Virus record (IMG/VR): IMGVR_UViG_3300048586_000924
Coordinates: 1-40,980 of that record
DNA from: a virus
Strand: one strand, 5' to 3'
DNA length: 40,980 nucleotides
Below the pieces are notes generated by a model that was given only the letters and a program-made list of their open reading frames with translations, did no database searches and was not told where the DNA came from. Shown piece after piece: positions 1 through 40,980 of the stretch (within the stretch, counting starts at the first letter, position 1; every line of letters starts with the position of its first letter). The position numbers were made by a program, and so were the translations under genes.

Positions 1-2523
1 TCACGCTGGAGCGCGCGGGACGATCGCGAGCCGCTGCCGGACCTGCTCATAAATTTGGATGGCTCCTGGCATTGCCAGGGTCACCGCAAAGCCGAAGGGG
101 ATGGCCTCGTCGATCGCCTCGCCCTGATCAGGATCACGTTGCACAGTCAACTTGATCGACATGCTCGGGCTAATCACGGCAGCGCTATCCCCAGTCCAGC
201 ACCTGTTGAAAAGGGTGCCACGATTTGTCTGGTTGCCGTCCGGCTGATTGGAATGCGCACTCACGCTCAAGTCGGCTAGGCCATCAGGCTCAAGAAGCTT
301 CAGACGGACGGCCCTGTAGCTCCTGCGGCCCGGTGAGATGGGAGTGAACCAGGCCAAAGTAGCTGAAAGCGAATGAGACGATGCCCTTCCCCCCATCGCT
401 ACCGGCAGCGGCACGTCGATATTGCAGACTTTGTTAGCTTCGAGCGTCCCTGTTGCCCAGAATGTTGCTCGATCGGCGGCGCAAGCCACCGCATCGTCAG
501 CATCGACGATGCCGAACCCGAGGAATCTCCGGATATTGTCCTTTTGTCGCGTGTGATACTTGCCTTCGGGCGGACCGATCGTTGTGCGAATGAGTGTGGC
601 GGCCTCGTCGGGCCAACTCGCCGGATGGGCGAGCAACGCCTTGATCAGGACCGCGCGCTGGACGTGGGGTAGGCGAACGAAGTCAGCGCCGTAGGCTGCC
701 TCAAGCGCATCATGAATGCGATGGCAGGTCCGCGATGCGAGTGCAGCTGCTCCACTCGTGCCGTTTGTGTAACTTTCGACGTTCTCGCGCCCTGCTTGCG
801 GTGGTCCGGCAACCTTCAGGCCGGCCGAACGGGCGGGGCCAGACGGCCTGACCTCTATATGCGGGTTGCTGCTGACCATTCGAAGATGTTCGCGCGCACC
901 GGGCATAAGGATGTCGGGCTTTACAGAACGCGCAAAGCCGGGTCCGAGTGCGCTCGACGGGTTGGCCATGCGCTGCTCTAAATACGGATTGACGATCGAT
1001 CTTGCTACTACGCGGTCGGCTACAGGAACCGCGTCGATATTGGCTGCGCCAACAGTAATACCGTTTACGGTCTCCGCTGGTGAAAATAGGCGCCGGTCCG
1101 CGACGAGCGCAGCAACTGCGCGCAGCGTTTCCGCAGACCGATGAGCAGATGGTGCGTCTTCAAACTGAATACTGTTTGCGTATGCGGTAATGGGAAACGG
1201 ATCTGTGCAATTTCCAGCGCTGACAATAAACAAAATTCCGTATTGATATGATAGACGATCTATCAATCTCGCCCATGCCGATATTTGCCCGTGAAACGGT
1301 CGGCGCGCATTTCCGAGCGACAAATTGACGATGAGGACATGCGGCGCTGTTGCATTGGCGCCCTCGCGCATTGCTACCACCGCGCGGAAAATGATGTCCA
1401 CAATAAGCCGGTCGTCCGGAAAGCAGTCCTGGGCGCCCATTACCGGCACTACATGCACCCGCCTCGGTAGTGGCGCCTCTGCCCGATTGCGATCTCCGTG
1501 TACGATCAGCGAAGCCATCGCGGTTCCATGGACACGGTTCGCAACAGGCGATTCGGGCTCCAACCCAAACTGATCATCAACCACCAGGTGCTCTGCAAGC
1601 AGTGGGTGGGCCGCGATCGGCACGCCGTCGAGAAGGGCCAGAATTGGCTCTGCAAGAGTTCGAGCACCTGGTGTGCTTCCCGCGTCATCGGCGTCTGCAA
1701 TATCAATGGAGCTCGCGATGCTTTGCGGTCGGATATGCATCACAGGATCCAATGACACAATGCTTGTGGGATTGCGGTCAATAATAGCACGCACAGCGTG
1801 GACTGGAAGTTCAGCCAGAATTGCGTGATAAGCGATAGAATCGATTCGGCATCTAGATATCAATCGTCCGCCCCAAGCCAGAACAGCAGTGAGAACTTCA
1901 TTTTCTCGGGCGATACCGACTTGATCGCCAGATCTGTAGACGAGCTCGATTTCAAGCTTCACGCGATCATCTTGGCTACGGCCGGCAATCTCTTCAGTCA
2001 AAATGTCTGACTCACGAGATTGAACCCGATCGGCTGCGCCCCACGGTCGCAGATCTCGCAGGAGCGAAAAAACATCTCTCCACGGGGTCTCCCCATGGCG
2101 AAGCTGATCAGCCGTCCACCGGCGCCATAAGGAAAGTAAGTCACCAAGCGCCCTGACATCGGGCACCATCAAGTACGCAACGGGAGCGTCGTCCTGACCG
2201 TCCCCTTCCAATTCCTCTTCGTCAACGAGTTCCAAGCCCGGCACGCGTCGCACTGCCGCGGCGAACTGCCCGACGCTGCCTCGCACCTCGAACACGAGCA
2301 GACGCTCGGGAGCCAGGGCCGTTGCGTCTGCCCTCAGTTCAAGGCCAGTGGAGTCGCGCTCTAGGACCTGCGCTAGGCGATCGAACTTCGGTGAAAAGGC
2401 AGCGGTCTGGCGCCCTTGTGGAAAGGCGTTAGGCTTCGGTACCGTCCTTTGCCTGCCTACGGGTCTGTCGCGAGCCGGCTGAGGCGCCAGTTTTAGAAGC
2501 GGCTTGGTCGGATCGCTCGCCAT
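1..2523 (-). CDS. ietS: Subtilisin-like serine protease, IetS-like toxin/defence partner
   Basis: An 840-aa S8-family peptidase. The catalytic triad is visible as Asp299 (LLDG), His332 (HGTAMAS) and Ser590 (GTSGAAALA), with the oxyanion Asn near 438 (VSAGN). About 290 N-terminal residues precede the catalytic domain and about 220 C-terminal residues follow; there is no signal peptide, so it should act in the cytoplasm. It overlaps the upstream AAA ATPase gene by 95 bp. Subtilase plus AAA-ATPase is the architecture of IetS/IetA of plasmid pTiC58, known as a plasmid stability and incompatibility toxin-antitoxin pair and later catalogued among phage-defence systems. The role here is inferred from that architecture. 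The next in-frame Met lies past residue 100, so this start is favoured. The gene has lower GC than the phage genes and ends exactly at base 1. Confidence 0.85.
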   Translation of the reverse strand: MASDPTKPLLKLAPQPARDRPVGRQRTVPKPNAFPQGRQTAAFSPKFDRLAQVLERDSTGLELRADATALAPERLLVFEVRGSVGQFAAAVRRVPGLELVDEEELEGDGQDDAPVAYLMVPDVRALGDLLSLWRRWTADQLRHGETPWRDVFSLLRDLRPWGAADRVQSRESDILTEEIAGRSQDDRVKLEIELVYRSGDQVGIARENEVLTAVLAWGGRLISRCRIDSIAYHAILAELPVHAVRAIIDRNPTSIVSLDPVMHIRPQSIASSIDIADADDAGSTPGARTLAEPILALLDGVPIAAHPLLAEHLVVDDQFGLEPESPVANRVHGTAMASLIVHGDRNRAEAPLPRRVHVVPVMGAQDCFPDDRLIVDIIFRAVVAMREGANATAPHVLIVNLSLGNARRPFHGQISAWARLIDRLSYQYGILFIVSAGNCTDPFPITAYANSIQFEDAPSAHRSAETLRAVAALVADRRLFSPAETVNGITVGAANIDAVPVADRVVARSIVNPYLEQRMANPSSALGPGFARSVKPDILMPGAREHLRMVSSNPHIEVRPSGPARSAGLKVAGPPQAGRENVESYTNGTSGAAALASRTCHRIHDALEAAYGADFVRLPHVQRAVLIKALLAHPASWPDEAATLIRTTIGPPEGKYHTRQKDNIRRFLGFGIVDADDAVACAADRATFWATGTLEANKVCNIDVPLPVAMGGRASSHSLSATLAWFTPISPGRRSYRAVRLKLLEPDGLADLSVSAHSNQPDGNQTNRGTLFNRCWTGDSAAVISPSMSIKLTVQRDPDQGEAIDEAIPFGFAVTLAMPGAIQIYEQVRQRLAIVPRAPA

Positions 2524-3505
2524 TCAGCGCCTCGGGTCGGACACGCGACGACCAAAGCCCCAGTTCAGTCTCGACCGCATCATCGATTTTCACTTCTCCA
2601 AGACCGAGTATTTGACGGCGCCGCACATTGTGACAGAAATCAAGCGCTTCGGCATAGCTCACGGGGCCAAGTCGGCTCGCCATTCTTTGAGCCGAGTGCC
2701 GCGGCGCAGATGGCCAGCCCGATACGATGCGTTCGAGGAACACCTCAACTTGCTTTCTATCCGGAGCAGGAAAGGACAACCTCATCTGGAATCGACGCCA
2801 AACAGCCCGATCAAGTAGTTCTGCATGATTGGTGGCGGCTATAACAATAACATAACTGGGAAGTTGATCTAGTTGCATCAAAAGAAACGAGACGACCCGC
2901 TTGATCTCGCCGGTTTCATGCGTGTCTCCCCGCTCTTTACCTATCGCATCGAACTCATCGAAGAATAAAATGCTGGGTTGTGTTCGAATGTAATCGAACA
3001 AATTCCGAAGTCGGACGTTTGTTTCTCCCAGATAGCTACCAATAAGGGAGTCGTATCGAACAACAAAAAAAGGAAGCGAAAGAGCTTCAGCAATAGCTTC
3101 GGCAAAAGACGTCTTCCCATTACCGGGCGGACCCGACAATAGTACGCGATGTCTGGGTTCGTAGCCGTGCGCCCTGAGCACGTCCGCCCTGGAATGCTCT
3201 TCTACAAGTTGGCGGCCAAGCTCACGGACCGGCAGCGGGAGAAGCAGGTCGTCGAGACGAGTCCTAGGCTGGACCTCTAAGATCGCTTCCCGTCCCGAAG
3301 TCGGTCCGCTGCTGCTCGACGTCGTCAGTGGGGGCGGCGTGACCGGCACAGCGGACAGCGCGCGCTGAAGCCTATCGGCCAAAATATGATGCTTCTTGGC
3401 TCGCTCATCGGCGGCCAGCGCCTCCGCGGCCGACTTCAGCGTCTGCCGATCGCCGGTAGCCGCTGCGCGAACAATTGAAACAAGGAGGTCGCTGCGAGCC
3501 ATCAC
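2429..3505 (-). CDS. ietA: AAA+ ATPase, IetA-like partner of the protease
   Basis: A 358-aa AAA ATPase of the FtsH/katanin-like type. Walker A is GPPGNGKT (about 125-132), Walker B FFDEFD (about 181-186), followed by a sensor-1 type AATN and an RR arginine-finger-like pair in AVWRRF. The N-terminal 110 residues are a likely partner- or substrate-binding region and the last 40 are basic and low-complexity. In the IetAS system the ATPase is the antitoxin or regulator of the subtilase; that role is transferred by analogy. The start is 12 bp after the stop of the integrase-associated HTH gene, so read-through from the leftward lysogeny operon is possible. A second Met follows immediately at 3502. 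AT-rich codons (for example around 3060-3075) contrast with flanking phage DNA, which suggests a separate origin. Confidence 0.85.
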   Translation of the reverse strand: MMARSDLLVSIVRAAATGDRQTLKSAAEALAADERAKKHHILADRLQRALSAVPVTPPPLTTSSSSGPTSGREAILEVQPRTRLDDLLLPLPVRELGRQLVEEHSRADVLRAHGYEPRHRVLLSGPPGNGKTSFAEAIAEALSLPFFVVRYDSLIGSYLGETNVRLRNLFDYIRTQPSILFFDEFDAIGKERGDTHETGEIKRVVSFLLMQLDQLPSYVIVIAATNHAELLDRAVWRRFQMRLSFPAPDRKQVEVFLERIVSGWPSAPRHSAQRMASRLGPVSYAEALDFCHNVRRRQILGLGEVKIDDAVETELGLWSSRVRPEALNGERSDQAASKTGASAGSRQTRRQAKDGTEA

Positions 3506-3517
3506 TTTCCATGCCCC

Positions 3518-4060
3518 CTACGGTTGTTCCAGCGGGGCGGAGCGAATCCTACCCGCCGTGCCGCGATTTGTCGCCCCGTTTTGCAGATTTCCTGGGGCTT
3601 TGAGCGACATCTCGGATGTTGGGACCAAGGCAGCTGAGCCGCCGTCTTCACAAACTGTGGCGTTCGCGCGCTTTCCTGGCGCACATGCCCTTCGCTGCAG
3701 GGTCCACTCTACCGGAAACGGCTCCATCAGCCCCGGCAGCGTGATACCCTCCGACTGCCGCCCGTTCAGGATTGCCTCGACGATGTCGGGCGCCAGCAGC
3801 GTGAGGCGGAGCAGCCGCGACACATAGGACGAGTTGATCTTCTCGGCGGCCGCCAGTTCGTCGATCGTGCCGTAGCGGCCCGTCTCCATCATCCGCCGCC
3901 AGCGGAACGCCCTGGCGAGCGCCTTGACCAACGTGGTGTCCGCAGCCGAGGGGCTCCGGTTCGTGGTGCCGCTCGGCGTGAGGATCAGCTTCCGCCCGCC
4001 CCGCGGCTTCCGGATCGCCAGCGGCACCCGGACGGTCAGCATCTGCGCGGCGCCGGTCAT
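3518..4060 (-). CDS. Small HTH protein that accompanies the serine recombinase
   Basis: A 180-aa basic protein. The N-terminus resembles the short proteins found directly downstream of alphaproteobacterial serine recombinases (VRVPLAIRKPRGGRKL), and the middle has a ParB/KorB-like helix-turn-helix (about 63-100, INSSYVSRLLRLTLLAPDIVEAIL). Its start overlaps the recombinase stop by 4 bp (ATGA), so translation is coupled. A role as recombination directionality or DNA-binding accessory factor is inferred from position only. Relatives that I recall usually end shortly after the MEPFPVEW motif. Here about 55 extra residues of low-complexity character follow, which may be sequence read past an old gene end or recombination junction. 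Confidence 0.75.
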   Translation of the reverse strand: MTGAAQMLTVRVPLAIRKPRGGRKLILTPSGTTNRSPSAADTTLVKALARAFRWRRMMETGRYGTIDELAAAEKINSSYVSRLLRLTLLAPDIVEAILNGRQSEGITLPGLMEPFPVEWTLQRRACAPGKRANATVCEDGGSAALVPTSEMSLKAPGNLQNGATNRGTAGRIRSAPLEQP

Positions 4061-5406
4061 GCCGCAGCCCTCGTAGGTTCAGCGGGCGTGGCCAGGTCCC
4101 GCGCAAGGCTGGCCAGCCCTTCGAGCTTGAGCCGCACGTCGGCGCCGCCGACGCCTATGTCCACCCGGTCGACCAGGAGGCGGATAATCCGCGCCTGCTC
4201 CGCGGGGAACAGCTCCTCCCACAGCGGGTCGAGGCGCTCCAGAGCAAGGCGCGCCTCGTCCTCCGTCATGTCGGGCGCAGAGGCACGTGCGGCGCGCCAG
4301 GCGCCCAGCACCACCTCCGGCTGGCGCAGCAGCCCGCGGACCTGCGCGATGACCGCGCCCTCAATCTCTGCCGCCGAAATGCGCGCAATGGCCGGCCCGT
4401 CCGCGGCGCTGCCCTTCAGCACCGACTGGCTGACATAGTAGCGGTACTGCTGGCCGCGGCGCCCCCGCGCGTGGGTCGGCGACATAGCGCGGCCATCCTC
4501 ACCAAAGATCAGCCCGCGCAGCAGCGAGGGCGTCTGGCAGCGCGTGCGATTCGCGCGGGTCCTCGGGCTGATCGTCAGCAGGGCGTGGGCCGCGTCCCAC
4601 ATCGCCTGCGGCACGATGGCGGCATGCTCGCCGGGATGCGACTTCCCTTTGTGCATCGCCTCGCCGAGATAGGTCCGGTTGCTCAGCACCCGATAGGTGT
4701 CGCTCTTCGTAAATGCGCGGCCCCGCTTCGTGGTGGCGCCCTCCGCCCGGAGCATGGTGACCAGCTTCGTGCCGGATTCCGTCTCGATGAAGCCTTCGAA
4801 GATCCGTCGCACCAGTGCCGCCTCGGCCTCATTCACCAGCAGCTTGCGATCGCGCGCGTCGTAGCCGAGCGGCACGAAGCCTCCCATCCAGATCCCGCGC
4901 GCACGCGACGCCGCGACCTTGTCGCGGATACGCTCACCAATTAATTCGCGCTCAAACTGTGCAAAGCTGAGCAGAATATTCAGCGTCAGCCGTCCCATGC
5001 TGGTGGTTGTATTAAAAGATTGAGTAATTGAAACGAAAGTTACATTATTCGCATCGAACACTTCAACCAGCTTGGCGAAATCCATCAGCGCGCGGGACAG
5101 CCTGTCCAGTTTATAGCAGACGATAACATCGAGGCGGCCGCGCTCGATATCCGCCAGCATGCGGCGCAATGCTGGCCGCTCCAGAGTGCCGCCAGATACG
5201 CCGCCATCATCATAGCGGTCCGGCACCAGCACCCAGCCCTCCGACCGCTGGCTGGTGATGTAGGCCTCGCAGGCCTCGCGCTGCGCATCGAGCGAGTTGA
5301 ACTCCATGTCGAGCCCTTCCTCGCTCGACTTGCGCGTGTACACGGCGGCTCGGATCTTCCGCACCGTGGCCGGCATCGCGGCTTCGGCGGTCGGCTTGCG
5401 CTTCAT
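4057..5406 (-). CDS. Large serine recombinase (phage integrase)
   Basis: A 449-aa site-specific recombinase. The N-terminal resolvase domain (about 18-165) has YTRKSS with catalytic Ser27 and the downstream YKLDRLSR and ERELIGERI motifs. The recombinase DNA-binding domain follows (about 180-300). The usual zinc-ribbon region is present in outline (about 305-340) but lacks the normal cysteine pairs. It would cut and rejoin attP/attB through a Ser-DNA intermediate to integrate the prophage. It is coupled by ATGA overlaps both to the DUF2924 gene before it and to the HTH gene after it. Integration of this phage therefore probably uses a serine and not a tyrosine integrase; no tyrosine recombinase is seen in the window. 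Confidence 0.95.
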   Translation of the reverse strand: MKRKPTAEAAMPATVRKIRAAVYTRKSSEEGLDMEFNSLDAQREACEAYITSQRSEGWVLVPDRYDDGGVSGGTLERPALRRMLADIERGRLDVIVCYKLDRLSRALMDFAKLVEVFDANNVTFVSITQSFNTTTSMGRLTLNILLSFAQFERELIGERIRDKVAASRARGIWMGGFVPLGYDARDRKLLVNEAEAALVRRIFEGFIETESGTKLVTMLRAEGATTKRGRAFTKSDTYRVLSNRTYLGEAMHKGKSHPGEHAAIVPQAMWDAAHALLTISPRTRANRTRCQTPSLLRGLIFGEDGRAMSPTHARGRRGQQYRYYVSQSVLKGSAADGPAIARISAAEIEGAVIAQVRGLLRQPEVVLGAWRAARASAPDMTEDEARLALERLDPLWEELFPAEQARIIRLLVDRVDIGVGGADVRLKLEGLASLARDLATPAEPTRAAA

Positions 5407-5909
5407 GCGGTGCCCCTCCGGTTCTTGAGGCCAAAGAACAGCCAGCCATTCCAGCGCGTGCCGGTGATGGCGCGGGCGATGGAGGAGAGCGACTGGTAGG
5501 GGCGGCCCTGATATTCGTACCCGTCGTGTAGCACCGTCACGCTGTGCTCGACGCCCTGGTACTCGCGGATGAGGCGCGTGCCGGTGATCGGCTTATCGTC
5601 GCCGCGGATGCGCCGCAGGACGGGATTGCCGCCGTCCAACTGCTCGCCCAGGGCCTCGAGGCGCTGGATGGTCTCCGGCTTCAAGCCGCCGTACGCGATT
5701 TCCTGCACGCGATAAGCCAGGCGGCTCTCCAGGAAGCGCCGGTTGTAGGGCGGCGGTTCGGCGGCGAAGAGTTCACGCCACTGCTGCTTCAGGTCGGATG
5801 TGGCGGCGGTCTTGAGGGCAGCCAGCCGGCCCAGCACGTCGGCCGGCGGAATGGCGGGGATGGTCGGCGCCGGCGGGGTGCCGGCTTTAGGTTTGGTGGC
5901 GCGTGTCAT
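5403..5909 (-). CDS. DUF2924 protein, recombinase-associated
   Basis: A 168-aa protein of the DUF2924 family. Typical features are the LAALKTA...LKQQWRELF start and the RRFLESRLAYRVQE motif, then a C-terminal portion with GTRLIREY, HSVTVLHDGYEYQG and the SLSSIARAITGTRWNGWLFFGL ending, which resembles small DNA-binding proteins made largely of beta-strands. The family is regularly encoded just upstream of serine recombinases in alphaproteobacteria. A supporting role in integration or excision is inferred; no biochemical function is known to me. The start ATG overlaps the stop of the preceding 68-aa gene, and its own stop overlaps the recombinase start. Confidence 0.85.
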   Translation of the reverse strand: MTRATKPKAGTPPAPTIPAIPPADVLGRLAALKTAATSDLKQQWRELFAAEPPPYNRRFLESRLAYRVQEIAYGGLKPETIQRLEALGEQLDGGNPVLRRIRGDDKPITGTRLIREYQGVEHSVTVLHDGYEYQGRPYQSLSSIARAITGTRWNGWLFFGLKNRRGTA

Positions 5910-6112
5910 GCGAGTCTCCGGTTGGTCCGGTTCGCATCCAGGCGCTGGGGGGCCGGGAAGTGTAGGCCACGCTCTCCACGGTCAGCAGCCTCGCGCGCAG
6001 CTTCCTCGGCGGCGCGGCTGCGCAGCCGCAGCAGCCCCGCGGCCAGGATGCTGCACACCTCTCGGAGGTGCGGCGGGAGGTGGGCGTTCAGTCCCACGGG
6101 TGATGGCTTCAT
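5906..6112 (-). CDS. Small 68-aa protein at the head of the integrase cassette
   Basis: A hypothetical protein with a Pro/His start (MKPSPVGLNAHLPPHLREV) and an Arg/Ala-rich helix in the second half. It overlaps the DUF2924 start by ATGA, which supports real translation. I do not recognise a family. The start codon is embedded in a 17-bp sequence that recurs, in the opposite orientation, at the start of the gene at 8756, so both may share a control signal. This is the first gene after a 37-bp gap in the leftward unit, making it a candidate internal transcription or translation start. Confidence 0.6.
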   Translation of the reverse strand: MKPSPVGLNAHLPPHLREVCSILAAGLLRLRSRAAEEAAREAADRGERGLHFPAPQRLDANRTNRRLA

Positions 6113-6126
6113 ACTTAGCCCTACCC
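6110..6126 (-). repeat. 17-bp start-codon-overlapping repeat, copy 1
   Basis: On the minus strand this is GGGTAGGGCTAAGTATG, ending in the ATG of the 68-aa gene. An identical 17-mer lies at 8742-8758 on the plus strand, also ending in a start ATG. The identity reaches through the start codon and stops there, so it looks like a shared control signal and not a gene duplication. The purine-rich GGGTAGGG is 7 bp before ATG and could also serve in ribosome binding. Confidence 0.7.
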
Positions 6127-6149
6127 GTCCCCGCCGCGATCCGTCCCAA

Positions 6150-6839
6150 TCAGGCAGGCATGCGCGCCAAGGCCTCGTGGTAGCGACGCCACAGCAGCGC
6201 GACCTTCTTCTTGACCGTGCTGGGGTCCGGATACTGATTGCGATCCGCGAACCATTCGATCATTCGCCGAATGATGGCGGCCTGGCTCTCCGGGAAGCCA
6301 TCAATCTGCATCGACACTGCCAGCTCGCAGTAAAACTCGTCCCAGTCATATTTCGGCGGCGCCCCGCGCTTGCCACCTCGGGCGACGACTGGCCCGGGTG
6401 CCGTAGACACTACGGCCGTGGCCTGCTCGGCCTCGAATCGCTCCCGCTCGGCATGCCGAACAACCAGCCGCTCCCGAGGGACATCGAATAGGTTCTCCCC
6501 GTCGGATGGTACCCAGAGGCAACGGTACGTGCCGGGCTCCGCGCGAAATGCGCTCACTCCGTGCGTCCCTGTCATCATCACGTGCCAGGCGTCGTGCGCC
6601 CAAAGGTCCAGCGTGCCGCTGAACCGGAAGCGGCGCTCAGGCATGTCGACGAAATGTCCGTCATCCACCTCCTCGACGCTGCCATCTTCCAGCGGCAGCT
6701 GCGCCACCACGATCGATAGCGTCAGTTCGCCAGCGATGGCGAAGTTGGCGATGTCGTTTTCGCTCACGCCCCAACGTTCACAGACCTCGGCCAGCCCGTA
6801 GCACGGCTTCCTCACAACTCGGCCGCCCACGACATTCAT
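6150..6839 (-). CDS. Unknown 229-aa protein with N-terminal HTH-like segment
   Basis: I do not recognise a named family. The N-terminal 40 residues (YGLAEVCERWGVSENDIANFA) look like a MerR/AlpA-type helix-turn-helix that reads a promoter or binds DNA. The middle is mixed alpha/beta, and the C-terminal 70 residues (PPKYDWDEFYCELAV, then helices ending KKKVALLWRRYHEAL) form a second helical domain common in alphaproteobacterial hypothetical proteins. The start was chosen at 6839 because it overlaps the stop of the XRE gene by ATGA; an upstream extension in this frame would run over the XRE gene. Cotranscription with the immunity genes suggests a regulatory role. Confidence 0.7.
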   Translation of the reverse strand: MNVVGGRVVRKPCYGLAEVCERWGVSENDIANFAIAGELTLSIVVAQLPLEDGSVEEVDDGHFVDMPERRFRFSGTLDLWAHDAWHVMMTGTHGVSAFRAEPGTYRCLWVPSDGENLFDVPRERLVVRHAERERFEAEQATAVVSTAPGPVVARGGKRGAPPKYDWDEFYCELAVSMQIDGFPESQAAIIRRMIEWFADRNQYPDPSTVKKKVALLWRRYHEALARMPA

Positions 6840-7117
6840 CCCTTCCCGACAAAGCGCAACCGCCGATACGCTTGCACAACCTTGGCCATATCCTTCCGCA
6901 TGTCGGGCGGCAGTCGCTGCGCCTCGACGAACAGATCGTCCATCCGCACGCCGAGAATGGCAGCAGCACGCTCGATCAGTTCGTCGCGGGGTGGATTCTC
7001 CTGGTCGCGCTCGATGCGCGACCAATAGGCCGCCGAGATTTCCAATCGCTCCGCGAAATCGTTCAACCCGATGCCGAGCGCAGTCCGTCGCTCGCGGATG
7101 ACCGATCCAAAGCTCAC
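6836..7117 (-). CDS. XRE-family HTH regulator (prophage repressor candidate)
   Basis: A 93-aa protein whose first 65 residues are a Cro/CI-type helix-turn-helix (GLNDFAERLEISAAYWSRIERDQENPP). No protease or oligomerisation domain follows, as in the short repressors that pair with ImmA-type metallopeptidases. It is encoded directly after the ImmA/IrrE-like gene, with ATGA overlaps on both sides. By analogy with ImmR/ImmA of ICEBs1, this protein would repress the lytic promoter between 7.85 and 8.15 kb and be inactivated by the neighbouring peptidase on induction. That mechanism is inferred. Confidence 0.85.
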   Translation of the reverse strand: MSFGSVIRERRTALGIGLNDFAERLEISAAYWSRIERDQENPPRDELIERAAAILGVRMDDLFVEAQRLPPDMRKDMAKVVQAYRRLRFVGKG

Positions 7118-7848
7118 CGTTGCTCTCCTTGCACCAGGCCGTAGCGGCTCAGCCGCACGGCGATAAAGCGCTCCGACACACCGAAATCGCCGGCCAGCGC
7201 GGCGACCACGCCCTCGATTACCTCGGGCGGGTTGTCGGATGCCAACACGCGGCAGCCCTGCCGACCCCGATGCGCAGCATGCACCGTGCGCAGCCGCTCC
7301 GATCGCGCGTGTACCAGCATGCGGAGGTGGAGCTGCACCGGGGGAGCGAGTAGCGCACCCATAAATTCATTCGCCCGACGCTCGGAGGCCGCTGTGGTCC
7401 GATCGAGCAGCGCGCTCGGGCCGGCCGTGACTGAGCGATAGCGCCGCGCCGGCGTGCCGAGTGCCACGGGCACGTCGAACACCACATGGCCCAGTTCATG
7501 CGCCGCGGTGCTCACCGCCAGGTCCGGCCGGCCGGCCACCATGCGCGCATTCACGGAGACCAGCGCCGTGCCGGGCATGTCGGGGTCCGTCTCGCAGACG
7601 CCGAGCACCGCCTCCCCGGAGCCATCGTGCACAGGGTGGTCAAGCTCCCAGGCGACCATGATGGGCCGGCCATTCGCCGACACCGTCCGCGTGGCGGCGA
7701 CCAGCGCGGCGAGCGGCAGTGCGAATCCACCAGGCTCGGTCATGGCCTGGCGGCGCACCTGCGCGGCGATCGCCCAGAGGGTCTGGGCCGACAACGGCCG
7801 AGGCGCGCCCGAGGCGGCGTGATGCGGGTACTCAACAATGATGGACAT
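7114..7848 (-). CDS. ImmA/IrrE-family metallopeptidase
   Basis: A 244-aa protein with the zinc-protease signature HELGH (His117, Glu118, His121) and the downstream SERRANEFMGALLAPP segment that supplies the third ligand in ImmA/IrrE (PF06114) proteins. Its probable substrate is the XRE repressor encoded next, which would make this the induction switch. I placed the start at the Met of MSIIVEYPHH. The longer in-frame reading upstream covers the control region and has no family similarity. Its gene order (peptidase before repressor) is the reverse of ICEBs1, where ImmR precedes ImmA, but coupling by ATGA is the same. Confidence 0.85.
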   Translation of the reverse strand: MSIIVEYPHHAASGAPRPLSAQTLWAIAAQVRRQAMTEPGGFALPLAALVAATRTVSANGRPIMVAWELDHPVHDGSGEAVLGVCETDPDMPGTALVSVNARMVAGRPDLAVSTAAHELGHVVFDVPVALGTPARRYRSVTAGPSALLDRTTAASERRANEFMGALLAPPVQLHLRMLVHARSERLRTVHAAHRGRQGCRVLASDNPPEVIEGVVAALAGDFGVSERFIAVRLSRYGLVQGEQR

Positions 7849-8146
7849 GCCAGGATCATGACGAACTGCTGTGCGTTCGGTCAACAGCAATGTTCCCTTC
7901 CTGTTCGCTTGTCCCCGATATCCACAGGCGACCGGCTGGGGGAGCAGTTCCCGCGTGGGTGGGGCGTAAATCGGCGCCTTATCCCCCTGATTTCGGCCCA
8001 GAGCTCGCATAAGCCATTGATCTAGCGATGGGGAATTAGTCCCAGGCTACCCCTTATTCCCCATTCCGCCCCATTCCGCCTCTCCGCCCCAGCCGGTCGT
8101 GTGGTTGCTTCTGGACGTCATAGCCGACCAGCAGGAGCCACGCCCG
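7849..8146. promoter_or_regulatory. Divergent lysogeny/lytic control region
   Basis: A non-coding stretch of about 300 bp separates the leftward immunity operon from the rightward early operon. It is richer in A/T than its surroundings around 7850-8060. It holds an inverted repeat (8028-8036 and 8056-8064) and a tandem ATTCCGCCCC repeat at 8063-8080. No convincing -35/-10 pair was identified by eye. Repressor binding here is inferred from the position. Confidence 0.65.
8028..8067. promoter_or_regulatory. Candidate operator: 9-bp inverted repeat with 19-bp spacer
   Basis: ATGGGGAAT at 8028-8036 is mirrored by ATTCCCCAT at 8056-8064; extending inward gives 11 of 12 matching positions. The centres are 28 bp apart. 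The right arm merges with the ATTCCGCCCC tandem repeats. It lies in the divergent control region, as expected for an XRE-type repressor operator, but no binding evidence exists. Confidence 0.5.
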
Positions 8147-8722
8147 ATGCCCACCCAGCTTTCCCTCGCCGATCTCGACGTCGTTCACCCGCTCGCCGCG
8201 CGCTACGCGCGCCGCCTCTGCCGCACCCTCGGGCGGCCCAGCCATGAGCGGGAGGACATGGAGCAGGACATGCTGCTCGACCTCCTGACCCGGCTGCACG
8301 GCTTTGATCCGGCGCGCGGGACGTTGGCGGCCTTCGCCACGGTCTGCTTCCAGCACCGCGCGTCCCGTCTCGCGACCAGCCTTCGCCGCGAGAAGCGCGA
8401 ACGTCACGAGGCATCGCTGGATGACGCAGTGCCGGGCCAGGAGGAGGAGCTGACGCTCGCCGACATCATCCCCGAATCGGAGGGATATGCGGCGTGGTGC
8501 GGGCAGCAGACAGACGCGATGGCCGCCCTGGAACGCCGCCTCGATCTGGATCGCGCTGGCGCCGTCCTCGACCAGCGCGACCACAGCATCTGCGCAGCCC
8601 TGACGCAGTGCACGCCGCATGAGCTCGGCCAGCAGGGCCCGATGCCGCGGTCGGTCCTCTACCGCCGCATCCGCGAAATGCGCCTGAGGTTGCTCGCCGG
8701 CGGCATCGCCGCGGCGGCCTGA
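8147..8722 (+). CDS. Sigma-70-like factor, first gene of the early operon
   Basis: A 191-aa protein. Residues about 35-85 match sigma region 2 (a DMEQDMLLDLL helix, then GFDPARGTLAAFATVCFQ and a basic RRE segment). The C-terminus (about 150-185, LGQQGPMPRSVLYRRIREMRLRL) resembles the region-4 helix-turn-helix. A central spacer of about 60 residues is acidic (EEELTLADIIPESE). It could redirect host RNA polymerase to phage promoters. The start at 8147 is favoured by AGGAG at 8133-8137; a longer in-frame start at 8099 exists without such a site. It heads a rightward series of tightly packed replication genes. Confidence 0.7.
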   Translation: MPTQLSLADLDVVHPLAARYARRLCRTLGRPSHEREDMEQDMLLDLLTRLHGFDPARGTLAAFATVCFQHRASRLATSLRREKRERHEASLDDAVPGQEEELTLADIIPESEGYAAWCGQQTDAMAALERRLDLDRAGAVLDQRDHSICAALTQCTPHELGQQGPMPRSVLYRRIREMRLRLLAGGIAAAA

Positions 8723-8741
8723 GACGGATCGGCGAGGGGCT

Positions 8742-8758
8742 GGGTAGGGCTAAGTATG
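8742..8758 (+). repeat. 17-bp start-codon-overlapping repeat, copy 2
   Basis: GGGTAGGGCTAAGTATG, identical to the minus-strand copy at 6110-6126 and likewise ending in a gene's ATG (at 8756). The two copies face away from each other on either side of the lysogeny control region. Confidence 0.7.
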
Positions 8759-9097
8759 GACACCAACATCACCGACATCCGCGCAGTGTCGAAGCCTCTC
8801 ACCGAGGCGTCGCTCTGCACCTGGCTGGGCGCCGCGGCTCCCGGCGACAGCATCACCTATCACCGCGGCGCGCTCGCCCGGCAGGTCTGCCCGCAGTTGC
8901 AGTGCTTGCCCGAGCAGGAGCGCACTGCGCTGCAGCGCCTGGCGGCCCGCGCCTGGAAGCTTGCCGAGCTCGGCCTCGCGGATATCGTGCAGCGCCGGCA
9001 TGGCTACGAGGACTACGCCTACATCCTCGTGGCGCGTCGCCGTCCCCGCCGATACGCGTCGTCCATCCTGCCGCTGCTGCTCTCGGAGGCCGCGTGA
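8756..9097 (+). CDS. Unknown 113-aa early protein
   Basis: I do not recognise this protein. It has a short acidic N-terminus, a central part with two cysteines (about 45-50, QVCPQLQC) and a helical segment (QRLAARAWKLAELGLADIVQRRH) that could be a winged-helix-like fold. The C-terminus is basic (RRRPRRYA). Its stop overlaps the next ATG (TGATG), so it is coupled to the following gene. The shared 17-bp start signal links it to the 68-aa gene at 5906-6112. Confidence 0.6.
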   Translation: MDTNITDIRAVSKPLTEASLCTWLGAAAPGDSITYHRGALARQVCPQLQCLPEQERTALQRLAARAWKLAELGLADIVQRRHGYEDYAYILVARRRPRRYASSILPLLLSEAA

Positions 9098-9639
9098 TGG
9101 AGGCGCCCCGCACCAACCGCACGACCCTCGACGCGCTTCGGCACATGCCGGTGAGCGACGTGATCGCGCTCCCCGCCGAGCACCTGGCGCTGCTGCAGAC
9201 GGATGCGCGTGAGGCGCTGGACGCCGCCAAGCGCATGCAGGACTGGATCGAGGCCGCGATCGCGCTCCGCTATGAGCAGCGCGCCGTCGGCACCCGTGCC
9301 GCGGCCGGCAAGGACACTGGCACGGTCCGCTTCCAGGACGGCGCTGTCGACATCGCGGTCGACCTGCCGAAGCGGGTGGATTGGGACCAGACGCGGCTCG
9401 CCACGCTCGCCGAACAGATCCGCGCTGGCGGCGAGGATCCCGGCCAGTACGTCGAGGTCAGCTTCAAGGTCTCGGAGCGGGCCTATACCGCCTGGCCCGA
9501 TCGCATTCGCGCTGCTTTCGAGCCAGCACGCACCGTGCGGACGGGGCGCGCCACCTATCGCCTCGCCATCATGTCCGAGACGGCGCTGCGCGACAGCCCG
9601 CATGCCGACGGCATCATCCAGATGCGGGGAGGTCGCTGA
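9097..9639 (+). CDS. Unknown 180-aa early protein
   Basis: Not recognised. Residues 30-65 are strongly helical (HLALLQTDAREALDAAKRMQDWIEAAIALRYEQR) and likely form a coiled coil. The rest has alternating short strands with repeated VDLP/VSF segments and a conserved-looking ERAYTAWPDRIRAAFEPART stretch. The start at 9097 overlaps the previous stop (TGATG), and its own stop overlaps the next start in the same way. A longer frame upstream exists but lies over the preceding gene. Confidence 0.6.
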   Translation: MEAPRTNRTTLDALRHMPVSDVIALPAEHLALLQTDAREALDAAKRMQDWIEAAIALRYEQRAVGTRAAAGKDTGTVRFQDGAVDIAVDLPKRVDWDQTRLATLAEQIRAGGEDPGQYVEVSFKVSERAYTAWPDRIRAAFEPARTVRTGRATYRLAIMSETALRDSPHADGIIQMRGGR

Positions 9640-10463
9640 TGGCAGCTCTGCCGCTGGCGCAGGTTCGGTTTGACGCGGACTGCCAATCGCGCGTCTGCCT
9701 CGACGAGGAGACCGTCGCCGAATACGCCTTTCGCATGCGGGAAGGTGCGACCTTCCCGCCCATCACCGTGTTCTTCGACGGCTCAGAATACTGGCTGGCC
9801 GACGGCTTTCATCGCTACGCCGCCTGGAAGGGGCTCGCGCGCGAACGCGGGGATGAGGCGAGCGCCGAGGTGGCGGCCGAAATCCGCCAGGGCACGCGGC
9901 TGGACGCGGTCCGCCACGCGCTGTCGGCCAACGCGCATCACGGCAAGCGCCGCGAGCCGGGCGATTATCGCAAGGGCTACGTCATCGCGGTCCGCTGCGG
10001 CCTCTGTCAGGCGCATGAAGTGGAGGCGGTACGCCAACTGCTGGCCTGCTCCGAGCGCTGGGCGCGTGAGCTCACCGCCGAGGCGCGTGAGGGACTCGAT
10101 CGCGCACGAGACGGCCGCATCATCGAAGCCCGCCAGGCTGGCGAGCCGATGCGCCAGATTGCTGCGCGAGAGGGGGTCGATGCGGCGACGGTGAGCCGTG
10201 TTGCAAATCGGAAGCCTGCCGAAATGCAACACCTTCCCCCATCACCTCGGCCACTCCCGCCGGCTGTCGCCGCCCTCGATCGCCCGTCGCTCACCGCATG
10301 GTCGGATGCGATCTACGCCCTCGAAAAGCTCATCGATGCACTCGATGCCGCACAGAAATTCGGGGTGCCGCACAAGGCGATGCCCCGCGTGCAGGCGCTG
10401 ATCGCGCGCGCATCGGGCCTTCTCAACAACCTCGAATTGGAACCCGAACATGACGCTGCGTAA
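9639..10463 (+). CDS. ParB-like nuclease-domain protein
   Basis: A 274-aa protein. The N-terminal 110 residues match the ParB/Srx-type fold: substrate-site motif VAEYAFRMREGATFPPITVF, then YWLADGFHRYAAW, then the RHALSANAHHGKRRE basic motif. A helix-turn-helix follows at about 170-190 (MRQIAAREGVDAATVSRVANR) and a helical C-terminus. Such phage proteins bind DNA and may regulate transcription or partition-like functions; no role is proven. The start overlaps the previous stop by TGATG, and the end overlaps the next gene by 14 bp. Confidence 0.8.
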   Translation: MAALPLAQVRFDADCQSRVCLDEETVAEYAFRMREGATFPPITVFFDGSEYWLADGFHRYAAWKGLARERGDEASAEVAAEIRQGTRLDAVRHALSANAHHGKRREPGDYRKGYVIAVRCGLCQAHEVEAVRQLLACSERWARELTAEAREGLDRARDGRIIEARQAGEPMRQIAAREGVDAATVSRVANRKPAEMQHLPPSPRPLPPAVAALDRPSLTAWSDAIYALEKLIDALDAAQKFGVPHKAMPRVQALIARASGLLNNLELEPEHDAA

Positions 10464-10944
10464 TCTCCTGCGCGATATCGTCTCGGAACTCGACACTGAT
10501 GGTGGCGGCTTTCGCACGAACGAGGCTGCCAACCTGCTCTACGCCAAGGCCAGCGAAGGCCGCGTCGATATCCCGGGCCTCGTCGAACGGCTCGCGCGCC
10601 GCGGCGCGCGCGAAGAGGTCGCCAACTTCCGCCCCGAGCGTGAGGCGACCAAGCGTATGACCGAGGACGTGATGGTCGGCCAGCGCGATCTCGCCGAAGT
10701 CACGCAGGGCTTCGATCACTGGGTCACTGATATCGCAGCGCTCGACGAGGGCTGTGACGCGGTCCGCAAGCGGGTGCTGCGGATGACCCATCCCGAGTTC
10801 CTCCAGATGATCGAACTGCGTGAGCAAAAGGCCGCGCAGATGCGTGAATACGCCCGTCGCGCCCGCAAGGTTCTCGCCGACTTCCCGGAGTGGGCGGACA
10901 ACCCGCGCATGACGCTGGCCGACGTGCTGGGAGTCTCCGAATGA
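10450..10944 (+). CDS. Unknown 164-aa early protein
   Basis: Not recognised. The protein is largely helical, with a basic coiled-coil-like segment near the C-terminus (EQKAAQMREYARRARKVLADF). It sits directly before the Sak4-like ATPase genes, overlaps the ParB-like gene by 14 bp and is coupled by ATGA to the truncated ATPase copy. A role in the recombination module is inferred only from position. Confidence 0.6.
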   Translation: MTLRNLLRDIVSELDTDGGGFRTNEAANLLYAKASEGRVDIPGLVERLARRGAREEVANFRPEREATKRMTEDVMVGQRDLAEVTQGFDHWVTDIAALDEGCDAVRKRVLRMTHPEFLQMIELREQKAAQMREYARRARKVLADFPEWADNPRMTLADVLGVSE

Positions 10945-11111
10945 CGCTCCGCATCATCACCACTGACGAGCGACAGACCGAGGCGAGCGGCGTCAAGGCC
11001 GTGATCTTCGGCAAGAACGGCATCGGCAAGACCAGCATCCTCTTGGCGTGTTCGGTGCCGAGCCACCTGTTTCTCAGCAGTGGGAAGCCGGATCAGGGGC
11101 GTGAAGCCTGA
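10941..11111 (+). pseudogene. Truncated duplicate of the Sak4-like ATPase
   Basis: A 56-codon open frame whose first 32 residues match the start of the next gene at 25 of 32 positions, including the Walker A motif (FGKNGIGKT versus FGKSGIGKT). After the P-loop the sequence diverges into 24 unrelated residues ending at a TGA that overlaps the next ATG. The preserved frame, the ATGA coupling upstream and the TGATG coupling downstream suggest it is still translated. It is either a decayed tandem duplication or a short P-loop peptide with retained use. Confidence 0.7.
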
Positions 11112-11992
11112 TGACCCTTCGCATCATCACCGCCGACGAGCGGCAGGCCGAATTGCGCGGCATCAAGGCCGTGATCTTCGGCAAGAGCGGAATCGGCAAG
11201 ACCTACCTGCTGCTGACGCTCGATGACGGCACCACGCTGTTCATCGACCTGGAGGCCGGCGATCTCGCCGTACAGCACTGGCGCGGCACATCGATCCGCC
11301 CGCGCACCTGGGAGGAATGCCGCGACATCGCGCTGTTCCTGGCCGGCCCCAATCCGGCGCTGCGCGACGACCAGCCCTATTCCACCGCGCAATATGCCCG
11401 CGTCGTGCAGGCCTATGGCGACCCGGCTCGCATGGACGGCTTCGTCACCATCTTCGTGGACAGCATCACGGTCGCTGCGCGCCTTTGCTTTCAGTGGTGC
11501 CGTGGCCAGCCCGAGGCGCATTCCGAGAAGACAGGAAAGCCCGACCTTCGTGGCGCCTACGGGCTGCATGGCCGCGAGATGATCGCCTGGCTCACGCATC
11601 TGCAGCATGCGCGTGGCCGCAACGTGATCTTCGTCGGAATCCTCGACGAGAAGCTGGACGACTTCAATCGCCGCGTCTTCGTGCCGCAGATCGATGGCAG
11701 CAAGACCGGTCTCGAGCTGCCCGGCATCGTCGATCAAGTCATGACGCTGGCGGAGATCAAGACGGACGTCCCACCGGGTCAGCCCGTGGTGCCGTCCTTC
11801 CGGGGGCTCGTCTGCCAGACGCTGAACCCCTGGGGCTATCCGGCCAAGGATCGCTCCGGCCGTCTGGCCATGCTGGAGCCGCCACATCTCGGGCAGCTCT
11901 TCCAGAAAATCCGCACGCCGTCGGTGCCGATCGAGGCGCACGTCGCGCCGTCGCTCGCGCTGCCCGCCCCACCCACCATTCCCAACACCTGA
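11111..11992 (+). CDS. Sak4-like RecA-core ATPase (phage recombination)
   Basis: A 293-aa P-loop ATPase of the phage nucleotide-binding (AAA_24) group. Walker A is GKSGIGKT (about 25-32) and Walker B is FVTIFVDSIT (about 112-121); the GRNVIFVGILDEK strand follows. Only a RecA core is present, as in the single-strand annealing/recombination proteins of the Sak4 type. It is followed by an SSB-like gene, and an exonuclease gene lies downstream, matching a phage homologous recombination set. Assignment to Sak4 and not to a generic AAA_24 protein is inference from the neighbours. Confidence 0.75.
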   Translation: MTLRIITADERQAELRGIKAVIFGKSGIGKTYLLLTLDDGTTLFIDLEAGDLAVQHWRGTSIRPRTWEECRDIALFLAGPNPALRDDQPYSTAQYARVVQAYGDPARMDGFVTIFVDSITVAARLCFQWCRGQPEAHSEKTGKPDLRGAYGLHGREMIAWLTHLQHARGRNVIFVGILDEKLDDFNRRVFVPQIDGSKTGLELPGIVDQVMTLAEIKTDVPPGQPVVPSFRGLVCQTLNPWGYPAKDRSGRLAMLEPPHLGQLFQKIRTPSVPIEAHVAPSLALPAPPTIPNT

Positions 11993-12008
11993 CCGGAGGA
12001 GAAGCACC

Positions 12009-12665
12009 ATGGCTTCCTGGAACGATTACAACGACGCCCAGTCGAACCCCAACCTGATCCCCAAGGGCACCATCGTGCGGGTGCGCCTGACGATCCGCCC
12101 TGGCGGCTTCGACGACCCGACCCAGGGCTGGACGGGTGGTTATGCCACGCGCAGCAGCGCCGGTGCCGTCTATCTCAATGGCGAGTTCACCGTGCTGGAG
12201 GGGCCCTACGCCAAGCGGAAAATCTTCACGCTGATCGGGCTGTACAGCCCGAAGGGGCCGGAATGGGCGGGTATGGGCCGCAGCTTCCTGCGCGGGATGC
12301 TGAACTCCGCGCGCGGCATCTCCGACAAGGATGTCTCGCCGCAGGCACAGGCTGCGCGCCGCATCGGCGGCTTTGCGGATCTCGAGGGCTTGGAGTTCCT
12401 GGCAAAGATCGACCACGGCACGGATGCCGGCGGCGAGGCCAAGAACGAAATCCGCATGGCGGTGACCCCGGACCATCGGGATTACGCGAAGGCGATGGGA
12501 CGGCAGGCGGCACCGGCTGGTTACGCGGCACCGCAGCCTGCCTATGCCCCACCGGTGCCGGCTTACGCACCGCCGGCCGCGCCCGCCATGCACCAGGGCG
12601 CCTTCCCGGCTCCTGCGCAGCAGCCCGCCCCCGGCGCCGATCCCCGTCCCACCTGGGCGCGCTGA
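12009..12665 (+). CDS. SSB-like single-strand DNA-binding protein (candidate)
   Basis: A 218-aa protein. The first 155 residues are rich in beta-strand (GTIVRVRLTIRP, VYLNGEFTVLEGPYAKRKIF, FLAKIDHG), consistent with an OB-fold. The last 60 residues are a flexible Pro/Ala/Tyr/Gln tail, as in SSB proteins, though it ends in WAR and lacks the acidic tip. It lies 17 bp after the Sak4-like gene, and Sak4 proteins are reported to work with an SSB. A good ribosome site (GGAGGAG at 11996-12002) precedes the ATG. The OB-fold was not confirmed. Confidence 0.6.
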   Translation: MASWNDYNDAQSNPNLIPKGTIVRVRLTIRPGGFDDPTQGWTGGYATRSSAGAVYLNGEFTVLEGPYAKRKIFTLIGLYSPKGPEWAGMGRSFLRGMLNSARGISDKDVSPQAQAARRIGGFADLEGLEFLAKIDHGTDAGGEAKNEIRMAVTPDHRDYAKAMGRQAAPAGYAAPQPAYAPPVPAYAPPAAPAMHQGAFPAPAQQPAPGADPRPTWAR

Positions 12666-12681
12666 GGGAGGGCCGCACCGC

Positions 12682-14358
12682 ATGATGCTCCGCCCCCGCC
12701 AGAAGATCTTCGTCGAGCGCAGCCTCCGTGCGCTCGGCGAGCACGGCAATACCCTCGGCGTCGCCCCGACCGGTGCCGGCAAGACCATCATGTTGTCAGC
12801 GGCGGTGGGCGAGCATATCGGCAACGGCTCGGGAAAGGCCGCGGTCCTCGCGCATCGGGATGAGCTGACGGCTCAGAACCTGGCGAAGTTCCGCCGCGTG
12901 AATCCCGCCATCACCACCTCGGTCGTGGATGCCGGGCAAAAGTCGTGGGCAGGCCAGGTCACCTTTGCCATGGTGCCGACGCTGACGCGACAGGCGAACC
13001 TCGAGGCGATGCCGGCGCTGGATCTGCTGGTGATCGACGAGGCGCATCACGCCGTCGCTGACAGCTATCTGCGCATCATCTACCAGGCACGCCAGCGGAA
13101 TCCCGACTGCCGCATTTACGGTCTCACGGCCACGCCAAATCGCGGCGACAAGATCGGACTGCGCCAGGTCTTCTCCAACGTCGCGGACCAGATCCGCCTC
13201 GGCGAACTGATCGCCTCCGGCCACCTGGTACCACCCCGCACCTTCATCATCGATGTCGGCGTGCAGGATGAGCTCCGCGCAGTGCGGCGCAGCGGCGACG
13301 ATTTCGACATGGGCGAGGTTGCCCGCGTCATGGATACGGTGCCGGTCACCGACGCGGTGGTGCAGCATTGGCAGGAGAAAGCCGACGGCCGCCAGACCGT
13401 GGTGTTCTGCTCCACCGTCGCCCACGCCGAACATGTCGCCACCGCCTTCAACGCCGCCGGCGTGCCCACCGTGGTGGTCATCGGCGACATGCGCGAGGCT
13501 GAGCGCCGGTCTGTCCTGGCGGCCTACGCGTCCGGCGAGGCACGCATCGTGGTCAACGTCGCGGTGTTGACCGAGGGCTGGGACCACCCGCCGACCTCCT
13601 GCGTCATCCTGCTGCGGCCCAGCTCCTTCAAGTGCACGATGATCCAGATGGTCGGTCGCGGGCTGCGCACCGTCGATCCCACGGAGCATCCCGGCATCGT
13701 CAAGCGCGACTGCATTGTGCTCGACTTCGGCACCTCCTCGCAGATCCACGGCTGCCTGGAGCAGGATGTCGATCTCGACAGCCAGCCCGGCGAGGGCGAG
13801 CCGCCGACCAAGACCTGCCCGTCCTGCGAGGCCGAGGTGCCGATCGCGGTGATGGAGTGCCCGATCTGCGGCCACGCCTTCGAACCCCGCGGGCGCGAGA
13901 CGGCGCCGCTGGCCGACTTCATCATGACGGAGATCGATCTGCTCCGTCGCTCCGCGTTCCAATGGTGCGACCTGTTCGGTGATGACGCGGCACTGCTGGC
14001 CAATGGGTTCAACGGCTGGGCGGGTATCTTCTTCTTGAACGGGGCCTGGCACGCGGTTGGCGGCGCGAAGGAGGAGCGGCCCCGCCTGCTCTCCATCGGG
14101 GAGCGGCTGGTGGCGCTGGCCGCGGCGGATGACTGGCTGAACGCCTACGAGACGGACGAGAGCGCCCACAAGAGTCGGCGCTGGCTGCGCGAGGCGCCGA
14201 CCGAGCGGCAGCTGATCCACCTGCCACCGGAGGCGCGCGCTGATCTCGGCATGACCCGATATCAGGCATCCGCACTGCTGACCTTCAAGTTCAACAAGCA
14301 GGCGATCCGCAGCCTGGTGCGCAACGCGCAGCCCGCCGCGCTGGGCCAGGCTGCATGA
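12682..14358 (+). CDS. DEAD/DEAH-box superfamily 2 helicase with zinc finger
   Basis: A 558-aa SF2 helicase of the RecQ/UvrB-like phage type. Motif I is APTGAGKT (28-35), motif II DEAH (119-122), motif III GLTATPNR, motif V NVAVLTEGWDHP and motif VI QMVGRGLRT. A four-cysteine zinc ribbon (CPSC...CPIC) follows at about 378-396, then a C-terminal domain of about 160 residues of unknown role. It would unwind duplex DNA in replication or recombination. The start at 12682 is preceded by GAGGGAGGG; an upstream extension in this frame overlaps the SSB-like gene and has no helicase similarity. Confidence 0.9.
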   Translation: MMLRPRQKIFVERSLRALGEHGNTLGVAPTGAGKTIMLSAAVGEHIGNGSGKAAVLAHRDELTAQNLAKFRRVNPAITTSVVDAGQKSWAGQVTFAMVPTLTRQANLEAMPALDLLVIDEAHHAVADSYLRIIYQARQRNPDCRIYGLTATPNRGDKIGLRQVFSNVADQIRLGELIASGHLVPPRTFIIDVGVQDELRAVRRSGDDFDMGEVARVMDTVPVTDAVVQHWQEKADGRQTVVFCSTVAHAEHVATAFNAAGVPTVVVIGDMREAERRSVLAAYASGEARIVVNVAVLTEGWDHPPTSCVILLRPSSFKCTMIQMVGRGLRTVDPTEHPGIVKRDCIVLDFGTSSQIHGCLEQDVDLDSQPGEGEPPTKTCPSCEAEVPIAVMECPICGHAFEPRGRETAPLADFIMTEIDLLRRSAFQWCDLFGDDAALLANGFNGWAGIFFLNGAWHAVGGAKEERPRLLSIGERLVALAAADDWLNAYETDESAHKSRRWLREAPTERQLIHLPPEARADLGMTRYQASALLTFKFNKQAIRSLVRNAQPAALGQAA

Positions 14359-14364
14359 CTGGCC

Positions 14365-14757
14365 ATGCACAACCCAGTCCTACCATGCGCCATCTGCCGC
14401 CGCTCCACGCGTGGCTTTGGCTGGTTCGATCCGACACGGCGGCGACCACCACGCCCCACGACCGCCTTCTGCAGCATGGCTTGCCAGGCGCTGTGGACCA
14501 CCCTTGCCGCAAGGAGCGCACCTGCCGTGGTTGACCTCACTGAACAGGAACAGGCCGCCATCCGCGCCACCATGCGTCCCCTTGGCGAATGCCTGGGGGA
14601 GATCGGCTGGCAGACGCGGCTGATCGATCTGACTGAGCCCCAGGTGCTTACGCTGATCGAGGTGGCCGTCGGTGGCTTTCAGGATGCGATGCAGGCCACG
14701 GCCCGGCAGGTAAATGCCCCCCACCGCCCGCTCAGCGCCGCGGATGCTCCTTTCTGA
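14365..14757 (+). CDS. Small zinc-binding protein, DUF6511-like
   Basis: A 130-aa protein with an N-terminal four-cysteine site: CAIC (about 8-11), then GFGWFD, then FCSMAC (about 35-40). This is a treble-clef-like zinc finger. The remainder is helical (TEQEQAAIRATMRPLGECLGEIGW), and I associate it with DUF6511. Its end overlaps the exonuclease start by one base, so it may act with that enzyme or the helicase. Function unknown. Confidence 0.7.
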   Translation: MHNPVLPCAICRRSTRGFGWFDPTRRRPPRPTTAFCSMACQALWTTLAARSAPAVVDLTEQEQAAIRATMRPLGECLGEIGWQTRLIDLTEPQVLTLIEVAVGGFQDAMQATARQVNAPHRPLSAADAPF

Positions 14758-15524
14758 TGCTGGACCTCAACAGCCGCAGCCAGACCTCGATGCATGTGAA
14801 TGCTGCCATCGACGCGGTGCTGGTCGCCACCAACGCGGCCACGCCGCCGCGGACCTATCTCGGCGGCTCCCGCCTCGGCCATGCCTGCGAACGCGCGCTG
14901 CAATTTGAGTTCGTGAAGGCCCCGAAGGATGAGGGTTCCGATTTCGACGGCCGGCTGCTGCGCATCTTCGGGATCGGGCATGCGCTGGAGGATGTCGCCG
15001 TCGCCTGGCTGCGTGCCGCTGGCTTCGATCTCTACACCCGCCGCGGCGGCGGCGAGCATGGCGAGCAGTTCGGCTTCTCGGTCGCGGGCGGTCGCATCCG
15101 CGGCCACGTGGATGGCGTGTTGGCTGGCGGCCCCGCGATCCCCGGCATGGCATTCCCCGCGCTGTGGGAATGCAAGACCATGAACGCGAAGTCCTGGCGC
15201 GAGACGTCTAGCAAGGGCGTGGCGGCCAGCAAGCCGATCTACGCGGCGCAGATTGCGGTCTACCAGGCCTACATGGACGCCAGCGTCCCAGGCGTGGCGG
15301 ACAATCCGGCGCTGTTCACCGCCATCAATAAGGACACGGCGGAGCTGCATCACGAGCTGGTGCCGTTCAACGCGGAGCTGGCGCAGCGCATGTCGGACCG
15401 CGGCGTGCGCATCCTGGCCGCGACCGACGCGGGCGATCTCCTCCCGCGGATTGCCGCCCAGCCCGATCATTTCGAGTGTCGCTTCTGCCCCTGGGCCAAG
15501 CGCTGCTGGGCGTTGCCTGCATGA
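14757..15524 (+). CDS. PD-(D/E)XK exonuclease, RecB/Cas4-like with probable Fe-S cluster
   Basis: A 255-aa nuclease. The core is visible as GHVDG (catalytic Asp), WECKTM (Glu-x-Lys) and the QIAVYQAYM helix. Four cysteines are placed as in Cas4/AddB nucleases: one near residue 44 (HACERA) and three at the C-terminus (CRFCPWAKRC), likely holding a 4Fe-4S cluster. It would resect DNA ends for the Sak4-like annealing or recombination protein upstream. The stop overlaps the primase-helicase ATG. Metal and cluster binding are inferred from motifs. Confidence 0.85.
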   Translation: MLDLNSRSQTSMHVNAAIDAVLVATNAATPPRTYLGGSRLGHACERALQFEFVKAPKDEGSDFDGRLLRIFGIGHALEDVAVAWLRAAGFDLYTRRGGGEHGEQFGFSVAGGRIRGHVDGVLAGGPAIPGMAFPALWECKTMNAKSWRETSSKGVAASKPIYAAQIAVYQAYMDASVPGVADNPALFTAINKDTAELHHELVPFNAELAQRMSDRGVRILAATDAGDLLPRIAAQPDHFECRFCPWAKRCWALPA

Positions 15525-17872
15525 ACGCATGGGGCGACTTCAACGACGCTGCGCCACTGGTGGATGATGGCGCGACCGATATTCCCGCCAGTGGGAATAT
15601 CGAGATGGATCGGCTTCCCGGCGCTGGGCAGTCGATGCCTGCGGCCGTTGCGCCCATGGCGCCGGACATCGAGCAGATCGCCGGCTTCCTCGACGTGGTG
15701 TTCGGCTACTGCGACGGGCTGATCCCGGTCCGCGGCTTCGTCGATCAGGGCCAGGGGCTCAACATCAAGCCCCACAACATCTGGGTCCCGGCCGATCGGC
15801 ACGCCGCCGCATCCCTCAGCGCTTATGCCACCTGGGCAGCGCGCGAGGGCAGCGCCGTCTATGTCATCCCCGGCACCGTCGCCGAGCAGGGCCAGGCCCG
15901 CGCCGAGCATGTGCTGCAGATGCAGACTGTGGTGGTCGATCTCGACGCCGGCGACATCGCCGCCAAGCTGGCGCATCTGGTCCACCACCTGGGCGCGCCC
16001 ACCCTCCTGGTCGAAAGCGGCGGCCGCACCGCCGAGGGGGCCGCCAAGCTCCATGCGTGGTGGCGGCTCAGCGAGCCGGCCGAGGGGGAGGATCTGGCGC
16101 GGGTCTGCGCGCTGCGCGGCGAAGTCGCGGAGAAGGTTGGCGGCGACCTTCACTTCCGCTCCGCGCACCAGCCGATCCGGGTGCCCGGCACGGTCCACCA
16201 AAAGCATGGCGTGCAGCGGCGCGTCACGATCCGGGAGCACCGCCCCAGGGTCGAGGTGGAGCTCCCCGACTTTGCCGCGGCGGTGGCGGCCATGCCCACC
16301 ATGCCGGGCCTGGAACCGCCCACCGCTGCCGCTGGCGCCACCCGCCCCAGCCTGGATTCGGTTCTCACCACGCCGGTGCGCGAGGGGAGCCAGGACAGCT
16401 GGACCCGCTTCCAGGGCGCCAGCGCAGCCATCGGCCACTTCATCCGTCAGGTGCATGATGGCCGCCTGACGCCCGACCAGGGCTGGGAGGCCATCTGCGG
16501 TTACAACGCCGCCTGCCTGCGCCCCACCTGGCCACTGGACCGCCTCAAGGCGGAAGCCGATGCCCTCTGGGCGCTGCATGTCGAACGCAACGGGCCGGCG
16601 CTGCTTCGCGCGGGAGACGCGCCGCCAGCCGCCGTCCCGGCTCACACCCTGGGCACTCTGCTCGACGACACGTCCCCGATGCCCGACGACCTGATCGGGC
16701 CGCGCCTGCTGACCCCGGGTGGGATGCTGGTGCTGGGCGGCGCGCCGAAGGTCGGCAAATCCGATTTCCTGATCAACCTGCTGGTGCACGCCGCCGCCGG
16801 CGCACCCTTCCTACGCTTCACCGCACCGCGCCCGCTGCGGGTGTTCTATCTGCAGGCCGAGATCCAATACCACTACCTGCGCGAGCGCCTGCAGCAGCTG
16901 CGCCTCAGTCCCGGCGTCGTGGCGCGCGCCCGCGACACGCTGGTCGTCACGCCGAAGCTGCGCATGCTGCTCGATGACCCGGGCGTGCCGCTCGTCGCCG
17001 CCGCCATCCGCGCTGCGTTCCCCGATGCGCCGCCCGACATCATCTGCATCGATCCGATCCGGAACCTCTTCGATGGCGGGCCCGCAGGCGAGGGCGAGAA
17101 CGACAACGGGGCGATGATGTTCTTCCTGCAGAGCCGCGTTGAAGCATTGCGCGACCAGGTTGCCCCCGAGGCCGGCATCATTCTCGCCCATCACACGAAG
17201 AAGCTCAGCAAGCAGCAGGTGAAGGACGATCCCTTCATGGCGCTGTCCGGCGCCAGTGCGCTGCGCGGCTACTACACCTCGGGCGCCATCTTGTTCCGCC
17301 CCGACGAGGAGCAGACCGAGCGCGAACTGCATGTCGAGCTGCGCAACGGGCCCGGCCTCGAGCCGATGCTAGTCGACAAGCGTGGCGGCGCCTGGGTGGA
17401 GCTCGATCGTACGGGCCAGCGCCTGGTGCGGAAAGACATCGGCGGCAAGCTCGATGCCGAGCGCAGCCGGCGCCACGACGTCATCCTGCAAATCATCGCC
17501 AACGAGGCTCGCGAGGGGAAGGTCTTCACCGGCAGCGCCTTCGCCGCACAGTTCGAGAACACGCACGGGCTGGGCGGTGACGACACCATCGCCCGCCGCA
17601 TCAACGTCCTCGCCAACAAGGGCTACATCAAGTTCCTGCGCCAGGCGCCCGAGCTCGATATTCCCGTCAGCAAATCCACCAAGGGCTACCTCCTGGTGCA
17701 GGACATGCTCTTCGGGACGGACGGCGAGACGGTCGATCCTGAGACCGGCGAAATCACGCGCACCCTAGTCCCGCTGCTGCCGACGCACTTCCAATCGGAG
17801 ACCAACAACGCAGTTCTGCCCGTCGAGAATCCAGAAATCTGGGTGCTGAACGACCCGGAGGCCCAGGCATGA
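15521..17872 (+). CDS. Bifunctional primase-helicase (RepB-like primase plus RepA-like helicase)
   Basis: A 783-aa fusion. The N-terminal half contains a RepB/archaeo-eukaryotic-type primase-like region (about 120-240, VVVDLDAGD and a VESGG...HAWWRL segment, then RVPGTVHQK). Residues about 385-620 form a RepA/KaiC-like ATPase: Walker A GGAPKVGKS (406-414), Walker B IICIDPIRN, and ILAHHTKK. A C-terminal winged-helix-like region follows. RSF1010 encodes the same two activities as separate RepB' and RepA proteins. The start at 15521 overlaps the exonuclease stop (ATGA). Two hairpins lie just inside the 5' end, and the gene runs straight into the repeat array at 17.9 kb. Confidence 0.85.
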   Translation: MNAWGDFNDAAPLVDDGATDIPASGNIEMDRLPGAGQSMPAAVAPMAPDIEQIAGFLDVVFGYCDGLIPVRGFVDQGQGLNIKPHNIWVPADRHAAASLSAYATWAAREGSAVYVIPGTVAEQGQARAEHVLQMQTVVVDLDAGDIAAKLAHLVHHLGAPTLLVESGGRTAEGAAKLHAWWRLSEPAEGEDLARVCALRGEVAEKVGGDLHFRSAHQPIRVPGTVHQKHGVQRRVTIREHRPRVEVELPDFAAAVAAMPTMPGLEPPTAAAGATRPSLDSVLTTPVREGSQDSWTRFQGASAAIGHFIRQVHDGRLTPDQGWEAICGYNAACLRPTWPLDRLKAEADALWALHVERNGPALLRAGDAPPAAVPAHTLGTLLDDTSPMPDDLIGPRLLTPGGMLVLGGAPKVGKSDFLINLLVHAAAGAPFLRFTAPRPLRVFYLQAEIQYHYLRERLQQLRLSPGVVARARDTLVVTPKLRMLLDDPGVPLVAAAIRAAFPDAPPDIICIDPIRNLFDGGPAGEGENDNGAMMFFLQSRVEALRDQVAPEAGIILAHHTKKLSKQQVKDDPFMALSGASALRGYYTSGAILFRPDEEQTERELHVELRNGPGLEPMLVDKRGGAWVELDRTGQRLVRKDIGGKLDAERSRRHDVILQIIANEAREGKVFTGSAFAAQFENTHGLGGDDTIARRINVLANKGYIKFLRQAPELDIPVSKSTKGYLLVQDMLFGTDGETVDPETGEITRTLVPLLPTHFQSETNNAVLPVENPEIWVLNDPEAQA
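15577..15638 (+). repeat. Two adjacent inverted repeats in the primase-helicase 5' end
   Basis: CGATATTCCC (15577-15586) is perfectly mirrored by GGGAATATCG (15593-15602) with a 6-nt loop. Directly after it, 15608-15638 forms a second, imperfect palindrome whose right half CGCTGGGCAGTCGAT recurs exactly at 30422-30436. Both lie in coding sequence, 57 bp and 88 bp after the start codon. Confidence 0.6.
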
Positions 17873-17901
17873 AACGCCACTTCGATACGATACCGCACTG
17901 T

Positions 17902-18100
17902 GCGGAACTTGCTGCGGAACTTCCATGTTCCGCAAGTTCCGCAAGCCTGCGGAACTTACCTGCGGAACTTGAATCGCCCAGCGATATCAGTGGGTTGACC
18001 AAGTTCCGCAAGTTCCGCAGCGAGGCCGTGCGGAACTTGTTTGCGGAACTTCAAAATAACTCACGAAATCAGTGCCTTAGGCAAGTTCCGCAAGTTCCGC
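17902..18100. repeat. Origin-like array of twelve 9-bp repeats, paired and inverted
   Basis: Six copies of GCGGAACTT start at 17902, 17914, 17949, 17962, 18030 and 18043. Six copies of the complement AAGTTCCGC start at 17925 (one mismatch), 17934, 18001, 18010, 18083 and 18092. They form three blocks, each a forward pair (12-13 bp apart) then an inverted pair (9 bp apart). The arms are separated by 2, 30 and 31 bp, and the two long gaps share an ATCAGTG core (17986-17992 and 18068-18074). Blocks 2 and 3 repeat every 81-82 bp. Each block can form a long hairpin. The position after a primase-helicase gene suggests a replication origin with iterons and single-strand initiation hairpins. Confidence 0.85.
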
Positions 18101-18108
18101 AAAATGCT

Positions 18109-18156
18109 ACCCCCCTACGGGGGGTGTGCGTGCGCGTCCAAAAGACGCGCGCACAC
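18109..18156. repeat. C6-TAC-G6 palindrome and GC-rich hairpin beside the repeat array
   Basis: ACCCCCC (18109-18115), TAC, GGGGGGT (18119-18125) is a perfect 7-bp inverted repeat. It runs into a second stem: GTGTGCGTGCGCGTC (18124-18138) against GACGCGCGCAC (18144-18154) around a CAAAA loop, with two G-T wobble positions. There is no T-run after either, so a simple terminator is unlikely. The pair probably belongs to the same origin-like structure. The rest of this gene-free stretch up to 18297 shows nothing else that I can name. Confidence 0.6.
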
Positions 18157-18297
18157 CACACCCGGGGGCGCCTGGTTCGGGTTCGTGGACCACCACCCAC
18201 CAGGGTCAATCCACCCAAGCCGGGCAGCGACGGCGAGCTCCGCCAAGAACCGCGCCGTCGCCGCCCTCACCAGGATAATCCCCTCTCGGAGACCACC

Positions 18298-18843
18298 ATG
18301 GATTTCGCGACTCTCACCATGCCTGCCCCCGGCGCAAGCACCGTCCTGCCCGATCCCAATCTGTACCGGCCGCGCAAGCCGGGCATCCTGGCCCTCGACC
18401 TTGGCACCACCAGCGGCTGGGCCCTGCGCTTCGGGGACGGCGGAACGACCTCCGGCACCATGACCTTCAAGCCCGGCCGCTTCGAGGGCGGTGGCATGCG
18501 CTATCTCCGCTTCACCGACTGGCTCGTCGAAATCGCCATGCACGCGCACGGCCTCCGGCGCGTGGTATTCGAGGAGGTGCGCCGCCACGCCGGAACCGAC
18601 GCCAGCCACGTTTACGGCGGCTTCCTCGCCACGCTGACCTCGTGGTGCGAGGAGCATGAGGTGCCCTACGAGGGCGTCCCCGTCGGCACGATCAAGCGCT
18701 ACGCCACCGGCAAGGGCAATGCCGACAAGGCTGCGATGATCGAGGCCATCCGCGCTCGCGGGTTTCTGCCGGCCGACGACAATGAGGCCGATGCCATCGC
18801 CCTGCTGCTCTGGGCCACCGACCCCACTGGAGGCCGCGCATGA
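18298..18843 (+). CDS. RuvC-like Holliday-junction resolvase
   Basis: A 181-aa RNase H-fold nuclease. The catalytic carboxylates are visible in ALDLGTTSGWA (first strand Asp), VVFEEV (Glu) and DNEADAIALL (C-terminal Asp); the SHVYGGFLATL helix fits phage RuvC relatives. It would resolve recombination or replication intermediates before packaging. The start at 18298 is preceded by GGAGACCACC. The frame is open further upstream to an ATG at 17869, through the repeat array; that extension is low-complexity and lacks similarity, so it was not used. Its stop overlaps the next ATG. Confidence 0.85.
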   Translation: MDFATLTMPAPGASTVLPDPNLYRPRKPGILALDLGTTSGWALRFGDGGTTSGTMTFKPGRFEGGGMRYLRFTDWLVEIAMHAHGLRRVVFEEVRRHAGTDASHVYGGFLATLTSWCEEHEVPYEGVPVGTIKRYATGKGNADKAAMIEAIRARGFLPADDNEADAIALLLWATDPTGGRA

Positions 18844-19070
18844 GCATGCACGGCGCACCGCAACCGCCTCGGTCCTGCCTCGACCGCGGCACGCGCAGCC
18901 CGACCAACGACAGCGAGGTCAACGCCATGCGTGCAGCCGCGTGGCACCGGCATGGCGTCGCCGCCTTGCCGATCGCCGAGATCACCGACGACTGGCTGCG
19001 CCAGGCCATCACCAACGAAGCCAACCGGCGCTGGGGGCGTCGTAACGCGGAGAATCATCATGGCCGGTAA
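18840..19070 (+). CDS. Small 76-aa phage protein
   Basis: Unknown. The second half (AAWHRHGVAALPIAEITDDWLRQAITNEANRRWGRR) looks structured and helical; the first 28 residues are low-complexity, so the true start may be the Met at 18927. The ATG at 18840 overlaps the RuvC stop (ATGA), which favours the longer form. It overlaps the following DUF6456-like gene by 11 bp. Confidence 0.6.
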   Translation: MSMHGAPQPPRSCLDRGTRSPTNDSEVNAMRAAAWHRHGVAALPIAEITDDWLRQAITNEANRRWGRRNAENHHGR

Positions 19071-19614
19071 GCGCAAGCCCAAAGCGTCGAAGGCGAAGCA
19101 CGACGATCTGGCGAAGCCGTCGAAGTGGCGGCTGCAGCATGGCGCCTTCTCGGGACCGATACGCACTGCCGATCCCGAGACCGGCACGCCCGTGCAGCAT
19201 CGCCGCGCCGTGGACACCCTGGGCATGATGCTCGCCAGCGGCAGCATAACGGCGCAGATGCACGAAGCGGGTGAGATCTTCCGCGGGCTGTTCCGCGCCG
19301 CCTGCTTCGACAGCATGTCGACGTCGCAGCTCCTGCGCATCCCCGGCTCGCGCGTCGACACGCTCTCCACCATGCAGATCGAGGCCCGGCGCCGTGTTGC
19401 GGCGGCACTGGATCTGCTCGGTGGGCACGAAAGCCCCTGCGGCTCCTGCGCATGGTTCGTCGTTGGCCTGGAGTTCTCAGTCCGCGAGTGGTCGATGCGC
19501 CAGGGCTGGGCGGGACGGACGGTGCATGGCCCTGTCGGGCAGGGCATCCTGGTCGGCACGTTGGGCACGCTGGCCATGCACTTCGGCCTCACGCCGCGGG
19601 CGAACGCAGCGTGA
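19060..19614 (+). CDS. DUF6456-like regulator candidate, last gene of the early operon
   Basis: A 184-aa protein. The C-terminal 120 residues have the pattern I associate with DUF6456: HEAGEIFRGLFRAA, then ARRRVAAALDLLGGHESPCGSCAW, SVREWSMRQGW and GQGILVGTLGTLA. The first 30 residues are very basic (KRKPKASKAKHDD), consistent with DNA binding. Its place at the end of the early operon, before the late genes, suggests a late-gene regulator or antiterminator, but this is inference. A longer frame from 18931 lies over the preceding gene and was not used. Confidence 0.65.
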   Translation: MAGKRKPKASKAKHDDLAKPSKWRLQHGAFSGPIRTADPETGTPVQHRRAVDTLGMMLASGSITAQMHEAGEIFRGLFRAACFDSMSTSQLLRIPGSRVDTLSTMQIEARRRVAAALDLLGGHESPCGSCAWFVVGLEFSVREWSMRQGWAGRTVHGPVGQGILVGTLGTLAMHFGLTPRANAA

Positions 19615-19616
19615 GG

Positions 19617-19656
19617 CAGCGTGGCCGGGGCGCTCTGCTCCGTCCCGGTCACGCTG
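19617..19656 (+). terminator. Hairpin terminator after the early operon
   Basis: CAGCGTGGCCGGG (19617-19629) pairs with CCCGGTCACGCTG (19644-19656): 13 bp with a single G-U pair and a 14-nt loop, starting 3 bases after the preceding stop. It is followed by TTACAATTC, a weak T-tract. Confidence 0.65.
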
Positions 19657-19974
19657 TTACAATTCACCCCGTAGCGGCACCGAAATCGATAAGGCTAAAA
19701 GCAAGACACGTAGAGAAGGTGCGAGAGCGCCGCGGCTGAGCAGCCACGCTGCGGCTCAATCGAGACAGTGGCTCTCGAGCAGCAGGGTCCTTCCTGGCCC
19801 CGCTGTATGCGGGGGGCGGAAGCGCGCAACATCGCTAGCGCCAGGCCGAAAAACAGGGTTGCGGTTTGCAGCCTTTTCCCCGTGCGATCAGCCAGATAGA
19901 CCGCAAACCATGCCGCGCACGGTTTGCACTGGCGGCCGCATGGTTTGCACCCACTCCCAGATTCGGATGGCTCC
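19657..19974 (+). promoter_or_regulatory. Intergenic region with GGTTTGC operator-like repeats before the methyltransferases
   Basis: No gene is apparent in this stretch of about 320 bp. GGTTTGC occurs at 19863, 19921 and 19942, and inverted (GCAAACC) at 19903. The last two lie in a 14-bp direct repeat CGCAYGGTTTGCAC (19916-19929 and 19937-19950) spaced exactly 21 bp, two helical turns, ending 25 bp before the methyltransferase ATG. A short perfect hairpin CCCCGC-TGTAT-GCGGGG is at 19798-19814. The stretch is less GC-rich than neighbouring genes. It probably contains the promoter of the methyltransferase genes and an operator; the regulator is unknown. Confidence 0.6.
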
Positions 19975-21444
19975 ATGACGCTCCCCTGGATGGCGGCGAA
20001 GATCCTGCTGCGTCCGGTGGCGGAGCTGCGCCCGCACGCCGGCAACGCCCGGGTGCACAGCGCCGCGCAGCTTGAGCAGATCAAAACCAGCATGCTGTCC
20101 TTCGGGTTCACCAATCCGCTGCTGGTGGACGAGGCCGGCGTGCTGATCGCCGGGCACGGGCGGCTCGAGGCGGCGTCCGCACTCGGCATCGCCAAGGTGC
20201 CAGTCATCGTGCTGCGGCACCTTTCCGCCGCGCAGAAGGAGGCGCTGCGGCTCGCGGACAATCGCATCGCGGAGAACGCGACTTGGGACCAGGCGCTGCT
20301 GCGTGACGCGCTCGCCGCGGTGCAGGCGGCGCAGGACATCGATCTCGCGGCGCTCGGCTTCTCGGCGGATGAGCTCGCGGACATCCTCGCGGCGGCTGGA
20401 GATGCCGTGTCCGACGGCGACGCGCCCGAGGCTCTGTCCGCGGATCCCGCCGAGGGGGGCGGTGCGGCAGGCGCGGCGGGCGCCGGGGAGGAGCCGGCGG
20501 ACGACCCCGCCGATGCCGATCCGGAGCCGCCGCGCCAGGCCGTCACCCGCCCCGGCGAGCTGTGGCTGCTCGGCGAGCATCGCCTGCTCTGCGGTGACAG
20601 CACCGACGCCGCCACCGTGGCGCGGGTGATGGGTGAGGACCGCGCCGCGCTGCTGTTCACGTCGCCGCCCTATGGGAACCAGCGCGACTACACCACCGGC
20701 GGTGGCACCGATTGGGATGCCCTGATGCAGGGCGTGTTCCAGCATCTCGACGCCGCCTTGCGGCCGGATGGCCAGGTGCTGGTGAACCTGGGGCTGATCC
20801 ACCGCGACAGCGAATGGATCCCGTACTGGGCCGGATGGCTCGACTGGATGCGCGCCCGCGGCTGGCGACGCTTTGGCCTCTACACCTGGGACCAGGGGCC
20901 CGGCCTGCCCGGCGATTGGAACGGCCGCCTCGCACCCGCCTTCGAGTTCGTCTTCCACTTCAATCGCCAGGCCCGCCAGGCGAACAAAATCGTCCCCTGC
21001 AAATGGGCCGGCACGCCGAACAAGGGCAGCGGGCTGCGCGCCGCCGACGGGACCATCTCGGAATATCAGCATGCCGGGTTGCCGGTGCAGGACTTCCGCA
21101 TCCCCGACAACGTGCTGCGCCTGACCCGCCACAAGGGCCGCGGCATCGAGACCGAACACCCCGCAGTGTTCCCGGTGGTGCTGCCGGACTTTCTCATGCG
21201 GACCTACACGGACGAAGGCGAGGTCGTGTTCGAGCCCTTTGGCGGCTCGGGCACCACCATCCTGGCGGGCCAGCGCATTGGTCGCCGCGTGCGCGCCATC
21301 GAACTGGCGCCCGCGTATGTGGATCTGGCGATCGCCCGCTGGCGGATGCTGCATCCCGACTTGCCCGTGACGCTGTCGGACGATGGCCGCGATTACGACG
21401 CCGTGGCCGCGGCGCGAATGGAGGTCACCGCGAATGCAGCCTGA
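19975..21444 (+). CDS. ParB-domain/DNA methyltransferase fusion, TSPPY type
   Basis: A 489-aa two-domain protein. Residues about 8-140 are ParB-like (LRPHAGNARVHS, LIAGHGRLEAA, LRLADNRIAENA). After an acidic Ala/Pro linker comes a beta-class methyltransferase: catalytic TSPPY (229-233) precedes the SAM-binding FEPFGGSGTT (F422). TSPPY is often seen in N4-cytosine enzymes, so m4C is possible. The ParB-like part probably guides DNA contact. Its neighbour is a paralogue with DPPY. No restriction nuclease was seen, so a role in shielding phage DNA or marking it is inferred. The start at 19975 follows the operator-like repeats; a longer frame would cover them. Confidence 0.9.
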   Translation: MTLPWMAAKILLRPVAELRPHAGNARVHSAAQLEQIKTSMLSFGFTNPLLVDEAGVLIAGHGRLEAASALGIAKVPVIVLRHLSAAQKEALRLADNRIAENATWDQALLRDALAAVQAAQDIDLAALGFSADELADILAAAGDAVSDGDAPEALSADPAEGGGAAGAAGAGEEPADDPADADPEPPRQAVTRPGELWLLGEHRLLCGDSTDAATVARVMGEDRAALLFTSPPYGNQRDYTTGGGTDWDALMQGVFQHLDAALRPDGQVLVNLGLIHRDSEWIPYWAGWLDWMRARGWRRFGLYTWDQGPGLPGDWNGRLAPAFEFVFHFNRQARQANKIVPCKWAGTPNKGSGLRAADGTISEYQHAGLPVQDFRIPDNVLRLTRHKGRGIETEHPAVFPVVLPDFLMRTYTDEGEVVFEPFGGSGTTILAGQRIGRRVRAIELAPAYVDLAIARWRMLHPDLPVTLSDDGRDYDAVAAARMEVTANAA

Positions 21445-22696
21445 CCTCGTGATCTCCGCTCTGCCGCTGGCAGCGCTGGTCCCCTATGCCGAGAACGCGC
21501 GCACGCATTCGCCGTCGCAGGTGGCGCAGATCGCGGCGTCCATCGCCGAGTTCGGCTTCGTGAATCCGGTGCTGATCGACGCCGAGGGCGTGCTCATTGC
21601 CGGCCACGGCCGCGTCATGGCCGCGAAGCAGCTCGGGCTGGCCGCCGTGCCGGTGCTGCGGCTTGGCCACCTTTCCCCGGCGCAGGCGCGTGCCCTGCGG
21701 CTCGCGGACAACCAGATCGCGCTGAACTCTGGTTGGGACGAGGCGCTGCTCGCCGCCGAGATCGCGCGCATCCGCGACGATGCGGTGGTCGACCTGGACG
21801 TGCTCGGCTTCTCCGGCATGGAGCTGGACCGGCTGCTGGCGGCGGCTGATGCCGGCCTCGGCGATGACGCCGACGAAGCGCCGCCCCCGCCCGTGGTGCC
21901 CGTGTCGCGCACCGGGGATCTCTGGCGCTGTGGCGACCACCGCCTGCTCTGCGGCGACGCGACGCAGCTGGCCGACGTGCAGCGCGCCCTTGGCGCCGGC
22001 CACTTGGCCGACATGGGCTTCGTCGATCCACCCTACAACGTGGCCTACGAGGGCGGCACCGCGGCCAAGATGACCATCGCCAATGACGCGCTCGGCGGCG
22101 GCTTTCCCGACTTCCTCCGTCCCGCGCTGGCCAACCTGCTCTCGGTCACCAAGGGCGCCTGCTACGTCTGCATGTCTTCCTCCGAATGGCCGACGCTGCA
22201 TCGCGTCTGGCAGGAGGCAGGCGGCAAATGGTCGAGCACCATCATCTGGGCGAAGAACACCTTCGCCCTCGGCCGCGCCGACTACCACCAGCAGTTCGAG
22301 GCGATGCTCTACGGCTGGCGCCAGGGCAGTCAGCACTATTGGTGCGGCGCGCGTGACCAGGGAAACGTCTGGCACTTCGACAAGCCGGCCCGCAGCGACC
22401 TCCATCCCACCATGAAGCCGGTGGCGCTGGTCGAGCGTGCGATCCGCAACAGCAGCAAGCCGCGCGACACGGTGCTGGACTGCTTCGGCGGGTCGGGCAC
22501 CACCATGATCGCGGCGGAGCGGACGGGGCGGCGTGCCGTGTTGCTGGAGATCGATCCTGCCTATGCCGATGTCATCGTCCGGCGCTGGCAGGAGACGACC
22601 GGCGAAGCCGCCGTGCTGGAGGGGGATGATCGCATCTTCGCTGATATCGCCGCAGCCCGCAGGGTCGTCGATCATGATGTAATCCAGACCGCCTAA
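21434..22696 (+). CDS. ParB-domain/DNA methyltransferase fusion, DPPY type
   Basis: A 420-aa paralogue of the preceding gene with the same layout. The ParB-like domain (about 5-130: LVPYAENARTHS, LIAGHGRVMAA, LRLADNQIALN) precedes a beta-class methyltransferase with DPPYN (Asp198) and FGGSGTT (Phe351). DPPY is typical of N6-adenine enzymes. It overlaps the first methyltransferase by 11 bp, so the two are made together. The pair may modify two different sites. The linker is short and Pro-rich (APPPPVVP). A tandem duplication followed by divergence of the catalytic motif is likely. Confidence 0.9.
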   Translation: MQPDLVISALPLAALVPYAENARTHSPSQVAQIAASIAEFGFVNPVLIDAEGVLIAGHGRVMAAKQLGLAAVPVLRLGHLSPAQARALRLADNQIALNSGWDEALLAAEIARIRDDAVVDLDVLGFSGMELDRLLAAADAGLGDDADEAPPPPVVPVSRTGDLWRCGDHRLLCGDATQLADVQRALGAGHLADMGFVDPPYNVAYEGGTAAKMTIANDALGGGFPDFLRPALANLLSVTKGACYVCMSSSEWPTLHRVWQEAGGKWSSTIIWAKNTFALGRADYHQQFEAMLYGWRQGSQHYWCGARDQGNVWHFDKPARSDLHPTMKPVALVERAIRNSSKPRDTVLDCFGGSGTTMIAAERTGRRAVLLEIDPAYADVIVRRWQETTGEAAVLEGDDRIFADIAAARRVVDHDVIQTA

Positions 22697-22742
22697 ACAT
22701 AGCAATTCCGCGCCGCTGCATCTTGCTTGGCTCGTGGGCGGC

Positions 22743-22770
22743 ACAGCGCGAATGGTCCGTCACACGCAGG
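22743..22770 (+). promoter_or_regulatory. 28-bp conserved leader element, copy 1
   Basis: This matches 24078-24105 at 26 of 28 bases (core GCGCGAATSGTCCGTCAC). It ends 29 bp before the ATG of the small gene at 22800; the second copy ends 30 bp before its own gene. The sequence after it forms GCAGGG-GAT-GCCCTGC-type symmetry (22767-22781). It may be a promoter, operator or leader signal. Confidence 0.6.
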
Positions 22771-22799
22771 GGATGCCCTGCACCACGACGGAGACGATC

Positions 22800-23036
22800 A
22801 TGACCGACCGCGAAGCCCGCGCCGCCCGCAACCAGGAAAACAGCCTGGCAGCCTTCCTCGCGAAGAAGGTGGAGTTCGACGCCCTCCTCGCCGAACTCAC
22901 CCAGGCCAGCGCGGACCATTTTGGCGCGGACCCCGAGACGGTGCTCTGGGGCGAAGCGGCCTGGCTTTCGGATGCGACGGCGAAGCTGAAGGACATCGCG
23001 GACCAGCATTTCCGCCGCGGCGAATACGCCCTCTGA
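22800..23036 (+). CDS. Small 78-aa acidic helical protein
   Basis: Not recognised. It is helical throughout (MTDREARAARNQENSLAAFL, then ELTQASADHFGADPETVLWGEAAWL), with a conserved-looking C-terminal half typical of small accessory phage proteins. The start at 22800 is preceded by GGAGACGATC and by the 28-bp leader element; the frame is open upstream through that element, which was therefore excluded from the gene. Confidence 0.65.
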   Translation: MTDREARAARNQENSLAAFLAKKVEFDALLAELTQASADHFGADPETVLWGEAAWLSDATAKLKDIADQHFRRGEYAL

Positions 23037-23131
23037 CGCGGGTCACTCCCGCACCGCCCCGACCGGCAGCGCCGGCGGGGCTCCCGGCAGTAGGGGCCGA
23101 TGACCGGCACCTGGAACCGGAGACCACCACG

Positions 23132-23989
23132 ATGACGAAGCTTTCCGACACCCAGCGCGTGATCCTCAGCGCCGCCGCGCAGCACGAGATGGGCCTCGCC
23201 CGCGCACCGAAGACCCTGCCGGCAGCGGCCCGCAACGCGGTTTTCCGCAGCCTGATCAAGAACAACCTGCTGACCGAGATCAACGCGCCGCGGGAGCATG
23301 TCGGGCTGGGCTGGCGCCAGGACGACGACGGCACCTGGATCGTGGCGCGCATCACCGACGAGGGGCTGCGCGCCATCGGCATCGACCCGAACGAGGGCGA
23401 CGCGGTGGCCGGCGAGCCCGACTGCTCAAGCATCGAGGGGAGCGTGCCCGACACGGCGCCCACGGTGGCGCCGGCCGCGGAGCCCGCCGCACAGGACGGC
23501 ACGGTCGCCGAAGCCGCCCAGGCCGCGCCCCTGACGGAGGAGATCGCGATGCTGGACCAGGCCCTGGCGGTGCGCAGCGCCACGCCGCGCATCAGCCTGC
23601 GCGACGCTGCCGCGGGGGTGCTCGCCGCCTGGGATGACGAGGTCAATCGCGCGAGTGACATGATCGGCGCCCTGGACGCGCCGATGGAGGCACTGCGCAC
23701 CCTGCTCGCCGGCAAGCCCGCCCGCGTCGCGCGCGAAGCCGGCGCGCCGCGCAAGCCGCGCGAGGGCACCAAGCAGGAGCAGGTGCTCACCATGCTCCGC
23801 CGCGCCGAGGGTGCGACGGTCGCGCAGATCGCCGAGGCCACGGGGTGGGCACAGCACACGGTCCGCGGCTTCTTCGCCGGGCTGAAGAAGAAGGGCCACG
23901 CGGTCAAGGTGAAGTCGCGCGAGCGGATGGTCGGCCCGAACAAGACCGGCGCGAAGGGCTCCTTCACCATCTACGCCCTGGCGGAGTGA
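23132..23989 (+). CDS. DUF3489 winged-helix protein with long N-terminal domain
   Basis: A 285-aa protein. The C-terminal 70 residues match DUF3489: TKQEQVLTMLRRAEGATVAQI, then ATGWAQHTVRGFFAGLKKKGH and a strand pair ending FTIYALAE. This is a winged helix that probably binds DNA. The N-terminal 90 residues also resemble a helix-turn-helix/wing (SDTQRVILSAAAQHEMGLA...), joined by an Ala/Pro/Glu linker. It may regulate transcription of the packaging genes just downstream, but no target is known. The start at 23132 has GGAGACCACC before it; a longer upstream frame crosses the preceding gene and the spacer. Confidence 0.75.
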   Translation: MTKLSDTQRVILSAAAQHEMGLARAPKTLPAAARNAVFRSLIKNNLLTEINAPREHVGLGWRQDDDGTWIVARITDEGLRAIGIDPNEGDAVAGEPDCSSIEGSVPDTAPTVAPAAEPAAQDGTVAEAAQAAPLTEEIAMLDQALAVRSATPRISLRDAAAGVLAAWDDEVNRASDMIGALDAPMEALRTLLAGKPARVAREAGAPRKPREGTKQEQVLTMLRRAEGATVAQIAEATGWAQHTVRGFFAGLKKKGHAVKVKSRERMVGPNKTGAKGSFTIYALAE

Positions 23990-24023
23990 AGCATCTCAGC
24001 CACGCCACTGAACATGATCGGGA

Positions 24024-24052
24024 GCGCCGGGGATCATTCAGATTCCCGGCGC
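24024..24052 (+). terminator. Hairpin terminator after the DUF3489 gene
   Basis: GCGCCGGGGATC (24024-24035) pairs with GATTCCCGGCGC (24041-24052) around ATTCA: 12 bp with one G-U pair, followed by CTTAT. It lies 34 bp after the preceding stop. Confidence 0.65.
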
Positions 24053-24077
24053 CTTATCGAGTTGGCTGCGCTCCGAC

Positions 24078-24105
24078 ACAGCGCGAATCGTCCGTCACGC
24101 GCAGG
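24078..24105 (+). promoter_or_regulatory. 28-bp conserved leader element, copy 2
   Basis: The second copy of the element at 22743-22770, with 26 of 28 bases shared. It follows the terminator and ends 30 bp before the ATG at 24136, with the same GAGACG-rich ribosome site between. Its place after a terminator favours a promoter function. Confidence 0.6.
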
Positions 24106-24135
24106 GCAGCCCGCCCCGCCGAGACGGAGACGACG

Positions 24136-24336
24136 ATGAACACCACCATCCTCCCGCACCAGACTGCAGAAGGCCCGCAGGATCGCGCCGCCTGGCAGCA
24201 GCTTCTCGCCACCGCGCCGCGCGGCACGGACAGCGTGGGACGCGCCACCATTCAGGTCTGCACCGCCAGCGACGGGCGCGGGATCTTCGCTACGGTGGAC
24301 TACGCCACTTGGCAGACCGAGAAGGAGGAGGGCTGA
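24136..24336 (+). CDS. Small 66-aa protein
   Basis: Not recognised. It has a compact C-terminal part with strands (RATIQVCTASDGRGIFATVDYATWQ). Its stop overlaps the next ATG (TGATG). It is preceded by GGAGACGACG and the 28-bp leader shared with the gene at 22800, suggesting co-regulation of the two sites. Confidence 0.65.
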   Translation: MNTTILPHQTAEGPQDRAAWQQLLATAPRGTDSVGRATIQVCTASDGRGIFATVDYATWQTEKEEG

Positions 24337-24617
24337 TGCCCTCCGAGCAACGCTGGATCATCCTGGCGCAGGACGGGCGGCACGTGACCATGGGCCGCGC
24401 CGCACCGCCGAGCGAGGCCGAGGTCGAAGCCGCCGCCGCGGCACTTGCCGCGCAGGGGCTGGCGGGATGGCTCGCCACGCTGGACGGAAACTACTGGTCG
24501 CGCCGCCGCGTGGCGCTCGCGCCGGTGCAGATGCTCGGCGACGGCGCCACGCTGGATTGGCCCGCCGCCATCACCGCCTTTGAAGCCGCTCGTCAGCACG
24601 CACTGCGCCCCCGATAA
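24336..24617 (+). CDS. Small 93-aa protein, coupled to the preceding gene
   Basis: Not recognised. It begins with a strand pair (QRWIILAQDGRHVTMGRAAPPS), followed by an Ala-rich helix (EAEVEAAAAALAAQGLAGWLATLDG) and a C-terminal helix. The length and the RHVTMGR-type start resemble small proteins next to phage terminase genes. The start at 24336 is set by the TGATG overlap. Possibly part of packaging or its regulation; no firm assignment. Confidence 0.6.
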   Translation: MPSEQRWIILAQDGRHVTMGRAAPPSEAEVEAAAAALAAQGLAGWLATLDGNYWSRRRVALAPVQMLGDGATLDWPAAITAFEAARQHALRPR

Positions 24618-24659
24618 GCACCCGCGCAGTCCATCCTCGTGCGGCGGGAGGTCGCCGCT

Positions 24660-25175
24660 ATGCCCGAGCTGACCGCCTCCACGCGTGAGGCCGCGCGGCG
24701 CCTCGGCGTCAGCGACACCGCCATCCACAAAGCCGAACGCGCGGGCCGCATCGCCCGCGAGCCGGACGGTCAGTGGGACATCGACAAGACCCGCCGCCGC
24801 CTGACCGAGACCGCCGATCCCGCCCGCTCGCCCCTGGCCAGCGGCGCCGGTGCGGAGGGCACGCCCTTCGCCCGGCTGAAGGTCGCGCAGCTCGCGCTGA
24901 AGGTGGAGGCGCAGCGCCTCTCGCTGGACGAGACCAAGCGCCGCCTGCTCGATGTCACCGAGGCCAATGCCGCCCTCGACGAGATCGGCAGCACCATGCG
25001 CGACGCGCTGCTGAACTGGCCAGCCCGCGTCTCGGGCCTGATCGCCGCCGAGATGGGCGTCGACCCGCATCTGCTGCAGACCATCCTGCAGAGCCACATC
25101 AACGACCTGCTGACGGAGGCGGCCGATCGCTTCGATCCAGCAGGCCTCGGAGGGGACCGGTCTTCGCAGCCGTGA
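24660..25175 (+). CDS. Terminase small subunit-like protein (Nu1 type)
   Basis: A 171-aa protein. Residues 1-50 form a winged HTH (TREAARRLGVSDTAIHKAERAGRI, then the wing DGQWDIDKTR), as in lambda Nu1. After a linker, a long helix (RLKVAQLALKVEAQRLSLDETKRRLL) and a C-terminal helical part match the oligomerisation region of this family. It would recognise the phage packaging site and recruit the large subunit encoded 4 bp after its stop. The start at 24660 has GGGAGGT 8 bp before it; a GTG seven codons upstream is possible. Confidence 0.8.
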   Translation: MPELTASTREAARRLGVSDTAIHKAERAGRIAREPDGQWDIDKTRRRLTETADPARSPLASGAGAEGTPFARLKVAQLALKVEAQRLSLDETKRRLLDVTEANAALDEIGSTMRDALLNWPARVSGLIAAEMGVDPHLLQTILQSHINDLLTEAADRFDPAGLGGDRSSQP

Positions 25176-25179
25176 GCAT

Positions 25180-27105
25180 GTGCGCCGGCGCGTGGGCGCG
25201 ATGCTGCGCCCTCCGCCGCAGCTCACCGTCTCGGAATGGGCCGAGCGGCATCGCATGCTCGGCAGCCGCGCCTCGGCCGAGCCGGGCCCGTGGCGGACCA
25301 ACCGCACGCCCTACCTGAAGGACGTGATGGACGCGCTTTCGGCGGTGCATCCGGCCCGCCGCGTCGTGTTCATGAAGGGCGCGCAGGTCGGGGCCACGGA
25401 GAGCGGCAACAACTGGCTCGGCTACATCATGCACCACGTGCCGGCGCCCGCGCTGGCGGTGCAGCCGACCGTGGAACTGGCCAAGCGCTTCTCCCGCCAA
25501 CGCATCGACCCGCTGCTGGAGGAAACGCCGGCTCTGCGGGAACGGGTGGCGCCAGCGCGGGCCCGTGACAGCGGCAACACCATGCTGTCGAAGGAATTCC
25601 CCGGCGGCATCCTGGTGCTGACCGGGGCCAACAGCGCGGTCGGGCTGCGCTCGATGACGGCGCGGTTCCTCTTCCTCGACGAGGTGGATGCCTATCCCGG
25701 CGACGTCGCCGGCGAGGGTGATCCCATCGCGCTCGCCGAGGCGCGCGCCCGCACTTTCGGCTGGCGGCGAAAGGCCTTCCTGGTCAGCACGCCCACCATC
25801 GCCGGGCGCAGCCGGATCGAGCGCGAGTACCTGGCTTCCGACCAGCGGCGGTTCTTTGTGCCGTGCGCCGAATGCGGGGAGACGCAGTGGCTGCGGTTCG
25901 AGCGCCTGCTTTGGGAGAAGGGTGCGCCGGAGACGGCACGGTATCACTGCAGCGCCTGCGACCACCCGATGCAGGAGCACGACAAGACCGCCATGCTCAC
26001 TGGGGGGGAATGGCGCGCGACGGCCGAGGGCCAGGACCCGCACGCCATCGGCTTCCATATCTCTGCGCTGTACTCCCCGGTGGGCTGGCTCTCCTGGGAA
26101 CAGATCGCCCGGGATTGGGAGGCCGCCCAGGGCAAGCCCGATGACATCAAGACCTTCAAGAACACCGTCCTGGGCGAGACCTGGCAGGAGCAAGGCGAGG
26201 CGCCGGATTGGGAGCGCCTGGTCGAGCGCCGCGAGGACTTTCCGATGGGTGTGGTGCCGCCCGGCGCGCTGGTTCTGACCGCGGGCGTCGACGTCCAGGA
26301 CGATCGCCTGGAATGTGACATCTGGGGCTGGGCGGAGGGGTTTTCCTCCTGGCTCATCGACCACGTCGTGATTGTGGGTAGCCCGCGGGACCGCGAGCCC
26401 TGGGACGAACTCGCCACGCTGCTGGCCCGGGATTGGCCCCGCCAGGGCGGTGGCGCGATGCGCATCGCGCGGCTCTGCGTCGACACCGGCGGCCGGGACA
26501 CCGCCGCTGTCTATGGCCACCTCCGCCGCCTGCGGGATCCGCGCATCGCGCCCACCAAGGGCATCGACGGCTGGAACCGGGCACAGCCCGTCCAGGGCCC
26601 GACGCCGGTGGATGCACTCGTGAACGGCCAGAAGCTCCGCCGCGGCCTGAAGCTCTGGACCGTGTCGGTCTCGACCTGGAAGGCCGATCTCTATCGCCGG
26701 CTCTGGCTCGGCCGCGGCGATGCGGAGGAGTTGCCGCCCGGCTGGGTGCATCTGCCGCGCGCGATCAACGTCGAATGGGTCAAGCAGCTGGTCGCCGAGC
26801 AGCTGCGCACCACGAAGGATCGCCGCGGCTTCGCGCGGCAAGAATGGGCCAAGCTGCGCGAGCGGAACGAGGCGCTGGACTGCGCCGTGCTGGCCCGCGC
26901 CGCGCTCTGGCTGCTCGGTGCGGATCGGTATGGCGACCGCTTCTGGCAGCAGCTGCGGGACCAGATCGCCGATGCGCCCCTGCGGCCGAGCGAACTTCCC
27001 GCCGTTGGGAATGTCGCTGCTCAGTCGCCACCACCTGCGCCAGCCGCATCCGACACCCAGCGCCCGCGTGGCTGGCTCACGCCGCGCAGTGGCTGGCTTC
27101 GCTGA
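25180..27105 (+). CDS. Terminase large subunit, lambda GpA family
   Basis: A 641-aa packaging motor and nuclease. The ATPase part has the adenine/P-loop segment VFMKGAQVGATESG (about 64-77) and Walker B FLFLDEVDAY (Asp167, Glu168). A zinc site follows (CAEC...CSAC, about 228-265). The nuclease domain has AGVDVQDDRLE (Asp near 369), CVDTGG and the LDCAVLARAAL ending. GpA-type terminases often generate cohesive ends, so cos packaging is plausible. The start is uncertain: GTG at 25180 lies just after the previous stop, and ATG at 25201 is seven codons later. The C-terminal 40 residues are a variable Pro-rich tail. Confidence 0.95.
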   Translation: MRRRVGAMLRPPPQLTVSEWAERHRMLGSRASAEPGPWRTNRTPYLKDVMDALSAVHPARRVVFMKGAQVGATESGNNWLGYIMHHVPAPALAVQPTVELAKRFSRQRIDPLLEETPALRERVAPARARDSGNTMLSKEFPGGILVLTGANSAVGLRSMTARFLFLDEVDAYPGDVAGEGDPIALAEARARTFGWRRKAFLVSTPTIAGRSRIEREYLASDQRRFFVPCAECGETQWLRFERLLWEKGAPETARYHCSACDHPMQEHDKTAMLTGGEWRATAEGQDPHAIGFHISALYSPVGWLSWEQIARDWEAAQGKPDDIKTFKNTVLGETWQEQGEAPDWERLVERREDFPMGVVPPGALVLTAGVDVQDDRLECDIWGWAEGFSSWLIDHVVIVGSPRDREPWDELATLLARDWPRQGGGAMRIARLCVDTGGRDTAAVYGHLRRLRDPRIAPTKGIDGWNRAQPVQGPTPVDALVNGQKLRRGLKLWTVSVSTWKADLYRRLWLGRGDAEELPPGWVHLPRAINVEWVKQLVAEQLRTTKDRRGFARQEWAKLRERNEALDCAVLARAALWLLGADRYGDRFWQQLRDQIADAPLRPSELPAVGNVAAQSPPPAPAASDTQRPRGWLTPRSGWLR

Positions 27106-27117
27106 AGGAGCACGAGC

Positions 27118-27354
27118 ATGGACCCGACCGTCCTCGCCTGGGCGTTGGCCCAGCCTGCCGGCACCCGCGCCGCCGTGCTGGCCGCGGCCTTCACCGGCGG
27201 CACCACGCGCGTGACCTTCGATGGCCGCACCGTGGAATACCGCTCGCTGGATGAACTTGGCCGCGCGCTGTCGGTGCTGCATGCGGCCGAGAACACCGCC
27301 GCGCGCCGGCCGAGTGTGACCTTCGCCAGCTTCTCCCGCGAGGGAAGTAAGTGA
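27118..27354 (+). CDS. gpW-like head-tail joining protein
   Basis: A 78-aa protein with the gpW layout: N-terminal helix (LAWALAQPAGTRAAVLAAAF), a beta-hairpin (TRVTFDGRTVEYRSLDEL) and a C-terminal helix (LGRALSVLHAAEN). In lambda, gpW sits at the portal after packaging and lets the neck form. It lies between terminase and portal, as in lambda, and its stop overlaps the portal ATG (TGATG). GAAGGAGCACGAGC before the ATG supplies a ribosome site. Confidence 0.85.
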   Translation: MDPTVLAWALAQPAGTRAAVLAAAFTGGTTRVTFDGRTVEYRSLDELGRALSVLHAAENTAARRPSVTFASFSREGSK

Positions 27355-28835
27355 TGGGGCGTCTCCGCGATGCCTGGCACGCGCTGCGGGGCTACGCCGC
27401 GGCGCAGGACAGCCGCGTCTCGAGCTGGGCCGCATCCGGCAGCAGCGCCACGGCCGAGGTCGGCGCCGCCGCACCCACCGTGGCGCGCCGCGCCCGCGAT
27501 GCCGTGCGCAACGATCCCTACGCCGCGCGTATCGTCGATCTCTGGACCGGCAATGCCGTCGGCGCCGGCATCACGACGCGCTGGCCGGACAAGCCCCATG
27601 CCGAGGCTTGGCGCCGCTGGTCCGACAGCACCGCCTGCGATGCCGAGGGTCGCCTCGACCTTTACGGCCTGCAGGCGCTGGTCATGCGGGCGGTGGTCGA
27701 GAGCGGCGAATGCTTCGTGCGGTTGCTGCCGGCCGACATCACGCCCGCCAATCCGATCGGCCTGCGCCTGCAGGTGCTGGAAAGCGACCACCTCGACGCG
27801 GCACGTCAGGGCGTCATCGACGGCATCCCCACGCTGCAGGGCATCGGCCTCGGCGAGGCCGGCGAGCCGGTCGGCTATTGGCTGCACCGCGTGCATCCCG
27901 GTGCCTCCTGGGTGCTGCCGGGCGGCGCCACCTGGCTCAGCAGCCAGCGCGTGCCGGCGCGCGACGTGCTGCACATCTATCGCAAGCGCCGGCCCGGCCA
28001 GCTGCGCGACGTGTCCTGGCTCGCCCCGGTGCTGACCCGGCTGCGCGACCTCGGCGACTACGAGGCCGCGCTGCTGATGAAGGCCAAGATCGAGGCCTGC
28101 CTGGCCGCGGTGGTGTCCGAGGATGGCGACGATGCCATGACCGGCCTGGCCTCGGGCCTGCTGCGCGACGCCCAGGGCCGCACGGTGGAGAGCTTCGAGC
28201 CGGGGATGATCCTGTATCGTCGCGGCATGGGATCCGTGGAGGTGGTGAATCCCTCCGGTGGTGGCAGCCACGCCGCCTTTGCGCGCCGCGCGCTGGAGGC
28301 CTCCGCGGTCGGCACCGGCCTGACCTACGACCAGGTCGCTGGCGATCTCACCCAGGCGAACTACTCCTCGCTCCGCGCCGGCAAGATCGAGTTCCGTCGG
28401 CTCTGCGAGCAGGTCCAGTACGGCATGCTCATCCCGATGCTGGTCCGCCCCATCGCGAATCGCTTCCACGCGCAGGGCGCGCTGCTTGGCCTGTGGGGGG
28501 CGGCGGTGCCGGACGGCCTGTCCCACGTCCCGCCGGCGCACGAGATGATCGACCCGCTGAAGGACACCACGGCGCTGATCGCCCAGGTCCGCGCCGGCTT
28601 CGTGCCGCAGCCCGAGGCGGTCGGCGCCTTTGGCTACGACTTCCGCCAGGTCGTCGAGATGATCCGCGAGGCGAATGCCCTGCTCGACGAGGCGGGCCTC
28701 TCGCTCGACAGCGATCCGCGCCGCGTCGCGAAGTCGGGCGCTGCCCAGGACGCCGCCCAGCTCGCCGCCATCGAGATCGCCGCCACTGGTGCCGCGTCGC
28801 CGCGCGCAGAGCCTGCCCCAGGAGCACAGCCATGA
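27354..28835 (+). CDS. Portal protein, lambda family
   Basis: A 493-aa portal subunit (lambda gpB family). Visible features are RRARDAVRNDPYAARIVDLW with GNAVGAGI near the N-terminus, the VVESGECFVRL strand, RDVLHIYRKRRPGQLRDVSW, and the C-terminal LTQANYSSLRAGKIEFRRL motif typical of the family. Twelve copies would form the DNA channel at one capsid vertex. The start at 27354 overlaps the gpW stop, and the stop overlaps the next gene's ATG, so the packaging and head genes are translationally coupled. A GTG at 27351 is an alternative start. Confidence 0.95.
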   Translation: MGRLRDAWHALRGYAAAQDSRVSSWAASGSSATAEVGAAAPTVARRARDAVRNDPYAARIVDLWTGNAVGAGITTRWPDKPHAEAWRRWSDSTACDAEGRLDLYGLQALVMRAVVESGECFVRLLPADITPANPIGLRLQVLESDHLDAARQGVIDGIPTLQGIGLGEAGEPVGYWLHRVHPGASWVLPGGATWLSSQRVPARDVLHIYRKRRPGQLRDVSWLAPVLTRLRDLGDYEAALLMKAKIEACLAAVVSEDGDDAMTGLASGLLRDAQGRTVESFEPGMILYRRGMGSVEVVNPSGGGSHAAFARRALEASAVGTGLTYDQVAGDLTQANYSSLRAGKIEFRRLCEQVQYGMLIPMLVRPIANRFHAQGALLGLWGAAVPDGLSHVPPAHEMIDPLKDTTALIAQVRAGFVPQPEAVGAFGYDFRQVVEMIREANALLDEAGLSLDSDPRRVAKSGAAQDAAQLAAIEIAATGAASPRAEPAPGAQP

Positions 28836-30325
28836 TCGCAGGCGCCTACGACTGGACCGACGACATGCTCAAGATCAAGAGCATGCAGAAGAAGTTCCGC
28901 GACAGCTTCAACGGCACGGAGATCAATCCGGCGCGCTGGGAGATCGCGTCGACCGGTGGCGGCATCACCCACACCGTGGCCGATGGTGCGGTCACCATCT
29001 CCACCGGCACCACGCTCGACGATGAGCTGACGCTCACCAGCCGGACCACCTTCACCATCCCGCTCCGGGTCATGGTGGCGGTGAACATGAGCCAGCGCAT
29101 CGTCGGCCAGTCGGTCTGGCTCGAGCTGGTCAGCATCGATCCCACCACCGCCCAGCCGGACGGGCGCAGCGCGGCCGCCTGGCGGCTGGATGGCGCCAGC
29201 GCCACGCTCGCCAACTACGAGGTCGCCAGCGAGGGCGCGCCGCGGCTGGGCAGCACCTCCGGCAGCACCATCCCGACCACCGCGCCCGCGGGCTGGTCGG
29301 TGCTGGAGCTCGAGCCGACCAACGACGAGTGCTACTTCCATGGCCGGTTGATCGACACCACCGCGGCACGCTCCAACTCCTATGTCCGCCACCAGCAGAT
29401 CCCGGAGCCGAATGCGCTGTATCGCTTTCGCATCCGGGTGCGGAACCGCCAGTACATCAACGGCATCTCGGCGGTGGCGAACAACGGCGGCGGTGCGGTG
29501 CGCATCACCCGCGCGGCGCATGGCTTTGCCACCAACGACGTGGTGACGGTCGCCGATGTCTCGGGCGTGCCGGGGGCGAATGGCACCTTCACGATCACGG
29601 TGATCGACGCGAACAGCTTCGACCTGGTCGGCTCGACCTTCACCGGCGCGTATCTGAACACGGGCTGGGCCTCGGTCTCGCGCAACTTGGCGCCGGCGTC
29701 GAATACCGACATCAAGGTCCAGTTCGTCACCATCGCGGACTACGCCGAACTGACGACGGAAATCACGGCCGGCCGCGGGCAGTCGGTCGCTGGCCAGGGG
29801 CTGGGCGTGAACGTGCTCAGCACCGTGCCGCCGACGGTCACGCCCGTGGGTGGTCAGGCGCGCAACACGAGCGGCGCGGTGCCAGTGCTGGCGGCCACCG
29901 GCTACTCGGCCAACCCGGTCGCTGTCACCACGGCGCGTGGCGTCGATCTGCTGGCGACGCTGATCGGGGCTCTGGTGACCAAGCCCTACGCGATCCCGGA
30001 GGCGGACTGGCAGTATGCCGCCGCCGCGGGCGGGATCATCAACACCACCGACGTGGTGCTTCGGGCGGCGGCTGCGGCCGGCATCCGCAACTACGTGACC
30101 TCGATCGACCTCCGCAACGCGCATCCGACGGTGGCGACCGAGGTGGTGATCAAGGATGGGGCGACGGTGATCTGGCGGCAGTTGCTGGCGGCGGCGATGC
30201 CGGCGCCGGTCGAGATCACCTTCCCGACGCCGCTGCGCGGCACCGCGGCCACGGCGATGAACGTCGCCTGCATCACCACCGGCGCGCAGGTCTACGTCAA
30301 CGCGCAGGGCTTCGCCGCGCCGTAA
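28832..30325 (+). CDS. Structural protein with concanavalin-like N-terminus and FCCH-like domain
   Basis: A 497-aa protein of unusual make-up. The first 190 residues look like a lectin/LamG-type beta-sandwich (FRDSFNGTEINPARWEI, then alternating strands). Residues about 228-285 match the E1-FCCH-type domain found in many phage surface proteins (HGFATNDVVTVADVSG, NGTFTITVIDANSFDL). The C-terminal 150 residues contain more strands, with a module reminiscent of phage tail or decoration proteins. It probably sits on the virion surface as capsid decoration or a receptor-binding part. Its position between portal and protease, coupled to the portal by ATGA, is atypical for a fibre. No ubiquitin-related activity is implied. 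Confidence 0.7.
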   Translation: MIAGAYDWTDDMLKIKSMQKKFRDSFNGTEINPARWEIASTGGGITHTVADGAVTISTGTTLDDELTLTSRTTFTIPLRVMVAVNMSQRIVGQSVWLELVSIDPTTAQPDGRSAAAWRLDGASATLANYEVASEGAPRLGSTSGSTIPTTAPAGWSVLELEPTNDECYFHGRLIDTTAARSNSYVRHQQIPEPNALYRFRIRVRNRQYINGISAVANNGGGAVRITRAAHGFATNDVVTVADVSGVPGANGTFTITVIDANSFDLVGSTFTGAYLNTGWASVSRNLAPASNTDIKVQFVTIADYAELTTEITAGRGQSVAGQGLGVNVLSTVPPTVTPVGGQARNTSGAVPVLAATGYSANPVAVTTARGVDLLATLIGALVTKPYAIPEADWQYAAAAGGIINTTDVVLRAAAAAGIRNYVTSIDLRNAHPTVATEVVIKDGATVIWRQLLAAAMPAPVEITFPTPLRGTAATAMNVACITTGAQVYVNAQGFAAP

Positions 30326-30347
30326 GGCGCCGCCCCAGGAGCATCCC

Positions 30348-32462
30348 ATGACAGAACCGATCGACCCGGGCGGGGGCTCCCCCGCGCCGGAGGCCACGCC
30401 ATTGCCCGATCGACTGCCCATCGCTGGGCAGTCGATCGCCGCCTGCCGCGCCCTGGCCGCGCCCGTTACCGTCGACCGTGCCGCGCGCACTGTCGAGGTG
30501 GTGTGGTCCACCGGCGCCCGCGCGCGGAACTTCGTGCCCCCGCTCGGTCCCATCATCGAGGAGCTCGACATGCGGCCGGAGGCGGTGCGCATGGACGCGC
30601 TGCGCTCGGGCCGCGCGCCCGTCCTCGACACGCACCGCCGCGCTGGGACGCGGGATGTGCTCGGCCGCGTCACCGCCGCCCGCCTCGAGGCCGGCCGCGG
30701 CTACGCCACGCTCCAGTTCAGCGGCGCGGATGACGTCGAGCCGGTTTGGCAGCGTGTCGCGGACGGCACGCTGCAGTCCGTCAGCGTCGGCTATCGCGTT
30801 CATCGCTACGAGCCCCGGCCCGACGCCGCCACCGGCCAGACCATCCACCGCGCGGTGGATTGGGAGCCCTACGAGATCTCGATCGTGCCCGTCCCGGTGG
30901 ACGCGGCCGCTGTCGTCCGTGGCGAGGGGGATCAGGGTACCCCCGCCACCGCCATCGAACCCGCCCTGACCATCCCCGAGGAACCACCCATGCCCGAGAC
31001 GACGCCGGCTTCGCCGGATCCCGCGCCGGCGCCGCCCGCGCCGCCCATCGCCCCGCCCCAGGAGACCACCGTGACCACCGCACCCGCCAGCACCCCGCCC
31101 ACCGCGCCGCCCGAGCGCACGCGCGCCGCACCGCCGGCCCCCGACCTGGACGCCATCCGCGCCGAGGCCGAGCGCGCCGCGGTCGAGCGCATCGCTGGCT
31201 ATGAGCCGGTGCTCGCCGCCGCCCGTGGACTGGTGACCGCCGACATGCTCGACGCCATGCGCGAGGCCGCCATCCGCGACCGCGTCTCCCCGGAGGTGCT
31301 GCGCGGTCGGCTGTGGGAGGCCTTCACCAGCGGTGCCGCACGCCCCTCCCTCCCGGCGCGGCCGGACACCGGTCCCTCCAACGAGGACCCATCGCAGCTC
31401 CTCGATGCCATGGCCGAGGCGCTCGCCGCCCGCACCATGCCGGGCTACCAGGCCCCGGCCACCGGCCGCCACACCGAGTTCCTCGGCTGGCGGCCCTCCG
31501 ACATGATCGGCGAACTGCTGCGCGCCCGCGGCGAGCGGAACGTCCCGCGCAACCCGACCATCCTCGCCGAGCGCGCCTTCCACACCACCTCCGACTTCCC
31601 GGCGCTGCTCTCGGCCGCCGCCAACAAGATGCTGCTGGCGGCCTATGCGCCGGCGGCGCCCACCTACCGCACGCTGTTCCTCCGCCGCGATTTCCGGGAC
31701 TTCAAGCCGCACCGCCACCTGCGGGTCGGCGACTTCCCGACGCTGCTGCCGCTGTCGGAGAATGGCGAGGTCCAGGCGGGCACCATGTCCGAGAGCCAGG
31801 AGCTCGTGTTCCTGCAGACCTTCGCCCGGCGCATCCGCGTGACGCGGCAGATGCTGGTCAACGACGACCTCGGCGCCTTCACCGACTTCGCCTCCATGAT
31901 CGGCCGGCGTGTGGCGGACTTCGAGAACGCCACGGCCTATGCGCTCGTGAACAGCGCCGGCGGCGATGGCCCCACGCTCACCACCGGCGCCGCGGCGGTC
32001 TTCGGCACGGCGGCGGCGCGGGCCAACAAGGCGGGCGCGGGCACCGCGCTCGACCTGCCGAACCTGGCGCTCGGCCGGGCCGCGGTGATGCGCCAGAAGA
32101 CCCTCGACGGCCTGCCGATCGCGGTGGGTGCGCAGATGCGCCTGCTGGTCGGGCCGAACCAGGAACTCGCCGCGCGGCAGCTCACGGTCTCGGTTCAGGC
32201 GACGCAGACCTCGAACGCGAACGTCTACGCTGGCTTCGTGCAGCCGCTGGTCGAGCCGCTGATCCCGGCGAACCGCTGGTACCTGTTCTCGGATCCACTG
32301 GCGGCGCCGGTCTACGTCTACGGCTACCTCAATGGGGCGGAGGGGCCGCAGGTGACCACGGGCAATGTCCAGGGCGTGGATGGCGTCGAGGTCAGCGTGA
32401 TCTTCGACTTCGGCGTCGGCGCCATCGATTGGCGCGGCGCCTGGTTCAACCCGGGCACCTGA
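30348..32462 (+). CDS. Prohead protease/major capsid protein fusion
   Basis: A 704-aa fused protein. Residues 35-195 form an HK97-type (S78) prohead protease: His96 (DTHRRAG), Ser146 (LQSVSVGY) and the YEISIVPVPVD strand. A Pro/Ala/Thr-rich linker (about 200-265) and a helical scaffold-like part (about 270-330) follow. From about 340 on is the major capsid protein (SDMIGELLRARG, FPALLSAAANK, FKPHRHLRVGDFP, and the C-terminal GVEVSVIFDFGVGAIDWRG). The fusion would cleave itself during head maturation. A 14-bp perfect palindrome lies 59 bp inside the gene. ATG 30348 is preceded by AGGAGCATCCC. Confidence 0.95.
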   Translation: MTEPIDPGGGSPAPEATPLPDRLPIAGQSIAACRALAAPVTVDRAARTVEVVWSTGARARNFVPPLGPIIEELDMRPEAVRMDALRSGRAPVLDTHRRAGTRDVLGRVTAARLEAGRGYATLQFSGADDVEPVWQRVADGTLQSVSVGYRVHRYEPRPDAATGQTIHRAVDWEPYEISIVPVPVDAAAVVRGEGDQGTPATAIEPALTIPEEPPMPETTPASPDPAPAPPAPPIAPPQETTVTTAPASTPPTAPPERTRAAPPAPDLDAIRAEAERAAVERIAGYEPVLAAARGLVTADMLDAMREAAIRDRVSPEVLRGRLWEAFTSGAARPSLPARPDTGPSNEDPSQLLDAMAEALAARTMPGYQAPATGRHTEFLGWRPSDMIGELLRARGERNVPRNPTILAERAFHTTSDFPALLSAAANKMLLAAYAPAAPTYRTLFLRRDFRDFKPHRHLRVGDFPTLLPLSENGEVQAGTMSESQELVFLQTFARRIRVTRQMLVNDDLGAFTDFASMIGRRVADFENATAYALVNSAGGDGPTLTTGAAAVFGTAAARANKAGAGTALDLPNLALGRAAVMRQKTLDGLPIAVGAQMRLLVGPNQELAARQLTVSVQATQTSNANVYAGFVQPLVEPLIPANRWYLFSDPLAAPVYVYGYLNGAEGPQVTTGNVQGVDGVEVSVIFDFGVGAIDWRGAWFNPGT
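30407..30438. repeat. Perfect 14-bp palindrome inside the protease/capsid gene
   Basis: CGATCGACTGCCCA (30407-30420) is perfectly mirrored at 30425-30438 around TCGC. The encoded peptide DRLPIAGQS resembles DRLPGAGQS at the related, imperfect palindrome in the primase-helicase gene (15608-15638). Confidence 0.75.
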
Positions 32463-32502
32463 TCCCCACCGCCACCCATCAGTCCATCCATCGTAAACCC
32501 AT

Positions 32503-32538
32503 GCAGAGGCCGCCCCACCGGGCGGCTTCTGCGTTTCT
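32503..32538 (+). terminator. Terminator-like hairpin after the capsid gene
   Basis: GCAGAGGCCGCCC (32503-32515) pairs with GGGCGGCTTCTGC (32520-32532), 13 bp with one G-U, loop CACC, followed by GTTTCT. Probably a partial terminator that keeps capsid mRNA above the downstream genes, a common arrangement in phages. Confidence 0.75.
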
Positions 32539-32553
32539 GGAGACCTCATCCCC

Positions 32554-32901
32554 ATGCGCAACTATGTGCAGCCCGGCGACAGCCTGGCGCTCGCCGTCCC
32601 CTATGCGGGCGGCGTCACCTCCGGCCAGGGCGTCTTGGTCGGCGCGCTCTTCGGCGTGGCCGCCGTCGATGGTGTGCAGAACGCCGTCATCGAATGCCAG
32701 ACCAAGGGCGTCTTCGACATCACCAAGGAGCCGGCGCTGGCGATCACCGCCGGGGCGCGGCTGTTCTGGGACAACACCAACCGCCGCCTCACCACCACCG
32801 CCACCGGCAATTTCCAGGTGGGCCTCGCCACGGTGGCGGCGCTGGCGGGCGACGCCACGGTCCGCGCCGTGCTGCTGCGCGTTCCGGCGTCCGGCGCATG
32901 A
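32554..32901 (+). CDS. DUF2190 capsid-associated protein
   Basis: A 115-aa beta-rich protein of the DUF2190 family: YVQPGDSLALAVPYAGGV start, GQGVLVGALFGVA, the central VFDITKEPALAITAGARLFWD motif and the NFQVGLATVAAL ending. Relatives are capsid decoration or stabilising proteins encoded next to the major capsid gene. It follows the terminator-like hairpin and has CTGGAGACC before its ATG. Its stop overlaps the next ATG (ATGA). Confidence 0.85.
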   Translation: MRNYVQPGDSLALAVPYAGGVTSGQGVLVGALFGVAAVDGVQNAVIECQTKGVFDITKEPALAITAGARLFWDNTNRRLTTTATGNFQVGLATVAALAGDATVRAVLLRVPASGA

Positions 32902-33536
32902 GCATCGATCCCAAGGCCACCCGGGGCTATCGCAACCGCAATCCGGGGAACATCGAGCACGTCCCCGCCAACAAATGGCAGGGGCTGGCCGAGCCACCCT
33001 CGGACGGACGCTTCTGCCGCTTCACTAGCCACGAGTTCGGCATTCGCGCGCTGGCGGCGCTGCTGGTCACCTACCAGGACCGGCACAAGCTGCGCACGCC
33101 TCGCGGGATCATCGAGCGCTGGGCGCCGAAGGTGGAGAACGACACCGCCGCTTACATCGCGGTGGTGGCGTGGCGGATCGGTGTCGGGCCGGACGATGCG
33201 ATCGATCTGCATCGGCACGATCATCTCCGCCCGCTGGTCGAGGCGATCATCCACCATGAATGTGCCGGGCTGAGCTATTCGGCCGGCGTCATTGATCGGG
33301 CACTCACCCTGGCCGGGGTCCCGCCCGCGCCGCCGGTGACGCTGCGGGAGGTCGCCGCCGTCACCGGCACCGGGCGCGGCGCCGTGCTGGTGGGCGCAGC
33401 CGGCATTGCCACCGCGGTCGCGCAGGCAGCCCCCGCCATCCAGGCGCTGGGCACGCTGGCGCCCGCCGTCGCCATCGCGGTCATCGCCGCCGTGGTGGTC
33501 GGCGTGCTCGCCTGGCGGCTGCGGCGGCCAGCGTGA
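32898..33536 (+). CDS. Lysozyme-like virion or lysis protein with C-terminal membrane segment
   Basis: A 212-aa protein. The N-terminal 130 residues contain the RGYRNRNPGNIEH...W motif shared with phage proteins often called structural protein P5 and with lysozyme-like transglycosylases. Catalytic residues could not be assigned with certainty. The C-terminal 65 residues are hydrophobic with two probable membrane spans (GAVLVGAAGIATAV; AVAIAVIAAVVVGVLAW) and end in RLRR. It may act as an endolysin with a membrane anchor or in DNA entry. A holin-like gene lies two genes downstream. The start overlaps the DUF2190 stop. Confidence 0.6.
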   Translation: MSIDPKATRGYRNRNPGNIEHVPANKWQGLAEPPSDGRFCRFTSHEFGIRALAALLVTYQDRHKLRTPRGIIERWAPKVENDTAAYIAVVAWRIGVGPDDAIDLHRHDHLRPLVEAIIHHECAGLSYSAGVIDRALTLAGVPPAPPVTLREVAAVTGTGRGAVLVGAAGIATAVAQAAPAIQALGTLAPAVAIAVIAAVVVGVLAWRLRRPA

Positions 33537-33841
33537 GCGCCTTCGCCGCGGCCATGGACGCGCTGGCCGCGGATCCGAACATCGGCACGGAGGCGAGCTA
33601 TCGCGCAGGTGGAACAGGGGCGCCGGTCTTGCTCCGCGTTGTGCGATCGGCGCCGGACCGCCTCGGCGATGCCTTCGGCACCAGCGTGATCCAGGCCAGC
33701 GATGTCCTGACCGTCGCCATCGCTGTCCTGCCCAGCGTCGGGGCGGACGACACCTTCACGCTCGGCGCCGACACCCTGACCGTTCAGCATGCCGAGCGGG
33801 ACGCCGCCGGCATTGCCTGGCGCGTCTTCTGCCGCCGATAG
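33533..33841 (+). CDS. Head-tail connector-like protein
   Basis: A 102-aa protein starting at GTG 33533, which overlaps the preceding stop (GTGA). It begins with a helix (SAFAAAMDALAADPNIG) and continues as a small beta-barrel (APVLLRVVRSAP, SDVLTVAIAVLP, FTLGADTLTVQ, IAWRVFCRR). Size, fold and position after capsid genes match lambda gpFII-like head-tail attachment proteins. The assignment rests on these features, not on a diagnostic motif. Confidence 0.65.
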   Translation: MSAFAAAMDALAADPNIGTEASYRAGGTGAPVLLRVVRSAPDRLGDAFGTSVIQASDVLTVAIAVLPSVGADDTFTLGADTLTVQHAERDAAGIAWRVFCRR

Positions 33842-33851
33842 GAGCACCACC

Positions 33852-34151
33852 GTGATCGATCCGGAGCGCATCGGCGGCATCGTCGGCGAGGCATTGCTCG
33901 CTGGCGCCCTGGGTGCGCTCGGGGCAATGGCGCGCTACTCCTCCACCGATCGGCCGCTGCTGACCCGCGCCTATCTGCTGCATGCGCTGGCCGGCGGCAG
34001 CCTCGGAACCGGCGCCTGGCTCATCGCCCATGCCTTCGAGCTCGACGGCTGGTGGCTGTTTGCGGTGGCCTGGCTGGCCGGCACGCTCGGCTACGCCGCG
34101 CTGCACGACCTGCTGCTGCGCATCCTCAGCCGCAAATTCGGCGGGCGCTGA
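33852..34151 (+). CDS. Holin-like small membrane protein
   Basis: A 99-aa protein with three hydrophobic segments: about 8-24 (IVGEALLAGALGALGAM), 38-56 (YLLHALAGGSLGTGAWLIA) and 63-85 (WWLFAVAWLAGTLGYAALHD). The C-terminus is short and basic (RKFGGR). This fits holins, possibly of the LydA type, which pierce the inner membrane to release the endolysin. GTG 33852 is preceded by AGGAGCACCACC, so a non-ATG start is likely. No spanin genes were seen nearby. Confidence 0.65.
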   Translation: MIDPERIGGIVGEALLAGALGALGAMARYSSTDRPLLTRAYLLHALAGGSLGTGAWLIAHAFELDGWWLFAVAWLAGTLGYAALHDLLLRILSRKFGGR

Positions 34152-34154
34152 TCC

Positions 34155-34880
34155 ATGCGGCTCGGGGCCAGCATCGTCGGCGACCTCCGCAAGGTGCTGG
34201 CGGACGAGGTGCGCGCCGGCGAGCGCGCCGCCATGATCGCGATCCGCGCCGAGACCGAGCAGGTGAAGGCCGAGCTGCGCCGGCAGGTGACCAACGCCTT
34301 CGCGGGCAACGCCCGCGGCATCGCCAATGCCTGGCGGTCGATGATCTTTCCGCGGAGCGGGCAGTCACTGCGGCCGGCGGGGCTGGTCTTCACCAAGGTG
34401 CCGAATGTCATCGACGCCTTCGAGCGCGGCGCGCTGATCCGCGCCAAGGGTGGCGGGAAGTTCCTCGCCATCCCGACCGGCTTCAATGCGGCCAGGGGAC
34501 GGCGGGGCCGTGGCGAGAAGGGCATGCGGGTGACGCCGGCCCAGATGGTCGCCTCGGGCCAGGCATTCCTCCGGCCCTTCAAGTCGGGCCGAGGGTTCGT
34601 CTGGTGCCTGCCGCTGCGCCAGGGCGAGCAGACCGGGCGGCGGCGCCGGACCCGTCTCGTGGCGGGCGGCGTCACCGAGGTCGGCACCGCCAATCGCAAG
34701 GGCCGCGAGGCCTGGGCGCGCGGCCTGCTGGAGCAGGGGATGGTGCCGATGTTCCTGCTGCTGCCTCAGGTGAAGCTCGCCAAGCGCCTGGATGTGCGCG
34801 GCGCGGCCGAGCGCGGGCTGCGTCGCCTGCCGGGCCGCTTCGTGGCGGCCTGGGAGCGCGAGAGCGGGAGGGCAGGATGA
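34155..34880 (+). CDS. DUF6441 family tail-completion protein
   Basis: A 241-aa basic protein that I place in DUF6441. Features are the helical N-terminus (LGASIVGDLRKVLADEV...ETEQVKAELRRQV), an AFAGNARGIANAWRS region, the FERGALIRAKGGGKFLAIPT motif and a C-terminal helix (VRGAAERGLRRLPGRFV). By gene order between the head connector and the tail terminator it should function like gpZ/gp10-type tail completion. The start at 34155 is 3 bp after the holin-like stop, and the end overlaps the next ATG. Confidence 0.75.
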   Translation: MRLGASIVGDLRKVLADEVRAGERAAMIAIRAETEQVKAELRRQVTNAFAGNARGIANAWRSMIFPRSGQSLRPAGLVFTKVPNVIDAFERGALIRAKGGGKFLAIPTGFNAARGRRGRGEKGMRVTPAQMVASGQAFLRPFKSGRGFVWCLPLRQGEQTGRRRRTRLVAGGVTEVGTANRKGREAWARGLLEQGMVPMFLLLPQVKLAKRLDVRGAAERGLRRLPGRFVAAWERESGRAG

Positions 34881-35323
34881 GCGCGCGCGAGACCGCCATC
34901 GCCGCGCTGCACAGCCGGCTCGTCACGTCTCTGGCGGCCAGGAACCCGGCGCCGGTCGTGCTGCGCGGAGAGACCATCCCGCAGCGCATCCCCGCTGGCG
35001 GGCTGGTGGTCGTCCGCGACGGCGAGACAGTCGAGGAGACGCCGATCCTCTCGCCACTCGCCTGGCAGATCGAGCATCGCGCCGAGGTCGAGATCACTAT
35101 CGCCGGCACCACGCCGGCCGCGCGCAACACGCTGCTCGACGCGCTGCTGGTGGACATCGCCACGGCCATCACCGCGAACCGCACGCTCGGTGGCGCCGTC
35201 GAATGGGCGCAGCCCGGCAGCGCGTCCTTCGAGGATGTCGAATTCGAAGGCGCCGCGGCGGCGCGTGCCGCCGCCATCCCCGTCACCCTCTGGTTCACTG
35301 TCGCCGGCTCGCCGCTGGCCTGA
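34877..35323 (+). CDS. Tail terminator-like protein (gpU type)
   Basis: A 148-aa protein with the N-terminal helix (ARETAIAALHSRLVTSL), strands around VVLRGETIPQRIPAGGLVVVRDG, then IEHRAEVEITIAG and a C-terminal strand (IPVTLWFTVAGSPLA). This pattern is seen in lambda gpU-like proteins that cap the tail tube. Such genes are sometimes mislabelled acyl-CoA transferase in databases. ATGA coupling to DUF6441 and the tail tube gene 21 bp downstream support the call. Confidence 0.75.
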   Translation: MSARETAIAALHSRLVTSLAARNPAPVVLRGETIPQRIPAGGLVVVRDGETVEETPILSPLAWQIEHRAEVEITIAGTTPAARNTLLDALLVDIATAITANRTLGGAVEWAQPGSASFEDVEFEGAAAARAAAIPVTLWFTVAGSPLA

Positions 35324-35344
35324 TTCCTTTCCCGGAGAAAGCTC

Positions 35345-36298
35345 ATGCCCCGTGCCATCGGCGCGAACTGCCGCCTGCTCATGCTGCCCGAAACCGTCTA
35401 CGGCACCGCCCCCGGCAGCAATTGGCGGCGCATGCCGTTCCTGTCCTGCGATCTTGGCGCCGAGCAGCCGCTGCTCGATGCTGACGTCATCGGCGTGGGC
35501 AGCAACCGCGATCCCGCCGCGCCCTTCCTGGATACCGTGACGGTCGCCGGCCAGGCCGTGGTGCCGGTCGATCTGATCAACATCGGCCACTGGCTGCGGC
35601 TGCTGCTCGGCGCGCCGACCACCACCGGCACGACCAACTTCATCCACACTTTCGCCTCGGGCGCGGCCGCACTGCCGAGCAACGCGATGGAGATCGGTTA
35701 TCCGGACGTGCCGTCCTTCGACGTGTGCACCGGCGTGCGCGCGGACACGCTGGAGCTGGACTTCACGCCGACCGGCGCGGCGACGGCAATCTTCGGGCTG
35801 CTCGGCCAGGGCTCGGTGCGCACCGGCGCCACCTCAGGTGGCACGCCGACCAGCGCCGCCTACACGGCATTCAACAAGGCGCAGGGATCGATCACGCGCA
35901 GCGGCTCGGCGCTGGCGCAGGTCACCGGCGCGCGGCTCACCTACGCCAATGGCATGGAGGCGGTGCGCACCATCCGAGCCGACCGTCGCGTTGAGGGCGT
36001 GGACCCCGGCATCGCGCGCTGCACCGGCCAGATCACGGTGCGCTTCGAGAACACCACGCTCCTTGCCCAGGCGCAGGCCGGCACCTCGGCGGAATTCGCG
36101 CTGGCCTTCACCATTGATGCCAACCGCAGCCTCACCATCACGCTGCACGAGGTCTATCTGGCGCTGGCCAAGACGCCGATCGAGGGGCCGGCGGGCGTGG
36201 AGGCCAGCTTCGACTTCCGGGCTGCGTTCAACGCGACGGCGACGCGGATGATGACGGCGGTGCTGCGGAACCAGCAGGCGGCGACGGAGTACGCGTGA
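35345..36298 (+). CDS. Tail tube protein
   Basis: A 317-aa protein of the phage tail tube class: N-terminal NCRLLMLPETVYGTAPGSNW, the VPVDLINIGHWLRLLLG helix, FIHTFASG, and two repeated beta domains ending in VEASFDFRAAFNA. It would stack as hexameric rings on the tape measure. In related phages the tail chaperone G follows at once; here a 1.6-kb cargo unit with the transporter on the other strand is inserted between them. The start has CCGGAGAAAGCTC before it. Confidence 0.9.
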   Translation: MPRAIGANCRLLMLPETVYGTAPGSNWRRMPFLSCDLGAEQPLLDADVIGVGSNRDPAAPFLDTVTVAGQAVVPVDLINIGHWLRLLLGAPTTTGTTNFIHTFASGAAALPSNAMEIGYPDVPSFDVCTGVRADTLELDFTPTGAATAIFGLLGQGSVRTGATSGGTPTSAAYTAFNKAQGSITRSGSALAQVTGARLTYANGMEAVRTIRADRRVEGVDPGIARCTGQITVRFENTTLLAQAQAGTSAEFALAFTIDANRSLTITLHEVYLALAKTPIEGPAGVEASFDFRAAFNATATRMMTAVLRNQQAATEYA

Positions 36299-36390
36299 CG
36301 CTCGTGGCGTCGCCGGTATGAGCCAAAATGCGGAGCCGCTTGGTTCAGGGGTAATCGTCATCCTTGGATCGCATGCCGTGCGGCATCCGC

Positions 36391-37224
36391 TCAGCGTTGA
36401 GCCGCTGCCTCCCGCGCGGCAGCGGCCTTCGCGGCGCCCTTGCGCCATAGCTTGACCGACGAGGCCAGCAGGATAGCCCCGAGGACGAGCTTCAACGCGT
36501 CGACCGGAATAAAGGGCAGCAGTGCGGCCCCTGCCATCGCGCCGAGGATCGACCCGGCCGCCATTGGCGCCGCGACCCCACGCAAGACCGCGCGGTCGCG
36601 GTAGCCACCGGCTCGGGCATGGCGCAGCACGCCGACGGCCACGGCGGGCAGGCTGACCATGAGGCTCGCGGAACCTGCTGCGCGTATGTCGAGGCCGAAG
36701 CCAAAGATCAGCGTCGGGATGATGAGTTCGCCCCCCGCCACGCCGAGCAGCGAGGAGACGAGGCCGATGACCACCCCGGCGACGGCGCCCGCCGGGGCGC
36801 GCCACCAACCGCCGGGCTCCGCCCCGAGGTGCAGCGCCTCCCCCGCGATAGCTTCGACAAGGAGCAGCGTGCCGATGCCGGCCAGCAGCACGGCGATGAC
36901 CCGCGTCAGCCGTACGGCGTCAATGCGCGTGAGCAATCCGGCACCGAACCACGCCGCTGTCATCGCAGCGAGGGTGAGCGCGGCGATCTCCGGGGCGTGC
37001 GGCCAGAGGTCCGGCGCCGTGCCAAAGCCAAGCCGGGCCACGGCGGAGGCGCCGAGAGTGACGAGGCTGACCAGCAGGTTCAGCCGCACCGCCTGGTGCG
37101 CCGCTAGCGCGAATAGGCCGAGCAGGACCGGTAGCCGGAACTCGGCACCACCGAGGCCGATCAGGCCACCCAGCGTACCGATCGCGCCCCCCCAGCCGAG
37201 TGCGGTGAGCGACGACGTTCTCAT
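36391..37224 (-). CDS. TauE/SafE-family membrane transporter (cargo)
   Basis: A 277-aa inner-membrane protein with about eight hydrophobic spans in two repeated halves. Each half has the family signature: GTLGGLIGLGGAEFRLP near residue 17 and GLVSSLLGVAGGELIIP near 150. TauE/SafE (TSUP) proteins export or import small oxyanions and sulfur compounds such as sulfite, sulfoacetate or taurine-derived products. It is the only gene on the minus strand in the late region and interrupts the tail operon. It diverges from the ModE-like regulator gene, and a Mo-box-like palindrome lies 138 bp upstream of its start. The substrate is unknown; a molybdenum or sulfur oxyanion link is inferred. Confidence 0.85.
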   Translation of the reverse strand: MRTSSLTALGWGGAIGTLGGLIGLGGAEFRLPVLLGLFALAAHQAVRLNLLVSLVTLGASAVARLGFGTAPDLWPHAPEIAALTLAAMTAAWFGAGLLTRIDAVRLTRVIAVLLAGIGTLLLVEAIAGEALHLGAEPGGWWRAPAGAVAGVVIGLVSSLLGVAGGELIIPTLIFGFGLDIRAAGSASLMVSLPAVAVGVLRHARAGGYRDRAVLRGVAAPMAAGSILGAMAGAALLPFIPVDALKLVLGAILLASSVKLWRKGAAKAAAAREAAAQR

Positions 37225-37362
37225 GCGGGGCTGCGTCGTGCCATGGCGTCACCCCAGGTCCGACGCTGATGCGCGGCGAACGGCACGGCGCCCTCGATAA
37301 GGCCGAGCTTGCCGTGGCGGGTCTGGTTCGCCGGACTGCGTCGCCCCACGAGGCTCTCCTGT

Positions 37363-37386
37363 CGCTATCTTTCTTGGTAGATAGCG
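37363..37386. promoter_or_regulatory. Perfect 8-8-8 palindrome resembling a ModE (Mo) box
   Basis: CGCTATCT (37363-37370), 8 bp TTCTTGGT, AGATAGCG (37379-37386). The known E. coli ModE site has the layout CGTTATAT-N8-ATATAACG-like; six of eight positions of the left arm agree. It lies between the divergent transporter and ModE-like gene (66 bp before the latter's start), which supports autoregulation. Confidence 0.75.
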
Positions 37387-37452
37387 GTCGGTGGCTCCTG
37401 CCTGCAACTGGCGGCGGTGGCGCCTCTCCCGGCACCGTGGTTCCCTCGCCCG

Positions 37453-37833
37453 ATGGCGGTGAAGCGAAAGATTGGGGAGAAGGGCGCGCGCCGGGCGCTA
37501 ACGCTGCGCCTCGCGCTCGGCGAGGGTGTGGCGCTCGGGCCCGGCAAGGCGGAATTGCTGGCGGGCATCCGCGACGCGGGCTCCATCGCCGCGGCCGGGC
37601 GGCAGATGGGGATGAGCTACCAACGTGCCCACGACCTCGTGGCGGCGCTGAACGCCGACTTCCGGGAGCCACTGGTGGCGACCGCGATGGGCGGGACAGG
37701 CGGCGGCGGGGCACGGCTCACACCGCTCGGCGAGGAGGTGCTGCGCGCCTACCGCGATGCGGAGGCCGCCGCCGAGACGGCCGTGGCGGACCGACTCGCC
37801 TGGCTGCGCAGCGCGCTGGCGCGGCGGGACTGA
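37453..37833 (+). CDS. ModE-like winged-HTH regulator (N-terminal domain only)
   Basis: A 126-aa protein matching the DNA-binding domain of ModE. KAELLAGIRDAGSIAAAGRQMG with MSYQRAHDLVAALN forms the helix-turn-helix, followed by the wing (TAMGGTGGGGARLTPLGEEVLRAYR) and a dimerisation helix. The C-terminal molybdate-binding (Mop/TOBE) domains of full ModE (about 260 aa) are absent, so how it senses a signal is unclear. A start at GTG 37417 is possible; the Met at 37453 gives the family-like length. It likely controls the divergent transporter through the palindrome upstream. It ends 79 bp before the tail chaperone gene. Confidence 0.8.
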   Translation: MAVKRKIGEKGARRALTLRLALGEGVALGPGKAELLAGIRDAGSIAAAGRQMGMSYQRAHDLVAALNADFREPLVATAMGGTGGGGARLTPLGEEVLRAYRDAEAAAETAVADRLAWLRSALARRD

Positions 37834-37912
37834 GGCCGCACCAGCAATAGCCGACATCTCGGCGGCAGCTTCGCCGAGCGGACAAGACCCAAGCGGAACA
37901 ACGGAGAACCCC

Positions 37913-38290
37913 ATGCTCACCCTCGACCTCCCGGTCGAGCCGTACTGGCTCGACCTGCCGCGCGGAGTCCGCGTGGAAATCCGCCCCGTCACCACCGCCG
38001 TGATGGCAGCCGCCCAGGCCGGCTCCGCGCGGCGCCTCGGCGCGCTGCGGACCGCAGAGGCCGACCTCGATCCCGACATGGCCCGCGGCCTGGCCTTCGC
38101 CCTCCTGGTCAAGGCGCTGGCCCGCCACGCCGTCACCGCCTGGGAGGGCGTTGGCGACGCCGCCGGTAAGCCGCTGCCGCTCTCGCCCGAGGCCGTCGAG
38201 CGCCTGATGGACATGGACGACATGGCGGCCGCCTTCTGGGATCGCGCCACCGGCCCGGTCGCCGCGGTGGCCCTGGAGGGAAACGGCTAA
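37913..38290 (+). CDS. Tail assembly chaperone (G protein)
   Basis: A 125-aa protein, the 0-frame product of a G/GT pair. It begins MLTLDLPVEPYWLDLPRGV, has a helical middle (MARGLAFALLVKALARHAV), a PLSPEAVERLMDMDDMAAAFW segment and ends ALEGNG. Such chaperones coat the tape measure protein during tail assembly. GGAGAACCCC precedes the ATG. A slippery GGGAAAC heptamer at 38278-38284 lies at the end of the gene, 3 nt before the stop codon. A longer frame upstream runs over the ModE-like gene and was not used. Confidence 0.85.
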   Translation: MLTLDLPVEPYWLDLPRGVRVEIRPVTTAVMAAAQAGSARRLGALRTAEADLDPDMARGLAFALLVKALARHAVTAWEGVGDAAGKPLPLSPEAVERLMDMDDMAAAFWDRATGPVAAVALEGNG

Positions 38291-38324
38291 GGGCCCGCGC
38301 CGATTGGCACTTCGGCCAGGGCCC
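38278..38324 (+). other. Programmed -1 ribosomal frameshift site with stem-loop
   Basis: Heptamer GGGAAAC (38278-38284) is in the correct phase (G GGA AAC). A 6-nt spacer includes the 0-frame stop, then a stem-loop: GGGCCC (38291-38296) with GGGCCC (38319-38324) and, inside, GCCGA (38299-38303) with TCGGC (38312-38316). It resembles lambda's G GGA AAG at the G/GT junction. Confidence 0.85.
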
Positions 38325-38607
38325 TGACTACTGCCGCGGCTGCGCGGCCCTCGATCGCGATTGCGGCCTCGCCTGCCCCTACGCCGCCCAAGCCCCGGCC
38401 AGCGTCGAGGGAGCCGCCGTCTGGGCCGCCGGCACCACCTGCGCCACGGCGACCATGGCCGGCTTTGACCTCGACATGCCGGCGGCGCTCGCCACCGCCC
38501 GCGAGATGGGCGCCCCCGGCTGGGCCGCCGCGGAACTCCTGCTCGCCATGCGCATGGGCCTCGCCGCCGGCAGCGCCGCACGACGCCCCAATCCTCCCGG
38601 ATCCTGA
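38284..38607 (+). CDS. Frameshift-dependent extension of the tail chaperone (T part of G-T)
   Basis: An open -1 frame continuing directly after the slippery site to the TGA at 38605-38607; about 107 residues. It has no good start or ribosome site of its own (first Met only in the middle, 38452 region). The translation is not random: ADWHFGQGPDYCRGCAALDRD, a CGLACPY cysteine pair, then AALATAREMGAPGWAAAELLLAM. The four cysteines could bind zinc. In lambda the T part recruits the tail tube protein to the chaperone-coated tape measure. Made at a few percent of G if the frameshift works as in lambda. Confidence 0.8.
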   Translation, partial: RLRARADWHFGQGPDYCRGCAALDRDCGLACPYAAQAPASVEGAAVWAAGTTCATATMAGFDLDMPAALATAREMGAPGWAAAELLLAMRMGLAAGSAARRPNPPGS

Positions 38608-38636
38608 TCACCCCACCGACGCAGGAGGCGTGACGC

Positions 38637-40793
38637 ATGGCTGACGCCACCCGCCGCGTCTCGGTCCGGCTGTCGCTGGACGACGCCGCCCGGGTCAAGC
38701 AGGAGCTGCGTGAGGTCGGCGAGACCGGCCAGCGGAGCCTGGAGCGCATCCAGGGCGGCGCCGACCGCGCCTCCCGCGCGCTCGACCTGCTCGACGTCGC
38801 CGTGCGCGGCGTGCAGATCGCCGGCCTCGCCGCCGGGCTGCGCGCCGTGGTGGTGGCCGGCGACGCGCTCACCCAATCCATGGGGCGGCTCAACACCGCG
38901 CTCGGCTCCGTCGAGCGTGCCGGCGAGATCTACGACCGCCTCTATCGCGACAGCCTGCAGACTGGCGTTGCCGTGCGCGAGAGCGTGGACGCCTTCGCCC
39001 GCTTCTCGATCGCGGCGCGCGAGATCGGCGCCACCTCCGACCAGGTCGCCACGCTGGTTGGCGGCCTGCAGCGCATTGCCATCGCATCCGGCGCCAGCCA
39101 GCAGGAGATCGCCTCCTCCACCCAGCAGCTCGCCCAGGCGCTGGCCTCCGGCACGCTGCAGGGCGATGAACTGCGCAGCATCCTGGAAGGCCTGCCCACC
39201 CTGGCGCAGGCGCTGGCCCGCGAGCTCGGTGTCTCCATCGGCGAGCTCCGCAAGCTCGGCTCCGAGGGCAAGCTCACCGCCGATACGGTCTTCCCCGCAC
39301 TGCTGCGGGCCGTCGAGCGGCTGAATGGCGAGTTCGAGCGGGCGCCGCTTTCCGTCGGCCGCGCCTTCGGTCAGCTCACCGCCGCCGCCGATCAGTTCCT
39401 TGCCCGGCTGGACCAGGCGATTGGCCTGTCCAACGCCCTGGCCCGGGCGCTCTCCGGTGCCGCCCGTGTGCTGGACGGCGTGCGCCGCGGCTCCGGGCTG
39501 CTGCTGCCCTCCGAGCTGGAGGCGGACCGCCGCGCCCAGGCCGAGGCCCTGCGCGCCCAGATCGCCCGCCTCGAGGCCGAGAACGACGGCCGCGACAGCC
39601 TGCGCTCGCAGCCCCGGCGTGGCTCGATCCGCGGTGGCCTGGTCGGCACCGCGCAACAGCAGGCCGGCGTGGACCGCGCCGCGCGGCTGGAGGAACTGCG
39701 CCGCCAGTACTCGGAACTCCAGGAGGAGATCACCCGCGGCGAGCAGGCTGCCGGCGAGCGCCAGCGCACGGAGCAGGAGGCCGCGGCTGGCCAGGCCGCC
39801 GAGGCCCGCCGCCGCCGGACCGCCGCGGATGCCGAGGAACTCCGCAAGGCACTGGACGACCGCTTTCGCATCAACAGCGAATACGAGGATCGCGTCCGCC
39901 GCCTGCGCGAGGCCGAGGCCGCGGGCGGCATCACCGCCGCCGACCGCACCCGCCTCGAAACCCTGGCGCTGCGCGAGCGTGACGAGGCGCTGCGCCGCAT
40001 CGAGGGCACCACCCGCCGCGTGGCATCCATCCCGCGCCCGGACCGCGAGGCCGAGCGGGAGATCAACGACATCATCCGCGAGCGCGAGCGGCTGATCCAG
40101 AACAACGAGAATGCCCAGGAGCGCTACACAAGGCGCCTGGAAACCCTCGGCCGGCTGGTGGAGCGGTCCGAGCGCATCGGCCGGCCCATCCCCGACGAGA
40201 CCGTCTCGCGCGAGGCCAATGCCGCGCTGGAGGAGCTGGAGCGCAGCCAGCAGCGCGTCCAGCAGGCGACCGAGCGCACCAGCAACACGGCGCGCGAGCT
40301 CGGCCTGACCTTCTCCTCCGCCTTCGAGGACGCGATCATCAAGGGCGAGAGCTTCTCCAAGGTGCTGCAGGGCATCCTGCAGGACATCGCCCGCATCGTG
40401 GTCCGGCGCACCATCACCGAGCCGCTCGGCACGGCGGTGACCTCCAGCCTGGGCGGCTTTGACTTCGGTTCGATCTTCTCGGGGATCGGCTCGGCGCTCG
40501 GCGGGTTGTTCCGCGCCGAGGGCGGGCCAGTGGCGGGTGGGCAGCCCTATATCGTCGGTGAGCGCGGGCCTGAATGGTTCGTGCCGAACCGCAGCGGCAC
40601 CGTGCTGCCCAACGGCATGGCGCCAGGTGGCCCCGTCATCAACCAGAGCATCACCATCGATGCCCGCGGGGCGGATGCCGGCGTCGAGGCGCGGCTGCGC
40701 GTGCTCTCGGCACAGATCGTGCGGCAGGCCAGTGCCGCCACGCTGGACGCCATCCGCCGCGGCGGCAGCGCCACTTCCATCGTGCGGGGCTAG
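38637..40793 (+). CDS. Tape measure protein
   Basis: A 718-aa protein that sets tail length. The N-terminal helical part (TRRVSVRLSLDDAARVKQEL) is followed by the tape measure domain (about 75-215: RESVDAFARFSIAAREIGATS, ELRSILEGLPTLAQALARELGV, LRKLGSEGKLTADTVFPALL). A long charged coiled-coil region (about 290-540) and a lambda-type C-terminal domain (FSSAFEDAIIKGESFSKVLQG, then GGPVAGGQPYIVGERGPEWFVP) complete it. Length suggests a relatively short tail, roughly 100 nm by the usual 0.15 nm per residue. AGGAGG at 38623-38628 precedes the ATG. Confidence 0.95.
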   Translation: MADATRRVSVRLSLDDAARVKQELREVGETGQRSLERIQGGADRASRALDLLDVAVRGVQIAGLAAGLRAVVVAGDALTQSMGRLNTALGSVERAGEIYDRLYRDSLQTGVAVRESVDAFARFSIAAREIGATSDQVATLVGGLQRIAIASGASQQEIASSTQQLAQALASGTLQGDELRSILEGLPTLAQALARELGVSIGELRKLGSEGKLTADTVFPALLRAVERLNGEFERAPLSVGRAFGQLTAAADQFLARLDQAIGLSNALARALSGAARVLDGVRRGSGLLLPSELEADRRAQAEALRAQIARLEAENDGRDSLRSQPRRGSIRGGLVGTAQQQAGVDRAARLEELRRQYSELQEEITRGEQAAGERQRTEQEAAAGQAAEARRRRTAADAEELRKALDDRFRINSEYEDRVRRLREAEAAGGITAADRTRLETLALRERDEALRRIEGTTRRVASIPRPDREAEREINDIIRERERLIQNNENAQERYTRRLETLGRLVERSERIGRPIPDETVSREANAALEELERSQQRVQQATERTSNTARELGLTFSSAFEDAIIKGESFSKVLQGILQDIARIVVRRTITEPLGTAVTSSLGGFDFGSIFSGIGSALGGLFRAEGGPVAGGQPYIVGERGPEWFVPNRSGTVLPNGMAPGGPVINQSITIDARGADAGVEARLRVLSAQIVRQASAATLDAIRRGGSATSIVRG

Positions 40794-40809
40794 GGCCCAG
40801 GAGGGCATC

Positions 40810-40980
40810 ATGACCGAATACGCCTGGCCCAGCGTGCTGCGCCCGTCGCGGATGAGCTTCTACCTGCAGCACAACACCCTGCGCTTCGTCTCCCCCGTCA
40901 CCCGCGCCACGCAGGTGCTGCGGCGCGAGGGCGCGCGCTGGGTGGCGGAGGCGAGCTTCGAGCCGCTGGGGCGGGTGCAG
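40810..40980 (+). CDS. Tail protein, partial (N-terminal 57 residues)
   Basis: An open frame starting at ATG 40810 after CAGGAGGGCATC and running off the window. The start (MTEYAWPSVLRPSRMSFYLQHN, RFVSPVTRATQVLRREGARW) resembles minor tail or distal tail proteins placed directly after the tape measure in phages of this type. The rest is not available, so the specific family is not assigned. Confidence 0.7.
   Translation, partial: MTEYAWPSVLRPSRMSFYLQHNTLRFVSPVTRATQVLRREGARWVAEASFEPLGRVQ

Follow-up and report, generated by a model that had tools for sequence, protein, structure and literature searches.

A repeat array that changes together with the winged-helix domain of a phage primase-helicase is a probable replication origin

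Results

The repeat array and its gene surroundings

The DNA analysed here (the window) is the whole 40,980-base virus record IMGVR_UViG_3300048586_000924, positions 1 to 40,980. Its gene set is that of a temperate tailed phage, with a large serine integrase, a replication module, and terminase, portal, head and tape-measure genes. At one end (window 1-3505, minus strand) an AAA ATPase adjoins a subtilase-like protease, possibly an accessory or defence pair at the prophage edge. The array under study is located within the replication module, ~7 kb ahead of the terminase gene, between two co-directional genes that encode a primase-helicase and a RuvC-like protein (Table 1). Downstream of the array, two consecutive genes (window 19924-21444 and 21383-22696) encode proteins in which a ParB-like N-terminal part is fused to a DNA methyltransferase.

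Twelve 9-mers occupy positions 17902-18100. Eleven are exact copies of GCGGAACTT and one, at 17925 on the minus strand, reads GCGGAACAT. By shuffling, only 0.23 exact copies of GCGGAACTT are expected in the whole window, and the largest count in 100 dinucleotide-preserving shuffles was 2. An earlier note on this DNA had described twelve near-identical 9-mers in three forward-pair/inverted-pair units, and both observations stand: the orientation is FF-RR / FF-loop-RR / FF-loop-RR. The 81-82 bp period given in that note applies to blocks 2 and 3 (17949 to 18030, 18001 to 18083) but not to block 1, which is compact. The array is non-coding, since the reading frame that runs through it (17869-18843) lacks the third-position excess of a gene: substitution rates by codon position are 0.12, 0.11 and 0.11 in the array frame and 0.11, 0.10 and 0.25 in the RuvC-like gene. 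This frame, in which codon periodicity is absent ahead of the RuvC-like start at 18298, was therefore rejected as coding sequence. Three further single 9-mers lie inside genes (window 12886, 28892 and 30524); codon usage may explain them, because two read AAG TTC CGC (Lys-Phe-Arg) if in frame. Inspection by eye revealed no extended AT-rich unwinding element near the array, GC skew was monotonic and hence uninformative as an origin sign, and Rfam gave nothing above threshold.

The two long loops share an ATCAGTG core, as previously noticed; what had been missed is that this core belongs to an exact match to the IHF consensus, WATCARNNNNTTR, in each loop. To the right of the array, a C6-TAC-G6 palindrome and a GC hairpin are both present as the earlier note had them, and both are predicted to fold stably.

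Table 1. Features of the replication locus (window positions, or residues of the primase-helicase)
Feature	Position	Strand	Details
Primase-helicase-winged-helix gene	15476..17872	+	798 aa; true start may be slightly downstream of GTG
AEP primase domain	residues about 60-280		Foldseek of AlphaFold model against PDB
RepA-like helicase domain	residues about 390-640		Foldseek; Pfam AAA_25
C-terminal winged-helix domain	17438..17869	+	residues 655-798 (winged helix about 660-798); proposed initiator/specificity domain
Helix 3 of winged-helix domain	residues about 701-714
Wing of winged-helix domain	residues about 717-741
Repeat block 1	17902..17942		FF 17902, 17914; RR 17925 (one mismatch), 17934; compact, without loop or IHF site
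Repeat block 2	17949..18018		FF 17949, 17962; IHF site 1; RR 18001, 18010
IHF site 1	17985..17997	+	TATCAGTGGGTTG; exact consensus
Repeat block 3	18030..18100		FF 18030, 18043; IHF site 2; RR 18083, 18092
IHF site 2	18067..18079	+	AATCAGTGCCTTA; exact consensus
CCCCCC-TAC-GGGGGG hairpin, first of double hairpin	18110..18124		stable predicted fold
Long GC hairpin	18119..18163		overlaps right arm of first hairpin; conserved fold, 3' bulge
RuvC-like resolvase gene	18298..18843	+	PHROG 159

Primase, helicase and winged helix in one protein

The suggestion that the adjacent gene joins a RepB-like primase to a RepA-like helicase is confirmed by the predicted folds. In Foldseek searches of the PDB, the primase part matches the S-2L PrimPol (E 7e-9) and RSF1010 RepB' (3h20, E 2e-7; 3h25, E 1e-6), and the helicase part matches RSF1010 RepA (1nlf, E 1e-2, probability 1.0) in a region of moderate model confidence. 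The structure matches and Pfam AAA_25 place the helicase in the RepA/RecA fold and not among SF3 helicases. Confidence in the AlphaFold model of the whole protein is moderate (mean pLDDT 65). Modelled alone, the C-terminal domain is confident, with pLDDT about 80-95 over its core, and shows both the succession of helices and the wing expected of a winged helix; its PDB matches are weak and are to winged-helix regulators (best E 0.08).

A conserved scaffold carries exchangeable repeats

A search with the 798-aa primase-helicase yielded at least 80 viral-contig loci and 80 bacterial-genome loci, the latter mainly from Acetobacteraceae (Falsiroseomonas, Neoroseomonas, Roseococcus and others) and Rhodobacterales; ~140 related phage and prophage loci were compared. 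The earlier note had proposed looking for the same layout downstream of homologous primase-helicase genes, and had held that its absence from relatives with the same replication genes would refute an origin. In nearly all listed relatives with downstream coverage, an array directly follows the primase-helicase, so this check did not refute the proposal. The layout is thus kept, but the repeat sequence, as that note had missed, changes between relatives. The repeats fall into at least 15 discrete sequence classes, among them A (GCGGAACTT), B (CCGAAACTGC), C (CTAACTCCTC), D (TGGCAACTG), E (TTCCCAACTT), F (CTAACTCATATG), H (GGAATCTGG) and I (TGGCAGCTT).

IHF sites are a recurrent part of this layout. 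We found 109 exact matches to WATCARNNNNTTR in 142 array regions, all on the plus strand, where ~1.0 is expected; the density is 2.56 per kb in arrays and 0.011 per kb elsewhere in the loci. The order F (F)-IHF1-R (R)-F (F)-IHF2-R (R) is kept in ten repeat classes with an IHF1-IHF2 distance of 79-82 bp, some of the sites having one or two mismatches. Because this order persists across unrelated repeat classes, the scaffold is evidently conserved, and it is the repeat sequence that is exchanged. At the sequence level, clustered repeats with IHF sites are what is seen at iteron origins that use IHF, a well-known arrangement (PMC5043065). Loci of E/G/P type (hairpin type h3) have repeats, though no clear pair of IHF sites was seen in them.

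The double hairpin is likewise conserved in relatives. A short hairpin, whose loop reads TAC or TTC, supplies, through its right arm, the outer left arm of a longer hairpin that carries a small bulge on its 3' side. Both sides of the stems show base changes (for example in L113 and L116), and one hairpin type is common to eight repeat classes. A division of labour in which a conserved primase goes with the conserved hairpin, and a variable winged helix with the variable repeats, fits these patterns. The idea that hairpin type follows the primase was not cleanly borne out, with 10 changes on the primase tree, 7 on the helicase tree and 8 on the C-terminal tree. At one locus (L030:2979-3280) the double hairpin seems to be cleanly absent between the array and the RuvC-like gene, through either a real deletion or an assembly artefact.

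Repeat class tracks the C-terminal domain

For classes A-D, amino-acid identity within classes exceeds that between classes by 0.00-0.01 over residues 1-625 of the primase-helicase, and by about 0.25-0.33 over residues 651-775. The 45 most class-informative positions all lie within residues 664-797. On trees of 135 loci, the fewest changes of class are 47 for the primase, 36 for the helicase and 14 for the C-terminal domain, the last being the minimum possible for 15 classes. The neighbouring genes tested do not behave in this way. The within-between difference reaches 0.284 in the C-terminal domain, against 0.016 in the RuvC-like gene and at most 0.017 in the other tested neighbour genes within about 6 kb, one apparently non-genic frame excluded; the ParB-like/methyltransferase genes tested, at 0.005, show no class tracking. 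Moreover, where the start of helix 3 is similar, the repeats are related: classes C and F share CTAACTC, B and L share CCGAAACT, and D and I share TGGCARCT. The array and the domain are physically adjacent, and linkage could therefore account for part of the coupling.

Close relatives document the exchange itself. In L028 and L031 the N-terminal parts are 97% identical, the C-terminal parts 61%, and the repeats differ. The closest pairs are for the most part 90-98% identical in DNA on either side, with a drop confined to the stretch between about -400 and +230 relative to the gene end. On this evidence, the array and the C-terminal domain move between phages as a single cassette of ~630 bp with conserved flanks. 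Some other frames (G009:C51:55389-56339, G010:C22:21735-22715 and similar ones) have a primase part about 52% identical and an unmatched helicase part; here the helicase domain has possibly been exchanged as well.

Several module copies can reside in one genome. One chromosome-sized contig (G330) contains three (L162, L163 and L164), of classes B, A and A, which indicates that copies of the same class can coexist. Exclusion of same-class prophages within a genome gave no signal, as 4 of 25 co-resident pairs share a class and ~5.3 are expected with shuffled labels.

Discussion

The comparison with related loci supports the earlier proposal of a candidate origin beside the primase-helicase. We consider it highly probable, from the sequence comparisons and structure models, that the array is the phage replication origin and is bound by the C-terminal winged-helix domain of the protein encoded immediately upstream. 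Because repeat class tracks this domain, the part of initiator most likely falls to that winged helix itself, rather than to a missing or host factor.

We infer the steps from repeat binding and IHF occupancy to origin firing and hairpin priming from the sequence and the models. Several protein copies would attach by their winged helices to the repeats, which are paired and point in opposite directions, and host IHF would bend the DNA at both sites between forward and reverse pairs so that the pairs come to face each other. This would load the tethered RepA-like helicase, which would then open the DNA. The hairpins exposed to the right would provide start sites for the RepB'-like primase, as RSF1010 suggests, and host polymerase would extend after priming; by analogy, we propose the long GC hairpin as the primase entry (ssi-like) site. 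Specificity would reside in the winged helix and the repeats, which are swapped together, whereas the primase, the helicase, the IHF sites and the hairpin remain shared. Since array and DNA-binding tail are exchanged as a matched pair, each phage lineage would possess a private replication start signal.

Other uses of the array have to be weighed against an origin bound by the winged helix. The best of the alternatives, though an unlikely one, is that the array is solely an operator: the primase-helicase would bind it by its winged helix and so repress, or set the timing of, transcription of its own gene or the RuvC-like gene. The location between two co-directional genes and the weak resemblance of the winged-helix model to transcription regulators would suit such a role, and initiators often autoregulate. 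However, the DNA-binding domain is fused to a primase and a helicase, the array follows the gene instead of preceding it, and an ordinary operator would hardly comprise twelve sites together with two IHF bends and hairpins of primase type. Operator and origin roles are compatible.

Alternatively, the array might serve some other host or phage protein, the link with the C-terminal domain arising only because the two are neighbours in one recombination tract. Array and domain are indeed adjacent and swap together. Nevertheless, the other recogniser would have to change class too, and no tested neighbour phage gene within about 6 kb does so strongly; nor is one host protein likely to recognise the several repeat classes found in one host. 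Divergent class A loci, moreover, keep repeats 93% identical while their spacers fall to 63%. We regard this explanation as improbable.

Still less credible is a scheme in which replication resembles that of RSF1010 and uses a separate RepC-like initiator or, as the earlier note had it, a new or host-encoded one. The RSF1010-type primase and helicase suggest it, but class tracks the C-terminal domain of the very same protein and no separate tested gene, and this disfavours a separate factor. A partition (centromere-like) or packaging site is the least plausible reading of all: P1 parS and lambda cosB have a generally similar form of paired repeats with IHF bends, and two downstream genes have ParB-like N-terminal parts, but those tested do not follow class and the array lies in the replication module, well before the terminase gene.

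An origin recognised by the winged helix would have wider implications. We see an even chance that at least 15 natural orthogonal initiator-origin pairs share a common IHF-folded scaffold, are shuffled by cassettes bordered at the helicase/winged-helix junction and the hairpin, are possibly selected because same-class resident prophages act as decoys, and belong to an architecture that reaches as far as Wolbachia phage WO. Lambda replication is blocked by additional copies of its origin (PMC4488673), and an effect of this kind would give a reason for diversification; yet co-resident prophages show no same-class avoidance. The phage family concerned is common in Acetobacteraceae and Rhodobacterales and has relatives in phage WO. 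Its natural classes offer a ready set from which to learn how a winged helix specifies its DNA target, and for work on replicons that perhaps do not cross-react.

In the Wolbachia phage WOVitB (L182:5687-5920), a repeat array (AAGTTGGCA/AGATGGCA) with one perfect IHF site (AATCAATAGCTTA) directly follows the RepA gene, whose product is related over the helicase and C-terminal domain (41% identity). The frequency of its top repeated 7-mer was reached in 3 of 2000 shuffles; the IHF consensus is weak by itself, since it occurred in 61 of 2000. We found no description of a phage WO origin in the literature, and the accessible part of a large WO genomics paper (PMC9203015) mentions neither the word RepA nor a phage origin; the WOVitB array is a candidate for it. 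A betaproteobacterial relative on an Eleftheria terrae plasmid (L185:4251-4565) shows a reduced layout, with CAGTTGGC repeats and a hairpin before a RuvC-like gene.

The exchange of origin specificity as a cassette, apart from the remaining replication machine, is comparable to that of lambdoid O/ori. In lambda O, the specificity domain and the repeats are inherited together, and different specificities occur within one phage group; here too, array and proposed initiator specificity domain travel together. In lambda, however, the O gene itself contains the repeats and its product brings in the helicase of the host; the putative initiator described here is instead joined to a helicase and a primase in one polypeptide. 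The primase and helicase folds, as well as repeats accompanied by hairpins proposed as primase sites, recall oriV of RSF1010 (IncQ). Both the RepB'-type primase and the RecA-fold RepA helicase are present in the phage, and no separate gene, among those tested, tracks repeat class in the manner of a RepC initiator; in contrast to RSF1010, primase and helicase are fused, IHF sites are present, the repeats are paired and inverted rather than tandem, and the proposed repeat binder is the C-terminal winged helix instead of a separate RepC.

All-in-one initiators with a C-terminal winged helix are known in P4 alpha and pRN1 ORF904 (PMC4234260). As in P4 alpha, whose winged helix binds the origin repeats (PMC4234260), one protein contains primase, helicase and C-terminal winged helix, but the P4 primase is of Toprim type, whereas here an AEP primase is combined with a RepA-like RecA-fold helicase, the array follows the gene at once, and there are two IHF sites. 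ORF904 likewise unites an AEP primase, a helicase and a C-terminal winged helix, and the pRN1 origin, with a conserved stem-loop, lies directly downstream of its own gene (PMC4234260), as does the candidate origin described here; unlike the phage locus, pRN1 lacks an iteron structure and has just one large stem-loop, and its helicase belongs to SF3. Similar in domain order is the PrimQH family of PrimPol-PV1, whose members combine an AEP primase, a PriCT or zinc-binding domain, a P-loop helicase and a C-terminal winged helix (PMC5862659); of these parts, the primase, helicase and winged helix are found in the phage protein. The helicase of such fusions is in some cases of RepA type, and a role of the winged helix in recognising the origin has already been suggested (PMC5862659). 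That same text, as available to us, gives no origin, repeat partner or class exchange for the family. What is new here is that these features occur together, that a repeat partner has been identified and that specificity is exchanged as a cassette; the published suggestion (PMC5862659) thereby becomes a specific, testable pairing with known sites.

Follow-up and report, generated by a model that had tools for sequence, protein, structure and literature searches.

The two overlapping reading frames that directly precede the tape measure gene in this viral DNA almost certainly constitute one tail-assembly-chaperone gene, predicted to yield a short G protein and, by programmed -1 frameshifting, a longer G-T fusion. 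The window, which is the whole 40,980-nucleotide stretch analysed here (IMG/VR record IMGVR_UViG_3300048586_000924), had initially been annotated as carrying a frameshifted counterpart of the lambda G/GT genes. The phase of the slippery heptamer, the match of G to the tail assembly chaperone family PHROG 313, the conservation of the signal among relatives and the joined coding sequence of the homologous gene in the Rhodobacter phage RcKemmy all support this assignment. Taken together, the position and phase of the signal, the family match and the comparison with relatives lead to a programmed -1 frameshift of the lambda G/GT type. The mechanism itself is known and widespread. The features of the region are listed in Table 1.

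Table 1. Positions of the chaperone gene, its frameshift elements and the neighbouring genes in the window
Feature	Position	Strand	Basis
Tail tube protein gene, nearest phage gene upstream of G	35345..36298	+	PF18906 Phage_tube_2, E 9.6e-51
Variable cargo slot, tail tube gene to chaperone gene (window)	36299-37912
TauE/SafE-like transporter gene, antisense to the tail operon	36391-37224	-
ModE-like DNA-binding protein / regulator gene	37417-37833	+
GGAG, likely ribosome-binding site of the G gene	37903..37906	+	letters read directly; function inferred
G-like gene, tail assembly chaperone, 125 aa	37913..38290	+	PHROG 313, model, Foldseek
Slippery heptamer G GGA AAC	38278..38284	+	phase checked; same place in relatives
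T-like -1 frame, 107 codons and TGA, reached through the heptamer	38284..38607	+
6-nt spacer GGC TAA, last three bases the 0-frame stop	38285..38290	+	read directly
Two-part stem-loop	38291..38324	+	folding of the window; comparison with relatives
AGGAGG, likely ribosome-binding site of the tape measure gene	38623..38628	+	letters read directly; function inferred
Tape measure protein gene, 718 aa	38637..40793	+	PF20155 TMP_3, E 1.2e-50; TIGR02675

The G protein, which starts at ATG 37913, ends in ...LEGNG, and its stop codon TAA occupies 38288-38290. As the initial annotation had it, GGGAAAC is read as G GGA AAC in the frame of this gene and is followed by a spacer of six nucleotides. After slippage, the frame would read GGG AAA CGG CTA AGG and continue to the TGA at 38605-38607, and the predicted fusion has 231 residues, 107 of which come from the -1 frame (from CGG at 38284). 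The -1 frame is open over 38170-38607. The earlier statement that this frame has about 107 residues and no start of its own is also borne out, as no ATG, GTG or TTG codon occurs in it between 38170 and 38454, and its first ATG, at 38455, lies deep in the conserved part of T.

Within the window, these signals are not exceptional. GGGAAAC occurs three times against 2.46 expected, which is unremarkable alone. An in-phase XXXYYYZ heptamer with Y = A or T arose in the frame overlap in 3.1% of 5000 synonymous reshuffles of the G gene, and one with any Y in 23% of 5000. Because the heptamer and the stem are just modestly unusual in the window, its own statistics were dropped as the main argument. The frameshift signal stands far above chance because it is conserved in relatives.

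For this comparison we used 195 records, namely the window and 194 loci (given L numbers), which include some repeats and comprise 141 distinct 75-nt sequences. Searches with the T part yielded 68 loci in viral contigs and 251 matching loci in genome contigs, of which 80 were kept; by title, the latter are mostly Acetobacteraceae. More loci were added through distant queries, annotated phages and plasmids. T was placed by query peptides and a motif that all lie 3' of the heptamer, so that the heptamer was not selected for. A wider regular expression found one motif site in each of the 195 records, and the six loci that had been missed by a narrower expression were inspected singly, the heptamer being present in all of them.

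An XXXYYYZ heptamer lies exactly 27 nt before the same Trp codon in 192 of the 195 records and in 139 of the 141 distinct sequences. It is GGGAAAC in 178 records (126 distinct sequences), AAAAAAC in 13 (12 distinct) and AAAAAAA in one, and all three types permit double slippage. Its identity varies among the relatives, while its place and phase are constant. Of the 139 distinct sequences, 126 have a 0-frame stop that ends 6 nt past the heptamer; in the remaining 13, this distance is 66 to 120 nt. The codons within the heptamer are otherwise uncommon: in 150 related G genes, GGA makes up 13 of the 1047 Gly codons and AAA 42 of the 330 Lys codons, but GGA is present in 126 of 126 GGGAAAC heptamers and AAA in 13 of 13 other heptamers. 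The slippery A-site codon (38282-38284 in the window) is AAC in 138 of the 139 distinct heptamers and AAG in none. T is also conserved as a protein, with 13 invariant columns in 33 rows at identities to the window down to 31%. Conservation of the heptamer and of the -1 frame in relatives had been set as the test of the original assignment, and both are conserved.

The exceptions are few. At L022 (2990-3010), the sequence is GTGAAAC, and a 0-frame TGA overlaps a GTG start in the T frame; this locus may represent either a broken prophage or stop-start coupling in place of frameshifting. L024 and L089, apparently one Humitalea rosea contig, are cut 83 bases upstream of T, where other sequence follows and the end of G is lost.

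The same comparison weighs on other ways of producing T. If T were made as a separate protein without fusion, from a non-standard start or by reinitiation near the G stop, the overlapping stop and start (GTGA) of L022, located where the heptamer would be, and the CTG codon in the -1 frame at 38236 of the window would find an explanation. However, the window offers no conventional start before 38455, and just 10 of the 141 distinct sequences have a start codon in the 90 nt preceding the heptamer or from there up to the Trp codon. Moreover, the -1 frame is stopped immediately 5' of the heptamer in L074 and one codon 5' of it in L070, so that in these loci T can be entered only at the heptamer. 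Separate synthesis would also leave no reason for keeping a heptamer with rare codons, and we consider it very unlikely. Slippage of the RNA polymerase on a run of A, instead of ribosomal slippage, is less probable still: a run of six or more A is present in 13 of the 139 distinct sequences, but the window and the other GGGAAAC sequences (126 of 139) have just AAA after GGG, which is too short for ordinary polymerase slippage. The idea that G and T are one reading frame broken by a sequencing error or by decay draws on a sole point, the presence of both frames within one annotated RcKemmy product. It is already refuted by conservation, since the identical break, with the 0-frame stop 6 nt on, recurs in 126 of the 139 distinct heptamer-bearing sequences, in carriers that include isolates, MAGs and viral contigs; we dropped it and give it practically no weight.

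The G protein matches PHROG 313, a tail assembly chaperone family, with an E-value of 1.4e-14, and the same family was found in 32 of 33 members. In the structural comparison, the G model (pLDDT 91.8) had 2ob9, the HK97 tail assembly chaperone, as its best PDB match in Foldseek, although this match was weak (E 0.29, TM 0.46/0.52). Aligned with 2ob9, the model gave a Z score of 5.3 over 92 residues (rmsd 5.4, rank 2), tied with 3fgx (Z 5.5), and a sequence identity of 10-11%. By sequence, the best match of G among solved structures reached E 0.08, to proteins called MSD1. A frameshift is usually found in chaperone genes of this kind (PMC8601537).

The two-part stem-loop folds as had been described. 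Its outer stem pairs GGGCCC at 38291-38296 with GGGCCC at 38319-38324, its inner stem pairs GCCGA at 38299-38303 with TCGGC at 38312-38316, and the minimum free energy of 38279-38345 is -31.2 kcal/mol. In frameshifts of the lambda G/GT type, a stimulatory RNA structure is common, but not obligatory. The 6-nt spacer is within the usual range of 5-9 nt (PMC7618472). We regard the stem-loop as a probable stimulator of slippage, and weighed this role against the view that frameshifting is real, but that the stem arises mainly as a by-product of GC-rich codons for R-A-R-A-x-W-H-F-G-x-G-P and contributes little, slippage being governed by the heptamer and other context.

The window stem was unremarkable relative to dinucleotide shuffles (z -1.26, rank 22 of 200) and modest relative to synonymous reshuffles (z -2.10, 16 of 400; z -1.78 when repeated). 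Across 27 non-redundant sequences, the window included, z against synonymous reshuffles averaged -1.40, compared with -0.12 for 232 control windows taken from the same genes, and 13 of the 27 stems had a z of -1.5 or lower as compared to 40 of the 232 controls (rank test p 2e-6, with rows that are not independent). This excess argues against a mere by-product. Folding above the synonymous expectation is thus found in about half of the diverse relatives and is not universal; seven of the 25 sequences tested (L068, L070, L071, L073, L152, L183 and L184) showed no excess over the synonymous background, as a by-product would. The GGGCCC/GGGCCC pairing around GCCGA/TCGGC is the stem of the window clade, its outer pairs being shifted by one base in several relatives. 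RcKemmy (L069), Shinella (L072) and L181 have other sequence and form a hairpin in the equivalent position, its loop falling on the Trp-His codons.

Covariation of the stem, proposed at the outset as a check, gave a divided answer in 23 rows, which like the 27 above are a greedy non-redundant subset. The covariation score was 0.187 as compared to 0.118 in shuffles (0 of 500), and at one stem pair 12 of the rows have GC and 8 have CG, which speaks for the stem. On the other hand, pairs changed on both sides were not in excess (5 versus 4.3 in shuffles; 207 of 500), the pairing slid by -1 has as many cells changed on both sides (19 versus 18) and scores nearly as well on some measures, and RNAalifold on 23 diverse rows found no covarying stem, with 3 pairs and no compensatory change; these results favor the by-product. 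With RNAalifold unsupportive and the counted measures mixed, we dropped covariation as proof of the stem, and claim only that the tendency to fold is conserved, without extending this to the scheme of pairs. On balance, the by-product view appears unlikely, but deserves appreciable weight.

The -1 frame had been described as a coherent, Cys-containing sequence. Four Cys, at T residues 19, 22, 29 and 33 (numbering from the GGG codon), are invariant across all 33 rows. They form a CxxC followed by two Cys that are 2 to 4 residues apart in 32 of the 33 rows and 11 apart in L155, an arrangement compatible with metal binding by the criterion for a zinc-binding Cys4 domain. The invariance of the four Cys, although their spacing changes, suggests that the T part binds a metal. 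A literature search on zinc or cysteine in tail chaperones found no pertinent work, and the zinc ribbon of Acinetobacter phage Loki sits in another gene (PMC5313236).

The T sequence of the window had no meaningful match in Pfam, NCBIfam or PHROG. The T model, although confident (pLDDT 90.3), had no PDB fold match, and in BFVD 3 of 24 weak matches were named tape measure or tail assembly chaperones (E 0.64, 2.9 and 4.0), the Loki chaperone appearing just as the weak match at E 4.0. As nothing was significant, identification with a known T domain by sequence or fold was dropped. PHROG 11212 (55 residues, function unknown) was matched by 9 of the 33 T members, which it covers over the C-terminal half alone, the pattern that would result from gene callers placing the start of T at an internal codon. 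Indeed, the annotated T gene of Nostoc phage Nsp-JY21 starts internally, without the cysteine segment. The initial claim that the fusion would be missed by standard gene calling fits these two cases, but not RcKemmy, in which gp16 is already deposited as a joined tail assembly chaperone CDS over the gene with the same heptamer. The comparison would correct the annotation of a large prophage group, mostly from Acetobacteraceae, in which gene callers readily truncate or overlook the chaperone fusion. It also delineates a family of T domains that has four invariant cysteines and is absent from Pfam.

RcKemmy and its relatives are homologous to the window in both frames (tblastn E 4e-12), and carry GGGAAAC at an equal distance from the Trp codon. 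They differ in that the 0-frame stop of RcKemmy lies 93 nt past the heptamer rather than 6, its T is 32% identical to that of the window, and no cargo lies between the tube gene and G. The available part of the PRFect paper (PMC10885494) mentions neither Rhodobacter nor GGGAAAC. In lambda (G_GGA_AAG) and its counterparts in other long-tailed phages, as in the window, two frames precede the tape measure gene, with an in-phase heptamer near the end of the first; in those phages it provides a low-level -1 extension with a T domain, as predicted for the window (PMC5009743, PMC7618472). In contrast to lambda, the window has AAC rather than AAG as the A-site codon, a T with four Cys and without detected sequence similarity, a strong stem-loop directly after the stop, and cargo genes between the tube gene and G. 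Calling the arrangement a textbook case is thus appropriate overall, except for the A-site codon and for the stem, which is unexceptional in some relatives.

Ribosomes are predicted to slip at this site, a minority of them doing so. The majority would translate 37913-38290 into the 125-residue G-like chaperone. With GGA and AAC in the P and A sites, the stem-loop right after the stop would hinder the ribosome, and the minority would slip back to GGG AAA and continue in the -1 frame to produce the 231-residue G-T fusion. In lambda, both gpG and gpGT attach to the tape measure protein, and T is responsible for recruiting the tube protein (PMC5009743). Systems of this type are characterized by a fusion that is produced at a low ratio, is needed for tails and is missing from virions. 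By analogy, G of the window would cover the tape measure protein, and tube subunits would be recruited through the T part.

In E. coli, slippage is far more frequent on A_AAA_AAG than on A_AAA_AAC (PMC5009743). AAC is found elsewhere as well: for g-t expression, the haloarchaeal viruses HCTV-1 and HCTV-2 rely on G_GGA_AAC or A_AAA_AAC (PMC5009743), and AAAAAAC is the predicted site in Loki (PMC5313236). The likeness of these viruses to the window family is one of slippery-site type. Therefore, the choice of AAC is not unique, although its uniformity in the window family is notable. With AAC almost always in the slippery A site, where E. coli prefers AAG, the family provides a natural set for studying the tRNA properties that permit bacterial -1 slippage. 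One possible, though rather doubtful, combination of these features is that, in this alphaproteobacterial phage family, the T recruiter of tube subunits is a Cys4, zinc-knuckle-like, metal-binding domain and is also produced via slippage of tRNA-Asn at AAC, a weak heptamer type in E. coli. Such a T would, under this same tentative reading, differ from the T domains examined to date, making tail assembly dependent on metal and on the tRNA-Asn of the host.

L070 and OP858991.1 are phages recorded from Nostoc and Synechococcus, with a tail module related to alphaproteobacterial phages. The two have identical match statistics, and their hosts may have been recorded wrongly. Six loci (L076, L084, L101, L107, L110 and L138) all come from one Falsiroseomonas tokyonensis assembly, and several related prophages or remnants thus share this genome.

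The slot between the tube gene and G is highly variable, with 120 distinct contents in 140 records in which both ends are visible, and spans 2 to 3489 bases, sizes bounded by the flank lengths of the records. In records with an empty slot, the stop codon of the tube gene overlaps the start codon of G. The cargo of the window, a TauE-like and a ModE-like gene, was found in four other loci alone (L005, L010, L040 and L110). Our survey of the slot used GC3-filtered ORFs, and 57 of 86 ORF clusters were scanned by their representatives. The families seen include KaiC ATPase, MerT, histidine kinase, and retron III-A-type RT and PRTase models; by locus, GmrSD was found in L058, PRTase in L081, an RmrA model in L147 and a pyridine nucleotide-disulphide oxidoreductase in L094. 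The slot genes include metabolic, transport and anti-phage types, and the slot looks like a moron/defence hotspot inside the late tail operon. A literature search (prophage, Roseomonas, defense system) gave no title naming such a hotspot among the matches listed. Just upstream of G, a recurrent ATGTCAGACTTTGACATG motif with dyad symmetry was present in 15 of 125 long-slot records (e.g. L047 and L049), and is possibly the operator of a cargo cassette.
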